Assembly (NCBI RefSeq): GCF_000294655.1
Contig: NZ_CAHP01000001.1
Location: 101,659-165,658 of the forward strand
DNA: 64,000 nucleotides
Reading direction: 5' to 3'
From: Magnetospirillum molischianum DSM 120
GTDB taxonomy: Bacteria; Pseudomonadota; Alphaproteobacteria; Rhodospirillales; Magnetospirillaceae
Shown: piece after piece, positions 1-64,000 of the stretch
How positions within the stretch are numbered: the stretch's first letter is position 1
Layout of the letters: each line of letters starts with the position of its first letter
Notes under the pieces: model-generated
The model's input: only the letters and a program-made list of their open reading frames with translations
What the model was told of the DNA's origin: nothing
Databases searched by the model: none
Program-made: the position numbers and the translations under genes

Positions 1-887
1 CCAAGGATGTCGTGTTGTCGATGATCTCTCTCGACTACAACGACACCATTATGGCCGCTGCCGGTCATCAGGCCGAAGCGATCCTTCAAGAAACCCGGCA
101 GATGTACAAGGGCCGGTATATTCTGGCCGTCGAGGGTAATCCGCCTCTGAACGAGGACGGGATGTACTGTATCGACGGTGGCCGTCCGTTTGTCGAACGG
201 CTGACTGAGATGGCCAGTGATGCGATGGCGGTTGTCGCCTGGGGTACTTGCGCCTCGTGGGGCTGCGTCCAGGCGGCTAAGCCGAATCCCACTCACGCGG
301 TGCCGATCGACAAGGTGATCCGCAACAAGCCGATTGTCAAAGTTCCCGGATGTCCGCCGATTGCCGAGGTGATGACCGGCGTCATCACCTATGTGACGAT
401 GTTCGGTCGGCTGCCCGATCTCGACCGCCAGGGACGGCCGAAGATGTTCTATTCCCAGCGCATTCACGACAAATGCTACCGGCGCCCGCATTTCGACGCC
501 GGGCAGTTCGTCGAGGAATGGGACGACGACGGCGCGCGCAAGGGGTTCTGCCTCTATAAAATGGGTTGCAAGGGTCCGACCACCTATAACGCCTGCTCGA
601 CGACACGGTGGAACGGCGGCGTGTCGTTCCCGATCCAGTCGGGTCACGGTTGTATCGGCTGTTCCGAGGACGCGTTCTGGGACAAGGGATCGTTCTATGA
701 CCGGCTGACCGGAATCAACGCCTTTGGTGTCGAACGCAATGCCGACGAAATCGGACTGGCTGCCGCGGGCCTTGTCGGCGCGGGTATCGCCGTCCATGCC
801 GGTATCACGGCCGTCCGCCAACTGACCGCCAAACCCAGGGACATCAAGGCCACGACGTCCGATCCGACCAATCCGAACGCTGGCTGA
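1..887 (+). CDS. hupS: [NiFe] uptake hydrogenase small subunit, 5' end cut by window
   Basis: Electron-transfer subunit of a membrane-bound group 1 [NiFe] hydrogenase; it carries three Fe-S clusters between the active site and the cytochrome b. The reading frame is open to the left edge, so the Tat signal peptide and the first proximal-cluster cysteines are missing. Numbering from the GTG at 12, I see proximal-cluster C80 and C114 (VPGCPP), distal-cluster H152, C155, C180 and C186, and medial-cluster C195, C214 and C217. C85 in the GTCASWGC stretch sits where O2-tolerant enzymes such as E. coli Hyd-1 have a supernumerary cysteine. A hydrophobic helix near residues 248-267 is the usual C-terminal membrane anchor that docks on HupC. 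The gene is 17 nt upstream of hupL. Confidence 0.97.
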
Positions 888-904
888 CAGGGGAATACAT
901 CGTC

Positions 905-2695
905 ATGGGCGCTCAGACACCGAATGGCTTCTCCCTCGACGCGTCCGGCAAGCGGATTGTTGTCGATCCCGTTACGCGCATCGAGGGACATCTGCGCGTT
1001 GAAGTGAACGTCGATGAAAATAACGTGATCCGCAATGCCGTCTCGACCGGCACGATGTGGCGCGGGATCGAAGTGATCCTGAAAGGACGCGATCCCCGCG
1101 ACGCCTGGGCCTTTACCGAGCGGATTTGCGGCGTTTGCACCGGGACCCACGCCCTGACCTCGGTGCGAGCGGTGGAAAACGCGCTGAAAATCGACATCCC
1201 GGAAAACGCCAATACGATCCGTAACCTGATGCAGCTTGCTCTTCAGGTCCACGATCATCTGGTCCATTTCTACCATTTGCATGCGCTCGATTGGGTCGAT
1301 GTGGTGTCGGCGTTGAAGGCCGATCCGAAGGCGACCTCCGTTCTGGCGCAATCGATCTCGCGCTGGCCGATGTCGTCGCCCGGTTATTTCAAGGATCTCC
1401 AGACCCGTCTGGGCAATTTCGTCGAGTCCGGCCAGCTCGGCCCGTTTAAGAACGGTTATTGGGGGCATCCGGCCTACAAGTTGCCGCCCGAGGCGAACCT
1501 GCTGGCGGTGGCTCATTATCTGGAAGCGCTCGATTTCCAGAAAGAGATCGTCAAGATCCACACCATCTATGGCGGCAAGAACCCGCACCCGAACTGGCTG
1601 GTCGGCGGCGTGCCGTGCTCGATCAATGTCGATGGCACCGGGGCGGTCGGTGCGATCAATATCGAACGGCTGAATCTGGTTTCGTCGGTGATCGACCGGA
1701 CCCTGGATTTTGTCGAACAGGTCTATTTGCCCGATGTCGTCGCCATCGCCGGGTTCTATAAAGACTGGCTTTACGGCGGCGGGCTGTCGTCGAAATCGGT
1801 GATGTCCTATGGCGACATTCCCGAACACGCCAATGACTATTCAGACAAAAGCCTTCTGCTGCCGCGCGGGGTCATCCTGGGCGGTAATCTGAAGGAAATC
1901 CACGAGATCGACCTGAACGCGCCGGATCAGATCCAGGAATTCGTTGCTCATTCCTGGTACAAATATCCCGACGAGACGATCGGTCTGCACCCCTATGACG
2001 GCGTGACCGAACAGAACTATCAGCTTGGTGCCAACGCCAAGGGCAGCAAGACCAATATCGAGGCCCTTGACGAATCCGCGAAATATTCCTGGATCAAATC
2101 GCCGCGTTGGAAGGGCAATGCTGTCGAGGTCGGTCCACTCGCCCGTTACATCATCGGCTATGCTCAGGGCAAAGCGGAATTCAAGGACCCGACCGACAAG
2201 TTGTTGACCGATCTCGGTCTGCCGCTTTCGGCACTGTTCTCGACACTGGGACGCACCGCTGCGCGCGCCCTGGAATGCCAGTGGGCGGCGCAAAAAATGC
2301 GCTATTTCCAGGACAAGCTGATGGACAGCATCAAGGCGGGCAATCTTGCCACCGCCAATGTCGATAAGTGGCAGCCCTCAACCTGGCCGAAAGAGGCGAG
2401 GGGCGTCGGCTTCACCGAAGCGCCACGCGGCGCGCTTGGCCACTGGATACGGATCAAGGACGCCAAGATCGACAATTACCAGTGTGTCGTCCCCACCACC
2501 TGGAACGGCAGCCCGCGCGATCCCAAGGGCAATATCGGTGCGTTCGAGGCATCGCTGCTCGACACGCCGGTCGCCGATCCGAATCAGCCGTTGGAGATCA
2601 TCCGCACACTGCATTCCTTCGATCCCTGTCTCGCGTGTTCGACCCATGTGATGAGCCCGGACGGGCAAGAGATGGCGAAGGTCACCGTGCGCTGA
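905..2695 (+). CDS. hupL: [NiFe] uptake hydrogenase large subunit
   Basis: Catalytic subunit that splits H2 at a NiFe(CN)2CO centre on the periplasmic face of the inner membrane. The 596-residue product has the normal family length. The nickel ligands are visible as C75 and C78 in the [14 protein letters not shown] motif and C575 and C578 in DPCLACSTH. The maturation protease site follows H581, leaving a 15-residue tail that starts VMSPDG and would be removed by HupD. The ATG at 905 is preceded by an AGGGGAA ribosome site. It follows hupS by 17 nt and precedes hupC by 72 nt in the same operon. Confidence 0.98.
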
Positions 2696-2767
2696 CATTT
2701 GTCGGCGTAAGGCGACCCGCCCCATTGCACCGTCACGACGTGAACCCAAGTCGGAAGGGGAAAGGCT

Positions 2768-3493
2768 ATGGCGGAACTCACTAAACTCCAGGGGGCCATC
2801 GACAGCCAGGGCGAGCGCGCGGTAAGCCGCCAGACCGTCTATGTCTATGAAACGGCGGTTCGGCTGTGGCACTGGATCAACGCGCTGGCGATCACCGTGC
2901 TGGGAGTGACCGGATATCTTATCGGTTCGCCCCTGCCTTCGATGCCGGGCGAGGCCAGCGCTTATTACGTCATGGGCTATATCCGTTTTGCCCATTTCTC
3001 CGCCGGGTATGTACTCGCCATCGGGTTCCTGTTCCGGCTGTATTGGGCCTTTGTCGGTAATCGCTATTCCAAGCAGATCTTCGTTCCGCCGGTGTGGAGC
3101 AAGCTATGGCGCTGGGGATTGGTCTACGAACTGAAGTGGTATCTGTTCCTGGTCAAGGACCCGAAAAAGTATATCGGGCACAACCCGTTGGGCCATGCCG
3201 CGATGTCGAGCTTCGTCGTCGTGCTGATCTTCATGATCTGCACGGGGTTTGCTCTTTATTCGCAGGGGACGGGGAATGACAGCTGGCAGTTCGCGCTGTT
3301 TGGCTGGGTATTCAGTATCTGGCCCAACGCCCAAGACGTCCATACATGGCATCATCTCGGCATGTGGTCGATCGTGATCTTTGCCATCATCCATGTCTAT
3401 GCCGCAATCCGCGAAGACATTCTGTCGCGCCAGAGCACGATCTCGTCGATCGTATCGGGCGAACGTGTGTTCCGCGACGATTTCCGGCACTGA
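2768..3493 (+). CDS. hupC: Ni/Fe-hydrogenase b-type cytochrome subunit
   Basis: Di-haem cytochrome b that anchors HupSL in the inner membrane and passes electrons to quinone. The 241 residues contain four clear hydrophobic segments. Candidate haem histidines are H35 (RLWHW), H76 (RFAHFSAGY), H192, H195 or H196 (HTWHHLGMW) and H209 (IIHVYAAIRED). The ATG at 2768 has a GGAAGGGG ribosome site just upstream. The gene lies directly after the structural genes and 3 nt before hupD, the standard order for this group of uptake hydrogenases. Confidence 0.96.
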   Translation: MAELTKLQGAIDSQGERAVSRQTVYVYETAVRLWHWINALAITVLGVTGYLIGSPLPSMPGEASAYYVMGYIRFAHFSAGYVLAIGFLFRLYWAFVGNRYSKQIFVPPVWSKLWRWGLVYELKWYLFLVKDPKKYIGHNPLGHAAMSSFVVVLIFMICTGFALYSQGTGNDSWQFALFGWVFSIWPNAQDVHTWHHLGMWSIVIFAIIHVYAAIREDILSRQSTISSIVSGERVFRDDFRH

Positions 3494-3496
3494 TCC

Positions 3497-4081
3497 ATGA
3501 TCGCGACACACTCACCCGCCTTGCCGAAAACCCTTATCCTCGGCATCGGCAACATTTTGTGGGCCGATGAAGGTTTTGGGGTGCGAGCGGTGGAGGCATT
3601 CCACCGCCGCTATGCGGTGCCCGAAAGCGTGACCGTGCTCGATGGCGGGACACAGGGGCTTTACCTCGTCCAATTCGTCCGCGAGGCGGACCAGCTTTTG
3701 GTGTTCGATGCGATCGATTACGGCCTTGCCCCTGGCACGGTGAAAATCGTGCGGGACGACGAGGTGCCGAAATTTACCGGCGCGAAGAAGATGAGTTTGC
3801 ACCAGACCGGCTTTCAAGAAGTGTTGAGCGCAGCGGATTTGCTGGGATCGTATCCGCGCCGTCTGGCCCTGGTCGGCTGCCAGCCGCTCGATCTTGAAGA
3901 TTGGGGCGGCCCGTTGACAGTTCCGGTGCGGGCGGCGCTGGCCCCCGCACTGGAAGCCGCGCTGGCAATTCTGGACGAATGGGGGCTTGTCGTTACCCCC
4001 CGTCCTGCCGGAGACGACGGGGCGGGGTTACTGGCTCACGATATCGATGTCGCCAGTTTCGAGCGTCGCGCCGGGGAGTAA
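3497..4081 (+). CDS. hupD: Hydrogenase maturation endopeptidase HupD
   Basis: Nickel-dependent protease that clips the C-terminal peptide from HupL once the metal centre is in place. The 194 residues start with the family motif GIGNILWADEGFGVR. The three metal-sensing residues known from E. coli HybD correspond to E25, D71 and H102. The start lies 3 nt after the hupC stop. The last 30 or so residues extend past the usual HybD core and carry no motif I recognise. Confidence 0.95.
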   Translation: MIATHSPALPKTLILGIGNILWADEGFGVRAVEAFHRRYAVPESVTVLDGGTQGLYLVQFVREADQLLVFDAIDYGLAPGTVKIVRDDEVPKFTGAKKMSLHQTGFQEVLSAADLLGSYPRRLALVGCQPLDLEDWGGPLTVPVRAALAPALEAALAILDEWGLVVTPRPAGDDGAGLLAHDIDVASFERRAGE

Positions 4082-4086
4082 CGCGA

Positions 4087-4389
4087 ATGTGTATCGGGCT
4101 GCCGATGCGGGTGGTGACGGGCGGCGACTTCTTTGCCGAATGCGACCGCCGGGGAACGATAGAGCGAGTCTCTTTGCTGCTGATCGGGCCGCAGCCTGCG
4201 GGAACCCCGGTCCTGGTTTATCTGGGGACGGCGGTGCGGGTTCTGGGGGCCGAAGAAGCGCGGTTGATCGACGACGCCCTGGACGGCGTTGCCGCCGCGA
4301 TCGAAGGACGGCCCTACGACCATCTGTTTGCCGATCTGATCGATCGCGAGCCGGAATTGCCCGACTTCCTGCGGGTGCCAAGCGTTTAG
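4087..4389 (+). CDS. hupF: HypC-family hydrogenase chaperone HupF
   Basis: Small HypC paralogue dedicated to the uptake hydrogenase. In rhizobia HupF helps deliver the Fe(CN)2CO unit and protects the large subunit under O2 (established for the family). The true start is the ATG at 4087, because the product then begins MCIGLPM with the essential N-terminal Cys2. The reading frame is open further upstream but would overlap hupD. The 100-residue length exceeds that of HypC (77 residues, encoded at 10161), as expected for HupF with its longer C-terminal tail. It lies 5 nt after hupD and is followed by a strong GGGAGGAA site for hupH. Confidence 0.9.
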   Translation: MCIGLPMRVVTGGDFFAECDRRGTIERVSLLLIGPQPAGTPVLVYLGTAVRVLGAEEARLIDDALDGVAAAIEGRPYDHLFADLIDREPELPDFLRVPSV

Positions 4390-4405
4390 TCCGGGAGGAA
4401 CCGCG

Positions 4406-5212
4406 ATGATTCTGGATCTTCTGGGGGAAAGCGGGGACAAGCGCGCGCCATCGCTGTCTTTTTTGTCGGGGAGCGGAGCCGAAGAGGCGGTGGCGCGCTG
4501 TCCGCGTGTCGCCGCTCTGTTGCCCCGGCTTGCCGAGGCTCTGACGGCGAGGAGCGCGGGGCAGTCCGATCACCGCTTCGATCTGGCCGGTCTCGACGAA
4601 TTGGAACTGACCCTGATCGCTGATGTCCTGGGCGAAGGCGAGGTCTCGGGCGTCGTGACCATGCCCGATGGGATCGTCGCTCACATCGAGGAAGCGGTGA
4701 TGGCGGGGCTGTGGCGCGTCCGTTGTGTCGATTCCGAGGGCCGGATCGTCGCCGACTACCTTGACGTTGCTGCCATTCCCGAGGCAGTACGTGGTGCCGC
4801 GACCGTCCTGACCCGTCCCGACATCGCGCTTGCCGCTCTCCCTGCGGGCCTTGTCACCGCGTCGGTGCTGGTCGCCGAGATTGGCGCCCACCTGGAATCG
4901 TGGCGTCCGGGGCAGCCCAACCGCGTCGTTACCGTTTCGCACCTGCCGGTTCCACTTGAGGACATGACCTTCCTTCAGGAACTGCTCGGCACGGGGCCGG
5001 TCCGAATCTTATCACGCGGTTATGCCAGTTGCCGGGTGGTTTCGACCGCGACCCGTCATGTCTGGTCGGTGCAATACGTCGATGCCGCCGGAGCCATCGT
5101 GCTCGATACGCTGGAGATTGGCGACGTGCCGGCGGCGGCCTGCGCCACCGAAGAGGATATTCGCGATTCCGCGTTGCGGGTGGCCCAGATCGACCGGGCC
5201 TATTTCGCATGA
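4406..5212 (+). CDS. hupH: Hydrogenase assembly protein HupH/HyaF
   Basis: Accessory protein of the HupH/HyaF family, needed for processing of the uptake hydrogenase large subunit; the biochemical role is not settled. The 268-residue product shows the two family repeats. One centres on LGEGEVSG followed by AGLWRVR (about residues 74-105). The second, C-terminal one reads LLGTGPVRILSRGY then TRHVWSVQY and ends with LEIGDVP. The gene starts 16 nt after hupF, with GGGAGGAA upstream. Its stop overlaps the hupJ start in an ATGA. Confidence 0.9.
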   Translation: MILDLLGESGDKRAPSLSFLSGSGAEEAVARCPRVAALLPRLAEALTARSAGQSDHRFDLAGLDELELTLIADVLGEGEVSGVVTMPDGIVAHIEEAVMAGLWRVRCVDSEGRIVADYLDVAAIPEAVRGAATVLTRPDIALAALPAGLVTASVLVAEIGAHLESWRPGQPNRVVTVSHLPVPLEDMTFLQELLGTGPVRILSRGYASCRVVSTATRHVWSVQYVDAAGAIVLDTLEIGDVPAAACATEEDIRDSALRVAQIDRAYFA

Positions 5213-5688
5213 TGGATGCGGCGAGGCAGGTTGGCGACCGGCTGGAGGCGATCTATCGCGAGATCGACATCCGGTCGATGCGGGATTTGCCGATCCATAA
5301 CCCGCGGCTGGAGGTTCAGGCGGTTGGGTTCCGCCCGCACCGGGGATGGGCAATCGGCGCTCTTGTCACCCCGTGGTTCATGAATATCTGTTTGGCCGAA
5401 ATCGCGGGCGGTTCGTCGCTGCCCCCCGCCTTGCCCGGCGATAGTCATGCCCTGGCGTTGCCACTGGGCACCCTCGATTTTGTTGTCGGATCGGTCGAGG
5501 GATTCGGGCGGCTGGATTCAGTGTCACTGTTCTCGCCGATGGTGTCGTTCGACGATCCCGAGGTGACGCGGATCACGGCGACGGCGGCACTGGCGGCGTT
5601 GTTCGAATCAGTTCCATCCCCTGCCGCCCTGGCCGTGCCGCGCAATCGCCGCGAGATGCTGTTCGGGCGCGGAGCCGTCGTATCGTGA
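5209..5688 (+). CDS. hupJ: [NiFe] hydrogenase assembly chaperone, HybE family (HupJ)
   Basis: Small chaperone of the HupJ/HybE family, thought to hold the hydrogenase subunits in an export-competent state. The 159-residue product contains the family pattern IHNPRLEVQAVGFR, then LVTPWFMNI, then the phenylalanine-rich SVSLFSPMVSF stretch. The open frame begins further upstream, but the start must be the ATG at 5209 (or the adjacent one at 5212), which overlaps the hupH stop as ATGATG. Its own stop overlaps the GTG of hupK, so hupH, hupJ and hupK are translationally coupled. Confidence 0.87.
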   Translation: MMDAARQVGDRLEAIYREIDIRSMRDLPIHNPRLEVQAVGFRPHRGWAIGALVTPWFMNICLAEIAGGSSLPPALPGDSHALALPLGTLDFVVGSVEGFGRLDSVSLFSPMVSFDDPEVTRITATAALAALFESVPSPAALAVPRNRREMLFGRGAVVS

Positions 5689-6725
5689 CCGCGCCATTGT
5701 CTGTCGGCTGTGTTCATATTGCCGCGACAATGGCCGAGGGAGCCGTTGTTGCCGCCTCGATCGCCTGCGATCGTCCCTACAATATCGGGGCTGTGCTCGT
5801 TCGCCATCCGTTGGATCAAATCCCCGATCTGGTCGGGCGTCTCCATACGTTATGCGCGGTCTCGCAATCGCTGGCGGCCCGATCCGCCCTGACGGCGGCG
5901 GGTGTGTCGCTTGGTCCGTTCGATTCTGCTTTGGCCGAGCGCCGCCTTGCCGCCGAGCGTCTGGTCGAGCTTCTTCGGGCGACGGCGATCGGGTTCGCCG
6001 ACGTGGTAACGCCCGACCCGAACGAAATCCAGGCATTGCGGCATGTTTTGGCCGCTGGGAGCGGCACCCTGGCCAATGGAACAGCCGATGGAGCCGGGAT
6101 TGAAGAGGCGCTGGCCGTGCTCGGTCTTACGGAGGACCTGCCTTTGCCTGAGTCCTGGGCCGGGCGGGTTACGTCTTGCGCGGCCGAGATCCTGTGGTCC
6201 GATGAGGGCGTGATCGACCCGCTTGGCCCGGATGACGATGAGGCAGTCGTTGCGGCGCTGCTTGACGCGGGCGAGGCATTTGCGGCGCGGCCGGTTCTGC
6301 CGGGTCGCCGGGTTCATACCGGCCCGGTCGCTCGCGCCGCGCGGGCCGGTCGCCCGTGTCGTCGGCCCTTGTCCGCCCGCTTTGCCGAAATTGCCCAGGC
6401 GGCGCGACGTGTGGCCGGAATGGTCGAGGAGACCGCGATTCCCTGGCTGCGGGCCGGGCAGATTGCGCCCGGTATCGGCTTTGCCGCTATCGAAGGCCCA
6501 CGGGGGCGACTTCATCATCTTGCCGTTCTGGACCGAGGCGGCCGCCTCGACCGCTACCTTATCCTCGCACCGACGGCATGGACTTTTGCCCCTGACGGCC
6601 CGTTCGCCGCAGCGCTGACTCGGCTTCGTCCCGGCGGAGCCGTTTCCGTCGAACGAAGCGTTGCCCGGTTGGCCGCTTTGTTCGATCCCTGTGTCGCCTG
6701 CAAGATCGTGGTGACTCATGCATGA
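5685..6725 (+). CDS. hupK: Hydrogenase maturation factor HupK, large-subunit paralogue
   Basis: HupK is a degenerate paralogue of the hydrogenase large subunit and is thought to act as a scaffold during metal-centre assembly. The 346-residue product keeps the C-terminal DPCVAC motif (C336, C339) that ligates metal in HupL. The N-terminal counterpart is reduced to LCAVSQSLA, with one cysteine. No protease-cleaved tail follows apart from eight residues. It starts at a GTG overlapping the hupJ stop and ends 8 nt inside hypA (ATGCATGA). I identify it by position and by these relic motifs. Confidence 0.85.
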   Translation: MTAPLSVGCVHIAATMAEGAVVAASIACDRPYNIGAVLVRHPLDQIPDLVGRLHTLCAVSQSLAARSALTAAGVSLGPFDSALAERRLAAERLVELLRATAIGFADVVTPDPNEIQALRHVLAAGSGTLANGTADGAGIEEALAVLGLTEDLPLPESWAGRVTSCAAEILWSDEGVIDPLGPDDDEAVVAALLDAGEAFAARPVLPGRRVHTGPVARAARAGRPCRRPLSARFAEIAQAARRVAGMVEETAIPWLRAGQIAPGIGFAAIEGPRGRLHHLAVLDRGGRLDRYLILAPTAWTFAPDGPFAAALTRLRPGGAVSVERSVARLAALFDPCVACKIVVTHA

Positions 6726-7059
6726 GATGGCGCTGGCTGAAAGTGTGATCGATCTGGTCGAAGACGCGATCCGCGACAAAGATATCGCGCAGGTGAAAAG
6801 TGTGGTGGTCGAGGTCGGAATCCTCAGTCATGTCTCGCCCGAGGCATTGCTGTTTTGCTTCGATGCGGTTTGCCGCGACAGCGCGGCGGCGGGAGCACGG
6901 CTGGAGATCGTCCGGGTGGCGGGGGCGGGCTGGTGCCTTGATTGCGGCAAGACCGTTCCGCTGTCCGAGCGGTTCGGCGCGTGCCCCGAATGCGGCCGTC
7001 ATCATGTCCAGATGACGGCTGGAGACGAATTGCGAGTCAGGGAAGTGGAGATCGGATGA
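6718..7059 (+). CDS. hypA: Hydrogenase nickel incorporation protein HypA
   Basis: Nickel metallochaperone that works with HypB to insert nickel into HupL. The 113 residues show the canonical MHEMALAES start with nickel ligand H2. A structural zinc site is formed by C73, C76, C89 and C92 in two CxxC pairs. The length is normal. It overlaps hupK by 8 nt and hypB by an ATGA, so the maturation genes continue the structural operon without a break. Confidence 0.96.
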
Positions 7060-7901
7060 TGTGCACCGTTTGCGGATGCGGCGAAGCGTCGGTCGAAACC
7101 GGCAAGACCGGAGCCGACCATGTTCACTCTCACGATCACGGCCACGATCACGGCCACGGCCATAGCCATGATTATGGAACGGGGCTGGCGGGGGTGCATG
7201 TGCCGGGACTGAGCCAGGAGCGAATCGTGCGGATCGAGCGCGATATCCTGTCGAAGAACGATTCCCATGCTGCCGCCAACCGGGCGCGGCTGGCGGAATT
7301 GGGTGTTTTCGCGCTGAATCTGGTTTCCAGTCCCGGTTCGGGCAAGACGGCGTTGCTGGTCCGTGTTCTCTCCGATCTGGTTGGAAAAGTTCCGGTCGCG
7401 GTGATCGAAGGCGATCAGCAAACCTCGAACGACGCCGCCCGTATCCGTGCCACCGGCGTTGCCGCGATCCAGATCAACACCGGCAAGGGCTGCCATCTTG
7501 ACGCTCATATGGTTGGGCATGCTCTGGATGATTTGCCTTTGGAGCCGGGGAGTGTGCTGTTCATCGAGAATGTCGGCAATCTGGTTTGTCCGGCGGCGTT
7601 CGATCTGGGCGAGGCGCACAAGGTGGTGGTGCTGTCGGTCACCGAGGGCGAGGACAAGCCGCTTAAATATCCCGACATGTTCGCCGCCGCCGATCTGATG
7701 CTGCTCAACAAGTCCGATCTGTTGCCGCATATCGAATTCGATGTTGCCGCCTGTGTCGCCAACGCGCTGCGGGTTAATCCTCGTCTGAAGATTCTAACGG
7801 TGTCGGCCCGCAGCGGCGAGGGACTCGACTCGTTTCTCGATTGGGTCAGGGCTGGGCAGGCGCTGGCCCGCGCGACGGCGAAGGCCGCCGCTTTGGCGTG
7901 A
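7056..7901 (+). CDS. hypB: Hydrogenase nickel incorporation GTPase HypB
   Basis: GTPase that loads nickel onto the hydrogenase. From the ATG at 7056 (ATGATG overlapping the hypA stop) the product is 281 residues. It opens with the high-affinity nickel motif CxxCGCG, followed by a histidine-rich stretch (about residues 23-39) that can store nickel. The P-loop reads SSPGSGKT, and a G3-like FIENVGN and a G4 LNKSD motif follow. A metal-bridging CHLD sits in the switch region. The frame is open for 114 nt upstream, but the CxxCGCG start fixes the N-terminus. Confidence 0.96.
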
Positions 7902-7918
7902 GGCGAAAGGATCGGGCG

Positions 7919-10147
7919 GTGACGCGGGAAGCGATCCGGCTGCGTGGAAGGGTCCAGGGCGTCGGCATGCGGCCGTTCGTGTTCGGTCTGGCCGAGCGGC
8001 TGGGGCTGGTTGGTTTTGTCCGTAACGATGCCGAGGGGGTGGCGATCGAGGTCGAAGGAACGGCCGTCGAAGCGTTCGCCGCGGCATTGCGGGCCGAAGC
8101 GCCGCCGCTGGCCCGGATCGATGCGCTGGAACGTCGCCCGCTTCGTTCCCGTGGCGGGGATGGCTTTGTCATCGCGCCGAGCGGGGAGGGCGGCAGGGCT
8201 GCCACCTCGATTCCCGCCGATGCCGCGACCTGCGATGCTTGTCTGGACGATCTGTTCGACCCGGCCAGTCGCTTTTACCTCTATCCCTTTGTCACCTGTA
8301 CCCATTGCGGGCCGCGTTTCACCATTACCCGCGCCGTGCCCTATGACCGCTCCAATACTGCGATGGACGGGTTCGCGTTGTGCCCGGAGTGTGACCGCGC
8401 GTATCGCGATCCCCGCGACCGCCGCTTTCATGCCGAGCCAATCGCCTGCCCGGTCTGTGGTCCCCGCCTCAGTCATCCCGTCGCCGAAATCGTCGCGGCG
8501 CTGTCGGCCGGGCGGATCGTCGCGGTAAAAGGGATCGGCGGCTTTCACTTGATGTGCGATGCCCTCAACGAGCAGAGCGTCGCCGAATTACGGCGGCGCA
8601 AGGCCCGCGAGGCCAAACCCTTTGCCGTGATGATCGCCAATGCGGTTTCGCTCGATCGCTTCGCCGTGCCCGAGGCGGCGCACCGCGACTTGATCGCGAC
8701 CCCGGCACGGCCCATCGTCCTGATGCCTCTGCGTCCCAACATCCTGGCTCCCTCGGTCGCGCCGAATTTGTCACGGGTGGGGTTTTTGCTTCCTTATGCC
8801 CCGCTTCACCACCTGATCTTTCACGAATTGGCAGGGCGGCCGCAGGACCGGGCTTGGCGGAACCGGGCGCTGTCGGTCGCGCTGGTTGCCACCAGCGCCA
8901 ATCCCGGAGGCGAGCCGCTGGCGGTTGAGGACGACGACGCCAGACGGCGGTTGGCCGGGATCGCCGATCTGATCGTGACCCATGACCGCCCGATTCTGGT
9001 TCGGGCCGACGATTCTGTGATGGCGGTGGCGGCTGCCAAGCCGGTCTTTTTGCGGCGGGCACGCGGGTTCGTGCCCGATCCAATCGATCTTGGCGCGGAT
9101 GGCCCGTGCGTTCTGGGTGTCGGCGCGCACCTGAAGGCGACGGTGACACTGACACGCGGGCGCGAGGCGTTCGTTTCCCAGCATATCGGCGATCTCGATA
9201 CGGTGGAGACGGTTCGGTTCTATCATGAGACGGTTGCCCATCTGTCGCGGGTGCTGGATGTCACCCCCGACCTCATCGCCTGCGACGGGCATTCTGATTA
9301 CGGTTCGACCCGTTATGCGGAGGCTTTTGACCGTCCCCTGTTGCGTGTTCAGCATCATGCCGCTCATCTGGCCGCAATCGCGGCCGAACACCAGCATCGC
9401 GGTCCTTTGCTCGGAGTGGCGCTCGACGGTCATGGTCGCGGCGACGATGGCGGCAATTGGGGCGGCGAAATGATGATCGTCGCGGGCGCGACATGGCGGC
9501 GGATCGGACATCTGCGGCCGCTGGCCCTGCTGGGCGGCGACCGTGCGGCTCGTGAACCCTGGCGGATGGCAGTCGCGGCGCTGTATGCGCTTGGGCGGCT
9601 GGACGCGGTTCCCGCGCTTTTTCCTGAAATACCGCTGGCGGCGGCGTTGGCGGCGCGGGTTGTCGCTGCGCCGACCACCACTAGCCTGGGACGTTTGTTC
9701 GACGCCGCGTCCGCTTTGTTGGGCTTGCGCACTCACCAGGATTACGAGGGGCAGGCGGCGATGGAACTAGAGGCGCTGGTGACGGCGCCTCGTCGGCTGG
9801 AAGGGGGCTTTGTTCTGACCGGCGATACACTTGATTTCACCCCGCTGCTGGCGGCTTTGGCCGCGCCGGGAATCGATTGTCGCGCCGGGGCGGAGCTGTT
9901 TCACGGTACGCTGATCGCGGGCCTTGCCGCCTGGATCGCTGGGGCTGCGTCACGCCAGGAGATGGATTGTGTTGCGCTGGGCGGCGGCTGCCTGATGAAT
10001 TGCGTGTTGGCGGACGGGCTGGCCGCCGCGTTGCAAGAGCGTGGGCTGAAGCCGCTGCTGGCGCGGGCGGTGCCGTGCAACGATGGAGGGCTATCGTTGG
10101 GGCAGGCCGCGATGGCGCGGGCGTGGGCAGCCGGGTCGGACTCGTGA
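7919..10147 (+). CDS. hypF: Carbamoyltransferase HypF
   Basis: Makes the thiocarbamate on HypE from carbamoyl phosphate, the source of the CN ligands. The GTG at 7919 follows a GGCGAAAGGA site and gives 742 residues. Domains in order: acylphosphatase (RGRVQGVGMRPFVF, about residues 9-22); two zinc fingers with C105, C108, C127, C130, C155, C158, C177 and C180; a YrdC-like domain (GRIVAVKGIGGFHLMCDA); and a Kae1-like carbamoyltransferase with QHHAAHLAA, LDGHGRGDDG and GGGCLMN. All catalytic motifs are intact. It lies 17 nt after hypB and 13 nt before hypC. Confidence 0.96.
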   Translation: MTREAIRLRGRVQGVGMRPFVFGLAERLGLVGFVRNDAEGVAIEVEGTAVEAFAAALRAEAPPLARIDALERRPLRSRGGDGFVIAPSGEGGRAATSIPADAATCDACLDDLFDPASRFYLYPFVTCTHCGPRFTITRAVPYDRSNTAMDGFALCPECDRAYRDPRDRRFHAEPIACPVCGPRLSHPVAEIVAALSAGRIVAVKGIGGFHLMCDALNEQSVAELRRRKAREAKPFAVMIANAVSLDRFAVPEAAHRDLIATPARPIVLMPLRPNILAPSVAPNLSRVGFLLPYAPLHHLIFHELAGRPQDRAWRNRALSVALVATSANPGGEPLAVEDDDARRRLAGIADLIVTHDRPILVRADDSVMAVAAAKPVFLRRARGFVPDPIDLGADGPCVLGVGAHLKATVTLTRGREAFVSQHIGDLDTVETVRFYHETVAHLSRVLDVTPDLIACDGHSDYGSTRYAEAFDRPLLRVQHHAAHLAAIAAEHQHRGPLLGVALDGHGRGDDGGNWGGEMMIVAGATWRRIGHLRPLALLGGDRAAREPWRMAVAALYALGRLDAVPALFPEIPLAAALAARVVAAPTTTSLGRLFDAASALLGLRTHQDYEGQAAMELEALVTAPRRLEGGFVLTGDTLDFTPLLAALAAPGIDCRAGAELFHGTLIAGLAAWIAGAASRQEMDCVALGGGCLMNCVLADGLAAALQERGLKPLLARAVPCNDGGLSLGQAAMARAWAAGSDS

Positions 10148-10160
10148 AGGAGAAGCGTCG

Positions 10161-10394
10161 ATGTGTCTAGCCATTCCTGCCGAAGTGATCGACTTGCTTC
10201 CCGACGAGATGGCTCGGGTCAGTCTGGACGGAATCCTCAAGACGATTTCGGTCGGGCTACTCGACGAGGTGGCGGTCGGCGATTACGTGATCGTCCATGT
10301 CGGCCATGCCCTGGCTCGGATCGATGAGGTGGAAGCGCAGCGGACTCTGGCGCTGCTCGCCGAAATGGGCGTGGCGGCGGAGGAAGGGCGATGA
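10161..10394 (+). CDS. hypC: Hydrogenase assembly chaperone HypC
   Basis: Chaperone that forms the HypCD complex on which Fe(CN)2CO is assembled, then carries it to the large subunit. The 77-residue product begins MCLAIPAEV with the essential Cys2. The start is the ATG at 10161, with GGAGAAG upstream. It is the second HypC-family gene in the operon, the first being hupF at 4087. Its stop overlaps hypD by an ATGA. Confidence 0.96.
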   Translation: MCLAIPAEVIDLLPDEMARVSLDGILKTISVGLLDEVAVGDYVIVHVGHALARIDEVEAQRTLALLAEMGVAAEEGR

Positions 10395-11545
10395 AGCATG
10401 TCGGGGAATATCGCGACGGCGCGCTGGCTCAGGGAATTGCCGCCGCCATCCGGGCCGAGGCCGATCCCATGCGGTCCTATCGCCTGATGGAATTTTGCGG
10501 CGGGCATACCCACGCCATCGCTCGTTATGGGCTGGAAGATCTGTTGCCGCCGCAGGTGCGGATGATCCACGGTCCCGGCTGTCCGGTCTGCGTGTTGCCG
10601 GTCGGGCGGATCGACGCCGCGATACGGCTTGCCGCCAGTCCTGAAATCACGCTGTGCACCTATGGCGACCTGATGCGGGTGCCGGGTTCGAACGGCGACA
10701 GCCTGTTGAAGGCCAAGGCCGCCGGAGCCGATATTCGGATGGTCTATTCGACGCTGGATGCTGTCGGCATTGCGGAGCGGGAGCCGACGCGCGAGGTGGT
10801 GTTTTTTGCTATTGGCTTCGAAACCACCTCGCCTCCGACAGCAATGGCGATCCGGCTGGCAGCACAGTCCGGTCTTTCCAATTTCTCGATCTTCTGTAAT
10901 CACGTCCTGACTCCCGCTGCGATCCGGGCCATCGTTGCCGGACCCGAGGCGCGGCGGGACGGAGTGAAAATCGATGGCTTTGTCGGCCCGGCTCATGTCT
11001 CGACGGTGATCGGGGCCGATGCCTATGCCTTCTGCGCGACCGAATTCGCCAAGCCGGTGGCGATCGCCGGGTTCGAACCCCTCGACGTTCTCCAGGCGGT
11101 GTTGATGCTGGTGCGGCAGGTCAATCAGGGGCGCCACGAGATCGAGAACCAGTATATCCGCGCCGTGACGGCGAACGGCAACCGCAAGGCCCAGGCTTTG
11201 GTCGCCGAAATGTTCGAACCGCGCGAGGCGTTCGAATGGCGTGGTCTAGGAGCGCTGCCCCACAGCGGTTTGCGGCTGCGGCCCGCCTGGAGTCGGTTCG
11301 ATGCCGAGACCCGCTTTGAAATCGAGACCGTCGCGGCGGCCGACCATCCGGGATGCGCGTGCGGGGCGGTTCTGCGTGGAGTGAAACGGCCTGAAGAGTG
11401 CCGGTTGTTCGGTGTCGCCTGTACCCCGGACAGTCCAATCGGAGCCTGCATGGTCTCGTCCGAAGGAGCCTGCGCCGCTCAATGGAGTTATGGCCGTTTC
11501 CGCTCCCCCGCCGCATCCGTTGCCGCCGAGCGGGTGCCGGCATGA
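10391..11545 (+). CDS. hypD: Hydrogenase formation protein HypD
   Basis: Iron-sulfur scaffold on which the Fe(CN)2CO unit is built. The 384 residues hold the family motifs EFCGGHTH (C36), GPGCPVC (C64, C67), GFETT and FCNHV. The cysteine-rich C-terminus (PGCACGAVL, ECRLFGVAC, GACMVSSEGACAA) binds the [4Fe-4S] cluster. It overlaps hypC upstream and hypE downstream by ATGA junctions, which fits stoichiometric production of the HypCDE complex. Confidence 0.96.
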   Translation: MKHVGEYRDGALAQGIAAAIRAEADPMRSYRLMEFCGGHTHAIARYGLEDLLPPQVRMIHGPGCPVCVLPVGRIDAAIRLAASPEITLCTYGDLMRVPGSNGDSLLKAKAAGADIRMVYSTLDAVGIAEREPTREVVFFAIGFETTSPPTAMAIRLAAQSGLSNFSIFCNHVLTPAAIRAIVAGPEARRDGVKIDGFVGPAHVSTVIGADAYAFCATEFAKPVAIAGFEPLDVLQAVLMLVRQVNQGRHEIENQYIRAVTANGNRKAQALVAEMFEPREAFEWRGLGALPHSGLRLRPAWSRFDAETRFEIETVAAADHPGCACGAVLRGVKRPEECRLFGVACTPDSPIGACMVSSEGACAAQWSYGRFRSPAASVAAERVPA

Positions 11546-12591
11546 GCCGCGACCTTTTCCGCAGTCGGCTCGATCTTGTCGGCGGCCGTGTCGAAATGAC
11601 CCATGGCGCGGGTGGGCGGGCAATGGCCCAACTGATCGAGGCGATCTTCCAGCCCGCCCTGGCCAACGATTTCCTGGGCCAGGGTAACGATCAGGCGGTG
11701 ATGCCGCTGCCACGTTCGGGGCGGCTGGCGATGTCAACCGACGGCTATGTCGTGTCGCCGCTGTTCTTTCCCGGTGGCGATATCGGTTCGCTCGCGGTCC
11801 ATGGCACCATCAACGATATCGCGATGTCGGGGGCCGTGCCGCTGTACCTGTCGGTCAGCCTTATCATTGAAGAGGGCTTCCCGCTCGCCGATCTCGACCG
11901 CATCGCCCAAAGCATGGGGGCGGCATCTCGTGCCGCCGGGGTGCCGGTCGTTACCGGCGATACCAAGGTGGTCGAGCGCGGCAAGGCCGATGGATTGTTT
12001 ATCTCGACCGCCGGGGTTGGTGTAGTGCCGCCGGGACTGGTCTTGTCGGGCGACCGCGCCCGGCCCGGTGACCGGGTGGTTCTGTCCGGTTCGATTGGTG
12101 ATCATGGCATCGCGATCTTGTCGTCTCGTGAGAATCTGGAATTCGAGACCGCGATCTTGTCGGATTCCGTTGCTCTGCATGATCTTGTCGCCGCGATGGT
12201 GGCCGCCGCCGGGCCGCATCTGAGGCTGATGCGTGACCCGACGCGGGGTGGAGTGGCCGCGACCCTGAACGAGATCGCTCACCAATCCGGCGTCGGGATC
12301 GTGATCGAAGAGGGGACGATTCCGGTCAAGTCGCAGGTTATCGCGGCGTGCGACTTGCTGGGAATCGATCCGCTGACCGTTGCCAACGAGGGCAAGTTAA
12401 TCGCGGTGGTCGATCCGGCCGGCGCCGGGTCTTTGCTTGCCGCGATGCGTGCCCATCCGCTGGGGGGTGAGGCGGCGCTCATCGGGACGGTGGTCGAGGA
12501 TGACCGGCATTTCGTCCAGATGCGCACCGCGTTCGGTGGCGGGCGCATTGTCGATTGGCTGGCGGGCGAGCAATTGCCCCGTATCTGCTGA
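11542..12591 (+). CDS. hypE: Hydrogenase maturation protein HypE
   Basis: Dehydrates the carbamoyl group delivered by HypF to a thiocyanate on its C-terminal cysteine, supplying CN to iron. The product is 349 residues from the ATG that overlaps the hypD stop, and it ends PRIC with the required terminal Cys. The PurM-like ATP-binding features HGAGGRAM, STDGYVVSP, GDTKVV and RDPTRGG are present. It is the last gene of the hydrogenase operon. The converging NiCoT gene ends 23 nt away. Confidence 0.96.
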   Translation: MSRDLFRSRLDLVGGRVEMTHGAGGRAMAQLIEAIFQPALANDFLGQGNDQAVMPLPRSGRLAMSTDGYVVSPLFFPGGDIGSLAVHGTINDIAMSGAVPLYLSVSLIIEEGFPLADLDRIAQSMGAASRAAGVPVVTGDTKVVERGKADGLFISTAGVGVVPPGLVLSGDRARPGDRVVLSGSIGDHGIAILSSRENLEFETAILSDSVALHDLVAAMVAAAGPHLRLMRDPTRGGVAATLNEIAHQSGVGIVIEEGTIPVKSQVIAACDLLGIDPLTVANEGKLIAVVDPAGAGSLLAAMRAHPLGGEAALIGTVVEDDRHFVQMRTAFGGGRIVDWLAGEQLPRIC

Positions 12592-12614
12592 TCGATTATG
12601 CCCGCGCGGGTTCG

Positions 12615-13667
12615 TCAGGTTCGGACCTCGACTTCGATCTCGTCGTAGCGCCTGACCCGATAGATCACCGTCGAGATCGCCCAGGTTGCCATGAACAGCC
12701 CGATCAGGCCAAAGCCGACGACGCCGAAATTCTCGCTGACCGCTCCGATCGAGTCCCAGAACGCGCCCTCCAGACTGAGCTTGTCGGCCAGCAGAGCCAG
12801 GGTCTCGATGCAGCCGATCAGGACGGCGATTACAACCGAGAGGAAGGTGATGGTGATGTTGTAATAGAGTTTGCGAATCGGTTTCTTGAACGCCCAATCG
12901 TAGGCGGCCAGCATCAGTGTGCTGTCGATGGTGTCCACCAGGGTCATTCCGGCGGTGAACAGGACCGGGAAGACCAAAATCGACCAGATTGGCAGTCCCA
13001 TCGACGCCTGACTGGCCGAGATGCCGAGCAGCCCGACCTCGGTCGCCGTGTCGAAGCCCAGGCCGAACAGCAGGCCCAGCGGATACATGTGCCAACTGCG
13101 CTCGATCAGCCGGAACAGCCGCCGGAACATTCGTCCCAGCAGGCCGCGATTGGCCAGCAGCAGGTCGATATCCTCTTCCACCAACGGCCTTCCGGCTTTG
13201 ACCGCACGGAAGGTTTTAATGATCGCGACCAGAACGACGATGTTGGCGGCGGCAATCGCGAACAGGAAAAAAGCGGATACGCTGGTTCCGATGATGCCGC
13301 CGACCTCCTTGAACGCTTCGAATCGGCTCTGAAGCGCCGCAGTGGTGACGGCGATGGCGACTGAAAGGCCGAGCACGATGCTGGAATGGCCCAGTGAGAA
13401 GAACAATCCGACCGTTAGGGGGCGTTTGCCTTCCTGCATCATTTTGCGGGTCACGTTGTCGATGGCGGCGATGTGATCGGCATCGACGGCATGGCGCAGT
13501 CCCAAAGTATAGGCCAGTAGAGCTGTTCCCAGCAGGACCGGATAATCTTGGAAGGCGACCAGCGCCCAGGCCCATGCCACTATATTGAATAGCCCGAGCA
13601 GGGCATAGAGACTGATCAGTTTTACGCGGAAGGAGGATGCCGCATCGCCAAACAGTCTCTGGAGCAT
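12615..13667 (-). CDS. NiCoT-family nickel/cobalt permease
   Basis: Secondary transporter of the HoxN/NixA/NiCoT family that imports Ni2+ (possibly Co2+) across the inner membrane. The 350 residues have about eight hydrophobic segments. The signature RHAVDADHI (H59, D62, D64, H65) lies in helix 2, and LGFDTATE and GMTLVDTID follow. It faces the hydrogenase operon tail to tail, so nickel supply for HupL is the obvious role. A NikR-like inverted repeat covers its promoter (13678-13708). I could not tell nickel from cobalt preference by eye. Confidence 0.93.
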   Translation of the reverse strand: MLQRLFGDAASSFRVKLISLYALLGLFNIVAWAWALVAFQDYPVLLGTALLAYTLGLRHAVDADHIAAIDNVTRKMMQEGKRPLTVGLFFSLGHSSIVLGLSVAIAVTTAALQSRFEAFKEVGGIIGTSVSAFFLFAIAAANIVVLVAIIKTFRAVKAGRPLVEEDIDLLLANRGLLGRMFRRLFRLIERSWHMYPLGLLFGLGFDTATEVGLLGISASQASMGLPIWSILVFPVLFTAGMTLVDTIDSTLMLAAYDWAFKKPIRKLYYNITITFLSVVIAVLIGCIETLALLADKLSLEGAFWDSIGAVSENFGVVGFGLIGLFMATWAISTVIYRVRRYDEIEVEVRT

Positions 13668-13677
13668 GGCCTGTCAT

Positions 13678-13708
13678 CCGTATGAAGAATGCATGATTGT
13701 TCATACGG
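13678..13708. promoter_or_regulatory. NikR-like operator
   Basis: A perfect 9-bp inverted repeat, CCGTATGAA and TTCATACGG, separated by 13 bp. The half-sites contain GTATGA and TCATAC, the arms of the E. coli NikR operator, here 15 bp apart instead of 16. It overlaps the predicted -10 box of the divergent nickel permease and ends 10 bp before its ATG, so bound repressor would block transcription. Confidence 0.75.
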
Positions 13709-13729
13709 TAGCGGCGTGGTTTCTGTCAA
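13700..13729 (-). promoter_or_regulatory. Predicted sigma-70 promoter of the NiCoT gene
   Basis: On the minus strand a perfect TTGACA (13724-13729) is followed after 18 bp by TATGAA (13700-13705), which lies inside the right arm of the NikR-like operator. Transcription would start near 13692, giving a leader of about 25 nt. Confidence 0.55.
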
Positions 13730-13734
13730 CGCTG

Positions 13735-13750
13735 AGTCACATTTGTGACT
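13735..13750. repeat. 16-bp inverted repeat upstream of the NiCoT promoter
   Basis: AGTCACA and TGTGACT form 7-bp arms around TT, just upstream of the -35 box of the nickel permease gene. It could be a second regulator site. I do not recognise the family; the arms are in the opposite order from a CRP site. Confidence 0.35.
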
Positions 13751-14070
13751 TATTAAATCTTGGCCTGGTTGTTGTGGTGTTCGTCGGGTCATTATCCGCT
13801 GGGATAAGCTTCAGCTTGCCATGGCAGGCTGTCGTTTCCGCCAGGGGCCTATTGGCACGAAACCGAGTCGGCGCATCTTGATCAAGTGATTCGGTCAATC
13901 TTTTCATCCATACTATCTTTATACCCTTAAATGCATGGATCAATACTATCAATAATAGTGCGTATTATCCGGCTCTTTTTTTATACTAACGGGATTGTAG
14001 TGTTCGGTCCCATACGGTTCCGCGCGGCGAAGGTCGCGGCGGAGTAACGCGTATCGGAAAGGTGGCCGAA
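13751..14070. other. Intergenic region before the PilZ gene
   Basis: About 320 nt, noticeably A+T-rich between 13880 and 13990. A short open frame across 13666-13881 lacks a ribosome site and any family pattern. A GGAAAGG ribosome site at 14056-14062 serves the PilZ gene. I see no RNA gene here. Confidence 0.5.
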
Positions 14071-14709
14071 ATGCCGAGACTCTCAACCCAGGAAAACCGA
14101 CGCTATAAACGGTACGACTCCCAGCAGAAGGGAATCATGACGACCCGGAACGGCGTCAATGCTCTGTGCATTATCCGTAATTTTGGTCGGGGCGGAACTC
14201 ATCTGGCGATGATCGGGTCGAAAAACCCGGACGAGGGGGGCCGGATTGGGCTGAAAGCGCAAAACCAGACCTATGACTGCACCATCGTCGGGATGGATTC
14301 TATCGGTATTCACTGCAAATTCATCGAACCGATCAATGAGGAGAATTTGCGGGTTTTCGTCCCCGAAGCCCCGCTAATAGGGCAGGAGCAGGGCATTTGG
14401 CTGGATCGCACGATCGCGCGTGAAAGGATTGCTCCCCCGTCGCCCGCGCCGATAGTCTTGCCCCCAAGCGATCCACCGCCCGACCGGCTGGCAGCCAGTT
14501 TGCCGGCCAACCTGATCGGCTCGTCGCTTTTCGGCCGCATCTATGCGGAAGGATGGTCGGTTGGTCGCGATCAACTCGATCCCGTCATCGGGCCTCTGGA
14601 GGCGACAATGGTGGCGCTGAATCCGTATCGCCTGCCGCCGGAAAGCGATTGCTGGAATGCCGGATTTCGCGACGGCCTTCTTATCCCGCTCTGGCTCATG
14701 AGGCAGTGA
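14071..14709 (+). CDS. PilZ-domain protein, probable c-di-GMP receptor
   Basis: The 212-residue product begins with a PilZ-like domain (about residues 8-95). The RxxxR-type cluster ENRRYKRYDS lies near the N-terminus, and CIIRNFGRGGTHL takes the place of the usual D/NxSxxG motif. The serine is replaced, so c-di-GMP binding may be weakened. The C-terminal half (about residues 115-212) is proline-rich at first and then shows no family I recognise. I chose the ATG at 14071, which has GGAAAGG 8 nt upstream, over an in-frame GTG at 14062. A diguanylate cyclase gene follows 152 nt downstream on the same strand. Confidence 0.7.
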   Translation: MPRLSTQENRRYKRYDSQQKGIMTTRNGVNALCIIRNFGRGGTHLAMIGSKNPDEGGRIGLKAQNQTYDCTIVGMDSIGIHCKFIEPINEENLRVFVPEAPLIGQEQGIWLDRTIARERIAPPSPAPIVLPPSDPPPDRLAASLPANLIGSSLFGRIYAEGWSVGRDQLDPVIGPLEATMVALNPYRLPPESDCWNAGFRDGLLIPLWLMRQ

Positions 14710-14861
14710 TTTATAGGCCTTTGGCTATAGCATCATAAGGCGAAATTGAATAATTATATTTGAATTTTGAGGCGAAGATCGTCTCATCAGGCCAGGACTC
14801 CTATGCTATCGTATAAGCATTCTTGGATCCGGTGTCGGTCGCGAAAATGGAAGCCGTTCCA

Positions 14862-16286
14862 ATGTTTTCGACAGAATTCGTTACAAACTATATTCATCGA
14901 TATGGAGCGCGTTTGGGGCTTGCCGTGTTGGCATGGATTGGGTTGTGGGCCTTGTCCTATGTGCTTGGTTATGATCGTCATGCCAGCCTGTGGTTTCCTC
15001 CTTCCGCGCTTGACGTCGCCCTGTTCCTTGCCTTCGGCTGGGCGGCGATTCCCATGGTGTGGATTGGCGCGGGTGCTCCCGCGATTCTGAGCAGCCTGAT
15101 GTTGGACAATTCCATCGGCTGGAATCCAATCTGTCTGGCGGTCGTCTATGGGGCGATTCATGTCGTTAGCTATGGCGGGTTCGCCTGGGTTCTGAACCGC
15201 AGCCGCTTGCCTCGGGATAAAATCGATCATGTCGGTGTCGGCTTCCTTTGGGCACCGCTCTTTTGTGGCATCGCGGCGATTGGCGGTGTGCTGAATCTCG
15301 CGGCCTTTACCAACGTCACTTTGGCGCAGGCGCTGGAACTGGCGCCGGGATGGTGGATTGGCGACTTGATCGCCGTCAGCACGCTGACCCTTCCCTTTCT
15401 CTGCATTATTCATCGCGGACGCTTTGGAACTCCGTTCCAGGCCGAAACGCTGAATTGGCTCGTTCTGACGACAGTTCTTTTCTGTACGTCGTCCTACTTG
15501 GTCTATCTCTCCGCCGGGCGCATTCCCGTGTCGCTGGAAGCCTATCTTCAATTGCTTCCGTTGCTGTGGGCGACGCACCGGCTCTCTCCGATCTCGATCT
15601 CGATCCTGGTGTCCTGGTCGGAACTTCTGTTCGTCGTGCGGGCGATGCTCTTTGGCGTCGGAGAAGGGGCCTTCGAATATCAGGGGGCGATGCTCGCTAT
15701 CGGCGCGATTACGTATGTCGGCACGGCTATCCCGACCTTGCTGGCCGAGCGGTCTCATTTTCAGCGTCTGGCCTCCACGGATGGCTTGACCGGCTTAATG
15801 AACCGGACAAGCTTTTGTGCGTTGGCGGAGTCGGAATTGGCGAGAACGCGCCGTCGCGGCGGGATTTTATCCGTTGCCATGATCGATCTCGATCATTTCA
15901 AGCGGATCAACGACACGATGGGGCATTCAATCGGCGATCAGGCGCTCAAGAAGGTCTCCGATTGCCTGTCAACCGTGGTGCGAACCGGCGATCTGGTCGC
16001 CCGCTGGGGTGGCGAGGAATTCGTCGTCTGCTTCCCCGATACCGCTCTGGGGAGCGCAATGGAGATTTCAGAACGGTTGGGTGGGGCGATCACGACCCTT
16101 TCTGTTGGCAACGGTACCGTCCGCGCGATGCTGTCGGCCAGCATCGGCGTTGCCGAAATCGGTGACGGCGAAAGCCTGTCGGATGCGATCAATCGGGCCG
16201 ACAGCGCCCTTTATATGGCCAAGAACGCCGGGCGTAACCGAGTGTTGAGCGCCGATTTACCGTCCTTGAGCACGGTCGTGGCATAA
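14862..16286 (+). CDS. Diguanylate cyclase with MASE1-like membrane sensor
   Basis: Makes c-di-GMP from two GTP. The first 280 or so residues are strongly hydrophobic, with about eight helices and the early pattern YDRHASLWFPPSALDVAL, typical of the MASE1 sensor domain. The GGDEF domain follows, with DGLTGLMNR at its start and an active-site GGEEF about 383 residues in. An RxxD inhibitory site (RTGD) lies five residues before it, so both catalysis and product feedback should work. I prefer the ATG at 14862, with GGAAG 8 nt upstream; an in-frame ATG at 14847 and a TTG at 14823 are alternatives. Confidence 0.88.
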   Translation: MFSTEFVTNYIHRYGARLGLAVLAWIGLWALSYVLGYDRHASLWFPPSALDVALFLAFGWAAIPMVWIGAGAPAILSSLMLDNSIGWNPICLAVVYGAIHVVSYGGFAWVLNRSRLPRDKIDHVGVGFLWAPLFCGIAAIGGVLNLAAFTNVTLAQALELAPGWWIGDLIAVSTLTLPFLCIIHRGRFGTPFQAETLNWLVLTTVLFCTSSYLVYLSAGRIPVSLEAYLQLLPLLWATHRLSPISISILVSWSELLFVVRAMLFGVGEGAFEYQGAMLAIGAITYVGTAIPTLLAERSHFQRLASTDGLTGLMNRTSFCALAESELARTRRRGGILSVAMIDLDHFKRINDTMGHSIGDQALKKVSDCLSTVVRTGDLVARWGGEEFVVCFPDTALGSAMEISERLGGAITTLSVGNGTVRAMLSASIGVAEIGDGESLSDAINRADSALYMAKNAGRNRVLSADLPSLSTVVA

Positions 16287-16335
16287 CCGAATCTCGGTGG
16301 TATTATCGGGTCCGGGTATCGACGGGAGGACGGTC

Positions 16336-16737
16336 GTGACGCGGATTGCATCGGTTGTGCTGTTTGCCATTCTGGCCGCCTGCGCCCCCCGGCCCGAGGC
16401 CGAGCCGGTCGTCGTCGAACTAGTCTTCGGGCTTTCGACCGGACGCGGCGGCGATGTTGCCGCCGGGAATTGGGAATCGTTCCTCAACGACGTGCTGGTG
16501 CGCAAAAGTCCGGGTTTCACCGTGATGGACTGTCAGGGCGGCTGGATGAGCGACGGCGCGGTGGTTCGTGAGCGTTGCAAATACGTGATCGTGATGACGG
16601 ATCGGGCCGGGCTGCCAGCCCTGGCCGAAGCCGTGAACGCGTATCGCCGCCGTTTCGATCAGGATAGCGTCCTGTGGATGGAGCGGCCGTGTCCTCCCGA
16701 TCAATGCCGCTTCGAGACTGGTCCCGTCCTGCCGTGA
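16336..16737 (+). CDS. DUF3574-family lipoprotein
   Basis: Small exported protein of unknown function. From the GTG at 16336 (GGGAGGA 5 nt upstream) the 133 residues open with a lipoprotein signal peptide ending LAAC. A domain follows with VFGLSTGRG, NWESFLNDVL and FTVMDCQGGW, the pattern I associate with DUF3574. Two further cysteine pairs lie near the C-terminus. The stop overlaps the probable GTG start of the glycerate kinase gene, so the two are coupled even though their functions look unrelated. Confidence 0.72.
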   Translation: MTRIASVVLFAILAACAPRPEAEPVVVELVFGLSTGRGGDVAAGNWESFLNDVLVRKSPGFTVMDCQGGWMSDGAVVRERCKYVIVMTDRAGLPALAEAVNAYRRRFDQDSVLWMERPCPPDQCRFETGPVLP

Positions 16738-18098
16738 GCGTCGATCCGGCCCGCGCCGACCTTGATGCGATCTTCCGGGCGGCGCTGACGCGGGTCGATC
16801 CCTATCGAATGATCGTCGATCATCTTCGGTTGGACGGGAGCCGTCTGGTGGCATCGTTCGAAGGTGCGTGCCACGAAGAGGATCTGGACGGCTACGACCG
16901 CGTGCTGGTTCTGGGGGCGGGTAAGGCTGCGGCCCGGATGGCTCGGGCGGTCGAACAGGTGCTGTGCGACCGCATCGTGGGTGGGTTGGTGGTGGTCAAA
17001 TACGGCCACGCCGAGAGGTTGGACCGGATCGAGATCGTCGAGGCCGGGCATCCGACTCCCGATGCCAACGGCGTTGCCGCGTCCCGGCGGATCGCCGCCT
17101 TGGCCGAAGCCGCCGACGCTCGCACTCTGGTTTTGATCCTGATTTCGGGCGGAGGTTCGGCGCTGCTGTGTTCCCCTGCGACAGGCAGTGGAATTCCGGT
17201 GACCTTGGCCGACAAGCAGGCCGTTACAGCGGCTCTGTTGGCCTCAGGGGCCGATATCGGGGCGATCAATTGTGTGCGCAAGCATCTCTCGGCGCTGAAA
17301 GGCGGGCGGTTGTTGCGTCTGCTGGCTCCGGCGCGCAGTCTCGCCCTGATCCTGTCGGATGTCGTCGGCGACCGGCTCGACGTTATCGCCTCGGGTCTGA
17401 CCTCTCCCGATCCCACCACGTTCGCCGAGGCCCTGGAGACCCTTGTATCCTATAAATTGCGCGACAAGGTTCCCGCCCCGGTGCTGCGCTTTCTGGAACA
17501 GGGGGCGGATGGCCATCTCGCCGAGACGGTGAAGCCGCACGATCCGATCCTGCCCCTGACGACCAATTGCCTGATCGGCACCAATCTTGCCGCGCTCCGT
17601 GCCGCGTGCACCCAGGCTGAAGCATTGGGGTACCGTCCGGTTCCGCTGACCAGTACCCTGACCGGCGAGGCGCGTGAAGTGGCGAAGGCTCTGTATGCGA
17701 TTGCCCGTGACGTGCGCGATCACGGTCTTCTCGCCGCCCGACCGGCCTTTCTTGTCGCCGGTGGGGAAACCACCGTGACCGTGACCGGCTCTGGCAAAGG
17801 TGGCCGCAACCAGGAACTGGCGCTGGCGTTTCTGGTTGAAATGGCCCGTGATCCGCTTCGGGGACAGGGACTCCATCTTCTATCGGCGGCGACCGATGGT
17901 GGCGATGGTCCCACCGATGCCGCCGGAGCCTTTGCCTCGACCGCGAGTCTCGACCGTGCCCGCGCGGCGGGACTGTCGCTCGACGCCGCTCTGTGCGACA
18001 ACGATTCTTACGCTTTTTTCAATGCCATCGACGGTCTGTTGCGGACGGGGCCGACCCTGACCAATGTCTGCGATTTGCAGATGGTCCTGATCAGGTGA
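16734..18098 (+). CDS. Glycerate 2-kinase, MOFRL family
   Basis: Phosphorylates D-glycerate to 2-phosphoglycerate, linking glyoxylate or tartronate metabolism to glycolysis. The product shows the DUF4147/MOFRL two-domain pattern: VLGAGKAAARMA near the N-terminus, ISGGGSALL, then VRKHLSALKGGRL and LILSDVVGD, and the C-terminal MOFRL domain with GGETTVTV, GGRNQELAL and TDGGDGPTDAAGA. The frame is open from 16674. The GTG at 16734, overlapping the previous stop, gives 454 residues and the N-terminus that best fits the family. Its 3' end overlaps the converging HerA-type gene by 8 nt. Confidence 0.88.
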   Translation: MSVDPARADLDAIFRAALTRVDPYRMIVDHLRLDGSRLVASFEGACHEEDLDGYDRVLVLGAGKAAARMARAVEQVLCDRIVGGLVVVKYGHAERLDRIEIVEAGHPTPDANGVAASRRIAALAEAADARTLVLILISGGGSALLCSPATGSGIPVTLADKQAVTAALLASGADIGAINCVRKHLSALKGGRLLRLLAPARSLALILSDVVGDRLDVIASGLTSPDPTTFAEALETLVSYKLRDKVPAPVLRFLEQGADGHLAETVKPHDPILPLTTNCLIGTNLAALRAACTQAEALGYRPVPLTSTLTGEAREVAKALYAIARDVRDHGLLAARPAFLVAGGETTVTVTGSGKGGRNQELALAFLVEMARDPLRGQGLHLLSAATDGGDGPTDAAGAFASTASLDRARAAGLSLDAALCDNDSYAFFNAIDGLLRTGPTLTNVCDLQMVLIR

Positions 18099-19692
18099 TC
18101 CAGGGCACGGCGTCGCTGGTATCGCCCGGAGCCGTTCTCCATTGCAGTTCGGTGAGGACGACCACGCGTTGGCCGTTCAGTTCCTCATAAATATCGACGA
18201 TGCCGAGCGACTGCATTCGCGCTAACAGCCCCAGGGCGCGGCGCGGCGAGTGAGTGCCACACGCCTGAGCGATCATCGAGTCGGTCGGGCAGGGTAGATC
18301 CTGGATCGCGGCGCTGGCCAAGTGCAGGAACAACCCCTGGAACGCTTCGTCCAGGCGGTTGGCGATCGTGACCGCCTGCGGCCAATCCGGCAGTTCGGCG
18401 ACGGCCGGGGTGATTCCGGCCTGGGCCAGCACCAGCCGTCGCCGGAAATGAACGATGTCGAGCACCCGCCCGGACAAGCGGCGCTTGCGGCAGCGTGACA
18501 GGAAATCCTCGTACAACTTGGCGACGGATCGTCCGGTCGCGCCGGGTTCGCTGAACAGAGCGTTGAGAACGGCATCAATCCCGTCCTTCGCACTGACCTC
18601 GGGACGGTCGTTCTCCGCTGCCGCGCGGGGGGGAGGAGAAGAAAGCGGGGGAGACACCGCTTCCACCTCAGGCATCGCGTCGGTTTCTGACTCGGGTTCC
18701 GTGTCCGACATCGGTTGGGGTGCTGGCCGCTCGGTCATCGTCGCCAACAATGCCTCGATCCCCATCGTTTTCTCGGGGACATAACGAGGAATCTGGGGGG
18801 CGTTGGCCTGGAACAGCAATCCCCGCGCCTCTTCCTGCGACCGTTCAGGCAACGGCAGCAACTTGGCCCCGCTGGCGTTGCTGTGCGTCCGCACCTCGCC
18901 GATGCTGATCGAGATCGGCCGTCGCGACAAAGCCGGGCCAAGGCCGACAAAGCGGCCGCATTCGAGGTCGCGGAACATCTCGGCCTGACGGCGGTCGATC
19001 CCCAGAAGATCGGCGGCGCGCTGCATGTCGATGTCGAGGAAGGTTCGGCCCATCAGAAAGTTGCTGGCTTCGGCGGCAACATTCTTCGCCAGTTTGGCGA
19101 GGCGCTGGGTGGCGATGATTCCGGCCAGTCCGCGCTTGCGTCCCCGGCACATCAGGTTGGTCATCGCTTCCAGGGAACTTTTGCGTGATTCGTCCGAGAC
19201 TTCGCCCGCCACAGCCGGGGCGAACAATTGCGCTTCGTCAACCACGACCAGGGCCGGGGTCCAAAATTGTCGGTCGATATCGAAGAGGCCGTTCAGGAAT
19301 GCTCCGGCATAGCGCATCTGCCGTTCCGTATCGAGATGTTCGAGCGTGACCACCACCGAGACCCGTGATTGCCGGGTGCGACGGGCGATCTGGCGCATCC
19401 CGTTTTCGCTTTGGGCTGCGGCGTCGATGACGATGTGATTGAAGGCATGGGCCAGACTGGCGAAATCGCCTTCGGGATCGACGACGACCTGTTGGACCGC
19501 CTGGGCGCTCTGCTCGATCAGACGGCGCAGCAGGTGAGACTTACCCGAGCCGGAATTGCCCTGCACCAGCAGACGGGTCGACAACAGCTCTTCGATCGAC
19601 ATGAAGGCCGGAGCGCCGGAAGTCGTTGTGCCAAGGACAATATTCACGTCAAAAGGCTCTGCTGTGGTTTGGGGGGAGGGGGCGATCGACAT
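18091..19692 (-). CDS. HerA/DUF87-type P-loop ATPase
   Basis: Probable DNA-translocating ATPase of the HerA/FtsK superfamily. From the ATG at 19692 the product is 533 residues. Walker A is GNSGSGKS near residue 50, followed by VVVDPEGDF. Walker B is ALVVVDEAQLF, and a GRKRGLAGIIATQRL sensor stretch follows, as in DUF87 proteins. After residue 320 comes a Pro/Glu-rich linker and a C-terminal domain I do not recognise. The frame is open up to 19827, and no start has a good ribosome site. No nurA-like nuclease gene is adjacent. It lies head to head with the Wadjet operon, 353 nt apart. Confidence 0.8.
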   Translation of the reverse strand: MSIAPSPQTTAEPFDVNIVLGTTTSGAPAFMSIEELLSTRLLVQGNSGSGKSHLLRRLIEQSAQAVQQVVVDPEGDFASLAHAFNHIVIDAAAQSENGMRQIARRTRQSRVSVVVTLEHLDTERQMRYAGAFLNGLFDIDRQFWTPALVVVDEAQLFAPAVAGEVSDESRKSSLEAMTNLMCRGRKRGLAGIIATQRLAKLAKNVAAEASNFLMGRTFLDIDMQRAADLLGIDRRQAEMFRDLECGRFVGLGPALSRRPISISIGEVRTHSNASGAKLLPLPERSQEEARGLLFQANAPQIPRYVPEKTMGIEALLATMTERPAPQPMSDTEPESETDAMPEVEAVSPPLSSPPPRAAAENDRPEVSAKDGIDAVLNALFSEPGATGRSVAKLYEDFLSRCRKRRLSGRVLDIVHFRRRLVLAQAGITPAVAELPDWPQAVTIANRLDEAFQGLFLHLASAAIQDLPCPTDSMIAQACGTHSPRRALGLLARMQSLGIVDIYEELNGQRVVVLTELQWRTAPGDTSDAVPWIT

Positions 19693-20045
19693 ATGGACAC
19701 GAAACGCGGCAGTCTGGATCTCAGGCTGCCGCACGATGGGGAACCCTGTCGAAGCGCGGGGAAGGAGTCTTACGCTAACCCCGTCCCTTTCTTCAATCGG
19801 GTTTCGTCGGGGCGATAGCCTCGTCATGAGCAGGGCGTTGATCCGACTGCGGGTGACGATGGAAACCCTTATCCTGCATCGGGCATGCTCTGGGCAGAGC
19901 GGGAGGCGAAAGTCGCTCGCGATTGAAAACCGCTCCTTGACGTGCGATGTGTGGACCCGGATGGGACGATCGAGAGTGCCTGGACGCGCAGGATAACTTG
20001 GCCTTAGCTGGCGTTCTCCCGAAGTGAACCAATCGGAGCGGGACC
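19693..20045. other. Divergent intergenic region, HerA-type ATPase / Wadjet
   Basis: 353 nt between two divergently read starts. It probably carries both promoters. The best rightward candidate is TTGACG at 19937-19942, with only a poor -10. GGAG at 20035-20038 is the ribosome site for jetA. I see no repeat, integrase site or RNA gene. Confidence 0.45.
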
Positions 20046-21497
20046 GTGTCTCTTTTCGGCCATCTCGACGATACGGCCTTTTTGATTTTCAGTCGCGGTA
20101 ACCGGCACCTTTATGCTGAGGCCGTGCTGGTGGTCTATCGCCAGTTTTTCAGTGGAAGCCGCATCATCGTTCCCTTGCGTGACGATGTGGTCGAGACGCT
20201 GGCGCGTTTGGTGCGGCAGCGGCCCGAGCTGTGGCAAGACCCGGAAGAGATCGAGGACGTTCCGGTCGGGCGTGGACGCAAGCCCTTGCCGTTGCCGACC
20301 GACGAGATCGGACGCAAGGCCCAGCACGTCTACGGCCGTTTGCTCCGCTGTGGCTGGATCGAGGAAGAACCCCACGGTTTCAACGCGGTGGTGGAAATGC
20401 CATCGGCGGCGATGGCGCTGGCCGACCAGTTCGATGCCATCGAACGCGGGCTGCCCCAATTGTTCGGCGGCGTGGTGGTCGATGTGAAATCCAGCATCGA
20501 AGCCATCGCGTTGAACCCATCCGCCAACGCGCTGGGCCTGCCCGAAGCCGCCGCTAACGCTGTCCGCTTCACCCGTCGGCTGCGTGCGATCCTTTCGTCG
20601 CTGCGGGCGGTGCAGCGGGCGATCATGGCCAGCCCGGATATCAAATCGCGTCTGGATACTTTTTTCGAAGATTTTATCGGTCGTATCCTGATCGCCGATT
20701 ACAAAGCGACTTTTTCCTATGCCCAACATCCGCTGCGGTTCCGCGCCGACGTGGCGCGAATGGCGCGTGCCTACGCCACCAATGTCGCGCTGGTCGAGGA
20801 TATTGCCCAGGCTTATGTGAAGAACGGCGTCAGTCCTGATGTGGCCTCGGCGCGGCGCGAGGTGTTCGGTCAGCTCGACACGATCGCCGAGATTTTCGAG
20901 GGGATGACCAGCTTCGTCAGCCGGATCGAGGATTTTCGGACCCGTCTGGAGCGACGGTTGCGCAACACTATCCGCTACATGGACCGCAGCGACGACAGCA
21001 TCACCACCAGGCTGGCGACGACGATGCGCCGTGTCGATGGATTGCGGACGAGGGGAGAGCCGCATGGTCTTGAGCTTGAAATCCCGACGCTTCTTGCCGT
21101 CCGTCCCCGGCTGTTCTCGCCCGATGGCTTCGCCGAGCCGAGGGAGTCGAAAGCGCCGATCAAACCGCGCCCGGTCCAGCGCGGCGAGGCCGATCCGGTC
21201 GAGGATTTTCGCGATTTGCTGGTCGAGGCGTTTGAAGGGATGCTGGAGCCGGACGAAGCGACGGTCGCCGCTTTCCTCGATCGCAGCATCGCGTCTGACC
21301 GGCCCAATGAGGGGCGGTGGCTGTGTCCCGACGATCTGGCCGGTTTTGCCGCATTCGACGCTCTGGTCGAGCGGCTGAACGAGCCGGGCGGCGGCGAGAT
21401 CGATGGGCGTTATCGTATCGCGCCGGCCGAAGGCCGCCATGCCAGCGCGTGGATCGACGCCCCCAACTTCACCATTACCCCCGCCGAGGAGTCGTAA
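20046..21497 (+). CDS. jetA: Wadjet anti-plasmid protein JetA (kleisin-like)
   Basis: First gene of a four-gene Wadjet operon. JetA is the kleisin-like subunit (MukF/MksF counterpart) that joins the two JetC heads and recruits JetB (established for the family). The 483-residue product starts at a GTG with GGAG 7 nt upstream and opens MSLFGHLDDTAFLIF. It is largely helical by composition. I recognise it from the operon context and overall character, not from a catalytic motif, and I cannot assign the Wadjet subtype by eye. The jetB ATG follows its stop codon directly. Confidence 0.85.
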   Translation: MSLFGHLDDTAFLIFSRGNRHLYAEAVLVVYRQFFSGSRIIVPLRDDVVETLARLVRQRPELWQDPEEIEDVPVGRGRKPLPLPTDEIGRKAQHVYGRLLRCGWIEEEPHGFNAVVEMPSAAMALADQFDAIERGLPQLFGGVVVDVKSSIEAIALNPSANALGLPEAAANAVRFTRRLRAILSSLRAVQRAIMASPDIKSRLDTFFEDFIGRILIADYKATFSYAQHPLRFRADVARMARAYATNVALVEDIAQAYVKNGVSPDVASARREVFGQLDTIAEIFEGMTSFVSRIEDFRTRLERRLRNTIRYMDRSDDSITTRLATTMRRVDGLRTRGEPHGLELEIPTLLAVRPRLFSPDGFAEPRESKAPIKPRPVQRGEADPVEDFRDLLVEAFEGMLEPDEATVAAFLDRSIASDRPNEGRWLCPDDLAGFAAFDALVERLNEPGGGEIDGRYRIAPAEGRHASAWIDAPNFTITPAEES

Positions 21498-22226
21498 ATG
21501 CCGGCAATTCTGGCAGAACTGACCACGTTCGAGGAGAAGGTCGCAGCCTCGAAAGGTCAGGCCGCCGCCGAACGCGCGGTGGGCACGCTGCGCCGGGCGT
21601 TGAACGTCCTGCTCGACCGCCAGTTTATTTATAACGGCGACCGTGGCATGGCCCCCCTGTACGAGGCGTTGTTGCGCCCCGATGTCCGTCAGATCGTCGA
21701 AGGCGTACTCGACGCTCTTGGCTATGCGCTGGTGGTCGAGACCACCGACCAGTGGATCGGGGTGGTGCCCAGCGAAGGCGGCGAACTGCACGGTGCCCGG
21801 CTGCGCATCGACGAGACGATCATCCTGCTGCTGCTGGGGCTGGTCTGGCAGGAGGGCATGAATACCGGCCTGTCCGAGGACCGCGCCACCGTGCCGACGA
21901 CCTCGGAAGAGGTGTTCGCCCGGCACGCCGCCATTCTTGGGCGGGAGCGGATTCCCAGGGCGCGGTTCCAGGATATCCTGCTGGATCTGCGCCGCCGCGC
22001 TCTGATCGAGATTGGCGAGGAAGACCCGGAAACCCGCGACATGATTTTGCGGATCCGCTCGACCATCCGCCTCGTCTCAGGCGAGGCGCAGGTGCAGATG
22101 ATCGAGCGTTTCGCCCAGGAGACCGACCGCAGGCTGGACGGGCTGGATCGTGAGGCGGCCCGCCGGGAGGCTGGGCTGGAGGAGATGCCCGAGGACGAGG
22201 CCCTCGACGAAGACGGGGAAGTCTGA
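21498..22226 (+). CDS. jetB: Wadjet protein JetB, DUF4194/MukE-like
   Basis: Small accessory subunit equivalent to MukE/MksE, which binds the JetA kleisin and helps clamp DNA. The 242 residues have the DUF4194 character: an N-terminal AAAERAVGTLRRALNVLLDRQFIY segment region, the GIRID-like LHGARLRIDETIILLLL stretch, and a winged-helix part ending in a very acidic tail (residues 215-242). The ATG follows the jetA stop without a gap. jetC starts 3 nt after its stop, so the proteins should be made together. Confidence 0.87.
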   Translation: MPAILAELTTFEEKVAASKGQAAAERAVGTLRRALNVLLDRQFIYNGDRGMAPLYEALLRPDVRQIVEGVLDALGYALVVETTDQWIGVVPSEGGELHGARLRIDETIILLLLGLVWQEGMNTGLSEDRATVPTTSEEVFARHAAILGRERIPRARFQDILLDLRRRALIEIGEEDPETRDMILRIRSTIRLVSGEAQVQMIERFAQETDRRLDGLDREAARREAGLEEMPEDEALDEDGEV

Positions 22227-22229
22227 CCG

Positions 22230-25200
22230 ATGTACGAACTGGTAAATGTCGCTCTGATCGACTGGTTTTTGCTCGGGCGGCAGGATATTCCGCTACGCGG
22301 CGCCGTCGGGGTCTATGGCGAGAACCGTTCGGGTAAATCGACTCTGCTGGATGCGATCCAGACCGCGATGTTGTCGAACGACAAGAACGCGCTGCAACTG
22401 AACGCCGCCGCCAATCCCGAGAAGAAGCGCAAGAACCGGCGTAGCGTCCACGGCTATTGCCTTGGCCGTCTGGGCGGTGCGGGCGAGCCGCCGCTGCGTG
22501 ACGCCGCCCGTTCGCATATCGCCCTGGCCTATCGCGATTCGATCGACGGCCGTTACGTCTCGACCGGGCTGATTTTCGAGGCGCGCCAGTCCGAGACCAG
22601 GGAGGAAACCACCGCCCGCTGGCTTGTCACCGGGATCAAGGTGGACAGCGCCGATCTTGTCCTGTCCGGCCCGGATGGCGACGTCGCCCGTACTTGGCCC
22701 GAGCTTGAGGCGCATCTGGAGGCGCGCTGTGCCGCCGAGGGTGGCGAGGTGCGGGTCTATATGAGTCCCAGCGAGCATATCGGCGATATGCTGCACTGGT
22801 GTTCACAATCCGGCCAGCATGGCGGCATCGATCAGTTCCGCCGCGCCTTTGCCAATGCGGTCAGCTTCGAGACGATCGACGACGAAAGCCAGTTCGTCCG
22901 CACCTATGTTCTTGACCGCGACGCCATTTCGATCCGCGGCCTGCGCGAATCGATGCGGAACTACCGTGAAATCGCCGAGACGATCCGCCGTCTGCTGCAA
23001 CAGGTCGAGGATCTCGACGCGATTCTTGCCGCCGCCCACCGCCATACCGCCCTGGTGGAAGAGAAATACCATCGGGCCTGGATGATGCGGCGAGCCAAGG
23101 TTCTGCTTGCCCTGCGTGACGTGCGCAAGCATCGAAAAGCGCTGCGGAGCGCCCAGAATGACGTCGCCCGCCTGAAGCGGATCATTGAGGATTGCGAGCG
23201 GCAGAGCATCGAGCTGCGCGACGAAAAGCAGGGGCTGGAGCGGTCGGTGCGCTCCAGCGAAGTTGCCGGGGAACTGGCCCGCGTCGAACTCGATCTCGAA
23301 CAGAAAAAGGGTCAATTGGCCGAGGTCATGGCTCCGGTCCGGCACTGGGAACTGGCGGTGACTCGCGCCGCCTCGATCCCCGGCCAGACCGGACCCGCCC
23401 TCGACATTCTGCGCGAGCGTGCGCCTGCGCTGCTGACCGCGCTCAACACACTGCAACGACTGTCTGGCGCGGACAAACTTCCGGTCTGGCCGGTCGATCC
23501 CGATGCCCTGGCCCGTATCATCGATCAGATGCCGGATCTGGACGGTCTCTGCCGCACCCTGGGCGATCTCGCCGACGACCGGCTTCGTGGGCTGGGAACT
23601 CAGGAAATTGAGGATCTGCACCGCCGCCTTGAGGCGATCGAAAAGACCGGATCAGCGATCTCTTCTGAAACCGGCGCGTTTCTATTCGACCTGGAGGCCG
23701 AGGGGTTCTCGCCGAAGCTCGTTTGCGCCGAGATCGAAATGCTTGATCCCGACTGGCGCGATGCCGCCGAAACGATCCTGGGTCGCGACCGCGAGGCGGT
23801 AGTCCTGCCGCCCGATCAGGCTCGCCGCGCCATCGCTCTGTTGCGGGAGAGGCGCCACACCGGGCGCTATCACGGGTGCCGGGTCGTCAATACCACCCGG
23901 ATCGAGACCGGACGGTCGCCTCCGGGCAGCCTCGCCTCGGTCCTGCGCGCCAGGAATCCCCTGGTTGCCGCGTTCATCGTCCATCGCCTCGGGAATGTCC
24001 GTCTGGTCGAGACCGAAGCGGAGTTGCAGGAGGGTGGTCGGGCCGTCACCAAGGATTGCGCCTATTGCGATGGGCTGGTGACCGAAATCCGTCAGGTGGG
24101 CGAGCGTAAAATCGGTGCCGACGCCACCGGCGCGCTGCGGCGCGATCTTGAAAGCCGTCTGCGGGTGCTGCTGTCGGAGCAGAGCGAAACCAAGGATCTG
24201 GTTCACGGCCTGCGGTCGCTGGCGGAACGTCTGACGCCGCTGGCGGCGGCGCGTACCCATGGGGTGGGGCTGGTCGATGCGGTTTTCGCCTATCGCGACA
24301 AGTTGCGGCAGATCGAGGGGCTGCGGGGGCAGATCAAGCGGTTGCAGGACTATGTTCATCCTGAAATCAGCCGCCGTGTCGCCGAGATCGACAGCGACCT
24401 TGCGGCGCTGGCGCTTGAATTGTCCGGCGATCCCGACGGAGCCGATCCCGATTCCCGCAAAGGCGCGAAGCGTCTGCTCGACGACGCGCTTCGGGCCGAA
24501 GGGACGGCGACGACCGGCTGCAATTCCGGTCTGCCCGATCTGATCGTCGCGCTGAATTTCTATCGCGAGGAAAGAGCCAGGGGGATTTTTGCCCAGGCAA
24601 TGCCGCTTTGGATCGCGGAACGCGCTCGTTCCCGTGGTGCGCTTCCCCCGATTGTCCGGTCCTGCGATGAGCGCCTGACCGTTCTGGCGGAGGAGATTCC
24701 CCGCGCCAACAAGGCGGTGTTCGCCCAGATTTTCGAATTCCGGCGGACCAGTCAGCGCGATCTCGGTTTCACCATCGATTCATCGATTGGTGAGGAGATC
24801 GTGCCCTGGGCATCCCGGTTGCGCAACGATATCGCGGACAAGGATCTCGCCCAGCACCGCCGCCGTGCCGACGAGGCGGTCGATGAGGCACAGAAGCTGC
24901 TGAAGGGCAATTTCGTCAATATGCTGCGCGATCGCTTCGAGCGGGTGACGAACGCGATTTCAATGCTGAATAACGTGTTGCGCCAGCATGCTTTCCATAA
25001 CGAGCGCTACCGCTTCGAGGTCGAGCCGGATGCCGATTTTGTCGGGCTGATCGATCTTGTCGTCGCGGCGACGCAAGACGAGATGATTCTGCTGCCGCTA
25101 TTCGGTGGGGCCGAAATCGAGAAATCTCTGCACGCCGAAAGCCTGAAGATGGTCGAGGCGATCCTGATGGAAGACGATCTCGACTATTCCCGCTACGAGG

Positions 25201-25688
25201 ATTACCGCAACTACTTCCGCTTTAATCTGGTGATGACCGACATCGAAACCGGCAAGGCGACCACCTTCGCCCATCGGCTGGGTGTCGGCTCCGGGGCCGA
25301 GAAGCAAGTTCCATTCTATGTCGCCATCGGGGCCGCGCTGGCCAGCGCCTATCACAACGGCCTCTATGCCGCGTCGAAGCCGGGCGGTCTGGGGCTGGCG
25401 CTGTTCGACGAGGCTTTCATGAAGATGGACCCTAAGAACCAGCGCGAAGTGCTGCATTTCTATCGCGAGATCGGGCTTCAGCCGGTGCTCGCCGGACCGA
25501 AGGGGGGCAAGCTGTTCATGCAGAAATTCATGGATACGCTGGTTAAGGTCGCCCGGCCCAGCTATCGGCGGATGGCGATTACCGTTACCCACCCCGGCAC
25601 TGCCCTGAAAGAGGCGCTGATGACCGAAGATCCCAGCGAGTGGTCGCGTGAGACGCTTGAGCGGCTCTATTCGACGCTCCGGCCCTGA
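22230..25688 (+). CDS. jetC: Wadjet SMC-like ATPase JetC
   Basis: MukB-like SMC motor of the Wadjet complex; in studied systems JetABC extrudes DNA loops and senses small circular DNA. The 1152 residues contain Walker A at G30-T38 (GENRSGKST, K36). Long charged coiled-coil arms run over about residues 230-400 and 640-760. A signature-like GVGSGAEKQ is at 1018-1026, and Walker B is LALFDEAFMKMD with D1060 and E1061. All ATPase motifs are intact, so I expect an active enzyme. It sits 3 nt after jetB and 2 nt before jetD. Confidence 0.95.
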   Translation: MYELVNVALIDWFLLGRQDIPLRGAVGVYGENRSGKSTLLDAIQTAMLSNDKNALQLNAAANPEKKRKNRRSVHGYCLGRLGGAGEPPLRDAARSHIALAYRDSIDGRYVSTGLIFEARQSETREETTARWLVTGIKVDSADLVLSGPDGDVARTWPELEAHLEARCAAEGGEVRVYMSPSEHIGDMLHWCSQSGQHGGIDQFRRAFANAVSFETIDDESQFVRTYVLDRDAISIRGLRESMRNYREIAETIRRLLQQVEDLDAILAAAHRHTALVEEKYHRAWMMRRAKVLLALRDVRKHRKALRSAQNDVARLKRIIEDCERQSIELRDEKQGLERSVRSSEVAGELARVELDLEQKKGQLAEVMAPVRHWELAVTRAASIPGQTGPALDILRERAPALLTALNTLQRLSGADKLPVWPVDPDALARIIDQMPDLDGLCRTLGDLADDRLRGLGTQEIEDLHRRLEAIEKTGSAISSETGAFLFDLEAEGFSPKLVCAEIEMLDPDWRDAAETILGRDREAVVLPPDQARRAIALLRERRHTGRYHGCRVVNTTRIETGRSPPGSLASVLRARNPLVAAFIVHRLGNVRLVETEAELQEGGRAVTKDCAYCDGLVTEIRQVGERKIGADATGALRRDLESRLRVLLSEQSETKDLVHGLRSLAERLTPLAAARTHGVGLVDAVFAYRDKLRQIEGLRGQIKRLQDYVHPEISRRVAEIDSDLAALALELSGDPDGADPDSRKGAKRLLDDALRAEGTATTGCNSGLPDLIVALNFYREERARGIFAQAMPLWIAERARSRGALPPIVRSCDERLTVLAEEIPRANKAVFAQIFEFRRTSQRDLGFTIDSSIGEEIVPWASRLRNDIADKDLAQHRRRADEAVDEAQKLLKGNFVNMLRDRFERVTNAISMLNNVLRQHAFHNERYRFEVEPDADFVGLIDLVVAATQDEMILLPLFGGAEIEKSLHAESLKMVEAILMEDDLDYSRYEDYRNYFRFNLVMTDIETGKATTFAHRLGVGSGAEKQVPFYVAIGAALASAYHNGLYAASKPGGLGLALFDEAFMKMDPKNQREVLHFYREIGLQPVLAGPKGGKLFMQKFMDTLVKVARPSYRRMAITVTHPGTALKEALMTEDPSEWSRETLERLYSTLRP

Positions 25689-25690
25689 CG

Positions 25691-26818
25691 ATGGCCAAGG
25701 TCTATGTCGTCACCGCCGATCAGGCGTTTGATCACTTCTTGTCTGCGTATGAGAGGAAGCCAGATCGTACCAGAGACGTTCATGTCTATCCCGATTACCA
25801 TGGGATGGGGGTGGATCGCGCTGGCGAAAGATTTAATGTTCGCATGGTCGAAGCCTCCAATTTTAATAGAATAACCGAGACTGGCGAGAAAGTTCCCGCA
25901 GTCGAACTGACGTGGGAGCCATTCCCGGCAAAACGCTATATCGCCAGGGTGACGTTGCGGGATGCTAAAGCCCTCTACGACCATCTCAAGCGTCAGCCGC
26001 CGGAACAGCCCGCTCTCTCGCCCGCCGTGCAAGCCGTCCTCGCCGAGGCCGCCCCCGTCAGCGACGGGGAACGGGCGGGATGGATCGAGATCGCGCGGGC
26101 GATCGAGGGCGACTGGCCTCCATCGAAGCTTCCAGCCCTGGTGGCCGAACTGAAGCGTATCCGGTCCGAACCGACCGACCGGCCCGCCTTCATTGCTTCA
26201 GCCGCCGGTCCCCTGGCCTCGTCGAAATTGCTGGATCGGTTGCCTCGGGCGGCTCTGCGGCGGATCGGCCTTTCGCTCGAGGACTATCCCGCGTCGCCGG
26301 TCGTGCTGCTGACGGCGGGGGTAGCCGTGCCGGAGGCGGTTGTGTTGGTCGAGAACCCGCGCGCGTTCGAGCGTGCGTTCGTGGCCACTCGCGATCTTCC
26401 GGTGGCTTGGATATCGACACACGGTCTCGTCGCCATGTCCGTCGTTCGCGCCCTTCAGGGCGTCTGGTATGGCGCGCCGGTCGATGGGACGCCGCCCCCT
26501 CTCGATGCCTTGCTTGGCGCTGAGCGACTGTTCTATTGGGGCGACCTTGACGCGGCCGGGCTGATGATCTTTGCCGAGGCGCGCAAGCGTCTGCCGCAGA
26601 TGAGCCTCAGTGCGCTCTATCGGCCGATGCTGGCCCTGCTGTCCGAGGGGGGAGGGCCCCCCTACGCGGCAGTGACGGACAAGGCCGGTCAGCGCCCTTG
26701 GACCTCCGACGATCCCGAGCTTCAGGCATTGCTCGACGCCTGCGCCTCCTCCTGCATCGATCAGGAATGGGTGTCGCCTCAGTCGATTCGGGATCTCTGC
26801 ACGCAAGGGTTTTGCTAG
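25691..26818 (+). CDS. jetD: Wadjet nuclease subunit JetD, DUF2220/Toprim-like
   Basis: Topoisomerase VI A-like nuclease that cleaves the DNA trapped by JetABC. The 375 residues end in a Toprim fold with the acidic triad E221 (VLVENPRAF), D285 and D287 (YWGDLDAAG), so catalysis looks intact. The first 100 or so residues match no DUF3322 pattern that I can see. Their coding DNA (25740-25920) is only about half G+C by eye, against roughly two thirds elsewhere in the operon, which suggests a replaced N-terminal domain. The gene ends just before a strong bidirectional terminator. Confidence 0.9.
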   Translation: MAKVYVVTADQAFDHFLSAYERKPDRTRDVHVYPDYHGMGVDRAGERFNVRMVEASNFNRITETGEKVPAVELTWEPFPAKRYIARVTLRDAKALYDHLKRQPPEQPALSPAVQAVLAEAAPVSDGERAGWIEIARAIEGDWPPSKLPALVAELKRIRSEPTDRPAFIASAAGPLASSKLLDRLPRAALRRIGLSLEDYPASPVVLLTAGVAVPEAVVLVENPRAFERAFVATRDLPVAWISTHGLVAMSVVRALQGVWYGAPVDGTPPPLDALLGAERLFYWGDLDAAGLMIFAEARKRLPQMSLSALYRPMLALLSEGGGPPYAAVTDKAGQRPWTSDDPELQALLDACASSCIDQEWVSPQSIRDLCTQGFC

Positions 26819-26828
26819 GCCCTAAGCA

Positions 26829-26856
26829 AAAGGCCCGGTCATGCAACCGGGCCTTT
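26829..26856. terminator. Bidirectional terminator between jetD and ilvE
   Basis: A perfect 11-bp stem, AAAGGCCCGGT paired with ACCGGGCCTTT, with a 6-nt loop, lies between two converging genes. The A and T ends of the stem give short U-runs in both directions. Confidence 0.85.
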
Positions 26857-26880
26857 GTCGTCATCGGATGCGGCGAAGGC

Positions 26881-27975
26881 TCAGGCGATCTTGCGGACCC
26901 AAATGTTTTCGTCGGCGATCTCGCCGCGCTGGATGCCGACCAGCTTTGCCTTGAGGGCTTCCGTCACGGGGCCGCTGCTACCGTCGCCGATGGTGAAGTC
27001 GCCACCAGTGCTCTTGATTTCGCCAATCGGCGAAATCACCGCCGCCGTACCGCAGGCGAACGCTTCGCGCAGTTTTCCGCTTGCCGCGTCGGCCCGCCAC
27101 TGATCGATGCCATAGCGCTCTTCGCGCACTTCGCGGCCTTCGCTGCGGGCGAGGGAGATCAGCGACGCCCGCGTGATACCGGGCAGGATGGTGCCGCTCA
27201 GGGGCGGGGTGACCAGCGACCCGTCTTCGAAGACGAAGAAGATATTCATGCCGCCCAGTTCCTCGACCCAGCGATGGTCTTTGGAATCGAGGAAGACAAC
27301 CTGATCGCAGCCATTCCGGCTTGCCTCGGCCTGGGCAATCAGGCTGGCGGCGTAATTGCCACCGCACTTCACTGCGCCGGTGCCGCCCGCCGCCGAGCGG
27401 GTGTAGTGCTCGGACAGCCAAACGCTGATCGCCTTCTTGCCGCCCTTGAAATAAGCGCCGACGGCGCTGGCGATGACGACGAAGAGATATTCGGAAGAGG
27501 GGCGGACGCCAAGAAAAGCTTCATTCGCGAACATGAAGGGGCGTAGGTACAGGCTGCCTTCACCGCCCGGAATCCAATCGGCGTCCACCTTCACCAACTG
27601 CTCGATCGCCTGAAGGAATGTCGAAACGGGTAGGACCGGCATCGCCAGACGCTCGGCCGATGCTTGGAATCGAAACGCGTTCTGCTCCGGTCGGAAGAGG
27701 GAGATGCCGCCATCCTTGGTGCGGTAGGCCTTGAGTCCCTCGAAAATCTCCTGAGCGTAATGCAGGACGGCGTTGGCCGGGTCGAGCGTCAGCGCCTCGC
27801 GAGGGCGCACCTGGGCATCGTGCCACCCGCGCCCCTCGGTCCACCGGATGGTCACCATGTGATCGGTAAATACACGGCCAAAACCGGGATTTTTGAGCAT
27901 GGCGGTTCGCACGTCGACGGCAACCGGCTCAGGATGGGGGTGATGGAGAAAGGGAAGATCCTGTTCAGCGTTCAT
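26881..27975 (-). CDS. ilvE: Branched-chain amino acid aminotransferase
   Basis: PLP enzyme that transfers the amino group for the last step of leucine, isoleucine and valine synthesis. From the ATG at 27975 the product has 364 residues and belongs to the longer class II BCAT group. It shows LHYAQEIFEGLKAYR, LYLRPFMFA, the PLP-lysine stretch AVKCGGNYAAS, EELGGMNIFFV and ACGTAAVISPIG. The frame extends 33 nt further upstream, but the family starts near MNAEQDLPF. It converges on jetD with a shared terminator. Confidence 0.93.
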   Translation of the reverse strand: MNAEQDLPFLHHPHPEPVAVDVRTAMLKNPGFGRVFTDHMVTIRWTEGRGWHDAQVRPREALTLDPANAVLHYAQEIFEGLKAYRTKDGGISLFRPEQNAFRFQASAERLAMPVLPVSTFLQAIEQLVKVDADWIPGGEGSLYLRPFMFANEAFLGVRPSSEYLFVVIASAVGAYFKGGKKAISVWLSEHYTRSAAGGTGAVKCGGNYAASLIAQAEASRNGCDQVVFLDSKDHRWVEELGGMNIFFVFEDGSLVTPPLSGTILPGITRASLISLARSEGREVREERYGIDQWRADAASGKLREAFACGTAAVISPIGEIKSTGGDFTIGDGSSGPVTEALKAKLVGIQRGEIADENIWVRKIA

Positions 27976-28284
27976 CGATACCGTTCCTTGTCTTCTCGCC
28001 GGCCTCATGTCGGGTCAACGCATACAGATTGCAGGGATTCGCGACATCTTCAGTGATCGCGGTGGTTCCCGTGTGTAATTTTATGACCGCCCAAGCGCTA
28101 TTTTCCGAAAGAGTGTTCCGGGGACGCGTTGGAAAAGGTGGGCAGGGTCACACTGGTTGTGCAGGCTACGCGGCCCTGGCTCGCGGTTCAAGGTCTGGCG
28201 TGTGTTCTGGCCTCCGAAGGCGAAAAACCGCGTCTGGCGCAGGCTGTCTTGGCCGCATATCGTTCTCAACACAAGCTTGGCTCC
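27976..28284. other. Divergent intergenic region, ilvE / acyltransferase-like gene
   Basis: About 310 nt between divergent genes. The frame of the right-hand gene is open back to a TTG at 28129, so its 5' part may be coding. I looked for a tRNA around 28150-28260, where GGTTCAAGG resembles a T-loop, but found no acceptor stem. No clear promoter or repeat. Confidence 0.4.
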
Positions 28285-29037
28285 ATGCTATATGAGTATG
28301 CTGCCGCTATCTGGGAGAGCCATCCGATAATGGAAATTCCTGCCCGCTATTGCGCCGAGCGAGTCGATCCCGCTGATTTTCCCGGCTGGCTCGGCTGGTC
28401 TCTGGAGTTCTTCAGCGGCCCAGCCCTGCAAAATCCACATGTCGATGTGACGTTCCAGTTGGATGTCACTCAGGCTTGGGCGCGTTACCAGAGGTTGTCG
28501 CGGCAAGACCCGCCCCCACCGTCGTTTTTTTCGTTTCTCGTGTGGAATTTGGCGCAGACTCTGGCGCGTCACCCGTCGTTCAACCTGCGTCGGATTGATG
28601 ACGATTGGTATTTGCTGCGCAATCCCCCGATCTTCATTCCTGTCGCGGTTGGTGGCGATGCCCGGTTCCAGTCGCTGGTGCTGGATGACGCCTATCGGCA
28701 GGACCTCGCAACCTTTTCCGCCTGTTATCGCGACCGTCTCGCGCAGGCCCGTTCACCTGGGGGTGGGCCTTCCGCTGCCAGCGACACTTTCGTCTATGCG
28801 CATTTCATGGGGAATCTGCCCAATCTGCGCTTTACTGGTTTGACCCTCCATTGGCGGCCGGACCAAATGGTCGGGCAGAGCTTTTTTTATTTTGGGCAAC
28901 GCTACACCGACGGAGATCGGATGTTGATCCCGATGTCGGTTCGCCTCCACCATTCCTGTACCGATGCGGTTGTCTTGGACCAGTTAATTGAAGATTTCAA
29001 ACGGCAGTTCGCCGAAGACGGTTCGGCATCTTATTGA
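28285..29037 (+). CDS. CAT/E2-like acyltransferase fold protein
   Basis: Probable CoA-dependent acyltransferase related to chloramphenicol acetyltransferase and the catalytic domain of 2-oxoacid dehydrogenase E2. The C-terminal HHSCTDAVVLDQ carries the HxxxD catalytic pattern, and LRFTGLTLHWRP and YTDGDRMLIPMSVRLHH precede it as in CAT. No lipoyl or E1-binding domain is present, so it is not an E2 itself. The start is unclear: an ATG at 28285 gives 250 residues, an ATG at 28330 fits the CAT N-terminus best, and a TTG at 28129 is possible. The substrate is unknown and it has no operon partner. Confidence 0.6.
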   Translation: MLYEYAAAIWESHPIMEIPARYCAERVDPADFPGWLGWSLEFFSGPALQNPHVDVTFQLDVTQAWARYQRLSRQDPPPPSFFSFLVWNLAQTLARHPSFNLRRIDDDWYLLRNPPIFIPVAVGGDARFQSLVLDDAYRQDLATFSACYRDRLAQARSPGGGPSAASDTFVYAHFMGNLPNLRFTGLTLHWRPDQMVGQSFFYFGQRYTDGDRMLIPMSVRLHHSCTDAVVLDQLIEDFKRQFAEDGSASY

Positions 29038-29063
29038 TTTAATCCAGGCGCTATCCTTGCAGC

Positions 29064-29729
29064 CTAGCCGCGATAACCGAAAATCGCCGAGCCGACCCGG
29101 ACATGGGTGGCACCACAGGCGACGGCGACAGGGAAATCCTCGCTCATCCCCATGCTGCGAACCGGCAGGCCGTTACGGGCGGCCAATTCAGCCAGCCGCA
29201 GGAAATGCGGGGTCGGGTCTTCGCCTGCCGGTGGGATGCACATCAGTCCGCACGGCTCCAGCCGGTATTCGTCACGACACAACGCAATCAGGGTATCGGC
29301 CTGATCGGGATCGACTCCGGCTTTTTGCTGCTCGCGGCCGATATTGACCTGAATCAGGATGTCGGGGCGGCGTCCGGCCCGGTCGATCTCGTCGGCGAGG
29401 ACGCGGGCCAGCTTGGGGCGGTCGAGGGTTTCGATGACATCGAACAGGGCGATCGCCTCGCGAACCTTGTTGGTTTGGAGCGGTCCGATCAGATGCAGGC
29501 GCAGATCGGGGTGGCGCTCTTTCAATTCGGGATATTTGGCTCTGGCCTCCTGGACCCTGTTTTCGCCGAATAGTCTTTGACCGGCGGCCAGGGCGGCGAC
29601 GACGGCTTCGGTGGGGTGGGTCTTGGCGACGGCGACCAGGGCGACCGAACCGGAAGCGCGCTGGGCGGCGGCTTCGGCGGCGGCGATGCGGGAACGGATG
29701 GCGGCAAGGCCGGCGGCGATTTCGGACAA
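29064..29729 (-). CDS. yggS: YggS-family PLP homeostasis protein
   Basis: PLP-binding protein without known enzymatic activity that balances vitamin B6 and amino acids in the cytoplasm. The PLP lysine lies in VAVAKTHP. GENRVQEARAKY, LHLIGPLQTNK, LIQVNIGREQQKAG, MGMSEDF and VRVGSAIFG follow, all as in the family. The frame is open to an ATG at 29804, but the family N-terminus (SEIAAGLAAIRSRI) points to the TTG at 29729, giving 221 residues. That leaves room for a divergent promoter shared with the ThiE-like gene. Confidence 0.9.
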   Translation of the reverse strand: MSEIAAGLAAIRSRIAAAEAAAQRASGSVALVAVAKTHPTEAVVAALAAGQRLFGENRVQEARAKYPELKERHPDLRLHLIGPLQTNKVREAIALFDVIETLDRPKLARVLADEIDRAGRRPDILIQVNIGREQQKAGVDPDQADTLIALCRDEYRLEPCGLMCIPPAGEDPTPHFLRLAELAARNGLPVRSMGMSEDFPVAVACGATHVRVGSAIFGYRG

Positions 29730-29791
29730 GGTAGGGGAACCCTTTTCAAGTCGGTCGGGCGCGGATAGCCCAACCGGATTATAATCAGCGG

Positions 29792-30460
29792 ATGACCCTA
29801 GCAAACCCCTCCCGTCGTCTCAATTCAACCGTCTGCGGTCTTTCGGCCTGGGCCGGGCCGCCGCTTATCCTGGTTACGGACGATGTGCGGCTGCCCGATC
29901 CGCTGGCCGCCGCCGCAGCCCTGCCGTCCGGCAGTGGAGTGTTATTGCGCCATTACGGTGATCCGGCCCGCGCCGCTCGTGCCGCCGCCCTGGCGGCCCT
30001 GTGCCGACGGCGGCGATTGGTGCTGCTGGTCGCTGGAGATTGGCGGCTGGCCGCCCGGCTGGGAGCCGCCGGGCTGCATCTCCCCGAAGGGATTGCCCGT
30101 CATGGCGTGCTGGCTCCGGCGCTGGGGTGGCTCCGTCGCCGCCATGCTTTGCTGACCGTCGCGGCTCATTCGCCGCTGGCGCTGGGGCGGGCGGCTGCGC
30201 TGGGGGCCGATGCCGCCTTGGTCTCGCCTGTTTTTCCCAGTCGCAGTCATCCCGGAGCGCCGGTGGTGGGGCCGCTGCGCCTGGGGGGGTGGCGTCGTCG
30301 CGCCCGGTTGCCTCTGATCGCTCTGGGTGGGGTGTCGGCGGCGACAGCGCGGCGTCTGCCTCGTGGCTCTGTGTGCGGGCTGGCGGCGATTGAGGGTTTA
30401 TCAGGAGTTTCACGAAGCGGACAGGGTGAGCGGGATGTGTTAACATTAGGAATTGATTGA
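29792..30460 (+). CDS. ThiE/TenI-like protein
   Basis: A TIM-barrel protein of the thiamine phosphate synthase/TenI superfamily, 222 residues. I see GLHLPEG, then TVAAHSPLALGRAAALGADAALVSPVFPS (residues about 126-154), then LPLIALGGVSA. The pyrophosphate-binding TK motif of true ThiE after the PVFPS strand is missing, replaced by RSHPGAP. The histidine in AAHSP is where the TenI tautomerase has its catalytic residue. It may therefore not be a thiamine phosphate synthase. The product is very rich in Arg and Ala. Its end overlaps the open frame that leads into the Spy-like gene. Confidence 0.7.
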   Translation: MTLANPSRRLNSTVCGLSAWAGPPLILVTDDVRLPDPLAAAAALPSGSGVLLRHYGDPARAARAAALAALCRRRRLVLLVAGDWRLAARLGAAGLHLPEGIARHGVLAPALGWLRRRHALLTVAAHSPLALGRAAALGADAALVSPVFPSRSHPGAPVVGPLRLGGWRRRARLPLIALGGVSAATARRLPRGSVCGLAAIEGLSGVSRSGQGERDVLTLGID

Positions 30461-30474
30461 TTAAGGAGGTCGTC

Positions 30475-30936
30475 ATGTATCTTGATCGACTCGCCGTCGC
30501 CGCCTCTGTGTCCGCTCTGGCTGTTCTGCTCTGTCTTCCCACCGCCGTCTCGGCTCAGGGCATGGGGCAGGGGAGCGGCGGGCCAGGAATGGGCATGGGA
30601 ATGGGAATGGGGCCGGGGCGGATGTTGCCCGATCCGGCCATGCTGCCGGGTCTTAAAGCCAAGCTGGGCATCACGGCAGCTCAGGAACCGCAATGGACCG
30701 TCTATGCCGATGGCGTTTCCAGCGCTGACGAAATGCGCCGTCAGATGCAGAAGGGCGCTCGTGAGATGGCTCCCGCAGAGCGGATGGAGACCCGTCCCGA
30801 CCGTCAGGCCGCCGGAGCCCAGGTGCATGAAGGCCTGAATCAGCGGCGGGACGATTTGGCTCGGGTGCTGACGCCCGAACAGCGGGCGATCCTCGACCGC
30901 GAAGCTCCGCCACTGCCGCCGCCGCCGAAGCGGTAA
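30475..30936 (+). CDS. Periplasmic Spy/CpxP-like protein with LTxxQ motifs
   Basis: Probable periplasmic chaperone or stress protein. The ATG at 30475 has a near-perfect AAGGAGG at 30463-30469 and gives 153 residues. A Sec signal peptide ends AVSAQG. A Gly/Met repeat (GMGMGMGMGPG, about residues 37-47) follows. The helical core contains two LTxxQ-like motifs, ITAAQEPQW and LTPEQRAIL, which define the Spy/CpxP family. The C-terminus is a proline run. Methionine repeats of this kind can bind copper, but nothing nearby supports that role. Confidence 0.7.
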   Translation: MYLDRLAVAASVSALAVLLCLPTAVSAQGMGQGSGGPGMGMGMGMGPGRMLPDPAMLPGLKAKLGITAAQEPQWTVYADGVSSADEMRRQMQKGAREMAPAERMETRPDRQAAGAQVHEGLNQRRDDLARVLTPEQRAILDREAPPLPPPPKR

Positions 30937-31027
30937 TGGCTTGGCCTCATTTCTATGTTGACGTGGGGCCAACCCGCACATATAAACGCGCCTTCGAATT
31001 TGCAACCGAGCTGCAAGGTTTTCATCC

Positions 31028-31300
31028 ATGGCCCATCATCCTTCGGCTAAGAAGCGCATCCGTCAGACCGCCCGTCGTACCGAGGTCAATGGCGCTCGCG
31101 TCAGCCGTATCCGCAGCTTCGTCAAGAAGGTGGAACTCGCCATCTCGGCGGGCGATTCCGACGCGGCCCTGGCCGCTCTGCGTGCCGCCGAACCCCAGTT
31201 GATGAAGGGCGTCCAGGCCGGCGTGGTTCAGAAGAACACCGCGTCGCGCAAGGTCTCGCGCCTTTCCGCCCGTGTCCGCGACATGAAGCCGCAGGCTTAA
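31028..31300 (+). CDS. rpsT: 30S ribosomal protein S20
   Basis: Primary 16S rRNA-binding protein of the small subunit. The 90 residues start [13 protein letters not shown] and continue with [14 protein letters not shown] near the C-terminus, full length for the family. It is monocistronic, with a strong terminator downstream at 31333-31368. The dnaA gene follows on the same strand, an arrangement common in alphaproteobacteria. Confidence 0.98.
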
Positions 31301-31794
31301 GTCGTTTTTACGGGTTGATTTTTTCTGACGTTAAGGGCCGCGCCCATCGGGCGCGGCCCTTGGTTTTGGGTGAGCGGATGGGGCGATTTAGCCTTTATTA
31401 AACCGCAGATCACCCAACCCCTTGGCCTGTCAGCGAGTCCTGGAATGCAAGCGAAAAATTTTCGTCGTTCGTGTTCCGATCTTGTTGCGAGTCTTCGGTC
31501 GTATGGATAGTCTGGCAAAGCTCGTCGGGCGATCCAAAGAGTTCCTCGAGTCTTCAAGCTAAATCACATCGATAGTCATCTTCATTGCGTCGGTTCTGTG
31601 CGTTGCAGAACATAGATCGCATTTTAGATATTTTATGATAACCATCGGTGGCACCGTTTACTGACTTGGTAAATTGGGAGCAAGATTCTGAGGCGTGTCA
31701 GTATTGTCGAGATCTCTGCCCTAGGGTGGACGACAGCCCGGCGTGAAGCTGCGGTCGCAACGATCCGGTTAGTGACAAAAAGGTATCCCGCACC
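31301..31794. other. rpsT-dnaA intergenic region
   Basis: About 490 nt. It begins with the rpsT terminator and then becomes A+T-rich around 31380-31400 and 31540-31640. The dnaA promoter should be here, but I could not fix its -35 and -10 boxes. I see no cluster of TTATCCACA-type boxes, so it is not a convincing origin, and no small gene. Confidence 0.45.
31333..31368 (+). terminator. rpsT terminator
   Basis: A 13-bp perfect G+C-rich stem, AAGGGCCGCGCCC with its complement, has a 3-nt loop. It is followed by TTGGTTTTGGG, a broken T-run. Confidence 0.8.
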
Positions 31795-33321
31795 ATGAAT
31801 CCGGATTTCCGGAAGGACGGCACCAATGGTGCCGAAGGCGCGGAAGCTGTCGGGCGGACGGCAGGGATTCGGGGATCGGCAATGGCGAAGTCTGAGTGGG
31901 ATCGGGTGAAGACCAGGTTGCGGGACGAGGTGGGTGATTCCGCCTATCGGTCCTGGCTGCGGCCCATCACCGTGCATGGAATCAGCGACGGAGCCGTTCG
32001 GTTGGCGCTGCCGACGCGGTTTTTGCGCGATTGGGTTTCGACCCATTACGGCGAGCGTATCCGTGCCGTGTGGGGGGCCGAAAATCCGGCGATCCGCAAT
32101 GTCGAGATCGTGGTCGAGACCGCCCGTGCCGCCGCCGTGCCGAGCCAGCCTGTCGCTCCGGCGGTCGAGGCCGATCCCGAACCCCCGTCCGAGGCTCCCG
32201 CCCTGGTGGCGCAGACCGTCGCCGCGGCACAGCCCGCGCCGGTGCCAACGGCCGCCCAGATGGCTGAGTCCGGTGCCGCCAATGCCGAACTGGACGAACT
32301 GGGGGCGCTGCTCGATCCCCGCTTCACCTTCAAGAATCTCGTCGTCGGCAAGCCGAACGAATTCGCCTGGGCCGCGGCCCGCCGTGTGGCCGAGGCCGAT
32401 AGCGTCTCGTTCAATCCGCTGTTCCTGTATGGTGGCGTCGGGTTGGGTAAGACCCACTTGATGCATGCGATCGCCCATCATATCCGTGAGCGCAATCCGC
32501 ACCGTTCCGTGCTGTACCTCTCTGCCGAGAAGTTCATGTACCGCTTCATCCGGGCGCTGCGGCACCAGGACACGATGTCGTTCAAGGAACAGTTCCGCTC
32601 GGTTGACGTGCTGATGATCGACGACGTTCAGTTCATTGCCGGCAAGGACACGACCCAGGAAGAATTCTTCCATACCTTCAACGCCCTGGTCGATCAGGGG
32701 CGCCAGATCGTGATTTCGGCCGATAAGTCGCCGTCCGACCTGGAAGGGATCGAGGAACGGCTGCGCTCGCGCATGGCCTGCGGTTTGGTCGCCGACATCC
32801 ATGCCACCACTTACGAGCTGCGCCTGGGCATCCTTCAGTCGAAGGCCGAGCAGATGGGTGTGCTGGTCCCGCAAAAAGTGATGGAATTCCTGGCGCATAA
32901 GATTTGCTCCAACGTCCGCGAATTGGAAGGCGCGCTGAACCGCGTCGTCGCCCATTCGCAGTTGGTTGGCCGCGCCATCACCCTGGAATCGACCCAGGAA
33001 GTTCTGCACGATTTGCTGCGCGCCTCGGACCGACGGATCACTATTGAAGAGATCCAGAAGAAGGTCGCCGAGCATTTCAACATCAAGCTGGCCGAAATGT
33101 CCTCGGCGCGGCGCTCGCGTCAGGTTGCCCGTCCCCGTCAGGTGGCAATGTATCTGGCCAAGCAGTTGACCAGCCGCTCGCTACCCGAGATCGGACGCAA
33201 GTTCGGCGGTCGCGACCATACCACCGTGATGCACGCCGTGAAGAAGGTCGAGGAGCTGAAGGAAGCCGATCACAGTTTCGCCGAGGATGTCGAACTGCTG
33301 CGTCGGATGCTCCAGGGCTGA
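31795..33321 (+). CDS. dnaA: Chromosomal replication initiator DnaA
   Basis: AAA+ ATPase that opens the replication origin. The 508 residues hold domain I ([15 protein letters not shown], from about 33), an Ala/Pro-rich linker (about 105-160), domain III with Walker [10 protein letters not shown] and Walker [10 protein letters not shown], and the domain IV signature [20 protein letters not shown]. All motifs are intact. The ATG at 31795 adds 29 residues before domain I. An internal ATG at 31882, with GGGGA upstream, would start directly at MAKSEWD and is a fair alternative. Confidence 0.98.
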
Positions 33322-33402
33322 TTTGGGTGACATCCGGCTTGTTCAGCCGCCTCGTTTCGGGTCACACTGGCGGAGACGAAGCCAAATGCCGGGTCCGATC
33401 CG

Positions 33403-34179
33403 ATGAATGCCTGTCCCCTTGAATTCATTTCTCTTGCGCAGCGACTGGCCGATGCCGCTCGTCCGGTGGTGCGGACCTACTTCCGCACCCCGATCGCCGT
33501 TGACACCAAGGCCGATGACAGCCCCGTCACCATCGCCGACCGCGAGGTCGAGGCGGCGATGCGGGCTATTCTCGATGTTGAGTATCCCGGTCATGGCATC
33601 CTGGGTGAGGAACAAGGGCAGCGCGATTGTGACGCCGAATGGGTGTGGGTGCTTGATCCCATCGATGGCACGGCTGCTTTCATCACCGGCAAGCCCAGTT
33701 TCGGCACCCTGATCGCGCTGGCCCACCGTGGCCGCCCGGTGCTGGGGATCATCGATCAGGCTTTCACCGACGAGCGCTGGCTCGGTGTGGCTGGGCAGCC
33801 GACCACTCTTAACGGTCAGCCGGTCTCGGTGCGGGCCTGTCCCGATCTGGCTCATGCCCGCGCCTTTACCACCGCGCCCGAACTGTTCGATGACGCTACT
33901 CGACCGGGCTGGGACCGCATCGCGGCACGGGTGCGCGGCGTCCGGTATGGTTGCGATTGTTACGCCTACGCCTTGGTGGCGACTGGTTTTGTCGATCTGG
34001 TGGTCGAAGCCGGGTTGAAGCCCTATGACTATTCGGCCCTGGTTCCGGTGGTCGAAGGAGCGGGTGGTCTGATGACCGATTGGCAGGGCCAGCCGCTGAC
34101 GATCTGGTCCGAAGGGCGGGTCGTTGCCGCTGGCGATGCCCGTTCCCATGCCGAGGCGCTGGCGGTTCTGGCCGGATGA
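33403..34179 (+). CDS. hisN: Histidinol-phosphatase, inositol monophosphatase family
   Basis: Mg-dependent phosphatase of the IMPase fold that most likely removes phosphate from histidinol phosphate. The 258 residues contain DSPVTIADREVE, GILGEEQG, DPIDGTAAF and the C-terminal PYDYSALVPVVEGAGG, the metal-binding set. The PYDYSALVP segment is typical of HisN rather than of SuhB, which is why I favour histidine synthesis. It could also act on other sugar phosphates. Its stop overlaps the nth start (ATGA). Confidence 0.85.
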   Translation: MNACPLEFISLAQRLADAARPVVRTYFRTPIAVDTKADDSPVTIADREVEAAMRAILDVEYPGHGILGEEQGQRDCDAEWVWVLDPIDGTAAFITGKPSFGTLIALAHRGRPVLGIIDQAFTDERWLGVAGQPTTLNGQPVSVRACPDLAHARAFTTAPELFDDATRPGWDRIAARVRGVRYGCDCYAYALVATGFVDLVVEAGLKPYDYSALVPVVEGAGGLMTDWQGQPLTIWSEGRVVAAGDARSHAEALAVLAG

Positions 34180-34808
34180 GTCCCGAAGAGGTCGAGTCCC
34201 TGTATGCTCGGCTCGCGGCGGCCAATCCCGAGCCGCGCAGTGAGTTGGAATATCGCGATCCCTTTACCTTGCTGGTGGCGGTCGTGTTGTCGGCTCAGGC
34301 CACGGACGCCGGTGTCAATAAGGCAACCGGACCGTTGTTCGCTGTGGCGGCGACACCACAGGCGATGCTCGACCTGGGGGAGGAGTGTCTGGCCGAGCGG
34401 ATTCGCACTATCGGCCTGTACCGCACTAAGGCCCGCAATGTCATTGCCCTGTCGCGCCTGCTGATCGAGCATCATGACGGTCAGGTTCCGTCCGAGCGCG
34501 AGGCACTGGAAGCTCTGCCTGGGGTGGGGCGCAAAACCGCCAACGTCGTGCTTAACATCGCCTTTGGTCAGCCGACCATCGCCGTCGATACCCATGTCTT
34601 TCGCCTTGCCAATCGCACCGGCCTCGCGCCGGGCAAAACTGTCGAAGATGTCGAGCGGAAATTGCTGGCGGTCACGCCATCGCATTGGATGCAGCATGCT
34701 CATCACTGGCTGATCCTGCACGGTCGCCACGTTTGCAAGGCGCGCAAGCCGGACTGCCTGTCCTGTTGCCTGGATGACTTGTGCGCCTTCGCTTCCGGCC
34801 CGAGCTAA
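34176..34808 (+). CDS. nth: Endonuclease III
   Basis: Bifunctional DNA glycosylase/AP lyase that removes oxidised pyrimidines. The 210 residues hold the helix-hairpin-helix [12 protein letters not shown] with catalytic K120, catalytic D138 in VDTHV, and a [4Fe-4S] site made by C187, C194, C197 and C203 with the normal spacing. An extra cysteine, C198, sits beside the third ligand. The frame is open upstream, but the ATG at 34176 overlapping the hisN stop gives the family length. Confidence 0.96.
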
Positions 34809-34813
34809 GTCCG

Positions 34814-36283
34814 ATGACGGTGCGTCCCCCGGCGCTGATGCTTCAAGGCACTGGCTCTGATGTCGGCAAATCGCTGCTGGTCGCTGGCCTGTGCCGGTTG
34901 TTCACCGCTCGGGGGGTGTCGGTTCGCCCCTTCAAGCCGCAGAACATGAGCAACAATGCCGCTGTTACCGTCGATGGCGGCGAGATCGGTCGTGCCCAAG
35001 CCTTGCAGGCCCGTGCCTGCAAGGTTGCGCCGCTGGCCGACATGAATCCGGTGCTGATCAAGCCGCATTCCGAGACCGGTGCTCAGGTGGTGGTGCAGGG
35101 TCAGGTGTTGGCCAAGGCCGGGGCCGGGGATTACCAGCGGCTGAAGCCGACTCTGATGCCCCGTGTGCTCGACAGCTTTCACCGTCTCGCCGCCGGGGCT
35201 GGATTGGTGGTGGTCGAGGGCGCGGGCAGTGCTGCCGAGGTCAATCTGCGCGCGGGAGACATCGCCAATATGGGCTTTGCCACCGCTGCCGACCTGCCGG
35301 TGATCCTGGTCGTCGATATCGATCGCGGCGGGGCAATCGCCGCGATTGTCGGCACTGTCGCCGTGCTGCCCGAACACGAACGTGCACGGCTTAAAGGCTA
35401 TGTCATTAACCGCTTTCGCGGCGATCCGGCATTGTTCGCTCCTGCCCTCGACGTTATCGCCGCCCATACCGGGCTGCCCTGTCTGGGGATCGTGCCGTGG
35501 TTTGCCGAGGCGGCTTTGTTGCCCGCCGAGGATTCCGCCTCGCTGGGGCGCGGTCCTTCCGCGACGGGGCGGCCGCTGCGGATCGTCGTGCCGCGTCTGC
35601 CCTGTATCGCCAATTTCGACGATTTCGACCCGCTGGTCGCCGAACCCGATGTTTCCCTCGACATGATCGTTCCCGGTCGCGCTTTGCCCGGCGATGCCGA
35701 TCTGGTGATCTTACCCGGTTCGAAGGCAACCATCGCCGATCTCACGTTTCTACGCGCTCAGGGCTGGGATATCGATCTTACCGCCCATCTGCGCCGGGGA
35801 GGGCGGGTGCTGGGGATCTGCGCCGGTTTCCAGATGCTGGGGCGCTCAATCGCCGATCCGCTTGGAGTCGAGGGGCCGCCTGGATCGGTTGCGCCCGGTC
35901 TCGGCCTGCTCGATGTCGAGACGGTGATGGCGGGCGACAAAGTGCTGCGTGAAAGTGTCGGCTATGATGGCTCCGGTCGTCCGGTTCGTGGCTACGAGAT
36001 GCATATGGGCCGCACCACCGGCCCGGATTCCAAACGCCCCTTGCTAACCATGGAGGGCCGCCCAGAGGGTGCGCTTTCCGCGGATGGTTTGGTCGCCGGA
36101 TGCTATTTGCACGGCCTGTTCGCGTCCGATCCGTTCCGTTCCGCTTTTCTCGATGTGCTCCGCCCTGGCCGTGCTCCCGGTGCCGCGTGGGAGCCGCAGA
36201 TCGAGGCGATTCTCGACCGCCTCGCCAGTCATCTGAAACAATCGCTCGACATCGACGCAATCGGGCGGATCGCCGGTCTGTAA
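34814..36283 (+). CDS. cobQ: Adenosylcobyric acid synthase
   Basis: Glutamine-dependent amidase that converts adenosylcobyrinic acid a,c-diamide to cobyric acid in cobalamin synthesis. From the ATG at 34814 the product is 489 residues. The N-terminal synthetase domain reads [17 protein letters not shown] and [10 protein letters not shown]. The C-terminal glutaminase domain has the nucleophile cysteine in [11 protein letters not shown] and a histidine in YEMHMG and YLHGLF. It begins 5 nt after nth and converges on cbiB, which acts in the next step. Confidence 0.96.
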
Positions 36284-36300
36284 GGGGTAGGGCGCGGCCT

Positions 36301-37302
36301 TTATCCCCAGATCAGGGAACTGCTTTTCAGCCAGAGCACCAGAACCACCAGTCCGGCATTCAACACACAGGCGACGGTAAATAAGTGGAGGGCGCGATGG
36401 ATGTCGGCCAGATCGGCCTTGGTGCGGCCGCGGCCCATCCATTTTTCCTCGACGGAGAAGCCGGGATAGCGGCGTGGGCCTCCCAGCGCGAGGTCGAGCG
36501 CGCCGGCGCAGGCGGATTCCGGCCAGCCGGAATTGGGCGAGCGGTGGTGGCGGGCATCGCGGAGCATGGTGACCAGCGCGTTGATCGGGCGACCGCGCGG
36601 AACGAACGGGGCCGCCAGGACGAGCAGCAGGCCGGACAGGCGGGCGGGGATCAGGTTCATCACATCGTCGAGTCGGGCCGAGACCATCCCGAAGTCGCGA
36701 TAGCGCTCGTTGCGATAGCCGACCATTGAGTCCAGCGTATTGACGGTCTTATAGGCGATCAGTCCGGGTAGACCGAGCAGCATGTACCAGAACACTGGCG
36801 CCACCACTGCGTCGGAGAAATTTTCGGCCAAGGATTCAATCGAGGCGCGGGCAATTCCGTGGCCGTCGAGCGAACTGGGATCGCGTCCGACTAATCGAGA
36901 CACCGCATAGCGCCCCGCTTCGATTCCATTTTTCTGGAGGGCGATGGCGACATCGTGGACATGATCGAACAGGGATCGTTGGGCGAGAAGAATCGCGACA
37001 AGGAACAGTTCGACCAGCCACCCGTGCGGCACTGCGTTGGCCAGGAACGAGATCAATGCGCCCGCTGCTATTCCGATCAGAATGAGCCCGACCGCCATCA
37101 CTCCGCCGCGCCACTTCCGCGCCCGACCGGATCGTTCGGGGCGGTTCAGTCGTCGTTCCAGGATCTCGATGGCTTTGCCAATCGCCGCCACCGGGTGGGG
37201 GACCAGTCGGAACAGCCAGGGCATATCGCCAAGCAGAGCGTCCAGGCCGATGGCCAGGAACAGGATCAGCAGCGGGTCGGGGGCAAGGGGAAGGGGAGTC
37301 AC
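36301..37302 (-). CDS. cbiB: Adenosylcobinamide-phosphate synthase CbiB/CobD
   Basis: Membrane enzyme that attaches aminopropanol (phosphate) to cobyric acid. The 333 residues have several membrane helices and the family motifs DALLGDMPW, RARWKGG-like RKWRGGV, SIESLAENFSDAVVAPVFW, NTLDSMVGYRNERY and SPNSGWPESACAGAL. It stops 17 nt from the end of the converging cobQ. These two are the only cobalamin genes in the window, so the rest of the pathway must be elsewhere. Confidence 0.94.
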   Translation of the reverse strand: MTPLPLAPDPLLILFLAIGLDALLGDMPWLFRLVPHPVAAIGKAIEILERRLNRPERSGRARKWRGGVMAVGLILIGIAAGALISFLANAVPHGWLVELFLVAILLAQRSLFDHVHDVAIALQKNGIEAGRYAVSRLVGRDPSSLDGHGIARASIESLAENFSDAVVAPVFWYMLLGLPGLIAYKTVNTLDSMVGYRNERYRDFGMVSARLDDVMNLIPARLSGLLLVLAAPFVPRGRPINALVTMLRDARHHRSPNSGWPESACAGALDLALGGPRRYPGFSVEEKWMGRGRTKADLADIHRALHLFTVACVLNAGLVVLVLWLKSSSLIWG

Positions 37303-37410
37303 GGGGAGGGCCAGCGGTCGTCACAGAGGGAGGAGGGAGAAGAGGCACGCCAAACCCCGGCCCCGATGCCTCTTTCGGCCCAGGGTCCGGGGCGGCTGAA
37401 GGAAAGCGTC

Positions 37411-37788
37411 CTAATTGTTCTTGGCGCCTTGCTTGATCCACAGACGGAAGGCATCACGGTCGCACTGCGACAGTTTTTTCTTGCCATGAGGCATTCGGAT
37501 CGACGGATCGACCTTGTGATCGATCAATCGTAACAGGCTGCTGGTTTCGGGTTCGCCGGGGGTGATCATCGGGCCGAACTTGGTTCCCTTCATCAGTCCT
37601 TCGTAGGAACTGAGGTCGAGACCGCTGGCTTCGGTTCCCATCCCTCCCTTTTGATGACACTCGATACAGCGGCCCTGGATGATCGGGCGGATATCTTCAG
37701 AGTAACTGACGCTATCTTCCTTGGCAGATGCGGCCCCGGCGGTTCCAAGAAGGATTGTTGTTGCAACTAAGGCGAGTATACGTCTCAT
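37411..37788 (-). CDS. Small periplasmic c-type cytochrome
   Basis: Exported monohaem cytochrome, 125 residues from the ATG at 37788, which has GGGAGG upstream. A Sec signal peptide ends GAASAKE. The haem site is CIECH in RPIIQGRCIECHQKGG, and MPHGKKKLS near the C-terminus offers the axial methionine. The pattern SEDIRPIIQ...CxxCH, then LDLSSYEGLMKG, resembles the planctomycete-type cytochrome C domain common in proteobacterial periplasmic proteins. The redox partner is unknown, and the neighbours give no hint. Confidence 0.85.
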   Translation of the reverse strand: MRRILALVATTILLGTAGAASAKEDSVSYSEDIRPIIQGRCIECHQKGGMGTEASGLDLSSYEGLMKGTKFGPMITPGEPETSSLLRLIDHKVDPSIRMPHGKKKLSQCDRDAFRLWIKQGAKNN

Positions 37789-37870
37789 TCTGCCCTCCCT
37801 CCCTCCCTGGGAGAATATGAACCTCATACCCAGTTTGGCATAAGTTAGGCCGAATGCAATGACGATGCGG

Positions 37871-37894
37871 ACGGGGCGGATATCTCCGCCCCGT
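37871..37894 (-). terminator. Hairpin after trxA
   Basis: A perfect 10-bp stem, ACGGGGCGGA with its complement, has a 4-nt loop and lies 5 nt past the trxA stop. No T-run follows, so termination strength is uncertain. Confidence 0.55.
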
Positions 37895-37899
37895 GGATC

Positions 37900-38214
37900 C
37901 TACAGGCTGGATTCAACCCATTCGAACAGCTTGCTCTTTTGCAGAGCACCGACCTTGGTCGCGGCGGCGGCACCGTTCTTAAAGATCATCAGGGTGGGAA
38001 TACCGCGCACGCCGAACTTGCCGGGGGTCGCGGGATTCTCGTCGATGTTCAGCTTGGCAACGGTGATCTTGCCCTCAAGCTGGGTGGCGAGTTCTTCGAG
38101 AGCCGGGGCGATCTGGCGGCAGGGGCCGCACCATTCGGCCCAGAAATCAACCAGAACCGGGCCGGAGGCATTCAGAACCTCGGCTTCGAACGAGGCATCC
38201 GTCACGTTCTTCAT
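37900..38214 (-). CDS. trxA: Thioredoxin 1
   Basis: Cytoplasmic disulfide reductase. The 104 residues show the active site WCGPC (C29, C32), the buried D23 in VLVDFWA, and the cis-proline loop [12 protein letters not shown] prefer the ATG at 38214, with AAAGGAA 8 nt upstream, over an in-frame GTG at 38220. It is followed by a perfect hairpin and stands alone on the minus strand. Confidence 0.97.
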
Positions 38215-38357
38215 GGGCACGTTCCTTTGTATCTGTCGAACCGCCGGGCGGTTCCTGGGGGGACGCAGGAAGAAATCTTGGGCGACCGGACGAGACCGGG
38301 CGCGGAAGGCACTCTAGCCGCAAATACCGGGGCTGTCACGATCAGGGGAAGACGCAT

Positions 38358-38690
38358 TCAACCATGCGATCCCGGTCCTGTGGACAGGTTCAGGACTATA
38401 GTTCCGGCAAGAATTAGTCCGATACCGGCCAGGGCGGTGGGCGACAAGGTTTGACCGTACCACAACCAACCCACCAGCGAGACCAGGACGATTCCTACCC
38501 CCGACCACACCGCATAAGCGATGCCGACGGGGAGAACCTGCAAAACAAGCGAAAGAAAATAGAATGCCAGACCATAGCCGAGCAAAACGACAACCGACGG
38601 CCCCAGACGGGAGAAGCTGTCGGTTGCCTTTAGCGCCGAGGTCGCGATGACTTCGGCCAGGATGGCGAGCCCTAACCAGACCCAAGCCAT
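38358..38690 (-). CDS. Small multidrug resistance (SMR) family transporter
   Basis: Four-helix proton antiporter of the EmrE/Sug family, 110 residues. The essential membrane glutamate is E13 in ILAEVIATS (E14 of EmrE). The dimer signature IAYAVWSGVGIVLVS is intact, which fits a quaternary-cation exporter better than a guanidinium exporter. The start lies 9 nt after the secA stop, so it may be read through from secA. The substrate is not known. Confidence 0.9.
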   Translation of the reverse strand: MAWVWLGLAILAEVIATSALKATDSFSRLGPSVVVLLGYGLAFYFLSLVLQVLPVGIAYAVWSGVGIVLVSLVGWLWYGQTLSPTALAGIGLILAGTIVLNLSTGPGSHG

Positions 38691-38699
38691 CGGCAGCGG

Positions 38700-41381
38700 T
38701 CAGACCGCTGCGCCGTGGCAATGCTTGAACTTACGGCCGGAACCGCAAGGGCAGGGGGCATTGCGGGAGATGGAACCCCAACTGGCCGGGTTATTGGCAT
38801 CAAACGCAAGCGGGGTGGCACCGGCAAGAATCTCGGCGGGATCCTGGCGGCTTTCCTGGGCGAGAGCAGGGCCGCGTGGTTCCAGCGCCTGATCCAAATC
38901 AGGGTCGCCGACGCGCAGTTCGACATGCGCCAGCACAGAGGTGACTTTTTCGCGCAGATCGTCCAGGGCGGCTTCGAAGAGATTGAACGCCTCGCGCTTG
39001 TACTCGTTCAGCGGATCGCGCTGGGCATAGGCGCGCAGCGAGATACCCTGGCGCAGGTGGTCGAGCTGAAGCAGGTGATCTTTCCACACCTGATCGAGCA
39101 ACTGGAGCAGCAGGCTCTTTTCGACCATCCGCATTGTATCGGCACCACAGCTTTCGGCCTTCTGCGCCATCTTGGCGTCGGACGCTTCGGTGATGCGGTG
39201 GCGGATTTCCTGATCGGCGATACCTTCTTCCTTGGCCCATTCGATGACCGGCAGGTCGAGGTTGAGGACGCGGCGGACCTCTTCATGCAGCGCGGCGACA
39301 TCCCACTGGTCGGCATAGGCGCGTTCGGGAATGCAGCGGCCAACCATTTCGGCGATGACATCGGCGCGGAAGGATTCGATCTCTTCCGTAACGCTCTCGG
39401 CGGCCATCAGCTCCTTACGCTGCTCATAGATCACCTTGCGCTGATCGTTCATCACGTCGTCGAACTTCAGCAGGTTCTTACGGACGTCGAAGTTGCGGGC
39501 CTCGACCTTCTGCTGGGCCTTTTCCAGCGCCTTGTTGATCCAGGGGTGGACGATCGCCTCGCCGCTTTTCATGCCGAGCTTTTGCAGCATCCCGTCCATC
39601 CGGTCGGAGCCGAAGATCCGCATCAGATCGTCTTCGAGCGACAAGAAGAACTTCGAGGCGCCGGGATCGCCCTGACGGCCGGAACGGCCGCGCAGCTGGT
39701 TGTCGATACGGCGCGATTCGTGGCGTTCGGTGCCGACGACGTAAAGACCGCCCGCGGCCAGCGCCGCCTGCTTGTTGGTTTCGACCTCGGCACGAATCTG
39801 AGCGATACGACGCTGGCGTTCGGCCTCGTCGGTGATCTCGGAGAGTTCGAGGCGGATACGCATCTCGATATTGCCGCCCAACTGAATGTCGGTGCCGCGA
39901 CCGGCCATGTTGGTGGCGATGGTCACCGCACCCGGCACCCCGGCCTGGGCGATGATATAGGCTTCCTGCTCGTGATAGCGCGCGTTCAGCACCTGATGCT
40001 TGACCTTGCGCTCGCGCAGCAGGGTGGCGAGCTGCTCGGACTTTTCGATCGAGGTGGTGCCGACCAGAGCCGGCTGGCCGCGCTTGCGGCAATCTTCGAT
40101 CAGGGTAACGATCGCTTCCAGCTTCTCGTTTTGGGTGCGATACACTTCGTCGTCATGATCCTGGCGCGAGACCGGGACGTTGGTCGGAATATCGACGACT
40201 TCCAGTCCGTAGATCTCGGCGAATTCGCCCGCTTCGGTCATCGCGGTGCCGGTCATGCCACCCATCTTTGGGTAGAGACGGAACAGGTTCTGGAACGTGA
40301 TCGAGGCCAGAGTCTGATACTCGTTCTGGATGGTGACGTTTTCCTTCGCCTCCAGCCCCTGGTGCAGTCCTTCGGAGAAACGCCGCCCGTCCATCATCCG
40401 GCCGGTGAATTCGTCGATCAGGATAACCTTGTCGTCCTTGACGATATAATCGACGTCGCGCGAGAACAGGAAGTGGGCGCGCAGAGCCTGATTGACGTGG
40501 TGGACCAGGCTGACATTGCCGACATCGTAGAGGCCACCCTTCAGCAGACCGGCTTCGCGCAAAAGCTGCTCGATCCGCTCGGTGCCGCGTTCGGTCAGGG
40601 TTACCGCCTTGACCTTCTCGTCCTTCTCGTAATCCTCGGCCACCAGATGCGGCATCACCTGATCGACCTGACGGTACAGATCGGAATTGTCCTCGGTCGG
40701 CCCCGAGATCACCAGCGGCGTGCGCGCTTCGTCGATCAGGATCGAATCAACTTCGTCGATGATCGCGTAGTGGAAGGGCCGGTGGACCATTTCCTCCAGC
40801 CGGAACTTCATGTTGTCGCGCAGGTAATCGAAGCCGATCTCGTTGTTGGTGGCGTAGGTGACGTCGCAGGCATATTGCTGCTGGCGCTCGGCATCGTCGA
40901 GACCGTGGACGATCACGCCCACGGTCAGGCCAAGGAATTTATAGACCTGCCCCATCCATTCGGAATCGCGCGCGGCCAGATAGTCGTTGACGGTAACGAC
41001 GTGGACGCCCTTGCCCGTCAGTGCGTTGAGATAGACCGGCAGCGTTGCCACCAGGGTCTTGCCTTCGCCGGTTCGCATTTCGGCGATGCGGCCCTGGTGG
41101 AGGACCATGCCGCCCAGCAGCTGCACATCGAAATGGCGCTGGCCCAGGGTGCGTTTGGCCGCCTCGCGCACGGTGGCAAAGGCTTCGACCATCAGGTCGT
41201 TCACGGTCTCGCCCGCAGCCAGGCGCTGGCGGAAAAGTTCTGTTCGTCCGCGTAATTCGTCGTCGGAGAGGCGCGCCATCTCCGGTTCCAGGGCGTTGAC
41301 GGCGGCGACCTCTTTGTAGAGGGGCTTCAGAATACGATCGTTGGCGGAACCGAAAATCCGCCGGGCAATGGCGCCGAACAT
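38700..41381 (-). CDS. secA: Preprotein translocase ATPase SecA
   Basis: Motor of the Sec export pathway. The 893 residues include Walker A MRTGEGKT (K108, the same number as in E. coli), the DEAD-type [16 protein letters not shown], the [11 protein letters not shown] motif and the C-terminal zinc-binding [13 protein letters not shown] (C877, C879, C888, H889) used for SecB binding. It is full length and intact. A TTGACA promoter candidate lies upstream at 41444-41472 (minus strand). Confidence 0.98.
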
Positions 41382-41443
41382 AGTGATTCCCCGAAACCAG
41401 TGGCCCCTGCCCCCAACACTTGAAGGCCGGTTGCGACCGGCAA

Positions 41444-41472
41444 GAGATAGAGGCCGCTCTGGCTCCTGTCAA
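41444..41472 (-). promoter_or_regulatory. Candidate secA promoter
   Basis: A perfect TTGACA (41467-41472, minus strand) is followed after 17 bp by TATCTC, a weak -10. The secA ATG is about 60 nt further on. Confidence 0.4.
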
Positions 41473-41601
41473 CGCTGACGCCCGGTTCCCGAGGGGTAAT
41501 CGGTCCGCCGAAAAGCGGGCGTCGCTTGACTTCCGCCGATCAGGGGGAATATGACCCGCAGGATGTGTCGGAGTCGCTCACAGTCGGGAGAGGTCAAAAC
41601 C

Positions 41602-42282
41602 ATGAGGCCAGGGCAAGTCCGCGGCAACGTCAAACCGGTCCAGCCGCCGTTTTCTCCGGTGTTGCTGCTGGGGATGGCGTTAAAGCCGGTTCGTCCCGCG
41701 CTGTTGCAGCCGGTGTTCGATGGTGTGTTGAAAATGCTGCGCCGCCGCCATCCGGATATCCTCGACCGCATGGCGGATTATGCGTCCAAGCCGGTCTGCA
41801 TCAATCCGGTCGATCTGCCGTTTGTGATTCTGCTGGACCCGAATCCCGACGATCCCCGCCTGACGGTGCGGCGCGAGATTGACCCGCAGGAAGTCGCCGC
41901 CACGATCCACGGCCCGCTCGATGTGCTGCTAGCCCTGGCGGAAGGCAAGGTCGATGGCGATGCGCTGTTCTTTACCCGGCGGTTGGTGATCGAAGGCGAT
42001 ACCGAGGTGGTGGTTGCGCTCCGCAACGCCATCGACGGTGCCGGAATCGATCTGATTAACGACATCAGCGCCGAACTTGGACCGCTGGCCCGCCCGTTCC
42101 GGACCTGCGCCTCGGCCGCCGTCGATCTGCTGGGTCGGATTCAAGACGATATCGAAACCCTACGGACCGCCTTGATCGCCCCCGCGGTCAAGGATTCCAA
42201 TGCTCATAACGCACGGATTACCCAACTCGAAGCCGAGTTGAAGGTCCTGCGCAAAGCAGCCCGTCGTGGAGGAGTCGCCTAA
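41602..42282 (+). CDS. ubiT: Ubiquinone biosynthesis accessory protein UbiT (SCP2 domain)
   Basis: Lipid-binding SCP2-domain protein that supports O2-independent ubiquinone synthesis with UbiU and UbiV. The ATG at 41602 has GGGAGAGG 8 nt upstream and gives 226 residues. The SCP2 region spans about 55-150, with FVILLDPNPDD, ATIHGPLDVLLALAEGKVDGDALFFTRRLVIEGD. The last 40 residues form a short coiled coil (HNARITQLEAELKVLRKA). ubiU follows after 2 nt. No FNR-type box is visible in the 220 nt shared with secA. Confidence 0.88.
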   Translation: MRPGQVRGNVKPVQPPFSPVLLLGMALKPVRPALLQPVFDGVLKMLRRRHPDILDRMADYASKPVCINPVDLPFVILLDPNPDDPRLTVRREIDPQEVAATIHGPLDVLLALAEGKVDGDALFFTRRLVIEGDTEVVVALRNAIDGAGIDLINDISAELGPLARPFRTCASAAVDLLGRIQDDIETLRTALIAPAVKDSNAHNARITQLEAELKVLRKAARRGGVA

Positions 42283-42284
42283 AT

Positions 42285-43304
42285 ATGACAACCGCACAGC
42301 CCGCCCCCGCGCCGCTGACACGTCCCGAATTGGTTTGTCCCGCCGGAACTCCGGCGGCGCTGAAAAGCGCGATCGATGCTGGTGCCGATTGCGTCTATAT
42401 CGGCTTCCGGGACGAAACCAACGCCCGCAATTTTCCCGGCCTTAATTTTAGTCGCCGTGAGATGGCCGAGGGGATCGACTATGCCCACGGCCGGGGTGCC
42501 AAGGTTCTGGTCGCGGTCAATACCTTCCCCCGCGCCGGTCGGCCCGAAGTCTGGCATCAGGCGGTGGCCGACTGTGACTCGCTGAAGGCCGATGGGGTGA
42601 TTTTGGCCGATATCGGCCTGATCGACCATGCCGCCCGTCATCATCCTAATTTGCGGCTGCATCTGTCGGTGCAGGCGGCAGCGTCGAATCCCGATGCGAT
42701 CCGCTTCTACGTCGAACGCTATGGCATCAAGCGGGTTGTTCTGCCTCGTGTGCTGACGGTCCAGGAAATCGCCGAGGTCAACAGCCGGATCGCTCCGATC
42801 GAGACCGAAGTGTTTGTGTTCGGCGGTCTGTGCGTGATGGCCGAAGGTCGCTGCGCTCTGTCGTCCTATGCCACCGGACAATCGCCCAACATCAACGGTG
42901 CCTGCTCTCCGGCTTGCGATGTCCGCTATACCGAGACCAGCGAGGGGATCACCTCGGAACTGGGCGGCTTCACCATCAACAAGTTCGCTCATACCGAACC
43001 GGCCGGGTATCCTACCCTGTGCAAGGGCCGCTTCATCGCGAATGACAAGGCGAGCTATCTGTTCGAAGAGCCGACTTCGCTCAACACCCTGGCGATTCTG
43101 CCCGACCTGATCCGTGCGGGCGTCACCGCCTTCAAGATCGAAGGGCGCCAGCGTGGCCGTGCCTATGTCTCGGCTGTGGTTCAGGCGTTCCGGGATGGTG
43201 TCGATGCGGTGATGGCGGGTAAGAGCCTGCCCGATATCGATCTCGATCGTATTACTGAGGGTGGCAAGCAGACCACCGGAGCCTATGAAAAGGCGTGGCG
43301 CTGA
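42285..43304 (+). CDS. ubiU: O2-independent ubiquinone hydroxylation protein UbiU (U32 family)
   Basis: U32-peptidase-like Fe-S protein that, with UbiV, hydroxylates the ubiquinone ring without O2, using prephenate as oxygen donor in E. coli. The 339 residues have C183, C190, C207 and C246. Their spacing of 6, 16 and 38 residues matches the [4Fe-4S] ligands of E. coli UbiU exactly. LVCPAGTPAALKSAIDAGADCVYIG is the typical U32 start region. ubiT is 2 nt upstream and ubiV begins 2 nt after the stop. Confidence 0.95.
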   Translation: MTTAQPAPAPLTRPELVCPAGTPAALKSAIDAGADCVYIGFRDETNARNFPGLNFSRREMAEGIDYAHGRGAKVLVAVNTFPRAGRPEVWHQAVADCDSLKADGVILADIGLIDHAARHHPNLRLHLSVQAAASNPDAIRFYVERYGIKRVVLPRVLTVQEIAEVNSRIAPIETEVFVFGGLCVMAEGRCALSSYATGQSPNINGACSPACDVRYTETSEGITSELGGFTINKFAHTEPAGYPTLCKGRFIANDKASYLFEEPTSLNTLAILPDLIRAGVTAFKIEGRQRGRAYVSAVVQAFRDGVDAVMAGKSLPDIDLDRITEGGKQTTGAYEKAWR

Positions 43305-43306
43305 TT

Positions 43307-44206
43307 ATGACGGCAAAACTGACCATGGGGCCAGTCCTGTTCAACTGGAAGCCCGAAACCCTGCGCGATTTCTACTTTCGGATCGCTGACGAAGCACCAG
43401 TCGATACGGTGCATGTCGGCGAAGTCGTCTGTTCCAAGCGCACTCCCTTCTTTGAACCTTATATCGCCCCTGTTGTGGAGCGGCTTCAGGCCGCCGGTAA
43501 GGAAGTGGTTCTGTCGTCGCTGGCTCTGATCATGAGCGAGCGCGAGATGGCCGCCGCCCGTAGCCTCGCCAGCGATGCCGAGGTTCTGGTCGAGGCGAAC
43601 GACATTTCGGTCGCGGCGATCACCGCCGGGCGTCCGTTCGTCGCCGGAGCTTTGCTCAACATCTATAACGAAGGCACCCTGGCGGCTCTCGAATCGATGG
43701 GTGCAATCCGCGTCTGTTTGCCCGCCGAATTGTCGGGCGACGCCATCGCCGCTTTGGCCTCTGCCGCCAAGTCCGAGATCGAGATCCAGGCGTTTGGGCG
43801 TCTGCCGCTGGCGATTTCCGCCCGTTGCTATGCCGCCCGCGCCCGTCAGTTGACGAAGGATGCCTGCCAGTACGTCTGTGCCGACGATCCCGACGGCATG
43901 GAGGTCGAGACCCTGGACGAAATCCCGTTCCTGGCGGTCAACGGGACTCAAACGATGTCGTCCCATTATATGGATCTGCTGCCCGATCTGGTCTCGTTGC
44001 GAGCTCGGGGCGTGTCGCGCTTCCGCTTGTGGCCGCAGAACGTCGATATGGTTGCGGTCTCTGGCTTGTTCCGCGCCGTGCTGGATGGGCGGATGGCGGT
44101 TGCCGAGGCCGAGGACCAACTGGCCGGTCTCTGTCCCGGCGTCCAGTTCGCGAACGGCTACGTTCACGGCCGTGCCGGTCACCTGTTTGTCGAGGACGAC
44201 GAATAG
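43307..44206 (+). CDS. ubiV: O2-independent ubiquinone hydroxylation protein UbiV (U32 family)
   Basis: Partner of UbiU in the anaerobic ubiquinone hydroxylase complex. From the ATG at 43307 the product is 299 residues. C42 (GEVVCSKR), C174, C187 and C191 (spacing 12 and 3) match the four iron-sulfur ligands of E. coli UbiV. An in-frame GTG at 43295 would overlap ubiU and is less likely. The gene ends the ubiTUV operon and is followed by a terminator. Confidence 0.95.
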   Translation: MTAKLTMGPVLFNWKPETLRDFYFRIADEAPVDTVHVGEVVCSKRTPFFEPYIAPVVERLQAAGKEVVLSSLALIMSEREMAAARSLASDAEVLVEANDISVAAITAGRPFVAGALLNIYNEGTLAALESMGAIRVCLPAELSGDAIAALASAAKSEIEIQAFGRLPLAISARCYAARARQLTKDACQYVCADDPDGMEVETLDEIPFLAVNGTQTMSSHYMDLLPDLVSLRARGVSRFRLWPQNVDMVAVSGLFRAVLDGRMAVAEAEDQLAGLCPGVQFANGYVHGRAGHLFVEDDE

Positions 44207-44237
44207 GCTTCGTTACGGCCGATCATCGGACGAAAAG

Positions 44238-44269
44238 AAGGGGGGAGGCGGTTTCGTCTCCCCCTTTTT
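44238..44269 (+). terminator. ubiTUV terminator
   Basis: A G-rich stem (44238-44247) pairs with CTCCCCCTTT, with one G-U pair, and ends in a run of five T. Confidence 0.8.
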
Positions 44270-44308
44270 CGTGGACGCGTTCTTCGTGATGCCGGTGTGG
44301 TCCGGCCA

Positions 44309-44343
44309 AACAAAAACCGGGGAGGCGATTGCCTCCCCGGTTT
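44309..44343 (-). terminator. dctA terminator
   Basis: A perfect 13-bp stem, AAACCGGGGAGGC with its complement, has a 4-nt loop. On the minus strand it is followed by TTTTTGTTT-like T-rich DNA, just past the dctA stop. Confidence 0.85.
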
Positions 44344-44364
44344 GCGTTGGGGCGAAGTCCGATA

Positions 44365-45612
44365 TTAGCCGAGTGTGGCCTTCATCTGCTTCATGTCCAG
44401 TTCCTTTTCCCACTTCGACACCACCACGGTGGCGACGCCGTTGCCAATGAAGTTGGTCAGGGCGCGGGCCTCGGACATGAAGCGGTCGATGCCGAGGATC
44501 AGGGCAAGACCGGCTACCGGCACCGAGGGAACCACCGCCAGGGTGGCGGCCAGGGTGATGAAGCCCGCTCCGGTGACGCCGGAAGCGCCCTTGGAGGTCA
44601 GGATGGCAACGCCCAGCAGGGTCAGCTCTTGTCCCAGCGTCAGCTCGATGTCGAGCGCCTGGGCGACGAATAGGGCGGCCATGGTCAGGTAGATATTGGT
44701 GCCGTCCAGATTGAACGAATAGCCCGAGGGAACGACCAGACCGACCACCGGCTTCGAGCAGCCCATCTTTTCCAGCTTGGCCATCAGTGGCACCAGCGCG
44801 GATTCCGAGGACGAGGTGCCGAGAACGGTCAGCAGCTCTTCCTTGATGTAGGCGATGAACTTGAAGATGCTGAACCCAGTCACCCGTGCGATCAATCCGA
44901 GCACGATCACTACGAACAGGAAGCAGGTCAGGTAGAAGCTGCCCATCAGCGCGGCCAGCGGCTTCAGGGCGGCGACGCCGTACTTGCCGATGGTGAAGGC
45001 CATCGCGCCGCCAGCGCCGATCGGAGCCAGCTTCATGATGCTGTTCATCATCGCGAAGAAGATGTGCGAGCATTCTTCGATGAAGCGATGAACGCCCTGG
45101 CCCGCCGAACCCATCTTGCTCATCGCATAGCCGAACAGAATCGCCACCAGCAGGACCTGAAGCAGATCGCCCCCGGCGGTGAAGGCGTCGAACATCGTCT
45201 TCGGGATGATGTGGAGAATGAAATCGACCGTGGTCTGCTCTTCGGCCAGCTTGGCGTATTTCGCCACTGCCTTGGCGTCGAGCTGGCTGGGGTCGGCGTG
45301 GAAGCCGTCGCCCGGACGAATGAGGTTCATCACCACCAGGCCGATGATCAGCGCCAGGGTAGAGACCACCTCGAAGTACAGAAGCGCCTTGCCGCCGACT
45401 CGGCCGACCTTCTTCATGTCGCCGGCACCAGCGATACCGAGAACCACCGTACAGAAGATCACCGGGCTGATCAGCATCTTGATAAGCGCGATGAAGCCGT
45501 CACCCAGCGGCTTCAAACTGACGCCTATCGACGGTTCAAAATAGCCAAGAGTACCGCCACATATAATAGCAACGAGAACCCAGAAATAAAGATAACTCAT
45601 CATTCGTTTCAT
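44365..45612 (-). CDS. dctA: C4-dicarboxylate:cation symporter DctA
   Basis: Imports succinate, malate or fumarate with protons or sodium; glutamate-transporter fold (DAACS family). From the ATG at 45612 (GGAAGG 8 nt upstream) the product has 415 residues. The hairpin serine-rich motif reads [17 protein letters not shown], and [19 protein letters not shown] and the terminal [16 protein letters not shown] follow. The frame is open 123 nt further upstream but looks non-coding. The first 22 residues and the DNA around its start recur at the chorismate mutase gene at 45974. I found no sigma-54 site upstream, although dctA often has one. Confidence 0.94.
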
Positions 45613-45631
45613 TCGAATGCCCTTCCTGCCC
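45547..45631 (-). repeat. dctA start region, copy 1 of a duplicated leader
   Basis: 85 bp covering the ribosome site, the start codon and the first codons of dctA. About 60 of 85 bases match the segment at 46331-46415 in my ungapped hand alignment. Confidence 0.65.
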
Positions 45632-45875
45632 GATGGCATTTTGAACCCAACCGACGATGCAATACGGAATTGTCGTGTTCGCTGTCGATTGCGGTTTTCC
45701 GACATGATTCGGACATAATTCCCCTTATTTAACAAAGTAGTATTTTTGATGACTTTATTGATGATGAATTTTCTTTTTAAATCAAATGTTTAAAGGCTTA
45801 ACAATAATTAATATAATTTTATTCCCAACCAAGAGGGTAGTTTTCGGGTAGGGAAAAAACTTATCCAAGATTGCG
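45613..45875. other. A+T-rich region upstream of dctA
   Basis: About 260 nt, with a very A+T-rich core at 45740-45840 holding several runs of T and A. It probably contains the dctA promoter. TTATCCAAG at 45861 resembles a DnaA box but is alone and imperfect. No gene seen. Confidence 0.45.
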
Positions 45876-45910
45876 AAAAAAGAGAGGCCGGGCACTTCGG
45901 CCCGGCCTCT
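45876..45910 (-). terminator. Terminator of the gshA-chorismate mutase unit
   Basis: A perfect 11-bp stem, AGAGGCCGGGC with its complement (45883-45893 and 45900-45910), has a 6-nt loop. On the minus strand it is followed by CTTTTTT. Confidence 0.9.
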
Positions 45911-45973
45911 TACTGTAATAATCTGTCGTGGTGTTGGGGTGACGAACGCGCGGCTCCGGTCGAGCGGGGAGTG

Positions 45974-46396
45974 TCAGGGCGCGGTGTTGGTGCGGGCCCA
46001 GATTCCATCTTCGAAGGCGATATAAGACTCGATCATCGCCCGGTAAATCCGTTCGATCAGGGCCGGGTCGGCACCGCGTTCTTCTGCCAGGGCGCGGACC
46101 TTGGTGATGATGCGTTCGATGCGGGGCACATCGACGACCTCGCTTCGGGTCTGTTTGAACTTCGTCGCTTGGGCGACATAGGCCGCCCGTTCAGCCAGCA
46201 ACGGCACGATCATCCGGTCGATCCGGTCGATATTGGTGCGTACTTCGTCGAGCGAGTCGCACGAAACGGCTGCGGGTGGGCTGTTGCTCTGCGGCTGTCC
46301 CTCGGCGCTTGATGCCGCTTCGGAAGAGATCAGGATGCCGCCGCCGATAATGGCGACAAGACCCCAGGAAAAAGCACGTCTCATCATCCGCTTCAT
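45974..46396 (-). CDS. Exported chorismate mutase (AroQ type)
   Basis: Converts chorismate to prephenate, probably in the periplasm. The 140-residue product starts MKRMMRR, followed by a hydrophobic stretch and a cleavage site near SSAEG, a good Sec signal peptide. After a short Ser/Pro linker (about residues 35-42) comes an AroQ-like helical domain. It is identical at 76 of 97 positions to the cytoplasmic copy encoded next door at 46480. The signal peptide shares 14 of 22 residues with the first helix of DctA, including MKRMM and LVAII, and the DNA also matches, so the leader was probably copied from dctA. Confidence 0.82.
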   Translation of the reverse strand: MKRMMRRAFSWGLVAIIGGGILISSEAASSAEGQPQSNSPPAAVSCDSLDEVRTNIDRIDRMIVPLLAERAAYVAQATKFKQTRSEVVDVPRIERIITKVRALAEERGADPALIERIYRAMIESYIAFEDGIWARTNTAP

Positions 46397-46415
46397 TCGA
46401 AAGTCTTTCCCGCCT
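46331..46415 (-). repeat. Chorismate mutase leader, copy 2 of the dctA start region
   Basis: 85 bp around the start of the exported chorismate mutase gene, about 60 of 85 bases like 45547-45631. The shared part includes the ribosome site area, ATGAA, GATGATGAG and the LVAII codons. Confidence 0.65.
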
Positions 46416-46479
46416 AGTCTGACGCTGTGAATGTGCCTGCGCACCGTCTTTTGATCCGTTCCCGCTTGAACAGGACCAG

Positions 46480-46779
46480 CTAGGGAGCGGAATGGGTGTG
46501 GGCCCAGATTCCATCCTCGAACGCGATATAAGATTCGATCAACGCCCGATAGATCCGTTCGATCAGCGCCGGATCGGTGTTTGCCTCCACGGCCAGGGCG
46601 CGGACTTTGACGATGATGTCTTCAATGCGGGGGACATCGACCACGGCACCGCGAGTCGGCTTGAACCCGGCGGCCTGGGAGACATAACCCGCCCGTTCGG
46701 CCAACAGCGGCACGATGATGCGGTCAAGGCGGTCGATGTTGGCGCGCACCTCGTCGAGCGAGCCGCAGGAAACGGTCAT
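46480..46779 (-). CDS. Cytoplasmic chorismate mutase (AroQ type)
   Basis: Small all-helical chorismate mutase, 99 residues from the ATG at 46779 with AAGGA 7-8 nt upstream. SLDEVRANIDRLDRIIVPLLAER begins helix 1 with its active-site arginine. FKPTRGAVVDVPRIEDII and LIESYIAFE follow, a pattern shared with PchB-type enzymes. No signal peptide is present, so it acts in the cytoplasm on phenylalanine and tyrosine synthesis. It lies 14 nt after gshA and 83 nt before its exported duplicate. An isochorismate lyase role cannot be excluded by eye. Confidence 0.85.
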   Translation of the reverse strand: MTVSCGSLDEVRANIDRLDRIIVPLLAERAGYVSQAAGFKPTRGAVVDVPRIEDIIVKVRALAVEANTDPALIERIYRALIESYIAFEDGIWAHTHSAP

Positions 46780-46793
46780 GAAGCTGTCCTTAT

Positions 46794-48161
46794 TTAGTAG
46801 GCATATTCGGAAAAGAGAGGATCGACGCAGCCACCCCACCGATCGGTGAAGGCCTCAAGCATCTCCTCGGCGGCAGTACAGCCAGTTCGAGCGATGGTTT
46901 CAAGCGGCGCAAGATAAATACTTTCGTCCCGACCGGATTCTGTGCGGCGGTCGCGGCGGTGCAGCCCATCGGCGGCCAGTACCAGCATGTCGATGGCGAT
47001 GTCGCGGGCCGTCCGTCCAGCAATCGGGGTGTCCAGGCCCTGGCGGGCGATGTCCACGCGCAGGGCCTCGCGATCCTGGGCGGTCCAGGTCTTGACCAAT
47101 TCCCAAGCCCCGTCTAACGCGATGGAATCATACAGCAACCCGGTCCACAGCGCGGGCAGCGCCACCAGACGCCGCCACGGTCCGCCATCGGCACCGCGCA
47201 TCTCCAGGAACTTCTTCAGCCGCACATCGGGGAAGGCGGTGGTGAGATGGTCGGCCCAATCGCCCTGGGTCGGCAACTCGCCCGGCAGCGCCGGGAGTCG
47301 GCCTTCCATGAAATCGCGGAAGCTTTGCCCGGCGGCATCGATGTAGCGGCCGTTGCGGTAGACAAAGTACATCGGTACGTCGAGCATCCAATCGACGTAG
47401 CGTTCGAATCCCATCCCTTCGTCGAAGGCGAACGGCAACCCGCCGGTGCGGGCCGGATCGGTGTCGGTCCAGACGTCGGCGCGGGCTGACAGCAATCCGC
47501 AGGGGCGGCCCTCGATAAAGGGCGAACTGGCGAACAGGGCGGTAGCAATCGGCTGTAGCGCCAATGACACGCGCAGCTTGCGCACCATGTCGGATTCGGA
47601 GGCGAAGTCGAGATTGACCTGCACGGTACAGGTCCGCAACATCATGTCGATCCCCTTGGACCCGACCCGAGGCATGTGGCGGCCCATGATGTCATAGCGG
47701 CCCTTTGGCATCCATGGGATGTCCTCGCGCCGCCATTTGGGCTGGAACCCGACGCCAAGGAAGCCGATCCCCAGCGGCTCGGCCACGGACTTGACCTGTT
47801 CCAGGTGGGCGGTGACCTCATCGGCGGTCTGGTGCAGGGTCTCCATCAGCCCGCCGGACAGTTCAAGTTGTCCGCCCGGCTCCAGCGTTACCGATGCGCC
47901 CTGCGAGTCGGTCAGGGCGATGACGTTGCCGTCCTCGGCGATCGGTTGCCAGCCCAGGGCGGTCAGACCGTTCAGCATTGTCTTGATGCCGCGCGGCCCC
48001 TCATAGGGAAGCGGCTTCAGATCTTCGAGGGTAAAGCCGAATTTTTCGTGTTCGGTTCCGATACGCCAAGCCTCTTTCGGCTTGCATCCGGCCTCCAAAG
48101 CCTCAACCAATTGGCGCGTTCCGGTGACCGGCTCCGCGCTGGGCACGGCTGGTGCGGACAT
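46794..48161 (-). CDS. gshA: Glutamate-cysteine ligase
   Basis: First enzyme of glutathione synthesis. The 455 residues belong to the GCS2/plant-alphaproteobacterial class: RIGTEHEKFGF near the N-terminus binds substrate, LEPGGQLELSGG follows, and MPRVGSKGIDMMLRTCTVQVNLD and SSPFIEGRPCGLLSARADVWTDTD are hallmark segments. It ends LFSEYAY, as family members do. The two chorismate mutase genes follow in the same direction and share its terminator, so they probably form one transcription unit. Confidence 0.95.
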   Translation of the reverse strand: MSAPAVPSAEPVTGTRQLVEALEAGCKPKEAWRIGTEHEKFGFTLEDLKPLPYEGPRGIKTMLNGLTALGWQPIAEDGNVIALTDSQGASVTLEPGGQLELSGGLMETLHQTADEVTAHLEQVKSVAEPLGIGFLGVGFQPKWRREDIPWMPKGRYDIMGRHMPRVGSKGIDMMLRTCTVQVNLDFASESDMVRKLRVSLALQPIATALFASSPFIEGRPCGLLSARADVWTDTDPARTGGLPFAFDEGMGFERYVDWMLDVPMYFVYRNGRYIDAAGQSFRDFMEGRLPALPGELPTQGDWADHLTTAFPDVRLKKFLEMRGADGGPWRRLVALPALWTGLLYDSIALDGAWELVKTWTAQDREALRVDIARQGLDTPIAGRTARDIAIDMLVLAADGLHRRDRRTESGRDESIYLAPLETIARTGCTAAEEMLEAFTDRWGGCVDPLFSEYAY

Positions 48162-48326
48162 AAGGCGGGCTCCTGCCAGGAAAAGATAGGGTTAGCAAAC
48201 GACAGCCATGGCAGGGGCGTCAAGCGGCGAATCGATCCGCCCCCCGACCGCAATTAAGATGTTGCGGAACCGAGGGATGTGCGTTTACGTCTGCTGCTTG
48301 TCATTCCCCGTTATTTCCGGTGCCCC

Positions 48327-48869
48327 ATGATGAAGGTCATCCGCGCGAAGCTGCACGGCATTCGCGTTACTAATGCCGATTTGAACTACCACGGTTCGAT
48401 CACCCTGGACCCCGAACAGTGTGAGCAGGCCGGCCTTTATCCGATGGAATTCGTCGAAATCTGGAACAAGAATTCGGCCGCCCGCATCTCCACCTATGTC
48501 ATTTTCGGCGAACCGGGGTCGCGCTGCTGCGTGCTGAACGGCGCGGCCGCCCGCACCTGTCAGAAGGGCGACGAACTGATCATCGCCGGAGCCGAGCTGA
48601 TCGACAGCCCCGAACGGCTGTACGAAATCAAGCCGCGTATCCTCACCTTCCTGCCCGATAACCAGATCGATCAGGTGTTGGCCTACGACGTGTTCCAGAG
48701 CGAGCGGCGTCCCTATGATTTTCGGATCGTCGATGTCGGGCGGCAGACCGTCGAAAGCTGCCACACATGGCCCAACGTCGATATCGCCGGGGTGCGCACG
48801 GCACTGAAGGCCAAGGGCTGGCCCGAGAGCGAGATCGATGCCTTCCTTTCCCAGCACTTCACGTTGTAA
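48327..48869 (+). CDS. panD: Aspartate 1-decarboxylase PanD with C-terminal extension
   Basis: Pyruvoyl enzyme that makes beta-alanine for pantothenate and CoA. The self-cleavage pair is G23-S24 in YHGSITLD. R53, T56 and Y57 and the NGAAA motif (71-75) match the E. coli active site. The catalytic domain ends near residue 118 ([12 protein letters not shown]). A further 60 or so residues follow that E. coli PanD (126 residues) lacks. The tail ends [26 protein letters not shown]-like and resembles no domain I know. I chose the ATG at 48327; the next ATG is adjacent. queC starts 10 nt after its stop. Confidence 0.85.
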
Positions 48870-48879
48870 GGAGGCCGCG

Positions 48880-49569
48880 ATGAGCGACCGTCCCGCCATT
48901 GTCTTGCTCTCTGGTGGCCTCGATTCCTCCACGGTGCTGGCGATCGCCCGCGCCCAGGGGTTCCGTCCGGCCGCGCTGACCTTCCGCTACGGTCAGCGCC
49001 ACGCCGTCGAGATCGACGCGGCCCGCCGTGTCGCCGCATCCCAGGGTGTCGCCGACCATCGTATCGCCGACATCGATCTGCGGGTGTTCGGCGGATCGGC
49101 CCTGACCGCCGATATCGACGTTCCCAAGGGACGCGACGAGGACGAGATGTCCGACGGCCAGATCCCGGTCACCTATGTTCCGGCGCGGAACACCATCATG
49201 TTGTCGTTCGCCCTGGCTTTCGCCGAAGTGATCGATGCCGCCGATATCTTTCTGGGTGTCAACGCCGTCGATTACTCCGGCTATCCCGATTGCCGCCCGG
49301 ATTACATCCAGGCATTCGAGACGATGGCCAATCTCGCGACGCGGGCGGCGGTCGAGGGGCGGCGGTTGACCCTGCACACGCCGCTGATCGATCTGAGCAA
49401 GGCCGACATCATTCGCCAGGGTCTTGCCCTGGGGGTCGATTATTCGATCACCTCGACCTGCTACGACCCCGATCCTCAAGGCCGTGCTTGCGGTCAGTGC
49501 GATTCCTGCCGCCTTCGGCTGAAGGGCTTTGCCGACGCCGGTTTGTCCGATCCCGCACCCTATATGTAA
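48880..49569 (+). CDS. queC: 7-cyano-7-deazaguanine synthase QueC
   Basis: ATP-dependent enzyme that turns 7-carboxy-7-deazaguanine into preQ0 for queuosine tRNA modification (preQ0 is also used in DNA modification). The 229 residues contain the PP-loop LSGGLDSST and the zinc-binding cysteines in STCYDPDP and ACGQCDSC. The ATG at 48880 has a strong AAGGAGG upstream. No other queuosine gene is in the window. A terminator follows at once. Confidence 0.96.
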
Positions 49570-49605
49570 AACAGGGGATACCGGCTTCCGCCCGTATCCC
49601 CTGTT
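49570..49605 (+). terminator. queC terminator
   Basis: An 11-bp stem, ACAGGGGATAC paired with GTATCCCCTGT, encloses a C-rich loop directly after the queC stop. Only TTC follows. Confidence 0.65.
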
Positions 49606-49698
49606 CATTCGTCGTTCAATCCGAGTCCGGGGTGGAAGAGGTCTTCCGCCCCGGTTTCGGTTTTATGCTCCTCGCCGAAGCAATGTGCGACGGATCAT

Positions 49699-51573
49699 CT
49701 AGGCTCCCAGACCCTTTTCCATCACCCCGACCAGACGGCGGGCAAAGGCGGCCGGGTCCGCCGGGGGCTCGCCCTCGACGATGCGCGCCTGATCGAACAG
49801 CAGGGCGGCAATGTCCTCGATCAGAGGTCCGGTGCCGCCGGTCTTGACCCGATGGGCCAGCCCCTTGATCAAGGCATGGCGAGGGTTGAGTTCGAGGATG
49901 CGGGGCCGTTCGGCTTCGACCTGCCGATGGGCGCGCAGCAGCTTTTCCAGATGCATGCTCATCTCGCCCTCGGCGGCGACGAGGCAGACGGCGGATTCGG
50001 TCAGGCGTTCCGAGGCACGGACGTCCTTCACCTTGTCGCCCAGTGCCAGCTTGACCGCTTCGATCAGGGTCGCGATCTCGTCGGTGGGGGCTTCATCGGC
50101 CTTGGGTTCATCGGAATTTTCGTCAGTCTTGACCTTCGACAGGTCGCCCCCGGCGGCCGCGACCGAACGGAATTGCTTGTCCTTATAATCGCCGACTGAA
50201 GAGACCCAGAACTCATCGATCGGATCGGTCAGCAACAGAACCTCGACGCCCTTGGCGGCAAAGCCTTCCAACTGCGGGCTTTTCTTGAGGGCGGCGAGGT
50301 CGTCGCCGGCGATGGTGTAGATCGCTTCCTGTCCCTCTTTCATCCGGCCCAGATACTCGGCCAGCGACACCCAGCCGTCCGAGGCGGTGGTGCGGAAGCG
50401 GCACAGGTCGAGGATATCCTCACGGCGCTCGAAATCCTCGTACAGACCTTCCTTCAGCACCGCGCCGAAGGTGTCCCAGAAGGTGAGGTAATCGCCGTCC
50501 TCGGCCTCGGCCTTGCGCTTCAGTTCGCCCAGGATGCGCTTGACCAGTCCGGTGCGGATCTTGGCCAGAATCGGGTTGTGCTGGAGCATCTCGCGGCTGA
50601 CATTCAGCGGCAGATCCTGGCTATCGACGATGCCCCGTACAAAACGCAGATAAGGCGGCAGCAACTCTTCGCAATCGTCGGTGATGAACACCCGGCGGAC
50701 ATACAGCTTCACATGCTGCTTGCGATCGGGGTTGAAGATGTCGAACGGCTTGGTCGAGGGCAGGAACAGAAGGCCGGTATATTCGATCGCGCCTTCGGCT
50801 TTGTAATGCAGGGTTGCCCACGGCTCGTCGAAAGCGTGAGCGACGTGATGATAGAATTCCTTGTACTGCTCCGGGGTGATCTCGGATTTCGGCCGGGTCC
50901 AGAGGGCGCTGGCGGAATTGATCGCTTCTTCGTCCTTGTCGCCGTCCTTCAGCAGAACCGGGATGGCGATATGGTCGGAATAGCGCTTCACCACTGTCTT
51001 CAGTCGGAAGGCTTCGAGGAATTCGCGGCTGTCCTCGCGCAGATGCAGGGTGATGGCGGCACCCCGTTCGGCGTCCGGTGCGGGGGCGACGGTGAATTCA
51101 CCCTTGCCGTCAGAGCTCCAGCACCAGCCCGCGTCTTCGCCCGCCTTGCGTGAGGCGACGGTAACCCGGTCGGCGACCATGAAGGCGGAATAGAAGCCGA
51201 CGCCGAACTGACCAATCAGGCTGACGTCGTTGCGGGAATCGCCGGTCAGTCGGCTCAGGAATTCGGACGTGCCGGACTTCGCGATGGTGCCAAGATTGGC
51301 GACCAGTTCGTCGTGATCCATCCCCAGGCCGTTATCGGCAATGGTCAGGGTGCCCGCCTCGGCATCGGGGATCAGTCGGATGCGGAATCCGGTGCCGTCA
51401 TCGGCCAGCAACTCAGGACGGGTCAGCGCGGCATAACGCAGCCGGTCGCAGGAATCCGAGGCGTTGGAGATCAGTTCGCGCAGAAAGATCTCTTTATTCG
51501 AATAAAGCGAGTGAACGACGATGTCGAGCAGCTTGCCGACTTCCGCCTGGAATTGCCGCTTTTCTTCGGCCAT
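49699..51573 (-). CDS. htpG: Chaperone HtpG (Hsp90)
   Basis: ATP-dependent Hsp90 chaperone, 624 residues from the ATG at 51573. The N-domain ATP site is clear in LRELISNASDSCDRLRY, DNGLGMD and GQFGVGFYSAFMVAD. The middle domain has RRVFITDDCEELLPPYLRFVRG and SREMLQ. The C-terminal dimer domain is present. The open frame extends 93 nt upstream, but the family begins at MAEEKRQFQAEV. It is divergent from hpf. Confidence 0.96.
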   Translation of the reverse strand: MAEEKRQFQAEVGKLLDIVVHSLYSNKEIFLRELISNASDSCDRLRYAALTRPELLADDGTGFRIRLIPDAEAGTLTIADNGLGMDHDELVANLGTIAKSGTSEFLSRLTGDSRNDVSLIGQFGVGFYSAFMVADRVTVASRKAGEDAGWCWSSDGKGEFTVAPAPDAERGAAITLHLREDSREFLEAFRLKTVVKRYSDHIAIPVLLKDGDKDEEAINSASALWTRPKSEITPEQYKEFYHHVAHAFDEPWATLHYKAEGAIEYTGLLFLPSTKPFDIFNPDRKQHVKLYVRRVFITDDCEELLPPYLRFVRGIVDSQDLPLNVSREMLQHNPILAKIRTGLVKRILGELKRKAEAEDGDYLTFWDTFGAVLKEGLYEDFERREDILDLCRFRTTASDGWVSLAEYLGRMKEGQEAIYTIAGDDLAALKKSPQLEGFAAKGVEVLLLTDPIDEFWVSSVGDYKDKQFRSVAAAGGDLSKVKTDENSDEPKADEAPTDEIATLIEAVKLALGDKVKDVRASERLTESAVCLVAAEGEMSMHLEKLLRAHRQVEAERPRILELNPRHALIKGLAHRVKTGGTGPLIEDIAALLFDQARIVEGEPPADPAAFARRLVGVMEKGLGA

Positions 51574-51783
51574 GGGGGAACGTCTCCGTAAAAGTGATAA
51601 AACTCGAGGCGACCTGATATGCGGCGAGCGGGCGAAGGTTGCAAGTGTGTCGATTCTCCGAAACAATGGTTCATCCCAAAAGGACGTCTCGGCGTTCCTT
51701 GCGGGGGCTCCCGCTCCCGCTCACGGGTGCCGCGAGCCAAGTGCGGTAGGACGGGTACGTTACCGATTACAATGGAGACGTTA

Positions 51784-52164
51784 ATGCAGATTCCCCTCCA
51801 GATCACTTTCCACGGTATTGATCATTCCGACGCCGTTGAGACCCGTATCCGCGAGAAGATAACCAAGCTCCAGGTCATTTCCGATCGGATCACCTCGTGT
51901 CGGGTGGTGATCGAGGTCCATCATCGCAATACGTCGAACCTCCACCGCAAGGGCGAACCTTTCCATATTCGTGTCAGCCTTGCCGTGCCGGGCGCCGATC
52001 TGGTGGTGAAGCGCGATCCCAAGGACATCCACGAGAACGAGGACATCTTCGTCGCTCTGCGTGAAGCGTTCGACTCTATTGAACGCCAGTTGAAGGATTA
52101 CGCGGCTCGCCAGCGTGGCGACGTCAAGACGCGCGCCAACTCAGGTGCCGCCGCCGAAGTCTGA
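51784..52164 (+). CDS. Ribosome-associated HPF/RaiA-family protein
   Basis: Short hibernation-factor-like protein that binds the 30S decoding region in resting cells. The 126 residues form one S30AE-type domain: MQIPLQITFHGIDHS, TSCRVVIEVHHRN, FHIRVSLAVPGADLVVKRDP, EDIFVALREAFDSIERQL. The ATG at 51784 has GGAG 6 nt upstream, and an in-frame ATG at 51772 is less likely. The long-HPF C-terminal dimerisation domain is absent. The adjacent divergent htpG hints at a stress setting. Confidence 0.9.
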   Translation: MQIPLQITFHGIDHSDAVETRIREKITKLQVISDRITSCRVVIEVHHRNTSNLHRKGEPFHIRVSLAVPGADLVVKRDPKDIHENEDIFVALREAFDSIERQLKDYAARQRGDVKTRANSGAAAEV

Positions 52165-52179
52165 TCGATCAGACCGATG

Positions 52180-52218
52180 TTCCGCCCCCTTTCCGTCCCG
52201 GCGGGGAGGGGGGCGGAA
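52180..52218 (+). terminator. Hairpin after the HPF gene
   Basis: TTCCGCCCCC pairs with GGGGGCGGAA across a 19-nt loop. There is no T-run, so it may be a weak terminator. Confidence 0.45.
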
Positions 52219-52343
52219 ATGGGGCATCCTATCCATCAAGATAATTGATGTGATCCGGTCGAGCGGTTGATGCTGCTCTCCGCTTCAGGTAGAACTCAGG
52301 CGATTTTGCAGCGCGGCACCCGTCAGCGCGCACCGGAACCGCC

Positions 52344-53201
52344 ATGAATATCGAACTCGCCCGTACTTTTCTTGAAATCGTCGATACCGGCAACTTCAAC
52401 AAGGCTGCCGAACGCCTGTCTGTGACTCAATCGACCGTCAGCATGCGGATCAAGGCGCTGGAGGACGAACTGGGACGGCCTTTGTTCGTCCGTTCGAAAT
52501 CAGGAACTCAGCTTACCGCCGCCGGAATGCACTTCCGCCGCTATGCCACCACGATGGTCCGGGTGTGGGAGCAGGCTCGGCAGGAACTGGCGTTGCCGCC
52601 CGGTTTCCGCACCGTGCTGACGGTGGGTGGTGAAGTGTCGCTGTGGGATCGGCTGTTGGTGCAGTGGATTCCCTGGATGCGGACCGCGATGCCCGATGTC
52701 GCGCTCAGAGTCGAGGTCGGTCTGTCCGATGGTCTGATGCGCAAGCTGATCGAGGGATTGCTGGATGTTTGCGTGATGTACTCGCCGACCAGCCGTCCCG
52801 GTCTTCACATCGAAAAGCTGGTCGATGAGCGGCTGGTCCTGGTTTCGACTCGTCGCCGCACTGCCCAGGAATGGGACGACGATTATGTTCTGGTCGATTG
52901 GGGGCCGGATTTCCGTGCCGCCCACAGCCAGGCATTTCCCGACCTCAAGACTCCCGCCGTGTCGGTGGGGTTGGGGGCCATGGGGTTGCAGCACATCCTT
53001 GCCCATGGCGGCACCGGCTATTTTCCGATGCGGGTGGCCCGGCCGCATCTGGCCGCCGGACGATTGTTCGAGGTAAGCGGCGTTCCAGAATTCCGCCGCC
53101 CGGCCTATCTGGTCTGCGCCGAGGATGAAACCCGCGAGGATTGGTTTTCGACCGCGCTGGACGGGTTGCGTTACGTCACGTCGCTCGAACAGGAAGATTA
53201 G
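52344..53201 (+). CDS. LysR-family transcriptional regulator
   Basis: 285-residue regulator. The N-terminal winged helix-turn-helix is typical (FLEIVDTGNFNKAAERLSVTQSTVSMRIKALEDELGRPLF lies in residues 9-48). The remainder is the ligand-binding periplasmic-type fold, with VEVGLSDGLMRKLIEGLLDVCVMY. I cannot name its target. It is isolated: the upstream gene is an HPF, and the downstream histidine kinase converges and overlaps its last 26 nt. The effector is unknown. Confidence 0.92.
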   Translation: MNIELARTFLEIVDTGNFNKAAERLSVTQSTVSMRIKALEDELGRPLFVRSKSGTQLTAAGMHFRRYATTMVRVWEQARQELALPPGFRTVLTVGGEVSLWDRLLVQWIPWMRTAMPDVALRVEVGLSDGLMRKLIEGLLDVCVMYSPTSRPGLHIEKLVDERLVLVSTRRRTAQEWDDDYVLVDWGPDFRAAHSQAFPDLKTPAVSVGLGAMGLQHILAHGGTGYFPMRVARPHLAAGRLFEVSGVPEFRRPAYLVCAEDETREDWFSTALDGLRYVTSLEQED

Positions 53202-54948
53202 GTTCGGTTGTATCGACCGGTTGTTCCGCGAGCCTGACCCGTTTTGACGGCAGGCGAATGACGGCTTGGGTGCCGTGACCCGGTTCGCTGTGCAGCGTCA
53301 GGGTTCCGTCATGCAGTTCGACGATGCCGATCGAGAGCGGCAGGCCGAGGCCGGTGCCCTCGTTCGAGCGTTCCGCGTTGGTGGCGGTGTGGTGTTCAAC
53401 CCGGCCATACGGGGCCAGGGCGAGGCGCAGATCTTCGGGGCTGATCCCCTCGCCGTCATCGGCAATCGTCAGGAGACAGTCTCCCGTTGGCTCGATTTCG
53501 GCGCTGATTTCAACCCGCCCTCCCTGACGGCCATATTTGACCGCGTTGACGGACAGGTTGAGTACGGCTTGCAGCAGGCGGCGGCGGTCGCCATGCAGAG
53601 TTAAGTCGGGTGGATCGATCCGGGTCGTTACGGTGATGTTGCGCAATTGTGCGGATTGCGAGATCAGCCGTATCGTTTCTTCGATAATGTCGCTGGCGGC
53701 GAAGGTGCTTTCATCGAGCCGCAGGCTGCCCGCGTCAATCGCCGCGCTATCGAGCAGATCGTTAACCAGGGCCAGCAGATGCTGGCCCGAACGATGAATG
53801 TCGCGCAGATAGTCAGCCTGTTCCGTTGGGATCGGGCCGCGGATACCCATCAGCAGGGCTTCGGAAAAGCCGAGGATTGCGTTCAGCGGGGAGCGCAGTT
53901 CATGCGACACGCCGGCCAGGAACTGCTCGCGCCGATTCAGCAGGAGCTTCAGGGCGCGGGTGCGGTCGTGGACCCGGTTTTCCAGGGTTAAGGCTTCTGC
54001 CTGGAGCGAGGTTAGCAGACGCAGAATCAGGCAGGTGCCGACAGCGATCGCCAGCGAGACCAGGACAGATCCCGCCAGCACCAGCCGGACCCGGCGCCAC
54101 CACGGTTCCAGCGCCGCGTCGCGAGCCAGCGAGACCACGACACCGATATTAAATGGCTCGATCCGTTTATAGGCACCCAGTCGCCAGATTCCGTCGAAGG
54201 GGGAGGGGCCTTCGAAATGGCCATCTCTTTCCCCGCGCCAGTTTACAGTATTGAAGAGAGGGGCTCCGGTTAGGGTTTGGACCCGCTCTTCGTCCGAGGG
54301 GGACGGGGAGCGGGCCAGAACGGTGCCGTCATCGCGCAACAGAGTGATCGCGCCGCCGACGCTATGGCGGATCGTGTCGTAATGACGTTCCAGGGCGGGG
54401 ATATCGACCCCGGCCATCAGAAGAGAGATCGAACTTACGGACCCGTCGATGCCGTGGACCAGCGGTAACAGCCAGCGGTTGGAGAGTCGGCTTTTGACCG
54501 GGGGCGATGCGACCATCCTGCCGACTTGCGCTTCCGCAACAAAGGGGCGGTCGCCGACATAGACAGGAGGCTGTGAGGGTGCACCATTGATGACGTGCAG
54601 CATATGTTGCTTATCGACCGTCGCGAGGCCGGTTAGCGAGGCGTCTTGACGCAGCAGACTGGTGAGTCGGGCGATAAGAGCGAGATCGTTTGGAGTGGGC
54701 TGGGGGTCAATCGCGATCGGCTTGACCGATTCAAGAAACAGATCGGACAGCGAGAGCAGGCGGTGGGCATGTTCGGCCACACTAATGCTCATCCGCCCCA
54801 GTTCGTTGCGCGCTTCTTGTAACGTCGCGACCCGATCGTTCCACAGCCAGAGAGCGCCGCCGACCCAGATCAGGGCTGCAATGGCGATGGCGGTGGTTGT
54901 AACCGCGTGCCGAGACGACCGATACGCACGCACAAACAAACGCCCCAA
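53176..54948 (-). CDS. Membrane sensor histidine kinase
   Basis: 590-residue two-component sensor. An N-terminal membrane helix (about 14-36) and a second one (about 285-308) bracket a periplasmic double-Cache-like domain. The HisKA motif SHELRSPLNAILGF follows, with H349 as the phosphorylation site, and then an HATPase domain with NLSVNAVKYG, DDGEGI and GTGLGLPLSIG. No receiver domain and no neighbouring response regulator are present, so it is an orphan. Its stop codon lies inside the last 26 nt of the converging LysR gene. Confidence 0.92.
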   Translation of the reverse strand: MGRLFVRAYRSSRHAVTTTAIAIAALIWVGGALWLWNDRVATLQEARNELGRMSISVAEHAHRLLSLSDLFLESVKPIAIDPQPTPNDLALIARLTSLLRQDASLTGLATVDKQHMLHVINGAPSQPPVYVGDRPFVAEAQVGRMVASPPVKSRLSNRWLLPLVHGIDGSVSSISLLMAGVDIPALERHYDTIRHSVGGAITLLRDDGTVLARSPSPSDEERVQTLTGAPLFNTVNWRGERDGHFEGPSPFDGIWRLGAYKRIEPFNIGVVVSLARDAALEPWWRRVRLVLAGSVLVSLAIAVGTCLILRLLTSLQAEALTLENRVHDRTRALKLLLNRREQFLAGVSHELRSPLNAILGFSEALLMGIRGPIPTEQADYLRDIHRSGQHLLALVNDLLDSAAIDAGSLRLDESTFAASDIIEETIRLISQSAQLRNITVTTRIDPPDLTLHGDRRRLLQAVLNLSVNAVKYGRQGGRVEISAEIEPTGDCLLTIADDGEGISPEDLRLALAPYGRVEHHTATNAERSNEGTGLGLPLSIGIVELHDGTLTLHSEPGHGTQAVIRLPSKRVRLAEQPVDTTEPNLPVRAT

Positions 54949-55030
54949 GGAAATTAACGGAGTCTGAAGGATACCCCCCTGGCCCGAGTGGCTTCAACTG
55001 GTCTGGAAGCAGAGCGGGCATACAAACAGC

Positions 55031-55056
55031 AAAAAGGGCGCTAACGCAGCGCCCTT
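55031..55056 (-). terminator. rpmG terminator
   Basis: A 9-bp perfect stem, AAGGGCGCT with its complement, has a 5-nt loop and is followed on the minus strand by five T. Confidence 0.85.
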
Positions 55057-55081
55057 CTGGAATCGTCCGTTTCGAAAGCCA

Positions 55082-55249
55082 CTACTTAATCTTGGCTTCC
55101 TTGAACTGGACATGCTTGCGCACGACCGGGTCGTACTTGCGGAATTCAAGCTTCTCGGTCGTCTTACGCGGGTTCTTCTTCGCCACATAGAAGAAGCCCG
55201 TCCCGGCGGTGCTCAACAGCTTGATGAGGATGGTGGCAGGCTTAGCCAT
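55082..55249 (-). CDS. rpmG: 50S ribosomal protein L33
   Basis: 55-residue large-subunit protein. The product starts [22 protein letters not shown], contains [18 protein letters not shown], and ends [10 protein letters not shown]. It has no zinc-binding cysteines, so it is the C-minus form. The frame is open 48 nt further upstream, but the family start is clear. It stands alone with its own terminator. Confidence 0.97.
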
Positions 55250-55349
55250 GGCGATAATCCCGAACGAAGTTACCGATTTGGACGTCAGGGGGCGCACAAT
55301 ACTGATGATCGGCGGAGAGTCAAGGATAAACCGCTTTGACCGGGCCGTT

Positions 55350-55370
55350 GGCCCCCGGCGGTGCCGGGGG
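55350..55370 (-). terminator. Hairpin after the MCP gene
   Basis: A perfect 9-bp stem, GCCCCCGGC with its complement, has a 3-nt loop and lies 11 nt past the MCP stop. No T-run follows. Confidence 0.5.
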
Positions 55371-55380
55371 CGGCGCGGAT

Positions 55381-57447
55381 TTAGCCCTTTTTGACCTCGG
55401 TGACGAACTCGCCGACATTGTGGCGCAAACGGGCGCTTTCCCCGTTCAGTCGATCGGCCAGGGCCGTCAGTTCGCTTGCGGCGTTGACGGTGGCCCGTTC
55501 GGCTTCCAACACCCGTGCGATCGAGTTCGATACTTCCGAGGTGCCCTGGGCCGCCTGCTGGACGTTGCGGGCGATTTCCTGGGTTGCGGCTCCCTGTTCC
55601 TCGACCGCCGAAGCGATGCCGATCGTATATTGGTTGACGGTGGCGATGGTATTGCTGATGCCGATGATGGCGTTGACCGCCCGGTCGGTTTCGGCCTGAA
55701 TCTCGGCGACCTGGGCCTGGATGTCGTCGGTGGCTCGCGCGGTCTGATTGGCCAGTGTCTTGACCTCTCCGGCGACGACGGCAAAACCCTTGCCCGCCTC
55801 GCCCGCGCGGGCGGCCTCGATTGTCGCGTTCAGCGCCAGCAGGTTGGTCTGTGACGCGATGTCGGTAATCAGGCTTACAACGTCGCCGATCCGCCGTGCC
55901 GCGTCGGCCAGGCCGCGGACTGTGGCGCTGGTGCTTTCTGCCTCTTGAACGGCGCTGTTCATCGCCGCCGCCGTTTCGGTCACCCGGCGCGAGATTTCCT
56001 GAATGCTGTTCGAGAGTTCCTCGGCGGCGGCGGCAACGGTCTGGACGTTGCTGCTGGCATTGTCGGCGGCGGTGGCGACGACGCTTGATTGCTCGGTGGT
56101 GGTGGCCGAGGTCGCCGACAGCGTTTCGGTCGCGGTGCGCAGGCCATTGATGGCGTTCGAGACCCCGCCGACCACCGTGTCGATCGATTCGACAAAGCCG
56201 GAGGTAACCGTCTCGACCCGCTGGCGGCGCTCGTCACGGGTGCGGGCGGCGGCGGCTTCCTGCTGGGCGAGTTTGTCCGTCTCGCGGGCCTTGTCACGGA
56301 GAATCTCGATAGCCTTTGCCATCCGTCCGGTCTCGTCGTTGCGGTCGGCATAGGGAACGACAAAATCGCGCGAACCCGAGGCGAATTCGTCGATAACGCT
56401 GGTCAGGCGAGCCAGTGGGACGATGACGCGGCGATTGATGCCAAGCACAGCTATCGTCAGGGTCACTGCCGCTGCGCTGAGGAGCAGACCGACGAAGAAC
56501 AGGTTGCGTCCGGCGTGGGCATGATTCTCTGTTGCGGTGCGTGCGGCTTCCTCAATGGCGGCATCGCGCATCAGCATGATCGATTGCAGCATCGGGGAGC
56601 TGAGTCGTCGCCACTCGGCCTGATCCAGGTCATAGGCGCCATCGCTCATCGCAGCCTTCGCCACGCGGTCGCGCAGCGGCTTGAACTGGGCAAAGAATCC
56701 AGCATCGACCTTTTCTACGCCCCCGCGCAGGATGGCGGGGCTTTCGGGGGAACCGGCCTGCTCACTTATATGTTCCCACAATTGGCGCATACGGCCCTGG
56801 GTTGTATCGACCTCTTGCATGGTCTCGGGCGAGAACGGTTTGCCTGAGGTGATGGCGACGGTATATATCGTCGAGAGACGCCCGGCCTGATCGCGGAGGT
56901 TCCAGGTGGCCGTCGCCAGCGCGGCCGGATAGGCAACCTCGGCATCCAGGACGCTTAATCTGCGTTCGATTCTGGCATTACTCCGGCCGACCGTGTGCAG
57001 CATGGTGTACATCGCCTCAAGGTAGTCCTTGCGGAAGGCGTCGGTTTTTTCATGGTCGCCTCCCATGAGGGCGTCGGCCTTGCTCCGCCAGACGTTCACC
57101 TCGGCCCGGATCTTCATCAGTTTGTCGATGGCATCGTGAAATTCGGGTGCCGAGGAGTCTTTGGAAATCCGTGTGATGCGCTCGAACGCCGCATCGACTC
57201 TGGCACGGGTTTCAGTCAGAACCTTGCGAGAGGCCGCATCGCCGTCCAGTGCAACATTGGTCGCGCCACGTTCGGGTGCCAAGGCTTCAGAAACCTGGGT
57301 TGCCGCCCCCAGCAGGTCAACCAGATCTCCCGCTTCTCTAGATGCGTGAAAATCATGCCAATTTTCAGCAAGTAAAAGTATTGCGGTAATGACCAGAAAG
57401 GCGCTGACAGCGGCCAGACAGGTCGATACAAAACTTTTGATTGACAT
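55381..57447 (-). CDS. Methyl-accepting chemotaxis protein
   Basis: 688-residue transmembrane chemoreceptor. One helix at about 9-28 and another at about 322-345 flank a large helical periplasmic domain. Its early [12 protein letters not shown] resembles the nitrate/nitrite-sensing (NIT) type, which I offer only as a hint. A HAMP domain follows ([15 protein letters not shown]), and then a signalling domain with the hairpin tip [26 protein letters not shown]. No CheR/CheB-binding NWETF-like pentapeptide is visible at the end (EVKKG). There is no che gene nearby. Confidence 0.95.
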
Positions 57448-57853
57448 CCCATCCCCCCCAAGACCGTATCATCCATACCAGCGGGAGATCTCTATCTTAA
57501 GAAGATCTCTCCTATACATCGGGTATGGTATCGCTCTATGCCCAGACCCGAAAATGCGCATAAAGATAATGCCTCATCGGGTATGGATAAGGATGTGGTG
57601 TCCGTCTCACTCTAAAGGGTGGTCGTTGCTATCCCGGACGAGGCCGATTTCCCGCAACGCATGCTGTTTTGCTTTTCCAACGATACGGATGCGGTTATAG
57701 ATCCTAAGCGTTATCAAAATAGACCATTGTCGTGTCTAGACTAAGGGCATGTTCTGGCGCGCGGAGAAGCGGAGCAGGGGGCGGTCCGCTTTGATTTACG
57801 CGGTGGCTGGCGAATCGTTCTTTCGGTGCCCATCACGGACGGGGAGAGTCAAG
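57448..57853. other. Divergent intergenic region, MCP / Slam-like gene
   Basis: About 405 nt. The left part carries CATACC and GGTATGG elements and imperfect AGATCT palindromes near 57485-57509. The right part (57749-57853) is an open frame continuing into the Slam-like gene, but it lacks a ribosome site. Both promoters should lie here. Confidence 0.45.
57517..57586. repeat. 12-bp direct repeat CATCGGGTATGG, two copies
   Basis: Identical copies at 57517-57528 and 57575-57586, 58 bp apart start to start. CCATACC at 57473-57479 gives a third, inverted partial copy. The position in a divergent promoter region suggests an operator. Confidence 0.4.
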
Positions 57854-59278
57854 GTGAGAGCACGTAGTGTGATGTTGGCCGTGCCGGTGGCCGTGATGGC
57901 CCTGGTATCATCTTCCGCATGGGCGCAGCCTGCCAGTTCTGAACGCGCTTTGGACGACCAGCGCCGCCTGTCCGAGGGCGTGCGCGAAACCGATGCAGCG
58001 TCACGTGCCGCGATGGAGCGGGGATTGACCGGTGGTCCCGAAGTCACCTGGGAACAGGTCCGGCGCAATCCCGACGATCCCGGACTGAATGCCGCTTGGG
58101 CGCGAACCCAGATCATGCGTGGCGATCTTCTGGGGGCGTCGGCGACGCTGGAACGAATTCTGATGCGTTACCCCGCCGCAACCGAAGCGCGGCTGGTGCA
58201 CGGTCTGGTGCTGTTCCGTCTCGACGATACCACGACAGCCAAAAGCGAGTTGGAGTCGATCGATCCCGCCCAGTTGACCCCGGCCCAGCGGGCCGAGCGC
58301 GATCAGGTGTTGGCTCAGATCGAGCAGCGGACCAAGCGGTTGCGTCAGGCCGTTACGATCGCCCTGGGCAGCCATTTCGATTCCAACCGCAATTCCTCGC
58401 CCAGTTCAGGGGAAATCCTGATCAACAATCTGCCTTTTACCCTGGAGGGCAGCGCCGAGAAGCGGGCGGATTGGGGACGGGTCGGAGTGGCGTCCTATGA
58501 ATTCGACTACGACCTCGGCACCGATCCGCGTCTGTCGCTGTTTGGCGCGCTGAATTTGCTGGGCGACCGTCAATCGACTCTCAAGACCTATGATACCGTT
58601 GCCGGTGGGGCGACAACCGGGGTGCGTTATGTCGATGGGCCGATCGGAGCCCAGTTCGGCGCGTTCTGGAACAGCATGGCGATGAACGACGATTACTATC
58701 TCAGCGATTACGGACTCGACGGACGGTTCACCTATCGGCTGGCCCCGGCCTGGGAGGCATTCACCACCCTGCGGCTCGATCGTCAGGTTTTCCATAATAT
58801 CTCGTCCGATCAGGTCGCTACCGACAGCAGCGGCGTTGTCCTGACGTCCTGGTTTGGTGGCGTTTGGCATCCCGACGAGGCGCACAACGTGTCGTTGTCG
58901 GCGGGCTTCGCACGCCGGAATGCCGCCGCCGGTTATATGTCGAACGACCGCTGGGCCGGCCGGTTGGGCGACACATGGTTGCTGGGCAAAGGGCAATTCA
59001 TCTCGGCTGTCGCCGAATTGGGGGTCGCGCTCTATGATAAGAGCAATCCGACCTTCAGTTCCCAGATCCGGCGCGACAGTGACGGGCGTTTCGACCTGAC
59101 CTATGGTGTTCCGGTGGGAACGGTCGCCGAAACGGTTGGGCTTGATGCGCCGGATCAGTTGCGCGAAGTGATTCTGTCGGTCACCGGCGAGTATTACCGT
59201 TCGTTGTCGAACCTGCCCAACTATACTTATGCCAATCTCCGGACCCAGGCGCTGGTGTCCAGACGGTGGGAGTTCTGA
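57854..59278 (+). CDS. Slam-like outer-membrane protein (TPR plus DUF560-type barrel)
   Basis: Probable type XI secretion translocon. From the GTG at 57854 (GGGGAGAG 5 nt upstream) the 474 residues start with a signal peptide ending SSAWAQ. TPR-like helices follow at about residues 60-165 (NPDDPGLNAAWARTQIMRG and a second, similar unit). A beta-rich barrel of about 300 residues comes next, with alternating aromatic strands and a terminal SRRWEF, a final phenylalanine as in outer-membrane barrels. This layout is that of Slam (surface lipoprotein assembly modulator). The gene lies 2 nt before a TbpB-barrel cargo candidate. A different TPR-porin role remains possible. Confidence 0.75.
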   Translation: MRARSVMLAVPVAVMALVSSSAWAQPASSERALDDQRRLSEGVRETDAASRAAMERGLTGGPEVTWEQVRRNPDDPGLNAAWARTQIMRGDLLGASATLERILMRYPAATEARLVHGLVLFRLDDTTTAKSELESIDPAQLTPAQRAERDQVLAQIEQRTKRLRQAVTIALGSHFDSNRNSSPSSGEILINNLPFTLEGSAEKRADWGRVGVASYEFDYDLGTDPRLSLFGALNLLGDRQSTLKTYDTVAGGATTGVRYVDGPIGAQFGAFWNSMAMNDDYYLSDYGLDGRFTYRLAPAWEAFTTLRLDRQVFHNISSDQVATDSSGVVLTSWFGGVWHPDEAHNVSLSAGFARRNAAAGYMSNDRWAGRLGDTWLLGKGQFISAVAELGVALYDKSNPTFSSQIRRDSDGRFDLTYGVPVGTVAETVGLDAPDQLREVILSVTGEYYRSLSNLPNYTYANLRTQALVSRRWEF

Positions 59279-59280
59279 CC

Positions 59281-60972
59281 ATGCGCCAAGCCTCTTACGG
59301 TGTCTCGGCGGCGCTGGCTTCGGCGCTGGCCCTGTCCGGCCCGGCCCTGGCTGCCGATGGTATTCCTGTCGGCACGGCGGGCGGGCTGCATGGGTCGGTG
59401 CAACTTGCCGCCGCAGGTTTCGATGCCGAGCGTCGGCCGGTTGGGCGCCAGATCGGCAGCGGCGATCCGATCTATCAGGGTGACCTGATTGTCACTGGTC
59501 CCGGCGGCGGGCTCCAGGTGATGTTGCTCGATCAGACCATCGTTACATTGGGCGAGAATGCCCGGATGACGATTGACGACATCGCCTTTAACCCGGCCAA
59601 CGGAGATGGAAAGATCGAGTTCGGTGTCGAGCAGGGCACATTCCGCTTCATCAGCGGTCAGGTCGCCCAGGCTCGGCCGGATAACGTCAACATCCGGGTG
59701 CCGATGGGGAACATTGGGATTCGCGGCACCATCGTCGGCGGTGTCGTCAGCCCGACGGAGACCTTGGTCGCCCTGTTGGGGCCGGGTGGCGAGACCGACA
59801 GCTCGGCTCGCCATGGGGCCATCGTCGTGACCACCCCCGGCGGATCGGTCGATATCTCCCGAACCGGCTTCGCCAGCCAGATGTTTTTCGGCCAGCCGCC
59901 GCTTCCACCGGCTCCGTTGACGCCAGCTCAATTGCAGTCATTGAATCGAGCGGCCGCCGCGCCGCCGCAATCGTCCAGCCCGCCGCCTGCTGCGGGAGCG
60001 GGGGTTTCTGCTTCAGCGGTGAGCGGGGAGTCGGGTGCGGTTGGGGGGCGATTTGTCAACGTCGTTACCACTGGCACAACGTTCCAGGGCGCGGCCGACA
60101 AGCGCAACGAGGCCAGCAACGGTGCATTCGTCACCATCTCGTTGGCTTATGTTCCGACTCTGGCCGATTCGATCGGAACGGCGTTGACGGTCAGACCCGA
60201 CATCAACATTCGGGGGCTTGAAGAAACCTGCGATATGACGTGCCAGAGTCCCAGCGCCCAGCATGACTATGCTGAGATCGAATATGATGGTTTCAATAAG
60301 TCCCTCACATATACCAAGGCTGGTGTCACCCTCAGAAGTGTTGGATCGAGTCCTGTGCGGCTTAATACCCTGACCCAGGATGCACTCACTAAAATCGATG
60401 TCTATTCCGGTAGTGGTGGAACCGTTTTTTACGATTATCATCACGTTGATGGATTGCTCTATTCGACCTATGGGTATTTCGTCGAAACGTGGAGCAACGA
60501 TGAGACGCGCCACCTTGTCGCGCTTGGAACGGGTATCCCCACGCCCCGAGCACAGATGCCGAATTCGGGATCGGCGACTTATTCCGGTGGTACTGTCGGC
60601 TATCTCACCATCGGACATGGCCAAGAATCGTCGGCGACGTTTACCGGGACCGCCACACTGACCGCCAATTTCTCCGCCGGTTCGATCGGAGGGAGCCTCC
60701 GCAGCCTCTCGACGACGATGCCGGACGTCACGATGGGCAATATCGCTCTGAGCAACGGTGTCATCGGCGGCAACATGTTCGGCAACGGTGTTGCGACCGG
60801 GACGGTTACCCATATGCAATCCCCGACCGATATTCACGGTAGTTTCAGTGGTGGCTTCAACGGTCCCAGCGCCAAGGAAATCGCGGGAACCTATCAGATG
60901 AACAACTCCACCGCGCCGAACTTTTCCGATGTCCCGATGAGCGTCGTGGGATCGTTTGGGGCGAAGAAATAG
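59281..60972 (+). CDS. FecR-domain protein with TbpB-like C-terminal barrel, probable Slam cargo
   Basis: Exported 563-residue protein. The Sec signal peptide ends GPALA-ADG with no lipobox cysteine, so it is soluble. A FecR domain covers about residues 60-170 (LIVTGPGGGLQVMLLD, VEQGTFRFISGQVA, VRVPMGNIGIRGTIVGG). A Pro/Ser/Ala-rich linker follows (about 205-260). The C-terminal part from about 428 carries the transferrin-binding-protein-B type barrel signature: SATYSGGTVGY, LTANFSAGSIGG, SFSGGFNGPSAKEIAGTY at 521-538 and a terminal VVGSFGAKK. Such barrels mark cargo of Slam translocons. The middle section (60230-60480) is less G+C-rich and has a CDMTC cysteine pair. Confidence 0.8.
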   Translation: MRQASYGVSAALASALALSGPALAADGIPVGTAGGLHGSVQLAAAGFDAERRPVGRQIGSGDPIYQGDLIVTGPGGGLQVMLLDQTIVTLGENARMTIDDIAFNPANGDGKIEFGVEQGTFRFISGQVAQARPDNVNIRVPMGNIGIRGTIVGGVVSPTETLVALLGPGGETDSSARHGAIVVTTPGGSVDISRTGFASQMFFGQPPLPPAPLTPAQLQSLNRAAAAPPQSSSPPPAAGAGVSASAVSGESGAVGGRFVNVVTTGTTFQGAADKRNEASNGAFVTISLAYVPTLADSIGTALTVRPDINIRGLEETCDMTCQSPSAQHDYAEIEYDGFNKSLTYTKAGVTLRSVGSSPVRLNTLTQDALTKIDVYSGSGGTVFYDYHHVDGLLYSTYGYFVETWSNDETRHLVALGTGIPTPRAQMPNSGSATYSGGTVGYLTIGHGQESSATFTGTATLTANFSAGSIGGSLRSLSTTMPDVTMGNIALSNGVIGGNMFGNGVATGTVTHMQSPTDIHGSFSGGFNGPSAKEIAGTYQMNNSTAPNFSDVPMSVVGSFGAKK

Positions 60973-60979
60973 GGCGCGC

Positions 60980-63619
60980 TTATCTCGCCTCCGATCCGCC
61001 ACCGCCCCAGCGCGCCAGGGTGGCGGCCAGGATCGGCCGGCGGATTGGCTTGGACAGGTAATCGTCCATACCGGCGGCCAGACAGCGGTCGCGGTCGCCT
61101 TCCATGGCGTTGGCGGTCATCGCGATCACCGGCACCCGTGCTTGCGGGCCGTCGAGCGATCGAATCAGCTGGGTGGCCCGATACCCATCCATGTCGGGCA
61201 ATTGCACGTCCATCAGGACCAGATCGAAAGTGTTGCGCACCACCATCGCAACGCCTTCGACGGCGTTCGAGGCGATTTCGACGTCGTGCCCCAGAGACGA
61301 GAGGAACCCCCGCGCGACCTCTTGATTGATCCGGTTGTCTTCGACCAGCAAGATATGCAGCGACGGGCCGGTCGCGGGGCGTTCCGATGCCGACGGTTGG
61401 GGTTCTTCGGGGGCGGAGGTCGCTGTCAGGTCGCGGGCCAGACGCAGGGCGTGGATCGGCTTGGTCGTTACCACCACATTTTCCAATGTTTCCGCAATCG
61501 CTCGGGCCGATGCGTCATTGACCGTCAGTACGCAGCGCGTGGCGGCGAAGAACGGTTCGGCTTTCAGCATCACCAAAAGATCGGTCCCGGTGACGAACGG
61601 CATGTCGTGATCGACAACCAATGCGTCGAACGGGGTTCCGCCACTTTGGGCGGCCCGCGCTGTTGCCAATGCCTCGGGAGCCGAGGCTGCCTGTATGACG
61701 TCCGCGCCCAGCGCTGTTAGGTCGGCGGTCAGGAGGGTGGCGGCCTGAATTCCGTTTTCGACGAGCAGCAGCGACAGGCCAGCCAAAGGCCGTTCGAGCG
61801 GGCGGGGGGGAGACGAGCGAACGAGGGGAAGGCGGATGAGGAAGGTGCTGCCCTGGCCTTCGGCGCTGGAGAAGTTGATCTTGCCGCCCATCACTTTCGC
61901 CAGCTTGAGCGAGATCGCCAGTCCTAAGCCAGTGCCGCCGAACCGGCGCGAGGTCGAGGAATCCGCCTGAATGAATTTGTCGAACAGCCGTTCCTGCGCC
62001 GCCGCCGGAATGCCGATGCCGGTATCTTCGATCGTAATCGTCAAAAATCCATCGACATAATCGGCACTCAACCGAACCGTGCCGAATTCCGTGAATTTGA
62101 CGGCATTGCCGAGTAGGTTCAGCATGATCTGGCGGATACGAACCTCGTCACCGATAAAGGTGGCGTCGGCCTCGGGCGCGATCGAGAACAGCAGATCGAC
62201 GGATTTTCCTTTCAAGCGCGGGCTGACGATATCGATGCCGCCTTCAATCAAGGTGCGCAGGCAAAACGGCTGTTCGTCGATGTCGAAATGGCCGGCTTCG
62301 ATTTTCGAATAATCCAGGATATCGTTGATGATGGTCAGCAGCGATTCCGCCGAGGCGTGGATGGTGTCGGCCATCCTCCGCTGATCCTCGGTCAGTGGCG
62401 TGTCGAGCAGAAGGTCGGTCATCCCGACGATACCGTTCATCGGGGTGCGGATTTCGTGGCTCATTGTCGCCAGGAATTCCGATTTGATCCGGGTCGCCGA
62501 TTCCGCCTCTTCCTTGGCGGCGATCAGGGCGTCGCGGGTGCGGCGCAGATCGGTGACATCGTTGATGCCGAGGAGCAGCGCCTCGTCCCCGCCGATCTCC
62601 AGCGTGCGGCCCGACACCATTCCCCAGAAGGTTGAGCCGTCGTGGCGGCGGAACAGAATCTCGCGGTCGGTTGAATGGTCCAGCGCGGCGGCCTCGACTT
62701 CGGTCCAGGAAGCGGCGTCGAGAAAGGCGGTGGCAGGGATGCCTTGGGGATCGGTGCCGTCGCCCAGTACCGCATCGCGCATCAGGGGGTTGGCATAGAT
62801 CACCGTTCCATTCGCCCGCGACAACAAAACGATCATGACCGGCATCGATTCAATGATCAGGCGCAGGTGCTGCTCGCCTTCGCGGACGATCTGTTCGGCG
62901 GCTTTTTCCTCCTGGAGGCGGAGGAGTTTGCGGGCATGGCAACGGAACACGTCAAGCGAGCGGGCGATATCGCCGATCTCGTCCTTGCGGTACAGGGCTG
63001 GGATCTCGGCGACGTCCTCGCCCCGCGCCAGTCGCAGCATCACCGAACTGATGTTGCAGATCGGGTAGGTCAGACTGCGGAAGGTAATGATGATGAAGCT
63101 GGCCAGGAACAGAAACGCGCCGATCAGCGCCGACGCTCCTTCCATCGTCGCCTGACGAACGGCGGAATCGAGTGCGTCACGCGAGTAATAGATCCTCAGG
63201 CGCCCGACTTTTACCGGCCCTTCGTTGGACGAGTGAATCACCGGCAGGTCGATCAGAAGGGAGGAATCAATCGGACGGTCGTTCCCGATGAAACCGATCT
63301 GAACCCCTTCGACATCGTTGACGAAGACGGCGACGATCTCGGGGTCCGAGCGCAGCGCGTCGAGTTGGGTCGTTACCAGCTCGTAATCGTAATCGTAGAT
63401 CGGTCGTGACAGCGACCGTGCGGTGAAAAGAGCGGTTCGGTTCATCTCGGTCGCCAGGGCTGACAATCCGGCTTCCCGCATCTCCCACAGCCCGATCAGG
63501 CCGATGATTGTGATGGCCAGGAACGACCCGCCAAGGACGGCAAGCAACGCTGTGCTTCCCAAAGGAAGAAGGCGCATTTCGGCTTTGTCTGGCGGATCGG
63601 GAGACGGTGATGTCGTCAT
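60980..63619 (-). CDS. Hybrid sensor histidine kinase with two receiver domains
   Basis: 879-residue membrane kinase. Two membrane helices (about 22-47 and 163-182) flank a short periplasmic sensor. HAMP and PAS domains (about 250-370) follow, with ESMPVMIVLLSRANGTVIYANP. The HisKA domain has H388 in SHEIRTPMNGIVGM, and the HATPase domain has NLLGNAVKFTE and GTGLGLAIS. A first receiver-like domain keeps VVDHDMP but is otherwise divergent. The second receiver is classical, with D804 in LVLMDVQLPDMDG. No separate response regulator is nearby. It is divergent from the periplasmic binding protein gene at 63691, 71 nt away. Confidence 0.94.
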   Translation of the reverse strand: MTTSPSPDPPDKAEMRLLPLGSTALLAVLGGSFLAITIIGLIGLWEMREAGLSALATEMNRTALFTARSLSRPIYDYDYELVTTQLDALRSDPEIVAVFVNDVEGVQIGFIGNDRPIDSSLLIDLPVIHSSNEGPVKVGRLRIYYSRDALDSAVRQATMEGASALIGAFLFLASFIIITFRSLTYPICNISSVMLRLARGEDVAEIPALYRKDEIGDIARSLDVFRCHARKLLRLQEEKAAEQIVREGEQHLRLIIESMPVMIVLLSRANGTVIYANPLMRDAVLGDGTDPQGIPATAFLDAASWTEVEAAALDHSTDREILFRRHDGSTFWGMVSGRTLEIGGDEALLLGINDVTDLRRTRDALIAAKEEAESATRIKSEFLATMSHEIRTPMNGIVGMTDLLLDTPLTEDQRRMADTIHASAESLLTIINDILDYSKIEAGHFDIDEQPFCLRTLIEGGIDIVSPRLKGKSVDLLFSIAPEADATFIGDEVRIRQIMLNLLGNAVKFTEFGTVRLSADYVDGFLTITIEDTGIGIPAAAQERLFDKFIQADSSTSRRFGGTGLGLAISLKLAKVMGGKINFSSAEGQGSTFLIRLPLVRSSPPRPLERPLAGLSLLLVENGIQAATLLTADLTALGADVIQAASAPEALATARAAQSGGTPFDALVVDHDMPFVTGTDLLVMLKAEPFFAATRCVLTVNDASARAIAETLENVVVTTKPIHALRLARDLTATSAPEEPQPSASERPATGPSLHILLVEDNRINQEVARGFLSSLGHDVEIASNAVEGVAMVVRNTFDLVLMDVQLPDMDGYRATQLIRSLDGPQARVPVIAMTANAMEGDRDRCLAAGMDDYLSKPIRRPILAATLARWGGGGSEAR

Positions 63620-63690
63620 ATGTCACGCCTGGCGAATATCGCGGTTTATTTAGGATAGAATGCCACCGTCTCGGACCCGGAGGAACCGCC

Positions 63691-64000
63691 ATGAAGGGTT
63701 TGTTGCTCGCCGTCCTGATCCTGGTGACTTTACCGTTCCAGGCCGCGGCCGTTTCTCCGACGGTCGTGTTGGCTGCCGATCCCTGGTGCCCTCACATCTG
63801 CCCGGCGGATTTGTCCCATCCCGGCTATATGGTCGAGGTCGCCCGTCGGGCCTTTGCCGTGTCGGGCGTCACCGTGATCTATCGCGCGATGTCCTGGAGC
63901 CGGGCGATAGCCGATGCCCGTGAAGGCCGCATCGACGGGGTTATGGGGACTTTGGCCAGCCGGGCCGAGGCGTTGGACCTGCCACAGGAGGGATTTGGCC
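63691..64000 (+). CDS. Periplasmic solute-binding protein, 3' end cut by window
   Basis: 103 residues of an open frame that runs off the right edge. The ATG at 63691 has GGAGGAA 5 nt upstream. A signal peptide (MKGLLLAVLILVTLPFQAAA) is followed by LAADPWCPHICP, PGYMVEVARRAF, MSWSRAIADAREGRIDGVMG, the pattern of family 3 solute-binding domains as in amino-acid ABC binders or kinase-linked sensors. The C-x3-C near the N-terminus is typical of a subgroup found beside histidine kinases. It may feed a signal to the divergent hybrid kinase; that is inference. Confidence 0.82.
   Translation, partial: MKGLLLAVLILVTLPFQAAAVSPTVVLAADPWCPHICPADLSHPGYMVEVARRAFAVSGVTVIYRAMSWSRAIADAREGRIDGVMGTLASRAEALDLPQEGFG

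What the first reader, a model, noticed from the sequence alone, without database searches (positions are those of the whole stretch)
57854..60972. Type XI secretion pair with an unusual FecR-TbpB cargo
A TPR plus outer-membrane barrel protein of Slam type is directly followed (2 nt) by an exported protein that ends in the TbpB-like barrel signature (GGFNGPSAKEIAGTY and GSFGAKK). Known Slam cargos are lipoproteins or soluble haemophores. Here the effector half is a FecR domain with no lipobox. A FecR domain on a surface-exported soluble protein is unexpected, since FecR normally works in the periplasm in iron signalling. This may be an undescribed secreted class.
Basis: partly seen in the sequence, partly recalled or inferred. 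Interest (0 to 1): 0.8.

Follow-up and report, generated by a model that had tools for sequence, protein, structure and literature searches.

The report
FecR-anchored surface protein with Slam-like exporter
A magnetospirillum-group bacterium carries a two-gene unit in which a relative of the outer-membrane exporter Slam sits beside an exported protein joining a FecR-type anchor domain to a transferrin-binding-protein-like barrel; it belongs to a widespread, apparently undescribed group in related bacteria that often also carries a cAMP-making sensor gene.

Summary
The OMP is a relative of Slam (profile match over 419 columns) but misses the Slam Pfam cut-off and lies in its own clade, found strongly in 68 of 385 sampled genomes of the class. 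The clade's usual neighbour is an exported FecR protein (44 of 60 loci), often with a CHASE2 cyclase (30 of 60); of 11 true-Slam loci read as a control, none has either. Of the 44 FecR partners, 16 end in a Slam-cargo-like barrel, so the fusion is no one-off. A lipobox-like motif is rare (4 of 47), unlike ordinary Slam cargo (9 of 10). The cargo's FecR part best matches the RTX-adhesin anchoring ('retention') domain (Z 9.8), which elsewhere stays in the periplasm and tethers exported adhesins. Best reading: the OMP passes the C-terminal lobe to the surface while the FecR domain stays behind as a non-lipid anchor and, beside a CHASE2 cyclase, perhaps a signal relay. Export and topology are inferred. 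The barrel's structure prediction was inconclusive, and some FecR partners have no barrel.

The parts
57854..59278 (+). Outer-membrane protein, 474 aa, GTG start: signal peptide (~1-24), TPR region (~65-160), C-terminal barrel (~165-474) ending SNLPNYTYANLRTQALVSRRWEF; distant sister of Slam/DUF560
   Evidence: (83% and 82% identical in M. fulvum); TPR part also well folded in the single-sequence model, barrel not resolved there
58346..59275 (+). Slam-like outer-membrane barrel part of the OMP
   Evidence: barrel-only profile comparison with Slams 98.9% over 285 columns; reversed control 0.7%; SlipAM sub-threshold 16.8 bits
59281..60972 (+). Exported partner, 563 aa: signal peptide - FecR/retention-module-like domain - linker - handle - TbpB-like barrel
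59281..59352 (+). Sec signal peptide, SPI-type by reading (..GPALA-A); no lipobox
   Evidence: sequence
59353..59895 (+). FecR-type domain (residues ~25-205)
   Evidence: PF04773 35.6 bits; best structural match 5ix9 'Cell surface anchoring domain', Z 9.8, 75 of 76 residues, 28% identity; 71% identical to L004, dN/dS 0.23
59896..60045 (+). Pro/Ala/Ser/Gly-rich linker (residues ~206-255)
   Evidence: sequence; low model confidence from residue ~220 on; indel-rich between relatives
60046..60555 (+). Presumed handle/pedestal region (residues ~256-425), least conserved folded part: 39% identical to L004, GC 0.537
   Evidence: no Pfam match
60556..60969 (+). TbpB-like barrel domain (residues 426-563), the Slam-cargo signature; 8-strand barrel expected from the family
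   Evidence: PF01298 47.5 bits; 71.5 bits against a model of Slam-cargo barrels only; TbpB and LbpB by profile against PDB, among antibody chains; not resolved by AF2
55381..57447 (-). Flanking methyl-accepting chemotaxis protein (divergent); not shown to belong to the unit
   Evidence: HAMP + MCPsignal; a 688-aa ORF with a similar start lies there in L004 and L005
60980..63619 (-). Flanking hybrid histidine kinase (convergent); not shown to belong to the unit
   Evidence: HisKA, HATPase_c, Response_reg, HAMP, PAS_9 (sub-threshold)

Best explanation
The two genes are a Slam-related outer-membrane translocon and its own cargo. Both enter the periplasm by Sec (signal peptides; sequence). The OMP's TPR region and barrel recognise the cargo's C-terminal TbpB-like barrel and pass the C-terminal lobe (handle + barrel) to the cell surface (inferred from homology to Slam and to Slam cargo, and from gene pairing). 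The N-terminal FecR-type domain is not exported: like the retention module of LapA-type adhesins it stays folded in the periplasm, and the flexible linker spans the outer-membrane conduit, so the protein is displayed and tethered without a lipid (inferred). In the wider family, where a CHASE2 adenylate/guanylate cyclase gene is often next door, the periplasmic FecR domain could also report the state of the surface lobe to the inner-membrane CHASE2 sensor; the window copy has no cyclase beside it, so here display alone is the safer claim. The divergent handle is the likely ligand-binding part; the ligand is unknown.
For: OMP-Slam homology over TPR and barrel, with controls. Pairing: FecR gene adjacent in 29 of 30 loci, mostly of the order (23 of the 30 from one family); in 44 of 60 class loci, 40 of them on the same strand within 300 nt; CHASE2 cyclase within 3 kb in 30 of 60. 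Control: of 20 weaker matches, 11 score better as Slams and have a FecR gene in 0 of 11, a CHASE2 cyclase in 0 of 11 and a TbpB-type barrel protein in 7 of 11; the 9 of this clade have FecR in 7 of 9. Slam-cargo-like barrels on 16 of 44 class FecR partners, 3 of the 16 being seeds of the profile; 20 of 2,989 ORFs match, 19 FecR proteins and one Slam lipoprotein; reversed and shuffled ORFs give 0. A profile of those 16 barrels, window excluded, hits NHBA/GNA2132 in the PDB (E 3e-9 to 1e-8), then LbpB, fHbp and TbpB weakly (E 0.14-0.86). Anchor swap: lipobox-like motif in 4 of 47 class FecR proteins against 9 of 10 ordinary TbpB-barrel cargos of the order. FecR part closest to the adhesin anchor 5ix9, Z 9.8, next row 4.3. 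Precedent: retention modules reside in the periplasm with a T1SS and with a type Vb conduit (PMC13090378, passages). In S. meliloti the 1219-aa ORF beside cyaK, taken here to be NsrA, holds FecR then TPRs, and NsrA's barrel lies at 600-1200 (PMC7529298, passages), which puts FecR on the periplasmic side.
Against: No experiment. SlipAM cut-off not met. The cargo model has pLDDT under 50 over most of the barrel. Some FecR partners of this OMP clade are too short for a barrel: P0004 292 aa, L043 300, L149 279, L158 297, L165 290, so the OMP must do something else there or use other cargo. 28 of 44 class partners had no detectable barrel (at least two, L131 and L154, are cut by contig ends) and 16 of 60 class loci had no FecR gene found, four of these with a CHASE2 gene right beside or over the OMP; for 4 more the FecR gene is on the other strand. 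LapA-type machinery is missing: no LapG in the genome, LapG motif at chance level. The window barrel scores only 8.2 bits with the other FecR partners' barrel model, so it may be a separate graft rather than the family's own lobe. The model behind one search was built on an alignment that contained adhesin FecR segments. In S. meliloti the FecR protein SMc02177 was not needed for signal perception (PMC5498481, passages).
Confidence: 0.5

Rival explanations
1. One reading: the whole FecR-TbpB-barrel protein, FecR included, is released or exposed outside as a soluble Slam-type effector (a haemophore-like secreted protein).
For: Signal peptide without lipobox; soluble T11SS cargos exist (PMC12282271, abstract, passages and one section); C-terminal barrel of cargo type.
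Against: FecR is the usual partner of this OMP clade and stands where ordinary cargo has its lipid; the nearest solved fold is a cell-surface anchor; in the NsrA-like ORF the same domain precedes TPRs and an outer-membrane barrel in one chain.
Confidence: 0.22
2. Receptor without export: the OMP and FecR protein form an outer-membrane receptor of NsrA type, the C-terminal barrel stays periplasmic, and the complex signals (to a CHASE2 cyclase where present).
For: CHASE2 cyclase within 3 kb in 30 of 60 class loci; named triads in Paracoccus aminophilus and Shinella; published clustering of CHASE2 cyclase, FecR outer-membrane protein and TPR protein in Campylobacterota (PMC9239204, passages) and of a LysM-FecR protein with a CHASE2 kinase in Burkholderia (PMC5192318, passages); some FecR partners lack a barrel.
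Against: Does not explain why many C-termini are specifically Slam-cargo barrels beside a Slam homologue; no CHASE2 gene adjoins the window pair, and the only one found in the genome sits in an MtxA/CHAT cluster; the NsrA-like barrel is not detectably related to this OMP.
Confidence: 0.2
3. Ordinary iron signalling: a FecR anti-sigma regulator.
For: The Pfam FecR match and the iron association of TbpB.
Against: No cytoplasmic anti-sigma part or transmembrane segment by reading; no sigma-factor or TonB-receptor gene beside it. The genome has a FecR of the classical layout elsewhere, with a sigma-factor-like ORF next to it (by reading).
Confidence: 0.03
4. Chimera of no special meaning: a Slam-type cargo lobe fused by recombination onto a FecR partner in the M. 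fulvum group alone.
For: Window lobe is canonical-like (71.5 bits against 8.2 bits) and lower in GC (handle 0.537, barrel 0.585, FecR 0.643); one copy is split by a frameshift.
Against: Present in three genomes; dN/dS between window and L004 is below 1 (OMP 0.13, FecR 0.23, handle 0.39, barrel 0.43; only the 24-residue signal peptide gives 1.40); the same layout with other barrels occurs in 16 of 44 class partners.
Confidence: 0.05

Closest known systems
Type XI secretion (Slam / DUF560 / SlipAM OMP with TbpBBD cargo)
   Same: TPR + barrel OMP encoded next to an exported protein ending in a TbpB-like barrel; full-length profile homology of the OMP; barrel over the Pfam cut-off
   Different: OMP under the SlipAM cut-off and in a separate clade; cargo has a FecR domain and no lipid anchor; no FecR in the cargo architectures of the section read of PMC12282271; 0 of 11 Slam-type loci read have a FecR gene
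Retention module of LapA-type RTX adhesins (5ix9, 'Cell surface anchoring domain')
   Same: Fold of the FecR domain (Z 9.8); sequence match at 56-109; N-terminal position before an exported part
   Different: Sec signal peptide, no RTX repeats seen; no LapG found in the genome; below the NCBIfam retention_LapA cut-off (20.5 of 50 bits)
NsrA / CHASE2 cyclase signalling in Sinorhizobium meliloti; CHASE2-FecR-TPR clusters in Campylobacterota
   Same: FecR domain, TPRs, outer-membrane barrel and CHASE2 cyclase in one gene cluster; half of the 60 class loci read have the cyclase
   Different: NsrA-like ORF is one chain with no detectable kinship of its barrel to this OMP; the window pair has no adjacent cyclase; no TbpB barrel mentioned in the passages seen
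Classical FecR anti-sigma regulators
   Same: PF04773 domain
   Different: No anti-sigma part, transmembrane helix, sigma factor or TonB receptor

Membership tests
Slam / T11SS OMP (SlipAM, PF04575) | Score over Pfam's SlipAM cut-off | tested here: not met
   16.8 bits against 22; partial match 244-372; 7 of 15 clade members match at E 0.01 or better; five ordinary Slams of the order score 69-88 bits
Slam / T11SS OMP (SlipAM, PF04575) | Homology over TPR and barrel | tested here: met
   99.9% over 419 columns; barrel alone 98.9% over 285; controls 0.7 or less
Slam / T11SS OMP (SlipAM, PF04575) | OMP-dependent export of the cargo | not testable with these tools
   needs bench work
T11SS cargo | C-terminal TbpBBD / lipoprotein-C type barrel | tested here: met
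   PF01298 47.5 bits (cut-off 26), FHBP_C 30.7 (cut-off 28.1)
T11SS cargo | NCBIfam slam_lipo (NF041636) cut-off | tested here: not met
   54.9 of 80 bits
T11SS cargo | 8-strand barrel in a predicted structure | tested here: inconclusive
   pLDDT under 50 over most of 426-563
LapA-type retention module | Fold of the anchoring domain | tested here: met
   5ix9, Z 9.8, 75 of 76 residues, rmsd 2.5; adhesin segments were in the alignment
LapA-type retention module | NCBIfam retention_LapA (NF033682) cut-off | tested here: not met
   20.5 of 50 bits
LapA-type retention module | LapG protease and [T/A/P]AAG site after the module | tested here: not met
   no PF06035 match in the genome; motif in 3 of 45 class proteins against 3.5 expected; the window linker does hold a PAAG
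CHASE2-FecR-OMP signalling cluster | CHASE2 cyclase gene beside the pair | tested here: not met
   neighbours are a chemotaxis receptor and a hybrid kinase; the only CHASE2 match is on another contig
FecR anti-sigma regulator | Anti-sigma part, transmembrane segment, sigma-factor neighbour | tested here: not met

The most novel reading that the evidence does not exclude
A T11SS-derived class of trans-outer-membrane receptors, widespread in the window's class: a Slam-like OMP threads the C-terminal lobe of a FecR protein to the surface, the FecR domain stays in the periplasm as plug, anchor and signal transmitter, and an inner-membrane CHASE2 cyclase turns the surface event into cAMP. The window pair would be a version whose sensing lobe was replaced by an ordinary Slam-cargo lobe.
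Probability: 0.3. Interest if true: 0.9.

Novelty: new variant of a known kind. Interest (0 to 1): 0.7.

Why it matters
If right, it adds a way of holding T11SS cargo at the cell surface (a protein plug in place of a lipid), gives a partner to a branch of Slam relatives found in about a sixth of the sampled genomes of the class (68 of 385), and gives a concrete partner list (OMP, FecR protein, CHASE2 cyclase) for the open question of how outer-membrane signals reach CHASE2 cyclases. It also warns that 'FecR domain-containing protein' in genome annotation need not mean iron or anti-sigma control.

Tried and rejected
Iron-signalling FecR: rejected on architecture and neighbours. LapG-type release: the linker contains a PAAG stretch, but I see none in the L004 linker, the motif is at chance level in 45 class proteins and no LapG was found. 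Plain Slam membership: not claimed, Pfam cut-off missed. Kinship of the NsrA-like barrel with this OMP: not detected (0.3%, one sequence against the alignment). Relation of the f29 partners' C-termini to the TbpB barrel: only a 27-column, 5% match, left open. AF2 of the OMP from a single sequence failed in the barrel (mean pLDDT 42.5); AF2 of the cargo resolved mainly the FecR part. In one search the handle (323-422) and barrel (431-494) rows are weak (Z 4.3 or less) and were not used. In one search the lobe profile also hit many antibody chains, so its TbpB/LbpB rows are weak support. Plasmid searches gave no close relative of cargo or OMP.

First count mended: one search reports 89 of 385 genomes at E 1e-10, but reading weaker places showed that many below about 1e-40 are true Slams: of 13 read in the range 1e-32 to 1e-13, 11 score better as Slams and 2 as this clade. 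I therefore quote 68 of 385 at E 1.3e-42 or better. The phylum figure (44 of 398 at E 1e-10) is mixed in the same way; 11 of 398 reach 1.7e-44.

Limits: 101 places lie outside the own genome; I read 60 strong ones (59 genomes; the strongest range, six places in it skipped) and 20 weaker ones. The CHASE2 and FecR finders are my own HMMs; the first-pass FecR model finds the same 44 loci. The lipobox test is a loose pattern, applied to everything before the FecR domain in FecR proteins and to the first 60 residues in ordinary cargo. The tree is a quick one with several long branches; the label 'FecR + TbpBBD' needs 12 changes on it, so one origin or several cannot be told apart. The nearest OMP relatives, L044 and L070, lie at contig ends, so their partners' C-termini are unseen. 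Supplementary files of papers could not be read. Garnerone 2018 on NsrA is not held.
Full report
WHAT IS THERE. The window holds, at 57854-59278 and 59281-60972 on the + strand, two ORFs 2 nt apart. The first encodes a 474-aa protein with signal peptide, TPR region and C-terminal barrel; the second a 563-aa exported protein with a FecR domain at 69-164 (35.6 bits, cut-off 24) and a TbpB_B_D barrel at 426-563 (47.5 bits, cut-off 26; full model). A phmmer search of PDB sequences gives TbpB (4qq1) for 416-562 (E 9e-5) and 5ix9, an RTX-adhesin domain, for 56-109 (E 0.019). Neighbours are a chemotaxis receptor (divergent) and a hybrid histidine kinase (convergent). Named relatives of the pair are in two Magnetospirillum fulvum genomes; the OMP is 83% and 82% identical there, the cargo less (57% for the full-length copy, L004). 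In the genus sample the TbpB barrel and the OMP occur in the same 3 of 17 genomes. In L005 the cargo is split by a frameshift in the linker.

THE OMP. It misses the SlipAM cut-off (16.8 of 22 bits), while five Slams beside ordinary TbpB-barrel proteins in the same order score 69-88 bits. Profile-profile comparison nevertheless aligns 15 members of its clade with these 5 Slams over 419 columns at 99.9%, and the barrel alone over 285 columns at 98.9%; a reversed and three column-shuffled alignments give 0.3% or less, the reversed barrel 0.7%. In a tree of 82 OMPs the 5 Slams are split from the other 77 by a branch with SH-aLRT support 100. I therefore call it a sister clade of Slam, not a Slam.

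ITS USUAL PARTNER IS A FECR PROTEIN. The same genome has a second pair on contig C20: an OMP paralogue (P0003) followed by a 292-aa exported FecR protein (P0004) without TbpB barrel. A profile search of 297 genomes of the order gave 65 genomes at E 1e-3 or better, 38 of them at 6e-25 or better; of 30 OMP loci then read, 29 have a FecR gene beside the OMP (23 of the 30 belong to one family). In the class, 68 of 385 genomes have the OMP at E 1.3e-42 or better. Of 60 class loci read from that range, 44 have a FecR gene in the stretch, 40 of them on the same strand within 300 nt, and 30 a CHASE2-cyclase gene within 3 kb; all 60 OMPs score better with this clade's model than with the Slam model. 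CHASE2 + Guanylate_cyc domains were confirmed by Pfam in the three cyclases of order loci scanned and in Paracoccus.

CONTROL. Of 20 weaker class matches read afterwards, 9 score better as this clade and 11 better as Slams. FecR genes: 7 of 9 against 0 of 11. CHASE2 cyclases: 3 of 9 against 0 of 11. TbpB-type barrel proteins without FecR: 0 of 9 against 7 of 11; two of the 9 have the barrel on the FecR protein itself (L191, L192). The two kinds of OMP thus sort by partner.

THE FECR-BARREL FUSION IS NOT UNIQUE. Starting from window-clade and ordinary Slam-cargo barrels plus three FecR partners (L145, L148, L174), an iterated profile matched 20 of 2,989 ORFs: 19 FecR proteins, towards the C-terminus, and one Slam lipoprotein. 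Among the class loci this is 16 of 44 FecR partners, the three seeds included; 11 of those 16 also have the cyclase. A stricter model from 11 ordinary Slam-cargo barrels, with no FecR protein in it, found 6 ORFs at E 1e-3 or better: the Slam lipoprotein, two window-clade copies and three other FecR partners; reversed ORFs gave none at E 0.05. A profile of the 16 C-termini, window clade excluded, hits in the PDB three NHBA/GNA2132 sequences (E 3e-9 to 1e-8), then at E 0.14-0.86 LbpB, two fHbp, TbpB and one entry labelled only 'lipoprotein' (1ys5, recalled to be fHbp); the ninth hit, E 2, is unrelated. Named cases: Paracoccus aminophilus JCM 7686 plasmid pAMI5 (WP_020952934.1 TPR OMP, WP_020952935.1 FecR with barrel, WP_020952936.1 CHASE2 cyclase) and Shinella sp. 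H4-D48 plasmid p1 (WP_241949018.1, WP_241949017.1, WP_241949559.1).

THE FECR DOMAIN LOOKS LIKE AN ANCHOR. Predicted from an 18-row alignment that included adhesin FecR segments, it is the best-modelled part of the cargo. Its best solved relative is 5ix9, 'Cell surface anchoring domain', Z 9.8 over 75 of 76 residues; the next row is 4.3, and anti-sigma FecR structures are at 4.0. In the collection scan 15 of 17 relatives match only in this domain, and most of those displayed are long, repeat-rich, adhesin-like proteins by my reading (output cut, no domain scan). In adhesins exported by T1SS or by a type Vb system the retention module resides in the periplasm (PMC13090378, passages). A loose lipobox pattern lies before the FecR domain in 4 of 47 class FecR proteins, but in 9 of 10 distinct ordinary TbpB-barrel cargos of the order. 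The FecR module thus stands where ordinary Slam cargo has its lipid.

THE WINDOW LOBE IS A SPECIAL CASE. Its barrel scores 71.5 bits with the ordinary Slam-cargo model but 8.2 bits with the FecR-partner model; handle and barrel are lower in GC (0.537, 0.585) than the FecR part (0.643); the handle is 39% identical to L004, against 71% for FecR and 83% for the OMP; dN/dS is below 1 in all parts except the 24-residue signal peptide (1.40). This fits an ordinary Slam-cargo lobe grafted onto a FecR partner, which would mean that the FecR-type OMP can work with ordinary cargo lobes (inference).

SIGNALLING LINK. [quoted passage not shown] a LysM-FecR protein lies beside a CHASE2 kinase in Burkholderia (PMC5192318, passages); in S. 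meliloti the OMP NsrA is needed for a plant signal to reach CHASE2 cyclases (PMC7529298 and PMC13001267, passages). Against a relay role for every such FecR protein: SMc02177 is required for infection control but not for signal perception (PMC5498481, passages). The 1219-aa ORF beside cyaK on pSymB has an N-terminal FecR domain (57 bits) then TPRs. I take it to be NsrA from its size and place; the pSymB record carries no gene labels there, and 'cyaK' is labelled in other S. meliloti records. In one chain FecR then lies on the periplasmic side. The window pair itself has no cyclase neighbour, and the one CHASE2 match in the genome lies in an MtxA/CHAT cluster.

MECHANISM AND LIMITS. Shown: anatomy, pairing, homologies. 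Inferred: export of the lobe by the OMP, FecR staying in the periplasm, signalling. Against: short FecR partners without a barrel (P0004, L043, L149, L158, L165), the class loci without a FecR gene (16 of 60), and the unresolved barrel model. Novelty searches: 'type XI secretion' + FecR, 0 papers; T11SS + FecR, 0; 'surface lipoprotein assembly' + FecR, 1, on a Lysobacter siderophore, listing only; CHASE2 + FecR, 3, passages of all three seen; FecR is not found in the main texts of PMC12282271 and PMC8406197. Supplements were not read, so absence there is not claimed.

Noticed in passing
G000:C20:1154-3459 (L037): Second pair in the same genome: OMP paralogue (459 aa) plus a 292-aa exported FecR protein with no TbpB barrel, beside glycosyltransferase-like and dTDP-sugar-like genes (by reading).
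   Followed up: yes
L005:8001-9727: Cargo gene of M. fulvum MGU-K5 is split into two ORFs by a frameshift in the low-complexity linker; real change or assembly error cannot be told.
   Followed up: partly
window 45974-46839: Two adjacent chorismate mutase type II (CM_2) genes; the longer one starts with a signal-peptide-like stretch.
   Followed up: partly
L180 and L190: FecR + CHASE2-cyclase genes in an Ensifer and a Shinella plasmid lie next to NHLP bacteriocin export genes.
   Followed up: no
G000:C28 (L182:4569-11377): MtxA - CHASE2 cyclase - CHAT/TPR gene cluster, the one CHASE2 match in the genome.
   Followed up: partly
L173:7435-10683, L156, L162: Some FecR partners carry long middle regions (Big_9/cadherin domains in L173; over 1200 residues between FecR and barrel in L156 and L162), as if the display unit can hold different passengers.
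   Followed up: partly
L129, L140, L142-L144, L146-L147, L150-L152, L164, L171; also L118, L122, L124, L127: OMPs of the same clade with no FecR gene found in the stretch; the last four have a CHASE2-cyclase gene beside or overlapping the OMP instead. Partners of the rest are unknown.
   Followed up: no
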